This document shows, in pieces, positions 1 through 25,607 of a stretch of 25,607 nt of DNA. Position 1 is the first letter of the stretch. Each line of letters starts with the position of its first letter. The stretch is from a virus. Where the stretch lies: the IMG/VR virus record IMGVR_UViG_3300047476_000514, positions 1-25,607 of that record; one strand, given 5' to 3'. A program made the position numbers and the translations under genes. Under the pieces are notes generated by a model. The model was given only the letters and a program-made list of their open reading frames with translations, ran no database searches and was not told the origin of the DNA.

Positions 1-127
1 CACCGCACCAAGAGAGTTAAGTGATGAGGAAATAAAAGCAATAGCCAATAATTTAACTTGCACCCCAGATAAGAATTGGAATGTTTTATTTGCTAAAGCA
101 ATACTAAAGAAAGCGAGTGAGAAATGA
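1..127 (+). CDS. Partial small protein with repeat-type C-terminus
   Basis: The frame is open from the window edge (first full codon at base 2) and ends at TGA 125-127, giving 41 visible residues; the start lies outside the window. The product contains APRELSDEEI near the left edge and ends FAKAILKKASEK. The next gene carries the same two blocks (PRELSDEEI and FARAILKKASER), so the two are related through their C-terminal halves. The stop overlaps the next start (ATGA, 124-127), so the pair is probably translationally coupled. The function is unknown. From memory, similar short C-terminal tails occur on many otherwise unrelated phage orphan proteins; I treat it as a tag-like domain. Confidence 0.7.
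   Translation, partial: TAPRELSDEEIKAIANNLTCTPDKNWNVLFAKAILKKASEK
7..34 (+). repeat. 28-bp direct repeat, first copy
   Basis: The stretch beginning ACCAAGAGAGTTAAG is identical at 7-34 and 279-306. Both copies encode PRELSDEEI in the same relative position of consecutive genes, pointing to duplication of a C-terminal domain. Confidence 0.85.
103..127 (+). repeat. Gene-end repeat, copy 1 of 4
   Basis: The 25 bases from ACTAAAGAAAGCG to the ATGA junction are identical at 103-127 and 509-533. Near copies end at 387 and 679. Each copy encodes the last residues of one gene, its stop codon and the first base-pairs of the next start. Copies 1 and 2 share a longer match (91-127 against 351-387, with few differences). 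Confidence 0.85.
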
Positions 128-387
128 CATACATACTAACTTGCGGATGTGAATCACAATATGGCGGATTCCCTAGTGAATGGGATGGTGAAACTAGAGA
201 ATGTGAACCTGCTGTATTTTATGGATGCTTATGCGATAAACATTTTGGTGAATATGATGCTAGACCTGCACAGTTAGAACCAAGAGAGTTAAGTGATGAG
301 GAAATACTAGAGGTTAGTCACACGGTGCCCTATGCAAATAGATTTGAGTTTGCTAGAGCAATACTAAAGAAAGCGAGTGAAAGATGA
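124..387 (+). CDS. Small Cys-containing protein with repeat-type C-terminus (87 aa)
   Basis: The N-terminal half (about residues 1-50) contains cysteines in CGC, REC and GCLC contexts and a histidine in DKHF, which could bind a metal, but no standard zinc-finger spacing is clear. The C-terminal part (about 53-87) repeats the PRELSDEEI and FARAILKKASER blocks seen in the preceding gene, and the DNA is duplicated as well (28 identical bases at 7-34 and 279-306). The start overlaps the upstream stop and its own stop overlaps the next ATG (384-387). The function is unknown. Its place upstream of replication genes suggests early expression. Confidence 0.75.
   Translation: MTYILTCGCESQYGGFPSEWDGETRECEPAVFYGCLCDKHFGEYDARPAQLEPRELSDEEILEVSHTVPYANRFEFARAILKKASER
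279..306 (+). repeat. 28-bp direct repeat, second copy
   Basis: This is the second copy of the block at 7-34, inside the 87-aa gene. The sequences between this block and the gene-end repeat differ between the two genes, so the duplication is old or was partly overwritten. Confidence 0.85.
363..387 (+). repeat. Gene-end repeat, copy 2 of 4
   Basis: It matches copy 1 except just before the stop (GAAAGATGA in place of GAGAAATGA), which changes the last residue from Lys to Arg. It again combines a C-terminal coding end with an ATGA junction. Confidence 0.8.
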
Positions 388-533
388 AAGCAAGATTATT
401 TTTAATGATTTTATTTTTACCTGTAATGCTTACATTTAATTTTATTGGTTGTTTATATTGTCTATCTAAAGTTGCATTTAAAAACGGATATGAACATACC
501 TTTGAATTACTAAAGAAAGCGAGTGAGAAATGA
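384..533 (+). CDS. Small single-span membrane protein with repeat-type C-terminus (49 aa)
   Basis: This short ORF lies between two ATGA junctions (384-387 and 530-533). Residues about 4-29 are strongly hydrophobic (LFLMILFLPVMLTF, then IGCLYCL), consistent with one membrane segment or a signal anchor following Lys2 and Arg4. The last residues, LLKKASEK, are encoded by another copy of the shared 3' repeat. It has no strong Shine-Dalgarno of its own, so translation probably depends on reinitiation after the upstream gene. The function is unknown; a tiny membrane protein in an early phage operon could act on the host envelope, but that is inference. Confidence 0.65.
   Translation: MKARLFLMILFLPVMLTFNFIGCLYCLSKVAFKNGYEHTFELLKKASEK
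509..533 (+). repeat. Gene-end repeat, copy 3 of 4
   Basis: It is identical to copy 1 over 25 bases, although the upstream coding sequence (a hydrophobic membrane protein) is unrelated. The similarity is therefore confined to the gene end. Confidence 0.85.
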
Positions 534-679
534 AACAAGACGAATACGAATTACGAAAAGAATTGATTGAAGTTCGTCATACGCTTAAATACTTTGACAA
601 AGATGGATGGGTTTACAAACTTGGCGATAAGTTCTGCACTTGGATAGAAAATAAACTAAAGAAAGCGAAAGAGAAATGA
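530..679 (+). CDS. Small charged protein with repeat-type C-terminus (49 aa)
   Basis: Start and stop both lie in ATGA overlaps with the neighbours (530-533 and 676-679). The product begins MKQDEYELRKELIEVRHTLK, which should be helical, and ends NKLKKAKEK, encoded by the fourth and most diverged copy of the 3' repeat. The middle (DKDGWVYKLGDKFCTWIE) is soluble in character. The function is unknown. The case for a real gene rests on its exact fit in the coupled chain and the shared C-terminal end, not on homology. Confidence 0.6.
   Translation: MKQDEYELRKELIEVRHTLKYFDKDGWVYKLGDKFCTWIENKLKKAKEK
655..679 (+). repeat. Gene-end repeat, copy 4 of 4
   Basis: It matches copy 1 except for two adjacent bases (GCGAAAGAG in place of GCGAGTGAG), so the encoded tail is KKAKEK. 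It ends in the ATGA junction with the next gene. Confidence 0.75.
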
Positions 680-840
680 ACAGGTACAAAGTCATGGACG
701 AAACAGGTCAGGCGATGCGTATCTTTCACAAGAAACCCGAAGCCATTAGATTCATGCAGGACGGCTGGACTATCCAGTTAATCAAGACACCGAGTAGATA
801 CGAGCAAGCATTAACTAACGTTGGAGAGGCGACGATATGA
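676..840 (+). CDS. Small hypothetical protein (54 aa)
   Basis: The ORF starts in the ATGA overlap at 676-679 and stops at 838-840, overlapping the start of the DUF6378-like gene (ATG at 837). The product, beginning MNRYKVMDETGQAMRIFHKK, looks like a small beta-rich protein with a helical middle (PEAIRFMQDGW). Unlike the four genes before it, it does not end in the KKASEK tail, so the repeat chain stops here. The function is unknown. The upstream bases CGAAAGAGAA give only a weak ribosome site, so coupling to the preceding gene is likely. Confidence 0.6.
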   Translation: MNRYKVMDETGQAMRIFHKKPEAIRFMQDGWTIQLIKTPSRYEQALTNVGEATI

Positions 841-1103
841 ACATAGATAAAACACTTGACGAGCGCGGTACAAGGTATGGTAAATTTAAAGACCAAGCAA
901 AGATAAGCCAAGCACTTAAATATGCCATGCAAATGACAGAGGGTTGGGATAAGTTGTCGCCGGATCAGGCGGAGGCGTTAGAGATGATCCAGCACAAGGT
1001 AGCGCGCATATTGAACGGGGATCCAAACTATCATGATTCTTGGCATGACATAGGCGGATACAGCAAGTTAGTGGCAGACAGACTCATAGGAATAGAAAAA
1101 TAA
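837..1103 (+). CDS. DUF6378-like phage protein (88 aa)
   Basis: The product matches my memory of the DUF6378 family: an N-terminal ERGTRYGKF motif (about residues 9-17), a central helix with LSPDQAEALEMIQHKVARIL (about 40-59) and a C-terminal GDPNYHDSWHDIGGYSKL block (about 61-78). Length and motif order fit a complete member. The family is common in phages, often near nucleotide-metabolism or replication genes, and its biochemical role is not known to me. The conserved His/Asp-rich end could be a metal or nucleotide site; that is inference. The start overlaps the preceding stop (ATGA). Confidence 0.85.
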   Translation: MNIDKTLDERGTRYGKFKDQAKISQALKYAMQMTEGWDKLSPDQAEALEMIQHKVARILNGDPNYHDSWHDIGGYSKLVADRLIGIEK

Positions 1104-1107
1104 TTTG

Positions 1108-1290
1108 ATGAATTACAGGGAAGAAATAAAGAAACTGACAAGATCGATACCAAAGTCAGTCACGGAAGGTGGTGTTATGCAAGCTGGGTTGTGGAAACAA
1201 AAAGCAGTAGATGGATTAAGAGTAGCTAACAACAGCAGAGCATCAACAGCAGAACTTATAAACGCGTTAGAAGCACTAAGGAGGTTTTAA
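1108..1290 (+). CDS. Small hypothetical protein (60 aa)
   Basis: I choose ATG 1108 over the in-frame TTG at 1105, which lies directly before it. The product, starting MNYREEIKKLTRSIPKS, is basic and probably all-helical; no domain is recognised. It follows the DUF6378-like gene after 4 bases and ends directly against the next ATG (TAA 1288-1290). Its last codons contain the strong ribosome site AGGAGG (1279-1284) that serves the ParB-like gene. The function is unknown. Confidence 0.65.
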   Translation: MNYREEIKKLTRSIPKSVTEGGVMQAGLWKQKAVDGLRVANNSRASTAELINALEALRRF

Positions 1291-2097
1291 ATGAAAGTGA
1301 AAGACATCAGACTGGATAAAGATTTACAGTCACGAGCATACATTAACGAAGACACAGTAGCGGAGTACGCTGAACATATGCTGGATGGAGCTAAGTTTCC
1401 ACCAGTCACATTGTTCTTTGACAGTGTTTACTACTGGCTGGCAGACGGCTATCACCGTTATTACGGCTACAAAAAAGCAGGCATCGAAGACATTGAAGTT
1501 GAAGTTATCAACGGCACCCGTCGCGACGCAATCCTTTATTCATTGGGCGCAAACTCAAAGCATGGATTACCAAGAAGCAATGACGACAAGCGTAAGGCAG
1601 TGATGACGTTATTGGATGACATGGAGTGGTGCGAGTGGGCAGACCGTGAGATCGCTCGTGTGTGTGGCGTATCCAACATGACAGTCTCAAGAATAAAGAA
1701 GTCCCTCCAGATTGCTAAGCCTAGTGAGAAGAAGTATATCAAGGACGGCGTTGAAAAGGTCATGAAGACTGACAACATCGGCAAAGAAGTCACAAGCCTC
1801 AAGCCAGCTGAAGTATTCATTGAGGATGATAAGTTGGCTGAGATGGCCGTGGCGCATCAGGAGCTGGCAGATGAGAACGCAAAGCTATTGGATAAGATCC
1901 AAGCAGTAGAGCTATCAGCAGACCAGCAAGCCATTGATGATAAGTTCACAGAGTATCGCAATCAGATTAAAGCATTGGAGGCTGAGTTGCGTGCCGTCAA
2001 AAACTCCCGCGATCAGTTCCAGCAGAAGAACGCTGAGTTGATTAAGCAGGTTTCATACTGGCGCAAGAAGGCAGAGAAAGCAGAAAAAGTAAGCTAA
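1291..2097 (+). CDS. ParB-like nuclease-fold/HTH protein with coiled-coil tail (268 aa)
   Basis: The N-terminal region (about residues 1-90) reads as a ParB/Srx-type fold: VKDIRLDKDLQSR, then LADGYHRYYGYKKAG at 50-64, where ADGYHR corresponds to the ParB GxHR nucleotide-binding motif, then GANSKHGLPRSNDDKRKAV (about 86-104). A helix-turn-helix follows at about 118-137 (DREIARVCGVSNMTVSRIKK). From about residue 180 to the end it is a long charged coiled coil. No ParA is present, so it is unlikely to be a classical partition protein; a CTP-dependent DNA-binding or regulatory role is more plausible. It has the strongest ribosome site of the left module (AGGAGG, 1279-1284). Confidence 0.85.
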   Translation: MKVKDIRLDKDLQSRAYINEDTVAEYAEHMLDGAKFPPVTLFFDSVYYWLADGYHRYYGYKKAGIEDIEVEVINGTRRDAILYSLGANSKHGLPRSNDDKRKAVMTLLDDMEWCEWADREIARVCGVSNMTVSRIKKSLQIAKPSEKKYIKDGVEKVMKTDNIGKEVTSLKPAEVFIEDDKLAEMAVAHQELADENAKLLDKIQAVELSADQQAIDDKFTEYRNQIKALEAELRAVKNSRDQFQQKNAELIKQVSYWRKKAEKAEKVS

Positions 2098-2108
2098 GCA
2101 TCACCGAA

Positions 2109-2126
2109 GCTGGGCGGTTTCCCAGT
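2109..2126 (+). other. Short intergenic hairpin
   Basis: GCTGGG (2109-2114) pairs with CCCAGT (2121-2126) across a six-base loop, with one G-U pair. It sits in the 44-base gap between the ParB-like gene and the next ORF, just upstream of the GGAGG site at 2133-2137. No T-run follows, so it is not an intrinsic terminator; it may be a processing or stability element, or chance. Confidence 0.4.
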
Positions 2127-2141
2127 AGTAATGGAGGAAGT

Positions 2142-2495
2142 ATGGAGTTTATGATTAGTAGGACATCCCTTTATGGGTATGATGATAGAGCGCCACATGA
2201 GAGAGCTTATAAAAAGGCATACATCCGTGTGGATGAGCGAACAACAGATGATCCTGAGAAGATTCCATCCGAAAGGGGTGGAAGATGGTACAAGTCAGGA
2301 CGCAATCATCGCGTTGAGAATGGTCACATCATGCGTGACTATGATGACGAGGCATGGTTCATTGAGATTAAAGACCTTGATGACTTGATTCAGTTAACAA
2401 AAAAATTGGATGGCACGAAAGAGATTGTCTTTGGCGGAAGCTATTGGAACAATCAGATGCTTCAGATAGAAATCTATGATGACTATCGGGAGTAA
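2142..2495 (+). CDS. Hypothetical protein (117 aa)
   Basis: ATG 2142 follows GGAGGAAG (2133-2140) and is preferred over the in-frame ATG at 2151. The sequence is rich in Tyr, Asp and Arg, with an N-terminal SLYGYDDRAPHERAYKK and a C-terminal alpha/beta part (IEIKDLDDLIQLTKKL, then a beta-like EIVFGG and LQIEIYDD). I recognise no domain. It stops two bases before the helicase ATG, so it is co-transcribed with the replication genes. The function is unknown. Confidence 0.75.
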   Translation: MEFMISRTSLYGYDDRAPHERAYKKAYIRVDERTTDDPEKIPSERGGRWYKSGRNHRVENGHIMRDYDDEAWFIEIKDLDDLIQLTKKLDGTKEIVFGGSYWNNQMLQIEIYDDYRE

Positions 2496-2497
2496 CC

Positions 2498-3973
2498 ATG
2501 CTAGAGTTAAGACCACATCAACAAGAGGTTGTTGATAAGTTACGAGAAGGTTTTGCTGAAGGTCATAGGTGCCAGTTGCTATACGCGCCCACTGGCTTTG
2601 GCAAAACTGAAGTAGCCATGTCAATCATGAAGGCGGTATCAGAGAAGTTCAATCGCACGGCGATGGTATTGGATCGCATCGTGCTGGTTGAGCAGACAAG
2701 CCTAAGACTAGGTAAGTACGGCATTGACCATGGCGTCATGCAGGCCGGCCACTGGCGTCATAGACCATTGGAGCGCATCCAAGTATGTTCAGCGCAGACA
2801 TTGGAGAAGAGAGAGTCGTTTCCTGACATCAATCTTCTTATCATCGATGAGTGCCACGTCCAGCGCAAGAAGACTGTAGAGTTCATCAAGAACAATCCCA
2901 AGATCAAAGTCATCGGACTGACTGCCACACCCTTTACCAAGGGACTGAGTGACGTCTATACGAACGTGGTGGGCGCGCTATCCACTGGTGAGTTGATTGA
3001 CAAGGGATGGCTCGCTCCACTAAAGGTATTCATTGCCAAAGAGATTGACATGACGGGCGCCAAGAAGGTGGCTGGCGAGTGGTCAGGTGATGAAGTAACC
3101 AAGCGCGGTATGCAAATCACGGGCGACATCGTATCTGAGTGGGTCAAGAAAACCTATGAAGTGTTTGGTGAACCACGCAAGACAGTTGTGTTTTGCTCAG
3201 GCGTTGAGCATGGACGCGATCTAGTCCGCAAGTTTGCAGAGGCTGGTTATAACTTCCAGTCAATCTCATACAAAGAAGACGACCAGTTTAAGAAGGATAC
3301 AATCGAAGATTTCGCACGACCCGATACATCTATACATGGGTTAATTGCTACCGACATTCTGACCCGTGGGTTTGACGTCCCTGACGTTATGATCGGTGTA
3401 TCGGCTCGACCATTTTCCAAGTCATTCAGCTCCCACGTCCAACAGCTGGGGCGCGTCATGCGTCCTAGTGATGGTAAAGAGTTTGGCATATGGCTTGATC
3501 ACAGCGGTAACTACCTACGATTCAGGGATGACTGGGATAAGTTATACGACCATGGGGTGGATGAGTTAAAAGAAGGTGGTGAGCGCGCCAAGAAAGAACC
3601 CAAAGAGCGCGAAAAGAAAGAAGCCAAGTGTCCAAAGTGCGGAGTGTTGTGGACTTTCCCTGATGATAAGTGCGGTGAGTGCGGTCATATCCGAACCAAG
3701 ATGAAAAACATCATGTCGATTCCAGGTGAACTCATGGAGTTGGCGACTGCAAATAAGAGTCTGAACATCAACAAGCAGGACTTCTATTCACAGGTTTTGT
3801 ATTACGCACGATCAAAAGGTTTCAATGATGGCTGGGCGTCGCACAAATACAAAGAGAAGTTTGGCGTATGGCCTAAAGGTATGCGACAGGATGCCGTTGC
3901 GCCGTCACCCGAAACTCTCAAGTGGATCAAGTCAAGGTTCATTGCATGGTCAAAGTCAAAGGCTAAAGCATGA
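2498..3973 (+). CDS. Superfamily 2 DNA/RNA helicase with C-terminal zinc ribbon (491 aa)
   Basis: All main SF2 motifs are present in order: RPHQQ at 5-9 (Q-type/motif 0), Walker A APTGFGKT at 30-37, DECH box at 117-120, TATPF at 142-146, ATDILTRGFDVPDV at 284-297 (motif V) and QQLGRVMRP at 315-323 (motif VI). A Lys/Glu-rich linker leads to a four-cysteine zinc ribbon (C378, C381, C392, C395). The architecture resembles the ResIII/UvsW-like helicases phages use in replication or recombination. The core is complete; a restriction-enzyme subunit is unlikely because no methylase or nuclease lies nearby. The stop overlaps the primase-like start (ATGA, 3970-3973), so the two products are probably made together. 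Confidence 0.92.
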   Translation: MLELRPHQQEVVDKLREGFAEGHRCQLLYAPTGFGKTEVAMSIMKAVSEKFNRTAMVLDRIVLVEQTSLRLGKYGIDHGVMQAGHWRHRPLERIQVCSAQTLEKRESFPDINLLIIDECHVQRKKTVEFIKNNPKIKVIGLTATPFTKGLSDVYTNVVGALSTGELIDKGWLAPLKVFIAKEIDMTGAKKVAGEWSGDEVTKRGMQITGDIVSEWVKKTYEVFGEPRKTVVFCSGVEHGRDLVRKFAEAGYNFQSISYKEDDQFKKDTIEDFARPDTSIHGLIATDILTRGFDVPDVMIGVSARPFSKSFSSHVQQLGRVMRPSDGKEFGIWLDHSGNYLRFRDDWDKLYDHGVDELKEGGERAKKEPKEREKKEAKCPKCGVLWTFPDDKCGECGHIRTKMKNIMSIPGELMELATANKSLNINKQDFYSQVLYYARSKGFNDGWASHKYKEKFGVWPKGMRQDAVAPSPETLKWIKSRFIAWSKSKAKA

Positions 3974-4767
3974 ACTTCCAACAATTCGCTGAAACTCACG
4001 GACTCATTATTACGCACCTAGTCACAGACAAGTGGGTGCGCGTGCCTACAACAGACAAGCCACATTCAAAGAACGGCGCATATATCTATGATGGCCGGTC
4101 AGGCGCAGTGCAAAACTGGGCGATACATGACAAGCCAGTCTCATGGAAAAGCAAAGAGCCGTATCGTCCTGATCCTTTAGCCAAAGAGAAGAGAGAGAAG
4201 GCTGAGCGTGAACGTGCTGAGCGACAGGTCAAGGCTGCCAAAAAAGCTGGCTGGATCATGAGTCAGGCTAAAGAATCAACGCATCCATACTTGGCGCGCA
4301 AAGGTTTCCCAACACAGAAGAGTTACGTTTGGAATAGCCTCTTAGTGCTACCGACTAGAGAAGGCGACAAGCTGGTGGGGTGTCAGTTGATAGCGCCTGA
4401 TGGCACTAAGAAGTTTCTTACTGGCCAGAAGACCAAGGGTGTATCGCTGGTGATGGATAACAAGGGCGTCGATATTGTTTGTGAAGGGTTCGCCACAGCT
4501 CTATCGGTCAGGCGCGCCATGAAGTTCTTAAAGCAAAGGTATCGCATCCACATATGTTTTTCTGCCAGCAACATGGTTGAAATTGGTAAGTCATTAAAGA
4601 ATCCAGTAGTGATCGCGGACAATGACCCGATGGGCATAGCCACAGCTAAGAAAATAGCCTCTGACTACTGGGTCGCTGAGATAGACGGGTATGACTTCAA
4701 CGATGCTGAAATTGCGCTTGGGACTGAGGTCGTGGCGCAATCTCTAGCAAGGTTCGTTCAATCATAG
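3970..4767 (+). CDS. TOPRIM-domain DNA primase-like protein (265 aa)
   Basis: An N-terminal region (about 1-60, with KPHSKNGAYIYDGRSGAVQNW) resembles the front part of small phage primases; a Lys/Arg/Glu helix follows (about 67-100), then HPYLARKGFP. The TOPRIM core runs from about 165 to 250: VCEGFATALS at 170-179 supplies the catalytic Glu (E172), and IADNDPMG at 215-222 supplies the DxD metal site (D217, D219). This is the pattern of the P4/Toprim_3 type of primase. No CHC2 zinc finger is seen and no helicase domain is fused, but a separate SF2 helicase is encoded just upstream. The 3' end overlaps the convergent minus-strand gene by 10 bp. Confidence 0.88.
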   Translation: MNFQQFAETHGLIITHLVTDKWVRVPTTDKPHSKNGAYIYDGRSGAVQNWAIHDKPVSWKSKEPYRPDPLAKEKREKAERERAERQVKAAKKAGWIMSQAKESTHPYLARKGFPTQKSYVWNSLLVLPTREGDKLVGCQLIAPDGTKKFLTGQKTKGVSLVMDNKGVDIVCEGFATALSVRRAMKFLKQRYRIHICFSASNMVEIGKSLKNPVVIADNDPMGIATAKKIASDYWVAEIDGYDFNDAEIALGTEVVAQSLARFVQS

Positions 4768-4988
4768 TCGCGTTCGACGTCGGTTACTTCCCACTCGCCC
4801 AGCTCTATGTCGCCCTCGTCGAGCATATCGTATGCGATCTCGATAGCCTCATCTGCGTCGGACGCGTCCACGAAGACGCTGGTGGTTGCTGTTGTCTGTA
4901 ACTTCACTTCAAACTTTTTCATTTCGTTCTTCTCCGTTCCAAGGCTGTCTAGCCATGTGTTAAATAGGTCTTGCCATGGGTTAATCAT
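4758..4988 (-). CDS. Small acidic protein, last gene of the minus cluster (76 aa)
   Basis: The chosen start (MINPWQDLF, ATG 4988-4986) overlaps the upstream stop as ATGA. A downstream in-frame start (MKKFEVKL, at 4922) also has a good ribosome site (GGAGAAG) and may be the true or a second start. From that Met the protein has a compact beta-beta-alpha look, FEVKLQTTATTSVFVDASDADEAIEIA, then an acidic end. The pattern beta strands plus [D/E]AxSxxEA resembles small DpnD/PcfM-like phage proteins and recurs in two other genes of this cluster. The function is unknown. Its stop overlaps the 3' end of the primase-like gene on the other strand. Confidence 0.7.
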   Translation of the reverse strand: MINPWQDLFNTWLDSLGTEKNEMKKFEVKLQTTATTSVFVDASDADEAIEIAYDMLDEGDIELGEWEVTDVERDYD

Positions 4989-5185
4989 TTGAGTATTCCC
5001 TTCCAATGCACTTCCTGATGTTGAGAGCGCTGTTTAATCTTCTCGGCTTGGCTGATGTTGTTCATGCGCACATTCCAAAACGTCCCAGTCCAATACTGGA
5101 AAAAGATAATGTCGTTCTTGCGGGTGATGTAAACCCCACGGCGCACGGGTTTAACGTCGGGAGGATACCAGTCTGTTAGCTTCAT
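4985..5185 (-). CDS. Hypothetical WYPP-type small protein (66 aa)
   Basis: ATG 5185-5183 follows AAAGGAGA and overlaps the upstream stop as ATGA, so this start is preferred to in-frame codons further up. The product begins MKLTDWYPPDVKPVRRGVY and continues with aromatic residues (FFQYWTGTFW), giving a small beta-sheet look. Phages often encode proteins opening with W[FY]PxxxxPxRxGxY; no function is known to me. Both ends overlap neighbours. Confidence 0.75.
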   Translation of the reverse strand: MKLTDWYPPDVKPVRRGVYITRKNDIIFFQYWTGTFWNVRMNNISQAEKIKQRSQHQEVHWKGILK

Positions 5186-5715
5186 AGCGCTAGTATCTCC
5201 TTTGTTGTCATTGGTGCTAGATTCCAATGCTCTGTGTAGTCATCCATTTTGTTTTCACCCACTTTATATACATTGATGGTGTGCTTGGTTCTTAAGTGTT
5301 TTGGGTTTTTATCATCAGGGCAATGCACGTGGATGCTGTGATTCTCAAATCCATACCACCAGTCGCCTGATGCCAATATCTCATGCCTGTAACACTTTAT
5401 TGTTTGGTAAATTAAATCCTCCAGCTCTTCCTCTTCCTCTGACGCGTATAACTGATCTAATATCTCAACACCATCACCCAAATAAGGCACTTCCGTAATA
5501 AAGTAGCTGATGCGGTTCACCAAGTGATAGCCGTTCACGATATAAGTTCCTTCGTCGCCGTCCACCAGCGTCCACACTCTATCGGGTTCAATGTCTGCTG
5601 TTGCCAGCACATAACCCAGCTCAATGCCGTAAGTTTCAAAGTGAAGCTGGCCGTCGTTCTTAACCAAGTGATTGGTCTTTGGCTTGTATATCTCTACCCA
5701 TTCTTCATACGTCAT
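5182..5715 (-). CDS. Hypothetical phage protein with WTLVDGD motif (177 aa)
   Basis: ATG 5715 (MTYEEWVEIYKP) is preferred because GAGGG lies upstream with suitable spacing and the start overlaps the upstream gene by only 11 bases; a longer form would overlap more. Conserved-looking blocks are YGIELGYV and RVWTLVDGDEGTYIVNGYH (about 35-75), then NRISYFITEVPY. The C-terminal half is Cys/His-bearing (IKCYRHEIL, HSIHVHCPDD). I recall similar sequences in other environmental phages as uncharacterised proteins. The function is unknown. It is the longest protein of the minus cluster. Confidence 0.75.
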   Translation of the reverse strand: MTYEEWVEIYKPKTNHLVKNDGQLHFETYGIELGYVLATADIEPDRVWTLVDGDEGTYIVNGYHLVNRISYFITEVPYLGDGVEILDQLYASEEEEELEDLIYQTIKCYRHEILASGDWWYGFENHSIHVHCPDDKNPKHLRTKHTINVYKVGENKMDDYTEHWNLAPMTTKEILAL

Positions 5716-5911
5716 ATGTATAACCCTCTTCTTGTTCAACACTTAGCTCGCTGGCTCTCTCAGCTCCGTAAACGTCATGCGACAATGAGCGCCCCTCATG
5801 CGGTTCTGATAACCATTGCCACACCTTGGCGCGCGCCTCTTCCTCCGAATCAGCATCAACAAGCCATTGATACTGGACTGTTTCCCACACTTGCCATTTT
5901 TGCTTATCCAT
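5705..5911 (-). CDS. Small protein with beta-beta-alpha SEEEA motif (68 aa)
   Basis: ATG 5911 (MDKQKWQVWETVQYQW) follows GGAGGG and overlaps the upstream stop by 8 bases. The motif VDADSEEEARAKVWQWL (about 17-33) parallels the VDASDADEA motif of the last cluster gene and the TTATSEEQARA motif of the 85-aa gene at 7751. The three may be diverged copies of one small fold. The C-terminal half is acidic and disordered-looking. The function is unknown. Confidence 0.7.
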   Translation of the reverse strand: MDKQKWQVWETVQYQWLVDADSEEEARAKVWQWLSEPHEGRSLSHDVYGAERASELSVEQEEGYTYDV

Positions 5912-6098
5912 TTTCACCCTCCAATAATTTCTCCAAATCCACGTCATACTCATTGCATAGCGCGAACAATAGGTCGATTGTGATGTCGCTCGAACCTTCC
6001 AAGCTCATGAGAAAAACCTCAATCTTCTCGTCGCGTGTTAGCTCTTGGCTGTATTTGTCACTTCTGTAATACTGAAAAAACTGTTCTTTCGTAATCAT
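5904..6098 (-). CDS. Small acidic helical protein (64 aa)
   Basis: It starts MITKEQFFQYYRSDKYSQEL and overlaps the upstream stop as ATGA (6095-6098). The remainder (TRDEKIEVFLMSLEGSSDIT, then LLFALCNEYDVDLEKLLEG) is predicted to be helical and is negatively charged. No domain is recognised. The size, charge and setting resemble phage host-takeover proteins, but that is only context. Confidence 0.65.
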   Translation of the reverse strand: MITKEQFFQYYRSDKYSQELTRDEKIEVFLMSLEGSSDITIDLLFALCNEYDVDLEKLLEGENG

Positions 6099-6274
6099 GC
6101 TTTGTTCTCCATTACTATGTCTTCCAAAACCTTGATGACTGCATCAATACAATCGCCTACAGTCGTTTCAGTCCCGTCGTTATCCTTGGGCTGGTTCTTT
6201 ACCTTCTTGGGTATCGTTCTGCGTATGTCATACATATCCATCAGAGCGGACTCAATCTCGTTATCCGTTGGCAT
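6095..6274 (-). CDS. Small acidic protein (59 aa)
   Basis: ATG 6274 (MPTDNEIESALMDMYDI) is chosen because GGAGGG stands just upstream and the 14-base overlap with the preceding gene matches the local style; a longer in-frame reading would run through most of that gene. The product has an N-terminal helix, a basic linker (RRTIPKKVKNQ) and a C-terminal acidic helix (VGDCIDAVIKVLEDIV). The function is unknown. Confidence 0.65.
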   Translation of the reverse strand: MPTDNEIESALMDMYDIRRTIPKKVKNQPKDNDGTETTVGDCIDAVIKVLEDIVMENKA

Positions 6275-6497
6275 TTCCACCCTCCATAATGATTTCAATC
6301 TCTGCGCTTGGGTCTTCGCTGATATAGTCGCGATACTCGCGCACCAGCTCTTCGTCCGTGTAATTCGCGAACCCTTTAAACCCGTATCGCAAATAAGTGT
6401 CGATGTCTTCAGGCGTCTGCTGTAGGTAATCAAAAGTAGAATTGATTAAATCTTGAATCATGTCCTCTCGATCAATTTTGATAATCTCTTTAATCAT
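6261..6497 (-). CDS. Strongly acidic small protein (78 aa)
   Basis: It begins MIKEIIKIDREDMIQDLI and follows GAGGAG; the start overlaps the upstream stop by 8 bases. Asp and Glu make up roughly a quarter of the residues. The block GFKGFANYTDEELVREYRDY (about 39-58) looks like the conserved heart of a family I have seen in environmental phages, without a known role. A DNA-mimic or inhibitor function is possible for so acidic a protein, but nothing in the sequence proves it. Confidence 0.7.
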   Translation of the reverse strand: MIKEIIKIDREDMIQDLINSTFDYLQQTPEDIDTYLRYGFKGFANYTDEELVREYRDYISEDPSAEIEIIMEGGNANG

Positions 6498-6690
6498 TTA
6501 ATAACTCCTCGTAAGTAACTTCCTTGAACCCAGCGACGCACAAGTAAACGCCTCGGCAATCAGGGTCAAATCCAAAACTAGTGGCAAGGTCATCCCAGTC
6601 CCTCGGCATAATCTCAGGGTTGATATATACCCAGCCACCTTTAGGCAAAATCTCATAGCCCGATTCTTTAACTTCCTGTTCTGTAATCAT
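6490..6690 (-). CDS. Hypothetical small protein (66 aa)
   Basis: ATG 6690 has an ideal ribosome site, GGAGG, seven bases upstream. The product starts MITEQEVKESGYEILPKGGW and has a compact alpha/beta look (GWVYINPEIMPRDWDDLATS, then GVYLCVAGFKEVTYEELL). No family name is recognised. The upstream gene ends just before the start (TAA at 6695-6693), so the ribosome site lies inside that gene's last codons. Confidence 0.7.
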   Translation of the reverse strand: MITEQEVKESGYEILPKGGWVYINPEIMPRDWDDLATSFGFDPDCRGVYLCVAGFKEVTYEELLND

Positions 6691-6692
6691 GG

Positions 6693-6866
6693 TTAGCCTC
6701 CAAAAAACGTGTAGAAAAATGGGTTACTCTCTTGAATCATCTTGCGCTTGGCTTGCTTACAATCTTGCGCCAGCAGTCTGCTCAAAAAGGTTTCTGCCTC
6801 CGTCTTTAGCTTGCGGGTTGCTCTGCGGTCGCGCTCTCTGCGCGCATGAACGGCTAGTTTTCTCAT
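6693..6866 (-). CDS. Short basic protein (57 aa)
   Basis: This ORF fills what would otherwise be an empty 172-base stretch. Its start overlaps the upstream stop as ATGA (6863-6866), and it stops 2 bases before the next start. The product is strongly basic and helical: MRKLAVHARRERDRRATRKL, then LSRLLAQDCKQAKRKM, ending NPFFYTFFGG. The coupling and lack of spare sequence support a real gene. It could bind nucleic acid or an acidic partner; this is inferred from charge alone. Confidence 0.7.
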   Translation of the reverse strand: MRKLAVHARRERDRRATRKLKTEAETFLSRLLAQDCKQAKRKMIQESNPFFYTFFGG

Positions 6867-7069
6867 TTTGTATCCTTAAAAGTAAATGTTTTAACAATGT
6901 AAATCTCGCCTCTATACTCAGGCGTCACCCAGTTACCTTGATAATCGTTTAACTGGTCTTCTGTCATCTCGACAATCTCATATGGCTCTTTCACCAATGC
7001 AATCGGATACTCATCGCGTCCAATCATCATGTCGCCAAATTCTATAAACTCCCCCGTCAATACCTTCAT
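6863..7069 (-). CDS. Hypothetical small protein (68 aa)
   Basis: ATG 7069 (MKVLTGEFIEFGDMM) follows GGAGGA and lies 10 bases after the upstream stop, so the longer in-frame form is unlikely. The protein is acidic and beta-rich (YPIALVKEPYEIVEM, GEIYIVKTFTF). The function is unknown. The stop overlaps the following start as ATGA. Confidence 0.7.
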   Translation of the reverse strand: MKVLTGEFIEFGDMMIGRDEYPIALVKEPYEIVEMTEDQLNDYQGNWVTPEYRGEIYIVKTFTFKDTK

Positions 7070-7079
7070 ACTTCCTCCG

Positions 7080-7562
7080 TTAAAATCTGTTGCCGTGTTC
7101 GTCAAATTCATACTGGTTAGCCTCCATCATTTCGCTAACTGCCTCGTCTGAGTATTGATACTCCCAGTCATCCCTGATGCTCTTCACTGCCTTGTCAATG
7201 GCATAGTTAAATGATGCCTTTGCATCCGCATTGAGGGCATACATTTCGATCAGCGCGTCGGTCAAAACCTCATCCAAGTAATAACCTGAGATGTTCTTGC
7301 CTCTGAGCGCGTTAATCTTTGCCTTGTCCCAGCCTCTAAAGTGTTCGTTGCTGGCGTTGGTTTCAATCCATGAATAACTAAATGCGCCAATTGAATAGTC
7401 GCGCACTGTCACGCCAAACAAATCACAAAAGCCGTTCACTGACTTAAGCGCATCACTCCACCAGTAGTATTCAAGCCCCTCGCAATACCACTCTTTAGCG
7501 CGTAGCTTTGCACTGTCATCAAGCTCTGAATACTGATATATCGCCATTTCTACTGTTCTCAT
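7080..7562 (-). CDS. Hypothetical phage protein with YSELDDSAKLRAKEWY motif (160 aa)
   Basis: ATG 7562 (MRTVEMAIYQYSELDD) follows GGAGGT. It is the first gene after the 7563-7750 gap, so it probably heads a transcription unit. The N-terminal block (IYQYSELDDSAKLRAKEWY, then a Trp/Tyr-rich LEYYWWSDA) is a pattern I recall from many phage hypothetical proteins beginning IYxFxELSxxAxxxAxxWY. The C-terminal half is helical and charged (KASFNYAIDKAVKSIRDDW) and ends acidic. The biochemical role is not known to me. Confidence 0.8.
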   Translation of the reverse strand: MRTVEMAIYQYSELDDSAKLRAKEWYCEGLEYYWWSDALKSVNGFCDLFGVTVRDYSIGAFSYSWIETNASNEHFRGWDKAKINALRGKNISGYYLDEVLTDALIEMYALNADAKASFNYAIDKAVKSIRDDWEYQYSDEAVSEMMEANQYEFDEHGNRF

Positions 7563-7654
7563 ATTACCTCCGTTATATGCCACACATGAATTAAACTGCT
7601 TACATGAGTTATATTACCTCAGAAAATAAAACTAATGTAAATAGCCTTGTGCTT

Positions 7655-7667
7655 TGCTCAAGTATTA
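7655..7667 (-). promoter_or_regulatory. Shared 13-bp upstream motif, copy A
   Basis: On the minus strand it reads TAATACTTGAGCA. The same 13-mer occurs at 9922-9934, also upstream of a leftward gene block. Its TTGAGC could serve as a -35 element with a weak TACATT 16 bases later. It may instead be a binding site for a phage regulator. Confidence 0.4.
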
Positions 7668-7686
7668 GCCTCGGACTGCCACCTAG
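7666..7686. repeat. 21-bp direct repeat, copy 1
   Basis: TAGCCTCGGACTGCCACCTAG; it differs from the copy at 7715-7735 at one base. The copies start 49 bp apart, which could put two protein sites on roughly the same face of the helix. Confidence 0.75.
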
Positions 7687-7714
7687 AAATAACCTAAGCG
7701 CCAGTCAAAATAAA

Positions 7715-7735
7715 TAGCCTCTGACTGCCACCTAG
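7715..7735. repeat. 21-bp direct repeat, copy 2
   Basis: This is the second copy of the repeat at 7666-7686, with T in place of G at one position. It lies in the same non-coding gap. Confidence 0.75.
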
Positions 7736-7750
7736 GTTCTAAACGGGCGT

Positions 7751-8008
7751 CTATACCCGCTCGACGGCGCAGAAAATACCCGTTTTTGCTCGATATTGCG
7801 CCTCATATGCCAGCGCGTCGTCCAGCGTTGCGAACCTGTGGCGGTTGCATCGGTAGGGTTTGACCAGTTGGACGCTAAGGATAGCCCGCGGGGGGCATCT
7901 CTCGGCGTTGCATATGCTGGCGCGCGCTTGCTCTTCGCTGGTTGCTGTGGTGTAGATTGTGACGCGCCCGTGGTCGTGCTGTAATCGTGCCTTGTATTGG
8001 TAAATCAT
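7751..8008 (-). CDS. Small protein with ATSEEQA motif (85 aa)
   Basis: It starts MIYQYKARLQHDHGRVTIYT in an ATGA overlap with the upstream gene (8005-8008). The block TIYTTATSEEQARASICNAE (about 17-36) has the same beta-strand plus AxSxEEA layout as two other proteins of the cluster. The C-terminal half is basic (KPYRCNRHRF) followed by a helix with DDALAYEAQYRAKTG. The DNA here is visibly richer in G and C than the right part of the window. The function is unknown. It is the last gene before the repeat-bearing gap. Confidence 0.7.
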   Translation of the reverse strand: MIYQYKARLQHDHGRVTIYTTATSEEQARASICNAERCPPRAILSVQLVKPYRCNRHRFATLDDALAYEAQYRAKTGIFCAVERV

Positions 8009-8175
8009 GCGCCCGCCCTCTCTTTGTATTCCTGTTCAATATCTGCCCAGCGATAGCGCGCGAAATGGCTCTCCAGCGCGTCCCTGATAATGCCTAGGTC
8101 GTTCTCTTCCAAGTTGGTCATAATGTCGTCAATGATTGCGCCGACGATTAGCTCGCGTTGTTCTCTTGGTGTCAT
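8005..8175 (-). CDS. Small acidic helical protein (56 aa)
   Basis: This short ORF bridges two genes with ATGA overlaps at both ends (8172-8175 and 8005-8008) and has GGGGGA upstream. The product runs MTPREQRELIVGAIIDDIMT and continues NLEENDLGIIRDALESHF, then RWADIEQEY; it should be mostly helical. The perfect fit between neighbours makes it a likely gene. The function is unknown. Confidence 0.7.
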   Translation of the reverse strand: MTPREQRELIVGAIIDDIMTNLEENDLGIIRDALESHFARYRWADIEQEYKERAGA

Positions 8176-8411
8176 AAATCCCCCTGTTGGTAATAAACCT
8201 CGATAAAGTTGTCGCCCGCGTAAACGTCAAAACCACGGCGTAGCAGTTGCATGATGGTCGCGTCCTCTGAATCTTCGGGCAATGTAATGCCCAGCGTTGC
8301 ACCCCATGAGCGCGCAATCTCGCCCCACGTGGTCGATTCATCCCAGCAGTCGAAATGAGTAAATTCGACGGGTTCTAGGTCGTCGGGCTGGATGGTATAA
8401 AGTATCCCCAT
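8172..8411 (-). CDS. Hypothetical acidic protein (79 aa)
   Basis: It begins MGILYTIQPDDLEPVEFTHF; the start stands two bases after the upstream stop, with GGGGG inside the preceding codons as ribosome site. Other visible blocks are CWDESTTWGEIARSWG and a helix DATIMQLLRRGFD before a beta-like VYAGDNFIEVYY. It is acidic, has no recognised domain, and its function is unknown. Confidence 0.7.
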   Translation of the reverse strand: MGILYTIQPDDLEPVEFTHFDCWDESTTWGEIARSWGATLGITLPEDSEDATIMQLLRRGFDVYAGDNFIEVYYQQGDL

Positions 8412-8413
8412 GA

Positions 8414-8596
8414 TTAAACCCCCTCTATGCGGTCAATTTGGAATGAGTCCGCCTCGGTGTCTTGGAATCGTCCCGCCTTTATGTCGGGGTCGTTGTAAAA
8501 CGCCTCCACGGCGTCGTCATACGTTGCCCCGTCGGGTAGCTCTATTTCGTGCTTGTGAATGAGTAGCTCGCTTGCGTAAACTGTAATTGTCTTCAT
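8414..8596 (-). CDS. Hypothetical small protein (60 aa)
   Basis: ATG 8596 (MKTITVYASELLIHKHEIEL) follows AAGGGGG and lies 11 bases after the upstream stop, so the longer in-frame version is unlikely. The protein looks like beta-beta-alpha-beta: a first strand pair, then GATYDDAVEAFYNDPDIKAG, then SFQIDRIEGV. It may be a further distant member of the small beta/alpha group of this cluster. The function is unknown. Confidence 0.7.
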   Translation of the reverse strand: MKTITVYASELLIHKHEIELPDGATYDDAVEAFYNDPDIKAGRFQDTEADSFQIDRIEGV

Positions 8597-8607
8597 GGTT
8601 GCCCCCT

Positions 8608-9033
8608 TTACATCCACTGGTGTTTGATTTCATACCCGCCCCGCGCCCCGCCATGCAATACGCTGGAAACTGTATAGACGACATGAAAGCCCATATCCAT
8701 GCCACACCCGCCCACGACAAGCCCGCCATTTTTTGCCATGCGATAGCCCAGCGCCATGCGGATAAGCCCGCTCAAGTATTGGGGGCGGTCGTTCTCAATG
8801 GTATAAAAATCGATAACCCTGCTCATACCTGATTTGGAAACGCTACGCAAAACGCTATAAATGACGCGCTTTTCGGGAGGCATCAAAGCAAAGATATTTT
8901 TTAGGCTGTCGATGGCTTGCTGTTTTTCCAATGCCTTGCCCTTGGCTTGGCTTATCTGTTGCCAGTCGTTCCCGCTTGGCTGGTGGTTGAAGTCGTAAAC
9001 GCGGTTATCGCTTGTTGATAGGTAATATGTCAT
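8608..9033 (-). CDS. Hypothetical phage protein with GGCGMDMGFHVVY motif (141 aa)
   Basis: The N-terminal third is polar. A conserved-looking core starts at about residue 60 with VLRSVSKSGMSRVIDFYTI and continues with YLSGLIRMALGYRMAKNGGL, GGCGMDMGFHVVY (about 108-120) and the C-terminal EIKHQWM. I recognise this as a widespread phage family without known function; the length fits. It overlaps the upstream gene as ATGA (9030-9033). A catalytic role for the Cys/Asp pair is possible but unproven. Confidence 0.8.
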   Translation of the reverse strand: MTYYLSTSDNRVYDFNHQPSGNDWQQISQAKGKALEKQQAIDSLKNIFALMPPEKRVIYSVLRSVSKSGMSRVIDFYTIENDRPQYLSGLIRMALGYRMAKNGGLVVGGCGMDMGFHVVYTVSSVLHGGARGGYEIKHQWM

Positions 9034-9206
9034 TTTGTGATTTCCTTTGCGTTGAAAGTGGTTAAAACTAAATTTTTAAATGTGACGAACTGCTGGCGCG
9101 CTTGGCGCTTGGATGTTGCCTCACGTAATTTTTGATCGTGGAGTGTTCGCTTGATTGCTAAAAAATAACAATCTTTGCGGGCGCTCTTTTGGATAAGCTG
9201 GCTCAT
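9030..9206 (-). CDS. Small basic protein (58 aa)
   Basis: ATG 9206 (MSQLIQKSARKDCYF) overlaps the upstream stop as ATGA, which decides the start over the in-frame Met four codons earlier. The protein is basic and helical (REATSKRQARQQFVTFKNL). The function is unknown. A positive charge among acidic neighbours suggests nucleic-acid or protein binding, as inference only. Confidence 0.65.
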   Translation of the reverse strand: MSQLIQKSARKDCYFLAIKRTLHDQKLREATSKRQARQQFVTFKNLVLTTFNAKEITK

Positions 9207-9409
9207 GCGTTCACCCATTCCGCGCCAATCACTGAAGGGAAAAACTCGCGCGATGCTCTGCTGTCGTCCAGCTGGATATATACCCGCCCCGTGCTTGATG
9301 GCTTATGAGGCTCTGCCATACCTAAAAGGATGGCGCGCTCACCTCTGAAGGTTTCCACGATGTCGCCCAGCTTGAGCGGTTCGCGTGTTGTGGTGTTAAT
9401 TAGTTTCAT
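9203..9409 (-). CDS. Small SH3-like or beta-barrel protein (68 aa)
   Basis: It starts MKLINTTTREPLKLGDIVET with GAGG upstream. The sequence LKLGDIVETFRGERAILLGM, then GRVYIQLDD and a C-terminal FFPSVIGAEWV resembles small beta-barrel phage proteins (G-D-x-V, then a x-L-x-G turn). That family likeness is a fold impression, not a match to a named domain. The ATG directly abuts the upstream stop (TAA 9412-9410). Confidence 0.7.
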   Translation of the reverse strand: MKLINTTTREPLKLGDIVETFRGERAILLGMAEPHKPSSTGRVYIQLDDSRASREFFPSVIGAEWVNA

Positions 9410-9568
9410 TTATACGAACTCCTCATTTTTGATAAAAAGAAAAACGCCGATTGAAAGCTCAACAGCGCCGATGATGAAATTTGCCCAAATAGCGGTCAGG
9501 TTGTCGGGCGTCCCCATAATGAAGGCAACGCACGCGAACAAGTGAACCAATCCCATAGTGATAAACAT
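9410..9568 (-). CDS. Small two-span membrane protein (52 aa)
   Basis: The ATG (9568-9566) shares one base with the upstream stop (TAATG) and follows GGAGG. The product has two hydrophobic stretches, LVHLFACVAFIMG (about 7-19) and NFIIGAVELSIGVFLFI (about 30-46), joined by TPDNLTAIWA, and ends KNEEFV. Two short spans in so small a phage protein raise the idea of a holin-like or membrane-acting role, but no lysis gene is visible nearby, so the function stays unknown. Confidence 0.65.
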   Translation of the reverse strand: MFITMGLVHLFACVAFIMGTPDNLTAIWANFIIGAVELSIGVFLFIKNEEFV

Positions 9569-9813
9569 TAAACTGCCTCCGCGGTTTCGTTGATGCTGGC
9601 TACCTTTGCGTCAATCGCGCGCTGGTTGTGTGGTGTAGTGATAATCTTAAAATCACTCTTTTTGTAGAATCTGTCGAAGTCCATGCAATAAGAACCAATA
9701 AGGCAATCAATCTCGCCCTCTACAGTTTCGCGGTCACTGTCGCCGAACTCAGGTGACCAACGAATGAAGCCATTATTGCCCATTTGCTTGATTAGTAACG
9801 TGTAGTATTTCAT
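9568..9813 (-). CDS. Hypothetical protein, first sure gene of the minus cluster (81 aa)
   Basis: ATG 9813 (MKYYTLLIKQMGNNGFIRWS) follows AAGGGG and is preferred to an in-frame upstream Met whose extension is hydrophobic and would cross the palindrome. The protein is mixed alpha/beta: a first strand pair, then DSDRETVEGEIDCLIGSYCM and FKIITTPHNQRAIDAKVASI. The function is unknown. The ribosome site lies at the edge of the perfect palindrome at 9822-9836, a setting suited to regulation. Confidence 0.7.
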   Translation of the reverse strand: MKYYTLLIKQMGNNGFIRWSPEFGDSDRETVEGEIDCLIGSYCMDFDRFYKKSDFKIITTPHNQRAIDAKVASINETAEAV

Positions 9814-9821
9814 CGTGAACC

Positions 9822-9836
9822 CCTTATAATATAAGG
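9822..9836. promoter_or_regulatory. Perfect palindrome at the ribosome site of the first minus-cluster gene
   Basis: CCTTATAATATAAGG is a perfect inverted repeat with a one-base centre. On the minus strand it ends in AAGG, part of the AAGGGG ribosome site for ATG 9813. It could be an operator, a -10 region (TATTAT) or an RNA hairpin hiding the site. Confidence 0.5.
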
Positions 9837-9921
9837 CTTGCGCCCAGTTAAACATGAATAAATAAAAACATAACACCTATATTGTGATTGCTTTCATGTG
9901 TTCATGCAAGCCCCTACAATC

Positions 9922-9934
9922 TGCTCAAGTATTA
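9922..9934 (-). promoter_or_regulatory. Shared 13-bp upstream motif, copy B
   Basis: On the minus strand it reads TAATACTTGAGCA, identical to the motif at 7655-7667. Both lie 90-130 bases upstream of the first sure gene of a leftward block. Confidence 0.4.
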
Positions 9935-9940
9935 CGGGCG

Positions 9941-10123
9941 CTAGTGATGCGTAAAAGCCCGCCATTTTCTTAACTGGTTCAGCTGGTCATATGATGGATA
10001 CATAGGGGGTAAATACTCTCGCGCTCTCAATTGTGGATTTTTGCACCCGTGCGCGTTCGAGTGTATCTTTTGCACATTCTCGCTTTGTTCCCGTCCAGCT
10101 GGATAGTCCAAAGCGTTCAACAT
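9941..10123 (-). CDS. Doubtful small ORF in the divergent gap (60 aa)
   Basis: An ORF beginning MLNALDYPAGREQSENVQKI and ending LNQLRKWRAFTHH occupies most of the gap. Its only ribosome-site candidate is a weak TTTAGG next to the ATG, unlike the strong GGAGG-type sites of the other minus genes, and it is not coupled to any neighbour. The composition is not obviously non-coding, so I keep it as possible. If real, it would be the first gene of the leftward block and the shared 13-mer would sit just beyond its 3' end. Confidence 0.3.
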   Translation of the reverse strand: MLNALDYPAGREQSENVQKIHSNAHGCKNPQLRAREYLPPMYPSYDQLNQLRKWRAFTHH

Positions 10124-10151
10124 AACCTAAAGCGCGCGCAATCTTTTACAT

Positions 10152-11051
10152 ATGGCAAAACTAACACGTAAGCAGATAAAGGAAGGACTAAAGACAGTCC
10201 CAATGGATACTCTGCTACTAGGCGTAAAGACTTCGGACGCATTAACACCCAAGCAGAGAGAATACGCCCGCAATGTCGCACTAGGCAAAACTAAAGCCGA
10301 TGCGTATAGAGAGGCATACAACACCAAAGGGAAGAGCGGAACTGTAGGAACTGAAGTAGCCCGCCTGAGTAAGAACCCGAGCGTCGCCCTCGAGATTGAG
10401 GCATACAGGGAGGCAATAGAGGCTGAGAAACATCGAACCCCCGCTCAATTGAGGGCGCTGGTTATCCATCAGCTTACTAAAATGGCGCTCAACGACAAGG
10501 TGAACGACGCCCAGCGCATCAAGTCCCTTGAGTTATTGGGTAAGGTTGCCGAGGTTGGCGCGTTCGTGGACAGAAAAGAAACCACAGTCATTAATCACAG
10601 CGCGGATATACGGGCGCGCCTGATGGCTCAGCTCAAGACTATCACAGCTGGGAGTATCACAGAGGTGCAGAGCGATGACAGCGCGGACTCACTGCTGGCA
10701 GAGATACAAAGCGCCAAGCCAGCCGATGCCGAATCAGAACTCAGCGACCCCACCACAGGGGCAACCCCCGAAATCGACCCGTCATCGTGTGACGAATATA
10801 CGCATAGTATTCCACACATTCAATCATCACCCGAATCCAATGTTAGTGACCACTCCGTGAAATCGGACTCGCAAGTCATTGATTCTCTTGAGGAAAAAAA
10901 GTGTACTGAAACAAGTTACAGTACTCCACAGGAAAAAACCCCCCATGATGATGTGAAAACAGAGGGGGTGGGGGTAGTAAAAAATTCAGAGAGTGAAGAG
11001 TCGGAGTCCGGCGCGACACCCCCCGTCACTAATTGGAATGAAAAGGGGTAG
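10152..11051 (+). CDS. Terminase small subunit (299 aa)
   Basis: Residues 1-110 carry the DNA-binding part typical of phage TerS: KLTRKQIKEGLKTVPMDTLL, then LTPKQREYARNVALGKTKAD (about 34-53, the LTPKQ...A..GK...AY pattern, continuing AYREAYN) and a helical stretch TPAQLRALVIHQLTKMAL (about 97-114). Residues about 115-180 give the central oligomerisation helices (AQRIKSLELLGKVAEVGAF). From about 180 on the protein is an acidic, Ser/Glu/Pro-rich, disordered tail, unusually long for TerS. It lies directly upstream of TerL as expected. The ATG has no good ribosome site. A slippery A-AAA-AAG at 10895-10901 could end the protein early. TerS recognises the phage genome end and hands it to TerL. Confidence 0.85.
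   Translation: MAKLTRKQIKEGLKTVPMDTLLLGVKTSDALTPKQREYARNVALGKTKADAYREAYNTKGKSGTVGTEVARLSKNPSVALEIEAYREAIEAEKHRTPAQLRALVIHQLTKMALNDKVNDAQRIKSLELLGKVAEVGAFVDRKETTVINHSADIRARLMAQLKTITAGSITEVQSDDSADSLLAEIQSAKPADAESELSDPTTGATPEIDPSSCDEYTHSIPHIQSSPESNVSDHSVKSDSQVIDSLEEKKCTETSYSTPQEKTPHDDVKTEGVGVVKNSESEESESGATPPVTNWNEKG
10895..10924 (+). other. Candidate -1 frameshift site in the TerS tail
   Basis: The frame reads GAA AAA AAG, giving the slippery heptamer A-AAA-AAG (10895-10901). A perfect 6-bp inverted repeat follows, GTACTG (10903-10908) with CAGTAC (10919-10924). A shift to -1 reads two more codons and stops at TGA 10907-10909. The 1-base spacer to the stem is shorter than in known cases. Confidence 0.35.
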
Positions 11052-11056
11052 GGGGT

Positions 11057-11284
11057 ATGTTTAATAAAAAATTTTGTCATTCACTGCCAGCAGGTTCATG
11101 TAAGTGGTGGTATTCATGGAACTTATTTTGGTGGAAGGTGGAGGGGCTTGAGCCTTTGAATGGGTTAAATGTTTATCACCCAGATGATGAGAACAGTATT
11201 GGTTTTGTATTAAAGATAGGTAGTTTTAAGTTTAAGGCGCGATGGTCAAAGAGAGTTAAGAAGTTTTATTGGGGTATGAAATGA
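11057..11284 (+). CDS. Small Trp-rich protein (75 aa)
   Basis: It starts after the ribosome site GGGGGT and lies five bases beyond TerS. The product is rich in Trp and Lys (CKWWYSWNLFWWKVEGLEPL, then FKFKARWSKRVKKFYWGMK), with a net positive charge. No domain is recognised. Its stop overlaps the following wHTH gene (ATGA, 11281-11284). Its place between the two terminase genes could mean a packaging accessory, but moron genes also occur here. Confidence 0.65.
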   Translation: MFNKKFCHSLPAGSCKWWYSWNLFWWKVEGLEPLNGLNVYHPDDENSIGFVLKIGSFKFKARWSKRVKKFYWGMK

Positions 11285-11505
11285 CGCCACGCCAAAAAGA
11301 AATCTTCTTAGTGATTGATGAATGGTGGATCAAATATGGGTTTGGTCCTTCTATAGATGACATCATGTATATCACTGGAGATAAGAGTAGAGGTAATGTT
11401 CACAGGATCATTGAGTGTCTTTGTAAGATTGGGGCATGTAAGAAGGTGAAGGATCGAGCGCGCAGTGTGCGTCCTACTTATATAAAGTTTAAGAACATAG
11501 AATGA
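11281..11505 (+). CDS. LexA-type winged-helix DNA-binding protein (74 aa)
   Basis: ATG 11281 (MTPRQKEIFLVIDEWW) is chosen for the ATGA overlap and because LexA N-domains begin the same way. The layout matches the LexA DNA-binding domain: MTPRQKEIF helix, YGFGPSIDDIMYITGDKSRG (about 17-36), NVHRIIECLCKIGACKKV as recognition helix and start of the wing. The self-cleaving peptidase half of LexA is absent, so this is a stand-alone DNA-binding protein, possibly a repressor or late-gene regulator. The stop overlaps TerL (ATGA, 11502-11505). Confidence 0.8.
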   Translation: MTPRQKEIFLVIDEWWIKYGFGPSIDDIMYITGDKSRGNVHRIIECLCKIGACKKVKDRARSVRPTYIKFKNIE

Positions 11506-12998
11506 ATTTATCTGAGATTGCAAAGAACATAGAACAGCTACCTGCCCATGAGCAGGAGGAGTTGTTGAAGATGCTTTCAGACTATGAGGCTAGTTTGAAG
11601 CGCGAGCAGGCTCAGACCGACTTTTTAAAATTCGCGCACGAGATGTGGCCTGGCTTTATTGATGGAAGACATCACAGAGTTATGGCGAAGAAGTTCCAAG
11701 AGATTGCAGAAGGCAAGATTAAACGCCTGATCATTAATATGCCGCCGCGACATACTAAGTCTGAGTTCGCCAGCTATATGTTGCCAGCTTGGTATTTAGG
11801 TAAGTTCCCCAATAGAAAGATAATTCAGTGTTCGAACACGGCTGAATTGGCGGTTGGCTTTGGTCGTAAGGTGCGTAACTTAGTAGACTCAGAGGCTTAC
11901 TCTAGGGTTTTCCCGAATGTGCATTTGAAATCAGACTCAAAGGCGGCGGGGCGCTGGGGTACCAGTGGTGGCGGAGATTATTTCGCTATTGGTGTGGGTG
12001 GTACGGTTACTGGTAAGGGCGCGGACTTGTTGATCATTGACGATCCACATTCTGAACAAGAGGCGGCGCTCGCGTCAACAGACCCATCAGTATTTGATAA
12101 GGTGTATGAATGGTATACATCTGGTCCACGTCAGCGTTTACAGCCAGGCGGATCGATCATTGTGGTGATGACGCGGTGGTCTAAGCGTGATTTGACGGGC
12201 AAAATCCTTCAGGCGGCCATGGAGCGCGAGGGCGAGGACTGGGAAATCATCGACTTTCCTGCAATTTTGCCGTCTGGCAACCCACTTTGGCCTGAGTTTT
12301 GGCCATTACCTGAACTTGAAGCGCTCAGAAATGAACTTCCATTGTCTAAATGGAACGCTCAGTACATGCAACAGCCTACTTCTGAGTCTGGCGCGATTGT
12401 TAAGAGAGAGTGGTGGAAGGAATGGGAAGGTGAAAACCCACCAGTTTGTGAATTTATCATCCAAAGTTGGGATACGGCGTTCACAAAGAATGAAAGGTCT
12501 GACTATTCTGCGTGTACAACGTGGGGTGTTTTCTATTTAAACGAAAATCCTGACGACGCGAACATCATTTTGTTGGATGCTTTTAAACGACGCATGGAAT
12601 TTCCAGAGTTGAAAGAGACAGCCTACAGACATTACATGGAATATGAACCAGATGCGTTCATTGTTGAAGCAAAAGCTTCAGGCGCCCCATTAATTTTTGA
12701 ATTAAGACGCATGGGAATACCTGTTTCAGAGTTTACGCCAAGCCGTGGCAATGATAAGATAGCCCGTATCAATTCTGTGTCCGATTTATTTGCTTCTGGA
12801 AAAGTTTGGGCGCCGAGAACTAGATGGGCTGAGGAGGTGATGGAGGAGATGGCAGCATTTCCAAACTCTGATCACGACGACTTAGTTGACTCAAGTACTC
12901 AAGCGCTGATTCGTTTTAGAAAAGGTGGCTTTATAAGGTTGGATACTGACGAAAAGGATGATATTGTGTCATTCAGACGTAAAGCTGCATACTATTAA
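11502..12998 (+). CDS. Terminase large subunit (498 aa)
   Basis: The ATPase and nuclease halves are both complete. The ATPase half has the Walker A-like NMPPRHTKSE at 79-88 and Walker B LLIIDDPH at 176-183 with a following glutamate-bearing segment, then VVMTRWSKRDL (about 221-231). The nuclease half (from about 315) has the RNase H-like acidic residues in QSWDTAF (D324), VEAK (E389) and HDDLVD (D459/D460). Length and motif order fit the phage TerL of the SF-type RHTKS class. It is the motor that cuts concatemers and pumps DNA into the procapsid. It is coupled to the wHTH gene before it and followed after eight bases by the portal gene. Confidence 0.95.
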   Translation: MNLSEIAKNIEQLPAHEQEELLKMLSDYEASLKREQAQTDFLKFAHEMWPGFIDGRHHRVMAKKFQEIAEGKIKRLIINMPPRHTKSEFASYMLPAWYLGKFPNRKIIQCSNTAELAVGFGRKVRNLVDSEAYSRVFPNVHLKSDSKAAGRWGTSGGGDYFAIGVGGTVTGKGADLLIIDDPHSEQEAALASTDPSVFDKVYEWYTSGPRQRLQPGGSIIVVMTRWSKRDLTGKILQAAMEREGEDWEIIDFPAILPSGNPLWPEFWPLPELEALRNELPLSKWNAQYMQQPTSESGAIVKREWWKEWEGENPPVCEFIIQSWDTAFTKNERSDYSACTTWGVFYLNENPDDANIILLDAFKRRMEFPELKETAYRHYMEYEPDAFIVEAKASGAPLIFELRRMGIPVSEFTPSRGNDKIARINSVSDLFASGKVWAPRTRWAEEVMEEMAAFPNSDHDDLVDSSTQALIRFRKGGFIRLDTDEKDDIVSFRRKAAYY

Positions 12999-13006
12999 GG
13001 AAATAT

Positions 13007-15397
13007 ATGGCTATCGATAAAGGTTTATACCAAGCCCCAGTGGGATTAGAAGAATTAGCTCAAGCTGAGCCAGAGATTGAGATTGAAATCGAAGATCCAG
13101 AATCTGTGAGCATTGGTATTGACGGCATGGAAATCCAGTTTGGCAAAGAACCTGAAACAGCAGAAGACTTTGACGCAAACTTAGCTGAGTACATGAGCGA
13201 AAGAGACCTTGCAGAATTGGTTGGCGATTTAATTTCAGACTTTGAAGATGACGTTAACTCACGCAAAGACTGGATGCAGACTTATGTAGACGGACTAGAG
13301 CTACTAGGTCTAAAGATTGAAGAGCGCACAGAACCATGGGAAGGCGCATGCGGTGTTTACCACCCACTATTGACAGAGGCGCTGGTAAAGTTCCAAGCCG
13401 AAACAATCATGGAAACATTCCCAGCTGCTGGCCCTGTAAAGACGCAGATCATTGGTAAAGAAACTCCAGAAAAGAAAGATGCAGCAGTTCGTGTTCAAGA
13501 TGACATGAACTACCAGATTACAGACGTGATGACTGAGTTCCGTCCTGAGCATGAGCGCATGATTTGGGGCCTAGGTCTAGCAGGTAACGCGTTTAAGAAA
13601 GTCTATTACGATCCATCATTAGAGCGCCAAGTATCAATGTTTATCCCAGCTGAGGATGTAGTAGTACCGTACGGCGTGTCTAATCTACAGTCCAGCCCGC
13701 GCGTAACTCACGTCATGCGCAAGACTGAGAATGAGATCAAGCGTTTGCAAGTTGCTGGCTTCTATAGAGATATAGAACTTGGCCCACCAAACGACAGCCT
13801 TGATGATGTAGAGAAAAAGATTGCTGAAAAGATGGGCTTCTCTGCCACGCAGGATGACCGTTATAAGTTATTGGAAATGCACGTTGAGTTGGACTTGCCA
13901 GGCTTCGAAGACGAAGACGGCATTGCTCTTCCATATGTAATTACTATTGAAAAGGGAACGCAGAATGTTTTGTCTATCAGACGCAATTGGCACCCTGAAG
14001 ACAAAAATAAACAGAAGCGTAACCACTTTGTTCACTATGGATACGTGCCTGGTTTTGGTTTTTACTGCTTTGGTCTTATTCATCTTGTGGGCGCTTTTGC
14101 TAAGTCCGGCACTTCTCTCATCAGACAGCTTGTAGACGCTGGAACATTAAGCAATTTACCTGGTGGCTTCAAGACACGCGGCGCAAAAATCAAGGGCGAT
14201 GACACACCAATCTCCCCAGGCGAGTTCCGCGACATGGACGTTCCATCTGGAACTCTAAAAGACAACTTAATGCCTCTTCCATACAAAGAGCCAAGTCAAG
14301 TTTTGTATAGCTTGCTAGGTACTATTGTTGAAGAAGGCCGTCGTTTTGCTTCTGCTGCCGACATGAAGGTTGCAGACATGAGCGCCAACTCACCAGTTGG
14401 TTCTACATTGGCAATCCTTGAGCGCACATTGAAAGTGATGTCAGCAGTTCAAGCCCGTATCCACTACAGCTTCAAGCAAGAGATTGGTTTGTTGCGCGAC
14501 ATCATCCGTGATTACACGCCAGACGAATACAACTATGAGCCAGTAGAAGGTACACGCAAAGCCAAGCGCTCTGACTATGACTTAGTGACAGTTATTCCAG
14601 TCAGCGATCCAAACGCCGCAACGATGGCGCAGAAGATTGTTCAGTATCAGGCTGTATTGCAGTTGGCATCACAGGCGCCACAGCTATACGACATGGCCAC
14701 ATTGCACCGTCAGATGCTAGAAGTATTGGGCATCAAGAACGCTGAGAAGCTGATTACTTTGGATGAAGACCATAAGCCAAAAGACCCAATCTCAGAGAAC
14801 ATGGATGCTATCAATAACAAACCATTGAAGGCTTTCATCTATCAAGACCACGATGCTCACCTAACAGCGCATCAATCATTCATGCAAGATCCACAAACCG
14901 CAGCGCTTATTGGTCAAAGCCCGATGGCTAACCAGATCAGCGCGGCAATGCAAGCTCATATGGCAGAACACTATGCGTTCAAGTATCGCCAGATGATTGA
15001 GCAGCAGATGGGCGCCCCATTACCTAAACCAGATGAAGAGTTGCCAGAAGAATACGAGTTGCAGATTTCTCGTTTGGTTGCTCAGGCGTCTCAACAGGTA
15101 TTGCAGAACAATCAGCAACAGGCTGCACAACAGCAGATTCAGCAACAGCAACAGGACCCGATCATCCAGATGCAGATGCAAGAGTTGCAGATTAAAGATA
15201 AGGAAGTTGAACGCAAGGCCGCTAAGGACGCGGTGGACGCACAGCTCAAGCGTGAGCAGTTAGCCATCGAAGACAAGCGTATTGATGTTCAAGCTGACCT
15301 TGAAGAGTCCAAGTTACTTGCGAAGATGAACAAGGACGAAGATGAGTCACTTTTTAAGAAAGAATCAGAGGCGGTAAGAATACTAAGAGGTAAATAA
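13007..15397 (+). CDS. Portal protein (796 aa)
   Basis: It follows TerL directly and has AAGGA before the ATG. Residues about 1-75 are acidic. The core begins near DWMQTYVDGLELLGLKIEER and includes EGACGVYHPLLTEALVKFQ, WGLGLAGNAFKKVYYDP and a region IHLVGAFAKSGTSLIRQLVD (about 358-377), which fits portal wing/stem regions of large phage portals. The end (from about 665) is a Gln-rich coiled region with a QQQQQ tract (about 700-717) and a charged helix, comparable to a portal barrel. The length is at the upper end for portals, as in podoviruses such as P22. Identification rests on position, size and remembered family likeness. Confidence 0.85.
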   Translation: MAIDKGLYQAPVGLEELAQAEPEIEIEIEDPESVSIGIDGMEIQFGKEPETAEDFDANLAEYMSERDLAELVGDLISDFEDDVNSRKDWMQTYVDGLELLGLKIEERTEPWEGACGVYHPLLTEALVKFQAETIMETFPAAGPVKTQIIGKETPEKKDAAVRVQDDMNYQITDVMTEFRPEHERMIWGLGLAGNAFKKVYYDPSLERQVSMFIPAEDVVVPYGVSNLQSSPRVTHVMRKTENEIKRLQVAGFYRDIELGPPNDSLDDVEKKIAEKMGFSATQDDRYKLLEMHVELDLPGFEDEDGIALPYVITIEKGTQNVLSIRRNWHPEDKNKQKRNHFVHYGYVPGFGFYCFGLIHLVGAFAKSGTSLIRQLVDAGTLSNLPGGFKTRGAKIKGDDTPISPGEFRDMDVPSGTLKDNLMPLPYKEPSQVLYSLLGTIVEEGRRFASAADMKVADMSANSPVGSTLAILERTLKVMSAVQARIHYSFKQEIGLLRDIIRDYTPDEYNYEPVEGTRKAKRSDYDLVTVIPVSDPNAATMAQKIVQYQAVLQLASQAPQLYDMATLHRQMLEVLGIKNAEKLITLDEDHKPKDPISENMDAINNKPLKAFIYQDHDAHLTAHQSFMQDPQTAALIGQSPMANQISAAMQAHMAEHYAFKYRQMIEQQMGAPLPKPDEELPEEYELQISRLVAQASQQVLQNNQQQAAQQQIQQQQQDPIIQMQMQELQIKDKEVERKAAKDAVDAQLKREQLAIEDKRIDVQADLEESKLLAKMNKDEDESLFKKESEAVRILRGK

Positions 15398-15594
15398 TGG
15401 CCACGAGTGCTTTAGATGTATTAGTAATGAATTTGGACGAAAAAATCCAACAACTCCAAGACTACACAGCCTCCGGAAGGGCTGTGTCATTCGAGGAGTA
15501 CAAAGGAACCTGCGGTGAGATCAGGGGTCTGCTGACCGCTAGGGGATACGTATTAGACCTCAAACAAAGAATGGAGAACTCTGACGATGAGTAA
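15397..15594 (+). CDS. Small helical protein after the portal (65 aa)
   Basis: Its ATG shares a base with the portal stop (TAATG). The product, beginning MATSALDVLVMNLDEKIQQL, is helical with an acidic end (ENSDDE). Similar small ORFs occupy this position in related environmental phages as I recall; no function is known to me. It overlaps the co-chaperonin gene by 8 bases, so it belongs to the head-assembly operon and may be a minor assembly factor. Confidence 0.7.
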   Translation: MATSALDVLVMNLDEKIQQLQDYTASGRAVSFEEYKGTCGEIRGLLTARGYVLDLKQRMENSDDE

Positions 15595-15991
15595 CCAAGT
15601 AGACTTAAGCCAAGCGGTAGACCTAAACGCCGTATTGAATAAGTCGCAGGAAGAAAAGGCAACACAACTCCCAAAACCATCTGGCTACCGCATCCTTTGC
15701 GCGATTCCAGAAGTTGAAAAAGAGTACGACAGCGGTCTAATTAAGGCTGACCTAACATTGCATAACGAAGAAGTTTTGACCACGGTTCTATTCGTTGTAG
15801 ACCTTGGCCCAGACTGCTATCAGGACAAAGCGAGATTTCCTAATGGCCCGTGGTGCAAGAAAGGCGACTTTATTTTGGTACGCCCACACTCTGGTTCACG
15901 CCTAGTAATCCATGGCCGTGAGTTCAGAATCATTAACGATGACAGCGTTGAAGCCGTAGTGGATGATCCACGCGGAATTAAACGTAAATAA
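15587..15991 (+). CDS. GroES-like co-chaperonin (134 aa)
   Basis: An N-terminal extension of about 30 residues leads into a Cpn10-type fold: PSGYRILCAIPEVEKEYDSG (about 31-50) corresponds to the first strand of GroES, SGLIKAD (49-55) to the GroEL-binding mobile loop, and the last part, KKGDFILVRPHSGSRLVIHG (91-110) with FRIINDDSVEAVVDD (113-127), to the closing strands where GroES has a GD-x-V and ends in ED-ILA. It would cap the host GroEL during folding of the capsid protein, as T4 gp31 does. The mobile loop lacks the usual G-G-[IVL]-V tripeptide and has S-G-L-I instead. The position between portal and scaffold fits a head-assembly role. Confidence 0.8.
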   Translation: MSNQVDLSQAVDLNAVLNKSQEEKATQLPKPSGYRILCAIPEVEKEYDSGLIKADLTLHNEEVLTTVLFVVDLGPDCYQDKARFPNGPWCKKGDFILVRPHSGSRLVIHGREFRIINDDSVEAVVDDPRGIKRK

Positions 15992-16003
15992 GGAGAAGGT
16001 ACG

Positions 16004-16975
16004 ATGCCTGAATTTCAAAAAGACGAGTTTAAGTTCCCAGATGAAGCAGATGAAGGGAAGACTGTAGACCAGATTAATCAAGATGCCGAAGATGATGGCA
16101 AGTTTGATATTGAAATTGAAGACGATACTCCACCAGAAGACCGTGGTCGTAAGCCTTCTGAGCCTGAGTTTGTTCAAAAGCTGGAGAAAGATGAGCTTGA
16201 CGAATACTCTGAGGCCGCCAAGAAGAAGATTAATGAGTTTAAGAAGGTATGGAACGATGAGCGCCGTGCAAAAGAAGCTGCCTTGCGTGAACAGCAAGAA
16301 GCCGTTGCCTTAGCTCAAAAGATTCTTGAAGAAAACAAGAAACTTAAGTCCCGCCTATCTGCTGGTGATGAAGCATTGGTTAGCTCTTACAAAGAGACTG
16401 CCGAGCGCGAAATCGAGATGGCAAAGAAAGCCTACAGAGAGGCTTACGATGCTGGTGATACCGACGCTTTGGTGGATGCACAAGAGAAATTAACTGATGC
16501 AAAACTAAAACTTCAACGCGTAACGTCTTTTGTTCCACAACAAAAAGCTTTACAAGAAGAAGATAATGAAGTAATAATTCCACAAACGCAGCAAAAAGCA
16601 CCATCGCCAGATCCAAAGGCTATGACATGGAGAGAACGCAATTCATGGTTTGGTCAGGATGAGGAGATGACAAGTCTGGCTCTTGGCTTGCACGAAAAGC
16701 TAGTCAAAGAGAACGGAATGGCTTATGCTACGACTGATGAGTATTACAAACGTATTGACGCGACAATGCGTAAGCGTTTCCCTGAGAACTTTGACGATGA
16801 GATTTCAGAAGAAACAACCCAACGAGTAACCAAACCGAGCAACGTAGTCGCTCCAGCAACGAGAAGCACATCTTCGAAAAAGATCAAGCTTAAAGCGTCG
16901 CAGGTAGCATTGGCTAAGAAGTTAGGTTTAACTCCAGAGCAATATGCAATGGAACTAGTGAAGACAGGAGCTTAA
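16004..16975 (+). CDS. Scaffolding protein (323 aa)
   Basis: It starts after AAGGAGAAGG. The N-terminal 60 residues are very acidic (DEADEGKTVDQINQDAEDDG), the middle (about 60-180) is a long charged coiled coil (EYSEAAKKKINEFKKVWNDE onward), then comes a Gln/Pro/Lys linker, and the C-terminal 60 residues are basic with SSKKIKLKASQVALAKKLG. An acidic, helical protein ending in a basic capsid-binding tail, just before the head genes, is the usual picture of a phage scaffold. There is no protease domain. The call rests on composition and position rather than a named family. Confidence 0.75.
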   Translation: MPEFQKDEFKFPDEADEGKTVDQINQDAEDDGKFDIEIEDDTPPEDRGRKPSEPEFVQKLEKDELDEYSEAAKKKINEFKKVWNDERRAKEAALREQQEAVALAQKILEENKKLKSRLSAGDEALVSSYKETAEREIEMAKKAYREAYDAGDTDALVDAQEKLTDAKLKLQRVTSFVPQQKALQEEDNEVIIPQTQQKAPSPDPKAMTWRERNSWFGQDEEMTSLALGLHEKLVKENGMAYATTDEYYKRIDATMRKRFPENFDDEISEETTQRVTKPSNVVAPATRSTSSKKIKLKASQVALAKKLGLTPEQYAMELVKTGA

Positions 16976-16976
16976 A

Positions 16977-17426
16977 ATGGCTGAAAATCGAGTACAAAGA
17001 GAAGTGCAAACCCGTGCTACAACTGAGCGTCCTAAACAGTGGATGCCAGCTGAATTGTTGCCCGAACCCGACAAACAAGCAGGATACGCATATCGCTGGA
17101 TTCGTGTTTCGACATTGAATAACGCAGACCCAAGAAACGTCTCAAGTAAATTGAGAGAAGGTTGGGAGCCGGTTTCAGTAGAAGAACAGCCGAAGTTTCG
17201 TCTTTTGTTAGATCCCAATAGCCGTTTTAAGGACAGCATTGAGATTGGTGGGTTGTTATTATGCAAGACGCCTGAAGAGTTTGTTGAACAGAGAAATGCA
17301 CATTTCACACGTCAAACAGAAGCTCAGACTGAAGCTATTGATAACAGCCTAATGAAACAGAGCGATGCTCGTATGCCTTTGTTCAATGAACGTAAGTCAA
17401 CGACGTCGTTTGGTAAAGGTAAATAA
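16977..17426 (+). CDS. Putative head-associated protein (149 aa)
   Basis: It starts one base after the scaffold stop. Blocks visible are YRWIRVSTLNNADPRNVSSK and LREGWEPVSVEEQPKFRLLL (about 38-77), then IEIGGLLLCKTPEEFVEQRN (about 90-109), a pattern I recall from small proteins next to capsid genes in many environmental phages (the W-E-P-V and L-x-K-x-P-E-E-x-V-E-Q-R-N motifs). The exact role is unknown to me. The C-terminal end is Lys/Gly-rich and flexible. Assembly factor or minor capsid component are the likely options. Confidence 0.7.
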   Translation: MAENRVQREVQTRATTERPKQWMPAELLPEPDKQAGYAYRWIRVSTLNNADPRNVSSKLREGWEPVSVEEQPKFRLLLDPNSRFKDSIEIGGLLLCKTPEEFVEQRNAHFTRQTEAQTEAIDNSLMKQSDARMPLFNERKSTTSFGKGK

Positions 17427-17452
17427 CTTTTTTATTAATTTAGGAGTATTAA

Positions 17453-18067
17453 ATGGCTTATCCAACAGTAAGCGCTCCATACGGTTTCGTACCGGTTAAC
17501 CGCCAAGACGGCATGCCATATGCTGGTGCTACCACTCAATACGGTATCACTTCAGTATCAACAGCCATCTACAACGGTGACCTAGTTTATGTAACTGGTG
17601 GAACGATCTCAAAATCTGGCGTAACTACTAACTCAACAACAACTGGCAATTTGACAGCTGGCGTGTTTGTAGGTTGCCAATATGTAAACACTCAAGGTCA
17701 AACAGTTCAAGCTCAGTATTACCCAGGTAACGCTGCTGCTTCTTCTGCTATTGCTTATGTAGTAGTTGACCCACAAGCTGCTTACAAAGTAGCTGTAACA
17801 AACGGTTCAGATGTAGTTTCTTCAACAACCGTTGCTGCTATCGGCGTAAACTTAGCTGTAGACCAAGGTACTGGTTCTACTGCTACTGGTAACTCTGGTA
17901 ACGGTGTTGTAGCTCCATCAGCTGGCGCTGGTAACGCTGTAACATTGCCTGTTAAGGTAATCGCAGTTGTTCCTGAAACAGCAATTAACGCAACTAACTT
18001 CAGCGAAGTTTTGGTTGTTTTGACTAACCCACAGCTTACCCGCACTGCTGGTAACGACTTCGCTTAA
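17453..18067 (+). CDS. Capsid-associated (decoration-like) protein (204 aa)
   Basis: A good ribosome site (TTTAGGAG) precedes the ATG. The start MAYPTVSAPYGFVPVNRQDG and the following GMPYAGATTQYGI with GVFVGCQYVN (about 71-80) match the small structural proteins I remember directly upstream of the major capsid gene in related phages. The protein is Thr/Ser/Gly-rich and beta-like throughout, with no long helices, suiting a decoration or cement protein on the capsid. Biased codon choice (many GCT, GTA, ACT) is shared with the MCP gene, as is usual for abundant virion proteins. Confidence 0.7.
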   Translation: MAYPTVSAPYGFVPVNRQDGMPYAGATTQYGITSVSTAIYNGDLVYVTGGTISKSGVTTNSTTTGNLTAGVFVGCQYVNTQGQTVQAQYYPGNAAASSAIAYVVVDPQAAYKVAVTNGSDVVSSTTVAAIGVNLAVDQGTGSTATGNSGNGVVAPSAGAGNAVTLPVKVIAVVPETAINATNFSEVLVVLTNPQLTRTAGNDFA

Positions 18068-18079
18068 GGAGCTACTTAA

Positions 18080-18988
18080 ATGGCTATTTCACGCGCCCAA
18101 CTCTTAAAAGAGTTACTACCTGGCTTGAACGCATTGTTCGGACTTGAGTATGCACGTTATGGTGAAGAACACAAAGAGATCTACGAAACAGAGACTTCTG
18201 AGCGTTCTTTTGAAGAAGAAACAAAATTGTCTGGCTTCTCAGCTGCCCCAGTTAAAAACGAAGGTTCTGCGATTGCTTATGACAATGGTCAAGAAGCTTG
18301 GTCAGCACGCTACAACCATGAGACTATCGCTCAAGGTTTCAGCTTGACTGAAGAGGCTATCGAAGACAACTTGTACGACTCATTATCAGCTCGCTACACT
18401 AAGGCATTGGCTCGTTCAATGGCTTACACAAAGCAAGTTAAAGCTGCTAACGTGTTGAACAACGGCTTCACTGCTGGCTACACTGGTGGCGACGGCAAGA
18501 CATTGTTTGCAACTGATCACCCACTAGTTTCTGGTGGCGTGAACAGCAACCGTCCTGCTACTGCTGCTGACTTGAACGAAACATCATTGGAAAATGCTGT
18601 TATTCAAATCGCTGGCTGGACAGACGAGCGTGGTCTTTTGATCGCTGCTAAGCCTAAGAAATTGGTTGTTCCACCTGCATTACAGTTCGTTGCAACTCGC
18701 TTGCTAGAAACTGAATTGCGTGTTGGTACTGCTGATAACGACATCAACGCTATCAAGAACAACGGTAACATTGGTGAAGGTTACACAATCAACCACTTCT
18801 TAACTGACACAAACGCATGGTTCTTGACAACAGACGTACCTAACGGAATGAAGCATTTCGTACGTACTCCGTTGCAAAACTCTATGGACGGCGACTTCGA
18901 TACTGGTAACGTACGTTACAAGGCTCGTGAGCGTTATTCATTCGGTTACTCAGATCCATTGGGTATGTACGGTTCACCAGGCGCTTAA
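18080..18988 (+). CDS. Major capsid protein (302 aa)
   Basis: It follows the scaffold and decoration-like genes and ends at a strong terminator. Motifs: an N-terminal RSFEEETKLSGFSAAPVKNE (about 42-61), AIAYDNGQEAWSARY, GFSLTEEAIEDNLYDSL (about 91-107) and GDGKTLFATDHPLVSGG (about 137-153), the DG-x-LF-x-x-DHP pattern of Mu gpT-like capsid proteins with the HK97 fold. The size fits, and no head protease or delta domain is fused. Highly even codon use points to strong expression. The gene forms the main wall of the icosahedral head. Confidence 0.88.
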   Translation: MAISRAQLLKELLPGLNALFGLEYARYGEEHKEIYETETSERSFEEETKLSGFSAAPVKNEGSAIAYDNGQEAWSARYNHETIAQGFSLTEEAIEDNLYDSLSARYTKALARSMAYTKQVKAANVLNNGFTAGYTGGDGKTLFATDHPLVSGGVNSNRPATAADLNETSLENAVIQIAGWTDERGLLIAAKPKKLVVPPALQFVATRLLETELRVGTADNDINAIKNNGNIGEGYTINHFLTDTNAWFLTTDVPNGMKHFVRTPLQNSMDGDFDTGNVRYKARERYSFGYSDPLGMYGSPGA

Positions 18989-19005
18989 TAAGCACTTGAT
19001 GAAGG

Positions 19006-19031
19006 AAAGGGGAGCTTCGGCTCCCTTTTTT
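19006..19031 (+). terminator. Rho-independent terminator after the capsid gene
   Basis: GGGAGC (19010-19015), TTCG loop, GCTCCC (19020-19025) and six T (19026-19031). Outer AAAG/TTTT pairs extend the stem to about 10 bp. It lies 20 bases after the MCP stop and closes the head-gene transcript. Confidence 0.93.
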
Positions 19032-19045
19032 ATTTGTAAAAATAG

Positions 19046-19073
19046 TTGCAACTTATTTAAAATAGAGTAATAT
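19046..19073 (+). promoter_or_regulatory. Sigma70-like promoter for the second structural unit
   Basis: TTGCAA (19046-19051) and TAATAT (19068-19073), 16 bases apart, in A/T-rich DNA directly after the terminator. Transcription would begin near 19080, at the start of the structured leader. Confidence 0.6.
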
Positions 19074-19079
19074 TACTGA

Positions 19080-19145
19080 AACCGGGCGAACCGGCTTATT
19101 AGACTGCCCCGGCAGACGATATACCGACTAATAAGCTTAACTTGT
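19080..19145 (+). ncRNA. Structured 5' leader candidate
   Basis: Three nested or adjacent helices can be read by eye. Helix 1 is CCGG (19082-19085) with CCGG (19091-19094) around GCGAA. Helix 2 is GCTTATTAG (19094-19102) with CTAATAAGC (19128-19136), a perfect 9-bp pair whose first base competes with helix 1. An inner CTGC/GCAG hairpin (19104-19107 with 19112-19115) lies inside helix 2. The ribosome site AAGGA and ATG 19161 follow. It may be a mRNA-stabilising leader, an attenuator or a protein-binding site. I do not match it to a known RNA family. Confidence 0.55.
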
Positions 19146-19160
19146 ATATAAGGACTCAAC

Positions 19161-19376
19161 ATGTCACGTACTACTTTCTCAGGCCCAGTTGCTTCAACTA
19201 ATGGCTTTATCGCTCCAACTTACACAGTAACATCAGCTAACGCAATTGCAGCTAGTGCTAAAACTGTAGGTCAAGTTATCTATGTTTCTAACGGTTTAGC
19301 TGGCGCGCCAACTTTAGCTGTTTGGAATGGTACTAACTGGATTTCTGCTGCCGGTACAGCTATTTCAGCAACCTAA
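19161..19376 (+). CDS. Small structural-type protein (71 aa)
   Basis: AAGGA precedes the ATG after the structured leader. The product begins MSRTTFSGPVASTNGFIAPT and contains GQVIYVSNGLAGAPTLAVWN with GTNWISAAG, a beta-type pattern common in short virion or tail-associated proteins (the YVSxx..G..P...WNGTNW motif). Being alone at the head of a strongly controlled transcript suggests high expression. The exact role is unknown; a decoration or spike component is likely. Confidence 0.7.
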   Translation: MSRTTFSGPVASTNGFIAPTYTVTSANAIAASAKTVGQVIYVSNGLAGAPTLAVWNGTNWISAAGTAISAT

Positions 19377-19441
19377 TTAATCAATCGGGGGTTTAGGGTT
19401 GAGACTACTCGGCCGCCCCTTAACAATTTAGGAGATTAATT
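19375..19441 (+). promoter_or_regulatory. Inverted repeat enclosing the ribosome site of the next gene
   Basis: AATTAATC (19375-19382) pairs perfectly with GATTAATT (19434-19441), directly before ATG 19442. GTTTAGGG (19391-19398) and CCCTTAAC (19417-19424) can pair inside with one mismatch. The ribosome site AGGAG (19430-19434) lies between the two helices and partly in the outer one, so folding could limit translation. Confidence 0.45.
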
Positions 19442-19720
19442 ATGGGTATGCAAACCGATGTAATGGCTAAAAGCCTAGCGGCTTCAGGTAGTGTTGTTGG
19501 TAGTAGAGCGCGTGTTCGCGGAATGGTTATTGTTCCAGGCACAGGTGCTGGTAGCGTTGTTTTAAAAGACGGCGGTTCTGGTGGCGCAACAATCCTTACA
19601 ATCCCTACAATTGCCAACGGCGAGCCATTTAACGTGGTTATTCCAGCTGAAGGCGTATTGTTTGAGACTGATGTATATGCGACTCTTACAGACGCTGGCG
19701 TAACGGTGTTTTATGCCTAA
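19442..19720 (+). CDS. Small structural-type protein (92 aa)
   Basis: It starts MGMQTDVMAKSLAASGSVVG after AGGAG. The rest is beta-rich and Gly/Val-rich (VRGMVIVPGTGAGSVVLKDG, ATILTIPT, ending TLTDAGVTVFYA). The opening M-x-M-Q-T-D-V and closing V-T-V-F-Y are as I remember for a family of small virion-type proteins in this position. It overlaps the following gene by 8 bases. The function is unproven. Confidence 0.7.
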   Translation: MGMQTDVMAKSLAASGSVVGSRARVRGMVIVPGTGAGSVVLKDGGSGGATILTIPTIANGEPFNVVIPAEGVLFETDVYATLTDAGVTVFYA

Positions 19721-19970
19721 AAAAAAGGGCGTATCTCTTGCAGTAGGTCGCGGTGAGAAGTTGCCAGTGTCTAAGGGCGCTGGTCTTACCGCTAAAGGCC
19801 GTGCTAAGTACAACAAAGCTACTGGATCAAACTTGAAGGCTCCACAGCCAGAGGGCGGTCCACGTAAGCGTTCGTTCTGCGCACGCATGTCAGGTATGCC
19901 TGGTCCAATGAAAGACGAGAACGGGAAACCGACTCGTAAAGCAGCGAGTTTAAAACGATGGAAATGTTAG
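19713..19970 (+). CDS. DUF6321-like basic protein (85 aa)
   Basis: The conserved block GLTAKGRAKYNKATGSNLK (about 24-42) is followed by RKRSFCARMSGMPGPMKDEN (about 51-70) and the closing GKPTRKAASLKRWKC. This is the pattern I know as DUF6321. The protein is very basic, with two conserved cysteines, and probably binds nucleic acid, though this is not shown. Its first codons after MP are AAA AAA AAG. It opens the Lys/Gly-rich cassette of this transcript. Confidence 0.8.
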   Translation: MPKKKGVSLAVGRGEKLPVSKGAGLTAKGRAKYNKATGSNLKAPQPEGGPRKRSFCARMSGMPGPMKDENGKPTRKAASLKRWKC

Positions 19971-20206
19971 TCTGGAACTTAGTCCTATCCACGACAGTGG
20001 GTATGCTGGCGTTTTTCTTAAAGGAAAAGTCAGCTGAGCTAAACCGTATTCAGATTCTTTTAAACAGAACACGGGAAGAAATTGCCAAGGAGTATGTAAC
20101 CAAGGCTGAGGTTCATAACGACATTAATCGTGTTTTAGACCGTTTAGACAGACTTGAATCTAAGTTGGACGCTTTTATAAAGGATCAAAAAAGTGCCATC
20201 AACTAG
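19958..20206 (+). CDS. Membrane-anchored coiled-coil protein (82 aa)
   Basis: Residues about 4-22 are hydrophobic (LVWNLVLSTTVGMLAFFL), followed by a long coiled coil (about 24-76) with heptad-like LNRIQILLNRTREEI and INRVLDRLDRLESKLDAF. One N-terminal span with a soluble coiled-coil tail is seen in phage spanin/holin helpers and in DUF2730-like proteins. It overlaps neighbours on both sides (13 and 14 bases). The function is unknown; a lysis or ejection link is possible but not shown. Confidence 0.65.
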   Translation: MEMLVWNLVLSTTVGMLAFFLKEKSAELNRIQILLNRTREEIAKEYVTKAEVHNDINRVLDRLDRLESKLDAFIKDQKSAIN

Positions 20207-20618
20207 TAAAAAACAACATGGATTTATGGCTGCCGTAGCTAACAATCCTAAATTTGCCAAGAAGGTTGGCGTACCTAAGTCCGTAGGAGAAGAGTTTATG
20301 AAGGCAGATAAAGGTCGTAAATTTAGACAGGGCGGCGCCCTTAAAGAAACTGATGCCGAGACCAATCCAGGCTTGGCTAAACTACCAACTGAAGTGAGGA
20401 ATAAAATGGGATACATGAAAAAAGGCGGAATGGCGCACTCAGACATGGCTAAAGACAAGCCAATGATGAAGAAGGTTGCCAAAGAAGAAGTTAAAGCACA
20501 TGAAAAAGAAATGCACGGCATGAAAAAAGGCGGTATGTGCAAGGGATACGCTAAAGGCGGCGTAACTCGTGCTGATGGTTGCGTTAAAAAGGGCCATACT
20601 AAAGGTAAGATGGTGTAA
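20193..20618 (+). CDS. Lys/Gly-rich protein with RADGC tail (141 aa)
   Basis: The start is GTG 20193 with AAAGGA eight bases upstream; an in-frame ATG at 20226 is the alternative. Residues 1-50 hold HGFMAAVANNPKFAKKVG and VPKSVGEEFMKADKGRKFRQ, a pattern I recall from small phage proteins. Two MKKGGM repeats follow (about 75-80 and 110-115), and the end reads YAKGGVTRADGCVKKGHTKG with KMV. The last 16 residues share a motif with the next gene. The protein is strongly basic and probably flexible, with a likely nucleic-acid or packaging role, unproven. Confidence 0.75.
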   Translation: MPSTSKKQHGFMAAVANNPKFAKKVGVPKSVGEEFMKADKGRKFRQGGALKETDAETNPGLAKLPTEVRNKMGYMKKGGMAHSDMAKDKPMMKKVAKEEVKAHEKEMHGMKKGGMCKGYAKGGVTRADGCVKKGHTKGKMV

Positions 20619-20620
20619 TT

Positions 20621-20896
20621 ATGGCTGACGTTAAAGACCCTCAAAAGCTTGTTGACGACATTGCTAAACAAGAGAATGAAGAAGATAAAGCTGCGGTAAA
20701 TAAGTATATTGTTGAGCCTGTTAAAAAGCTTGGCAAACGTCTTAAAGATAACGTTATGGGTACTGAAAAGCAGAATAAAGAAGCTGCTGAAAGCTTAAAG
20801 CGTGCCGGTTACAAATCAGGCGGTAAAGTTTCTTCAGCTTCTAAACGTGCTGACGGATGCGCAATTAAAGGTAAAACCAAAGGACGAATGGTATGA
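20621..20896 (+). CDS. Basic protein with RADGC tail (91 aa)
   Basis: The N-terminal half is a charged helix (KDPQKLVDDIAKQENEEDKA, then VEPVKKLGKRLKDNVMG), and the C-terminal part repeats the cassette pattern: GYKSGGKVSSASK and RADGCAIKGKTKGRMV. The final 16 residues parallel the end of the preceding protein. There is no strong ribosome site before the ATG, but the two genes are only two bases apart. The stop overlaps the next start (ATGA, 20893-20896). The function is unknown. Confidence 0.7.
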   Translation: MADVKDPQKLVDDIAKQENEEDKAAVNKYIVEPVKKLGKRLKDNVMGTEKQNKEAAESLKRAGYKSGGKVSSASKRADGCAIKGKTKGRMV

Positions 20897-21138
20897 GAGC
20901 CTCTCGTGGTATGGGCGCAATCAGCCCAAGCAAGATGCCTGGCGCTAAAAAGAAAGCGCGTCGTGATGACACCGACTTCACAGAATATGCTGAAGGTGGT
21001 AAGGTTGGGTTATACGCCAACATCCATGCCAAGAGAAAGCGTATTGCCGCAGGTTCTGGAGAGAAAATGCGCAAGGTAGGTAGTAAAGGCGCCCCTACAG
21101 CAGAGGCATTTAAGAAATCAGCAAGGACTGCCAAATGA
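20893..21138 (+). CDS. Basic protein with YAEGGKVGLY motif (81 aa)
   Basis: The product, beginning MRASRGMGAISPSKMPGAKK, is basic and flexible, with TEYAEGGKVGLYANIHAKRK (about 30-49) and a C-terminal IAAGSGEKMRKVGSKGAPTA. I recall near-identical layouts (MRASRGMG...KMP, GLYANI.AKRKRIAAGSGEKMR) in other environmental phages. It is coupled on both sides by ATGA overlaps and joins the Lys/Gly-rich cassette to the connector gene. The function is unknown. Confidence 0.75.
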   Translation: MRASRGMGAISPSKMPGAKKKARRDDTDFTEYAEGGKVGLYANIHAKRKRIAAGSGEKMRKVGSKGAPTAEAFKKSARTAK

Positions 21139-22079
21139 CAACATCAGGAACCACAACATTCAATTTAGACGTAAATGACCTCATTGAGGAAGCGTTTGAG
21201 CGTTGTGGGCTTGAACTGCGTACCGGTTATGACTTCCGTACAGCGCGCCGTTCACTGAACTTGCTTACTGTAGAGTGGGCTAACCGTGGAATCAATTTGT
21301 GGACCGTAGAACAGGGCCAGATCACGATGAATACGGGTCAGGCTATCTATGCCCTACCTAACAACACAATCGATCTCCTAGACCAGGTTATACGCCAAAA
21401 TAGCGGTAGTTCGTCTAACCAGATTGACATTAATATCAGCCGTATTAGTGAGTCTACCTACTCAACAATTCCAAATAAGTTGACAACTGGACGCCCAATT
21501 CAAGTATGGATTAACCGTCAATCAGGTCAATCAAGCGTAACAGCGTCAACTTTATCTACAACGATTACAGCAACATCGACATCTATTAGCTTGTCTGATG
21601 TAACCGTGTTGCCAGCAGCTGGCTTCATCAAGCTTGATAACGAATTAATCAGCTATAACACCTTGACGCTAACCAGCACGTCTGGGACTGCTGGCGTATT
21701 GACTAACTTAGGTCGTGGTCAGCAAGGCACAATTCCAGCAGGTCATACCGCTGGCGCCATTGTGTCAATCGTTAACCCACCATCGATTAACGTATGGCCA
21801 GCCCCTAATGCTGGTGGTGGCTATACATTCGTTTACTGGCGTATGCGCAGGGTTCAGGACGCTGGAACAGGCGTTACAGACCAAGACATCCCATTCCGCT
21901 TTATTCCTTGCATGGTAGCTGGATTGGCTTACTACATTTCTATGAAGAAGCCAGAGGTATCACCAGACCGTGTATTGATGCTAAAGCAGGATTATGAGCA
22001 ACAATTCCAGTTAGCATCTGACGAAGATAGAGAAAAAGCACCAGTGCGTTTTGTACCAAGGAGCTTGTTCTATGCCTAA
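21135..22079 (+). CDS. Head-tail connector/adaptor protein with inserted domain (314 aa)
   Basis: An N-terminal helical part (NDLIEEAFERCGLELRTGYD, FRTARRSLNLLTVEWANRGI, about 14-54) and IYALPNNTIDLLDQVIR match adaptor proteins of the P22 gp4/T7 gp11 sort that I recall under names such as tail tubular protein A. The final part (SINVWPAPNAGGGYTFVYWR, IPFRFIPCMVAGLAYYISMK) completes that pattern. Between about 131 and 213 sits an extra module with FIKLDNELISYN and LGRGQQGTIPAGHTAGA, which resembles a repeat found in tail-fibre proteins. The start overlaps the preceding stop (ATGA). Confidence 0.82.
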   Translation: MTTSGTTTFNLDVNDLIEEAFERCGLELRTGYDFRTARRSLNLLTVEWANRGINLWTVEQGQITMNTGQAIYALPNNTIDLLDQVIRQNSGSSSNQIDINISRISESTYSTIPNKLTTGRPIQVWINRQSGQSSVTASTLSTTITATSTSISLSDVTVLPAAGFIKLDNELISYNTLTLTSTSGTAGVLTNLGRGQQGTIPAGHTAGAIVSIVNPPSINVWPAPNAGGGYTFVYWRMRRVQDAGTGVTDQDIPFRFIPCMVAGLAYYISMKKPEVSPDRVLMLKQDYEQQFQLASDEDREKAPVRFVPRSLFYA

Positions 22080-22500
22080 TCGTTTTGCTTCTGGCAAGTA
22101 TGCGATTGCGCAATGTGACCGATGCAACTTTAGGTACAAGCTAAAGCAATTAAAAAAGCTAACAATCAAGACACAACAGAAGAACATTCTGGTATGTCCT
22201 GAGTGTTGGGAGCCGGATCAGCCTCAGTTGTCATTGGGTATGTACCCAGTTGATGACCCGCAAGCCGTGCGTAACCCAAGGCCAGATACAACGTATCAAA
22301 TGTCTGGAACTAGCGGTTTACAAGAGTTATTGTTTGATAGTCCTACAATTGAAGGTGTAGGCTATCCAGAAGGTGGTAGTAGAGTGTTTCAGTGGGGATG
22401 GGCGCCAGTTGGCGGGGCAAGTTATTTTGATGCAGCTTTAACACCAAATGACTTGATTGCAGTGGGACAAGTTGGTACAGTTACAGTTAATATTACTTAG
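22072..22500 (+). CDS. Zinc-ribbon structural-type protein (142 aa)
   Basis: ATG 22072 (MPNRFASGKYAIAQCDRCNF) has AAGGAG eight bases upstream and overlaps the connector by 8 bases; a longer in-frame reading would start inside that gene. CDRC (about 15-18) and CPEC (about 43-46) form a four-cysteine zinc site, followed by LGMYPVDDPQAVRNPRPDT (about 56-74) and a C-terminal RVFQWGWAPVGGASYFDAAL with LTPNDLIAVGQVGTVTV. I recall this family next to connector genes in environmental phages. A bridging role at the head-tail vertex is plausible, not shown. Confidence 0.78.
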   Translation: MPNRFASGKYAIAQCDRCNFRYKLKQLKKLTIKTQQKNILVCPECWEPDQPQLSLGMYPVDDPQAVRNPRPDTTYQMSGTSGLQELLFDSPTIEGVGYPEGGSRVFQWGWAPVGGASYFDAALTPNDLIAVGQVGTVTVNIT

Positions 22501-22509
22501 GAGTAAATC

Positions 22510-22704
22510 ATGGGATACAAATCAGGCGCAGACGGCATCACTAAAAAAGGCAAAACCAAAGGTCGTAACCTTGGTGATTCAGGCCCATCAGTGGGTATTG
22601 AAAAAGGTCCAAAGCACAGTGGTTCTAAAGGCGGCAAAAAGAACATCGATATGAAAACTATGGGTCGTGGCTTAGCTAAAGTTGCTGCTCAAAAGAGAGG
22701 CTAA
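22510..22704 (+). CDS. Small Lys/Gly-rich protein (64 aa)
   Basis: TAGGAG precedes the ATG. It opens MGYKSGADGITKKGKTKGRN, the cassette motif placed at the N-terminus rather than the C-terminus, and continues basic and Gly-rich to SKGGKKNIDMKTMGRGLAKV. It is probably flexible. The function is unknown; its likeness to the RADGC-tailed genes 1.6 kb upstream points to shared origin. Confidence 0.7.
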   Translation: MGYKSGADGITKKGKTKGRNLGDSGPSVGIEKGPKHSGSKGGKKNIDMKTMGRGLAKVAAQKRG

Positions 22705-22706
22705 TC

Positions 22707-22967
22707 ATGGCTTACAGCATGAAAAAAGGCGGTAAAGAAGTAGGCCCAGCTTCTGTATATGCAGAGCCACACACTATGGATGGTAAAAAGATGAAGAGCG
22801 CAAAAGATTCAGTAGTCAAGCCAGGCAATGGCATGGACAAGGTTAATATGTCAGTTGCTGGCATCAGCAAAGGCAATTACCCACCAGAAAACAAGTATGG
22901 CAAGATCCAGATGCGCGGTACAGGTGCAGCCACCAAAGGCAAAATGTCTAGCGGAAAAATGGGCTAA
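22707..22967 (+). CDS. Small Lys/Gly-rich protein (86 aa)
   Basis: It starts MAYSMKKGGKEVGPASVYAE after GAGAGG. The blocks YAEPHTMDGKKMKSAKDSVV, NMSVAGISKGNYPPENKYGK and IQMRGTGAATKGKMSSGKMG are all polar and flexible. R-G-T-G-A-A-T-K-G is reminiscent of the R-G-x-G-x-A-x-x-G ends I recall in similar phage proteins. The stop shares a base with the next ATG (TAATG). The function is unknown. Confidence 0.7.
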   Translation: MAYSMKKGGKEVGPASVYAEPHTMDGKKMKSAKDSVVKPGNGMDKVNMSVAGISKGNYPPENKYGKIQMRGTGAATKGKMSSGKMG

Positions 22968-23641
22968 TGAATTACACAGAGTTATCCGCTAGGATTCAAG
23001 CGTATTGCGAGAACGAGTTCCCAGCTTCGGCTGGTAATTTGACGTCTGCTGAGCAGATTGCTACGTTTGTTGAGCAAGCTGAAGAGCGTATTTATAACTC
23101 GGTTCAGTTCCCTGCGTTGCGTAAAAACGTGACAGGCACGCTGACCGCAAACAATAAGTACCTATCTTGCCCAAATGATTTCTTGGCTGTTTACTCTATG
23201 GCGGTCATCCAGGCTGATGGTAGTTACGAATACCTTTTAAATAAGGACGTTAACTTCATTCGTGCAGCTTATCCGGTCCCGACAGACACTGGTGTTCCTA
23301 AGTATTACGCTCTTTTTGGGCCGCAATACACATTAGGTACAGAGCTGTCGTTTTTTATTGGTCCAACCCCAAACGCGAATTTAAATGTAGAACTTCACTA
23401 CTTCTTCTACCCACAGTCAATTGTTACTGCTGGTACAAGCTGGTTAGGCGACAATTTTGATCCTGTGTTGTTGTATGGTGCGTTGCGTGAAGCTTATATC
23501 TACATGCGCGGTGAAGCTGACATGATTGCCAATATTGAAGGTAAATACCAAGAAGCATTGGCACAAGCTAAACGTCTAGGCGATGGCATGGAGCGTGGTG
23601 ACGCATACCGTGATGGCCAATTTAAGATGAAGGTCGTATGA
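22967..23641 (+). CDS. Second adaptor-type protein (224 aa)
   Basis: The start MNYTELSARIQAYCENEFPA and the following AEERIYNSVQFPALRKNVTG (about 37-56), CPNDFLAVYSM and YLLNKDVNFIRAAYP (about 88-102) match phage adaptor proteins as I recall them, as do the C-terminal VELHYFFYPQSIVTAGTSWL and DNFDPVLLYGALREAYIYMR (about 162-181). Together with the gene at 21135 it gives two connector-class proteins, which suits a ring-on-ring neck. The exact position in the neck cannot be told from sequence. Confidence 0.8.
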   Translation: MNYTELSARIQAYCENEFPASAGNLTSAEQIATFVEQAEERIYNSVQFPALRKNVTGTLTANNKYLSCPNDFLAVYSMAVIQADGSYEYLLNKDVNFIRAAYPVPTDTGVPKYYALFGPQYTLGTELSFFIGPTPNANLNVELHYFFYPQSIVTAGTSWLGDNFDPVLLYGALREAYIYMRGEADMIANIEGKYQEALAQAKRLGDGMERGDAYRDGQFKMKVV

Positions 23642-24060
23642 TCGTTCAAACACAATGCACATCGTTTAAAGTAAATCTATTAAAGGGTCTGGAGAACTTC
23701 AACACTGGTTCTCCTTACACCTACAAGATTGCTTTGTATAACGCCAACGCTGACCTTGATGCTAATACCACGGTGTATACAACTCAAAACGAAGTAACTG
23801 GCACTGGCTATACAGCAGGCGGCTTGACTTTGGTTCCAGCCGTACCTACCAGCGGAAATACTACTGCGTTTATTAGTTTTGCTAACGTTTCATGGTCCTC
23901 TTCTAGCTTTACTGCTAGGGGTGCCTTAATCTACAATAGCACTACAAGCGCAGCAGTTGCAGTATTAAATTTTGGGTCTGATAAAACTGTTACTAATCAG
24001 ACTTTTACGGTAACATTCCCAGCAGCAACGGCAGATACTGCTGTCATTCGAATTAGTTAA
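23638..24060 (+). CDS. Structural-type beta protein (140 aa)
   Basis: It overlaps the upstream stop (ATGA, 23638-23641). The visible pattern, QTQCTSFKVNLLKGLENFNT then YKIALYNANADLDANTTVY, NEVTGTGYTAGGLTLVPA and TARGALIYNSTTSAAVAVLN, ends in a final strand series VTFPAATADTAVIRIS. I recall this layout from tail-associated proteins of related phages (K-x-A-L-Y...N-E-V-x-G-x-G-Y...G-A-L-I-Y). It is probably a virion component; its location in the particle is unknown. Confidence 0.75.
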   Translation: MIVQTQCTSFKVNLLKGLENFNTGSPYTYKIALYNANADLDANTTVYTTQNEVTGTGYTAGGLTLVPAVPTSGNTTAFISFANVSWSSSSFTARGALIYNSTTSAAVAVLNFGSDKTVTNQTFTVTFPAATADTAVIRIS

Positions 24061-24069
24061 GGAGCATTT

Positions 24070-24666
24070 ATGAGCAATATAGATAAAGCAAAATTTGGAG
24101 ATAGTTGCGCAGCGACTGCTTCTTACGGTGGCGGTTCAGAAGAATCCGTTGGTTTAAAAGGTGTTTACGTAGCTACTTGTTACGATGCTGATGGCAATGA
24201 AAAATGGTCAGACGTTATTGAGAACTTAACTACAAACGTAGGCCGTGCTAACTTGATGGATTCATACTTCGCTAACACAGGTGGTGGCGCTATTGTTATG
24301 GGTCTAGGTGGTGCAAACGGTTCATCAACATTTACTCCAGCTTATGCAGATACTCAAGCAAGCCATGCAGGCTGGTTTGAAGTAGGCGGTGCTAACGCCC
24401 CTACATACTCTGGTACACGTAAGACTCCATCGTTTTCTGCATCTACAGTAGCTAACCCATCAGTATTGTCAACAAGCGCATCTGTGACTTTCTCAATGAC
24501 TGGTTCAGGCACTGTTTACGGCGCGTTCATTAACGTTGGTGGTTCTACAGCAATTGATAACACCACAGGCACATTGTTCAGCATCGGCGCATTTACCGCT
24601 GGTTCAAAGACTGTAACCGCTGGCGATAGCATCAACGTCACGTACACGCTCAGCGCAGCAGGCTAA
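24070..24666 (+). CDS. Structural-type beta protein (198 aa)
   Basis: AAGGAG precedes the ATG. It contains GVYVATCYDADGNEKWSDVI (about 31-50) with ENLTTNVGRANLMDSYFA (about 51-68), a pattern I recall from uncharacterised phage structural proteins (G-x-Y-x-x-x-C-x-D-x-D-G-x-x-K-W, N-L-x-T-x-V-G). The rest is Thr/Ser/Gly-rich beta sequence (SVTFSMTGSGTVYGAFINVG). It is probably an appendage or tail-surface protein. The homing endonuclease gene begins one base after its stop. Confidence 0.75.
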   Translation: MSNIDKAKFGDSCAATASYGGGSEESVGLKGVYVATCYDADGNEKWSDVIENLTTNVGRANLMDSYFANTGGGAIVMGLGGANGSSTFTPAYADTQASHAGWFEVGGANAPTYSGTRKTPSFSASTVANPSVLSTSASVTFSMTGSGTVYGAFINVGGSTAIDNTTGTLFSIGAFTAGSKTVTAGDSINVTYTLSAAG

Positions 24667-24667
24667 T

Positions 24668-25249
24668 ATGTTTTATACATATGCGCACTATACCCCGCAA
24701 GGTAGGCTTTTCTACATCGGAAAAGGTCAGGGGAAGCGTGCGCAGTCTTTAAAAGGACGAAATAAGTATTGGCACAGAGTGGTACAAAAGCACGGCAAAC
24801 CAAATGTTCAAGTGTTAGCAAGTTGGAAAACCGATGAAGAAGCTTGTAGCCACGAAATATTACTTATTGAATGTTTTAAAGACCTTGGGTATAACCTTTG
24901 TAATATGACCGCTGGTGGTGAAGGCACTTATGGCGTTGCCCCGTGGAATAAAGGAAAGCCTTGGAGCGAAGAAGTAAAGCTTAAACAAGGTGTAAAAAAC
25001 GTAGGCAATAAAAATTGGGTTGGTAGAAAACATTCAGCCGAAGCAATCAATAAACAAAAACAAGCTAAAGTAAAGTTTAAATTTATTGGTACATGTATAA
25101 GTACTGGAAAAACAGTTACTATTCTTGGTAAAGGCGCCATGAAAGATTTTGGTTTTACTTCAACGCACGTTTATAGATGTGCTGATGGTAAATCTCCATC
25201 ACATAAAGGGTATACTTGGCGTAAAGAATTATTGGGGGCTACATGCTAG
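24668..25249 (+). CDS. Free-standing GIY-YIG homing endonuclease (193 aa)
   Basis: The GIY-YIG domain occupies residues 1-90: YTYAH (3-7) and FYIGKG (15-20) replace the two signature triplets, R24 is the conserved arginine, E63 in SHEILLIECF the catalytic glutamate, and YNLCNMTAGGEGTYG (75-89) the closing block. PWNKGKPWSEEVKLKQG with GRKHSAEAINKQ (about 92-130) are NUMOD3-type DNA-binding repeats, and TVTILGKGAMKDFGF with VYRCADGKSPSHKGYTW (about 149-184) a NUMOD1/IENR-like tail. It is not within an intron. There is no clear ribosome site before the ATG. Such enzymes cut homologous sites in rival phages and spread their own gene. It is A-richer than its neighbours, in line with later acquisition. 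Confidence 0.92.
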   Translation: MFYTYAHYTPQGRLFYIGKGQGKRAQSLKGRNKYWHRVVQKHGKPNVQVLASWKTDEEACSHEILLIECFKDLGYNLCNMTAGGEGTYGVAPWNKGKPWSEEVKLKQGVKNVGNKNWVGRKHSAEAINKQKQAKVKFKFIGTCISTGKTVTILGKGAMKDFGFTSTHVYRCADGKSPSHKGYTWRKELLGATC

Positions 25250-25607
25250 TTCTTGCCGATAGAGTCCAAGAAACTACAACCACTACAGGCACAGGCACGG
25301 TAACACTTGCAGGTGCTGTGCAAGGGTTTCAAACATTTTCTTCTGGTATTGGCGTTGGTAATACAACGTTTTACACGATTGCTGATCAAGGCGGTTCAAA
25401 CTGGGAAGTTGGCGTAGGCAGTGTTGGCTCAGGAACTCTAAGCCGTGACACGGTTCTTGCATCTTCTAATGGCGGTTCACTAGTTAACTTTAGCGCTGGC
25501 ACAAAGACTGCGTTCGTAACCTACCCGTCTGAAAAGTCAGTCAATCTTGACATAGCTGGTAACGTTAACATTCCTAACAAGCTTGTTATTGAGAACACAG
25601 CTTTAAC
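25243..25607 (+). CDS. Tail/appendage protein, 5' part (121 aa visible)
   Basis: ATG 25243 lies inside the last codons of the endonuclease gene, with GGGGG eight bases upstream, and the frame is open to the window edge. The start MLVLADRVQETTTTTGTGTV leads into a repeat-type beta module, GAVQGFQTFSSGIGVGNTTF, WEVGVGSVGSGTLSRDTVLA and FVTYPSEKSVNLDIAGN, which I recall from the front end of phage tail-fibre or tail-spike proteins. The visible part lacks any enzymatic motif. The gene would follow the structural operon and continue to the right. Confidence 0.8.
   Translation, partial: MLVLADRVQETTTTTGTGTVTLAGAVQGFQTFSSGIGVGNTTFYTIADQGGSNWEVGVGSVGSGTLSRDTVLASSNGGSLVNFSAGTKTAFVTYPSEKSVNLDIAGNVNIPNKLVIENTAL

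Follow-up and report, generated by a model that had tools for sequence, protein, structure and literature searches.

The window analysed here is a stretch of viral DNA of 25,607 nucleotides (IMG/VR record IMGVR_UViG_3300047476_000514), in which a Mu gpT-like major capsid protein gene is followed on the same strand by an intrinsic terminator, a sigma-70-like promoter, a structured leader and a gene for a small protein (Table 1). An earlier note on this DNA had described the terminator, the promoter and a run of three helices (CCGG/CCGG, a 9-bp helix and CTGC/GCAG), and all of these are in place, the four-base inner arms lying at 19104-19107 (CTGC) and 19112-19115 (GCAG). The names given to the helices and pseudoknots in Table 1 (P1, P2, PK1, PK2 and the local hairpin H1) are used throughout.

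Table 1. Features of the capsid gene, leader and downstream gene in the window; positions are counted from the first letter of the window.
Feature	Position	Strand	Basis or remark
Major capsid protein gene, Mu gpT-like	18080..18988	+	PHROG 371 major head protein; Pfam Mu-like_gpT 44.6 bits, above cut-off
Intrinsic terminator GGGAGC-UUCG-GCUCCC-U6, 3' of capsid gene	19010..19031	+	Sequence
Sigma-70-like promoter TTGCAA-16-TAATAT	19046..19073	+	Sequence; TTGCAA 19046-19051, 16 nt spacer, TAATAT 19068-19073; predicted start about 19079-19081, just 5' of PK1 5' strand
PK1 5' strand CCGGG	19082..19086	+	Pairs with 19108-19112
Local arm CCGG (helix 1 of the earlier note, H1)	19091..19094	+	Can pair with 19082-19085; shares base 19094 with P1
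P1 5' strand GCTTATTAG (RNA: GCUUAUUAG)	19094..19102	+	9-bp helix with 19128-19136
P2 5' strand CUG	19104..19106	+	CUG/CAG changes in relatives
PK1 3' strand CCCGG, in P2 loop	19108..19112	+	Covariation with PK1 5' strand
P2 3' strand CAG, then conserved AC	19113..19115	+	Covariation with P2 5' strand
PK2 5' strand AUAUAC	19119..19124	+	Covariation with 19144-19149
P1 3' strand CTAATAAGC (RNA: CUAAUAAGC), conserved GA before	19128..19136	+	Covariation with P1 5' strand
PK2 3' strand GUAUAU	19144..19149	+	Ends right before SD; covariation
Shine-Dalgarno sequence (SD) AAGGA	19150..19154	+	Sequence; 6 nt before ATG at 19161
Downstream gene, 71 aa, MSRTTFSGPV...	19161..19376	+	N-terminal arm matches HTVC023P gp41

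Three other features of the window can be recorded beside this locus. A second short intergenic stretch (19377-19441) carries a G-rich/C-rich inverted repeat (GGGG...CCCC) 5' of the next SD; several small plus-strand open reading frames, rich in lysine, glycine and methionine (MKKGG-type), lie among the structural genes at 20193-22967; and inside the structural region, at 24668-25249, there is a GIY-YIG homing endonuclease-like open reading frame of 193 amino acids starting MFYTYAHYTPQGRLFYIGKG.

Neither the promoter nor the predicted folding of the window makes the leader conspicuous when taken singly. The promoter matches the consensus weakly (8/12); in a promoter consensus scan it fell below the cut-off and went unlisted, and promoter-like sites around the leader showed no excess (8 found against 10.9 expected). 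We retained it despite its weak score because the -10 box is positionally conserved among relatives. The fold energy of positions 19070-19170 is ordinary when nested folding is compared with shuffles (z -0.5), and as this result is not significant, the nested fold, no more stable than the shuffles, was dropped from the evidence for the leader. The case for a structured RNA is instead a comparative one.

An exact 24-mer of the leader also occurs in eight other viral contigs, and relaxed patterns extended the set to about 90 close relatives, once chance matches in coding sequence, which the broad pattern scan also gave, had been removed by inspection. A capsid homologue is the upstream gene in 61 of these roughly 90, the window counted. 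The idea of a multi-copy element was rejected, since each contig carries a single copy (17 of 17). In alignment A2, which was made with MAFFT and built without structure information, pairing over the structure as a whole reaches 97.1% of cells, as against at most 43% when it is slid. Changes on both sides are seen at eight of the nine pairs of P1 and at two of the three pairs of P2; the earlier note had named relatives that change one arm without compensation as the observation that would count against the structure, and for P1 the outcome is favourable. In P2 the CUG/CAG of the window is replaced by UUG/CAA or CCG/CGG among close relatives, and other relatives have CAG/CUG.

The 5' strand of the leader covaries with the loop of P2 in the same close relatives, CCGGG, CUGGG and CUAGG being matched by CCCGG, CCCAG and CCUAG, respectively. 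Of 37 distinct close variants, 36 retain all five pairs of this pseudoknot, PK1, whereas the local hairpin H1 is complete in 30 and broken in 7; the MAFFT register of the 5' strand is wrong in some rows of alignments A1 and A2, which lowers the support for PK1 there. The local partner arm is kept in 17 of 18 CCGG-type elements, as compared with 0 of 52 others. The earlier note had suggested that two alternative folds are possible, and for the CCGG-type clade this is upheld: because the arm is so consistently kept there, H1 and PK1 appear to compete for one strand, which on comparative evidence has two mutually exclusive partners. As a general structure H1 does not survive. Judged from these sequences, it is a clade-specific alternative, the 5' strand having the P2 loop as its main and widely conserved partner.

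The second pseudoknot, PK2, is invariant among the closest relatives, and as these show no variation, support for it comes from more distant ones. Several retrieval patterns had moreover required PK2, which makes the close relatives uninformative on it, and for this reason relatives were fetched without reference to the RNA, via the capsid protein alone and also via cultured phages. With a descriptor built solely on P1, P2 and the conserved A, A[CU] and GA, the P1/P2 core is found in 72 of 201 distinct post-capsid regions and in none of 1,005 dinucleotide shuffles, a strict count that misses real members, given that 15 of 26 loci with TTFSGP-type downstream genes scored as "none" pass a looser test. 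The covariance-model search for relatives that the earlier note had proposed also located the element in this collection: model R1 finds it in HTVC023P (49.7 bits) and in many capsid-locus contigs, where the matches nearly always lie between the capsid gene and the next gene. A blastn search of the leader against cultured phages gave short chance matches only, the relative being found by the covariance model.

Both pseudoknots are supported in this collection. Averaged over the 72 elements, the best PK1 helix scores 14.0, whereas exchanging partners between loci gives 9.2 (highest mean in 5,000 permutations, 10.7), and for PK2 the values are 13.8 and 10.2 (highest in 5,000, 11.2); the sequences compared are related by descent and the permutation figures are not strict probabilities, but slid controls agree with them. 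On alignment A8, made by the covariance model without knowledge of the pseudoknots, the paired cells amount to 90.2% for PK1, four of whose five pairs are changed on both sides, and to 85.9% for PK2, where all six pairs are so changed and the covariation score is 0.510 (shuffles, 0.229). Two cultured phages serve as examples: HTVC023P has CCUAG:CUAGG for PK1 and GUAUAG:CUAUAC for PK2, and DSL-LC04 has CUAGG:CCUAG and UAGUAG:CUACUA. The window's core between the P1 strands, ACUGCCCCGGCAGACGAUAUACCGA, is 25 nt long, and this inter-P1 stretch is exactly 25 nt in 46 of the 72 elements, running in the order A, P2, six-base loop with PK1, P2, AC, PK2 strand, GA. Sequence comparison of this kind demonstrates P1, P2, PK1 and PK2 as well as the position of the element between the capsid and cement-type genes, and the double-pseudoknot leader recurs in many marine and freshwater phages.

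Among 70 distinct relatives, 65 have a terminator 5' of the element and 60 have a -10-like box whose end lies 4-10 nt 5' of the PK1 strand, as compared with 27% for such a box in shuffles. From these two observations it follows that the leader RNA probably begins at the 5' end of the transcript. The promoter-led, structured 5' leader of the earlier note is supported, and it behaves as a conserved RNA element. In five elements (L027, L150, L411, L424 and L449) the space that a promoter would need is small or lacking, and these must for that reason be read from upstream.

At its other end the element meets the next gene. Across the 72 elements, the 3' strand of PK2 overlaps the SD in 30 and stops 0-6 nt short of it in 20, a further 15 being assigned to the start region; seven are unclassified, L125, L226 and L392 among them owing to a misread start codon. 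Comparison thereby shows three routes by which, in different relatives, PK2 reaches the initiation region of the next gene: the SD, the nucleotides just upstream, and the start codon. In the window, P1 ends 13 nt 5' of the SD, which is unpaired in the proposed fold, and the SD overlap of 1 that our script reports for the window's PK2 is the U of UAAGGA. A shorter PK2 also occurs. In a subclass with the core GACAAGCCAAGA it has only 4 bp, GCCA:UGGC, a match to a common start context; for the subclass of L151, L153, L170, L173 and others, PK2 is cut down to 4 bp that match the start codon, the SD being part of a separate hairpin (UUUCC...GGAGGAAA).

The earlier note had placed the leader before a tail-type gene, a description that we would replace, as the gene looks like one for capsid cement. 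The downstream proteins of relatives have a common N-terminal arm, M-x-x-[TS]TF-x-GP, and diverge widely beyond it. In relatives a longer form of 151 aa shares 73% identity with the protein annotated as cement in DSL-LC04, and the best match of its AlphaFold model is a chain of the cyanophage Pam1 capsid (E 4.8e-4, TM 0.57-0.61), which we take as supporting only because the model is of low confidence (mean pLDDT 57). On these grounds the gene after the leader seems to resemble the cement of the Pam1 capsid. That the window's own protein is of the cement type we infer, as it has 71 aa and its N-terminal arm alone matches. The element occurs with TTFSGP-type downstream genes at 87 of 113 loci, as compared with 7 of 88 loci with other genes. 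A gene is inserted between the capsid gene and the leader at L014:6284-6964 (a methyltransferase family match) and at L004:5317-5997, and the leader stays with the cement-type gene despite the insertion. The cement-type proteins of relatives (A6, A7) combine a near-invariant N-terminal arm, TTFSGPV, with C-terminal domains of several kinds that look unrelated, much as though a capsid-binding tag carried interchangeable domains.

Read from its covariation, the leader sequence is explained by two pseudoknots, both unseen by the earlier note, and PK2 points to translation initiation, a role absent from the proposals of that note, which had put forward mRNA stability or the sensing of a phage protein. 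We think it probable that the element is a cis-acting 5' leader RNA giving translational control of the gene after the capsid gene. Transcription would start just upstream of 19082; the first transcribed nucleotides, CCGGG, would pair into the P2 loop while P1 closes the domain, and the strand after P2 would pair with the nucleotides directly before the SD, so that through PK1 and PK2 the 5' end and the ribosome-loading site would be tied together in one compact fold. Such a fold may limit or gate loading of the 30S ribosome on the cement gene, and the gating may set the level or timing of cement relative to the capsid protein, with shielding of the 5' end as a possible secondary effect. As the SD is unpaired in the window's fold, PK2 could here help rather than hinder ribosome loading.

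The main rival would refine this idea of translational control. The leader lies between the capsid and cement genes in nearly all relatives, and it could be a protein-responsive operator, to which the capsid or cement protein, when in excess, would bind so as to repress cement synthesis, much as gp32 does in T4, where the gene 32 leader pseudoknot provides a phage precedent for autogenous repression (PMC3014915). However, few unpaired nucleotides are conserved (A, AC and GA), and with covariation unrestricted over most of the sequence, a binding protein would have to read shape. The operator is possible but somewhat doubtful.

Less likely again is a role as mRNA stabiliser only, in which the knot would bury the 5' end and block 5'-end-dependent decay with no effect on initiation. 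The spacing of the -10-like box in 60 of 70 relatives would suit such a role, as it puts the 5' end within a few nucleotides of a helix; yet a second pseudoknot that follows the SD or the start codon would be superfluous for stabilisation, and the five elements with little promoter room have kept the structure all the same. A metabolite riboswitch with a translational expression platform would account for a compact pseudoknotted fold adjoining the SD and for the varied ways in which the initiation region is engaged, but the phages that carry the element have many putative hosts and always have it at one structural-gene locus, its conserved unpaired core is short, and no Rfam riboswitch matches it, all of which makes this reading improbable. 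We give still less credence to a trans-acting small RNA, the class to which Rfam assigns the related Mu-gpT-DE RNA (RF03012, typed "Gene; sRNA"): no terminator follows the element, which continues into the next gene's SD and start codon and shows covariation with both, and an extra gene inserted upstream does not part the element from the gene it precedes. Least credible is a put-like antitermination element acting on RNA polymerase from the nascent transcript, which would fit a strongly structured RNA that starts at a promoter but leaves the pairing with SD and start codon unexplained, and no clear strong plus-strand terminator is listed in 19161-23000.

The earlier note had also suggested that the leader may be an undescribed RNA element. 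For the window this is correct insofar as it has no Rfam match at the gathering threshold and, at a relaxed threshold, low-scoring chance matches only; RF03012 in particular gives no match in the window at its gathering score of 49, none around the leader up to E = 10 and none in a search of the window's own genome. It is not correct for the locus as such, where relatives with the same core layout match RF03012 (L165 with 71.3 bits, L215 with 66.6, L171 with 48.1 and L189 with 47.1, the gathering score being 49). Searched against Rfam 15, the relatives match this family only, and no riboswitch or ribozyme family. The Mu-gpT-DE motif reportedly goes back to Weinberg 2017.

A long-P2 version of our descriptor finds 22 further regions, against 0 of 645 shuffles, and by descriptor an element of the Mu-gpT-DE type was found in Roseobacter phage CRP-902. 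In a start-codon set made up of the 22 long-P2 regions together with L189 and L428, the strand inside P1 holds CCC where the gene begins AUGGG (12 elements) and GCC where it begins AUGGC (11), with no exceptions among the 23 tested, and the pairing scores 11.9 against a permutation mean of 10.0 (largest of 20,000, 11.7). This start-codon pairing is absent from the Rfam structure line, and a reanalysis places RF03012 among the families whose database structure has no covarying pairs (PMC7657543).

Like the window's leader, Mu-gpT-DE comes after a gpT-like capsid gene, ends at the next start codon, and has the layout A-P2-AC-strand-GA-P1, with a strand inside P1 that pairs with the initiation region. 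In the window the leader extends to the SD of the gene at 19161, and it has this A-P2-AC-strand-GA core inside P1, its strand being complementary to the initiation region, by a definition that is ours and not Rfam's. The two differ in that the P1 of Mu-gpT-DE is short (CCUG/CAGG) and its 3' strand doubles as the SD, its P2 is longer, a start-codon pairing is present and we could see no PK1, whereas in the window a 9-bp P1 (GCUUAUUAG/CUAAUAAGC) lies 5' of the SD, P2 has 3 bp and a loop that takes part in PK1, and PK2 is placed just 5' of the SD. We treat them as branches of one architecture, the window being a non-member by the criteria of Rfam. A possible third version of the leader may be seen in L310 and L371, in which a TTFSGP-type gene after the capsid gene is preceded by a different small hairpin (GACCCUUCGGGGAC).

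What looked like a weak run of hairpins is in this way recognised as a double-pseudoknot RNA with good support, which occurs in diverse phage contigs, those of cultured Pelagibacter and freshwater phages among them. It unites the leader with an existing Rfam family, and the covariation with the start and second codon gives Mu-gpT-DE a directly testable role in translation. Starting from translational control of the cement-type gene as the preferred reading, we tentatively suggest that an RNA superfamily widespread in phages with gpT-like capsids, with Mu-gpT-DE as one branch, might clasp the 5' end and the cement initiation region and serve as a feedback valve matching cement to capsid protein, in which case the alternative 5' hairpin of one clade might be the second state of the switch; this wider proposal is rather less likely to hold than to fail.

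A compact pseudoknot adjoining the SD is also a feature of translational pseudoknot riboswitches and of the rpsO/S15 operator. The SAM/SAH riboswitches, with a compact pseudoknot next to the SD, are similar in this respect (PMC7367207). SAM/SAH-type riboswitches and the rpsO/S15 operator differ from the leader in helix order; in the leader no conserved ligand pocket is recognised, and there is no Rfam match.

The T4 gene 32 leader has in common with ours a pseudoknot in a phage 5' leader that lies 5' of the ribosome-binding site, where in T4 it controls translation (PMC3014915), and both PK1 and PK2 have such a position. It differs in having a single pseudoknot, which lies 67 nt 5' of the start codon and is bound by gp32, whereas the window has two, one of them touching the initiation region, beside capsid genes. 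A 2010 review regarded the gene 32 pseudoknot as perhaps the sole viral example in translational autoregulation (PMC3014915); if confirmed, the leader described here would be a clear phage case of capsid-gene control by a pseudoknot.
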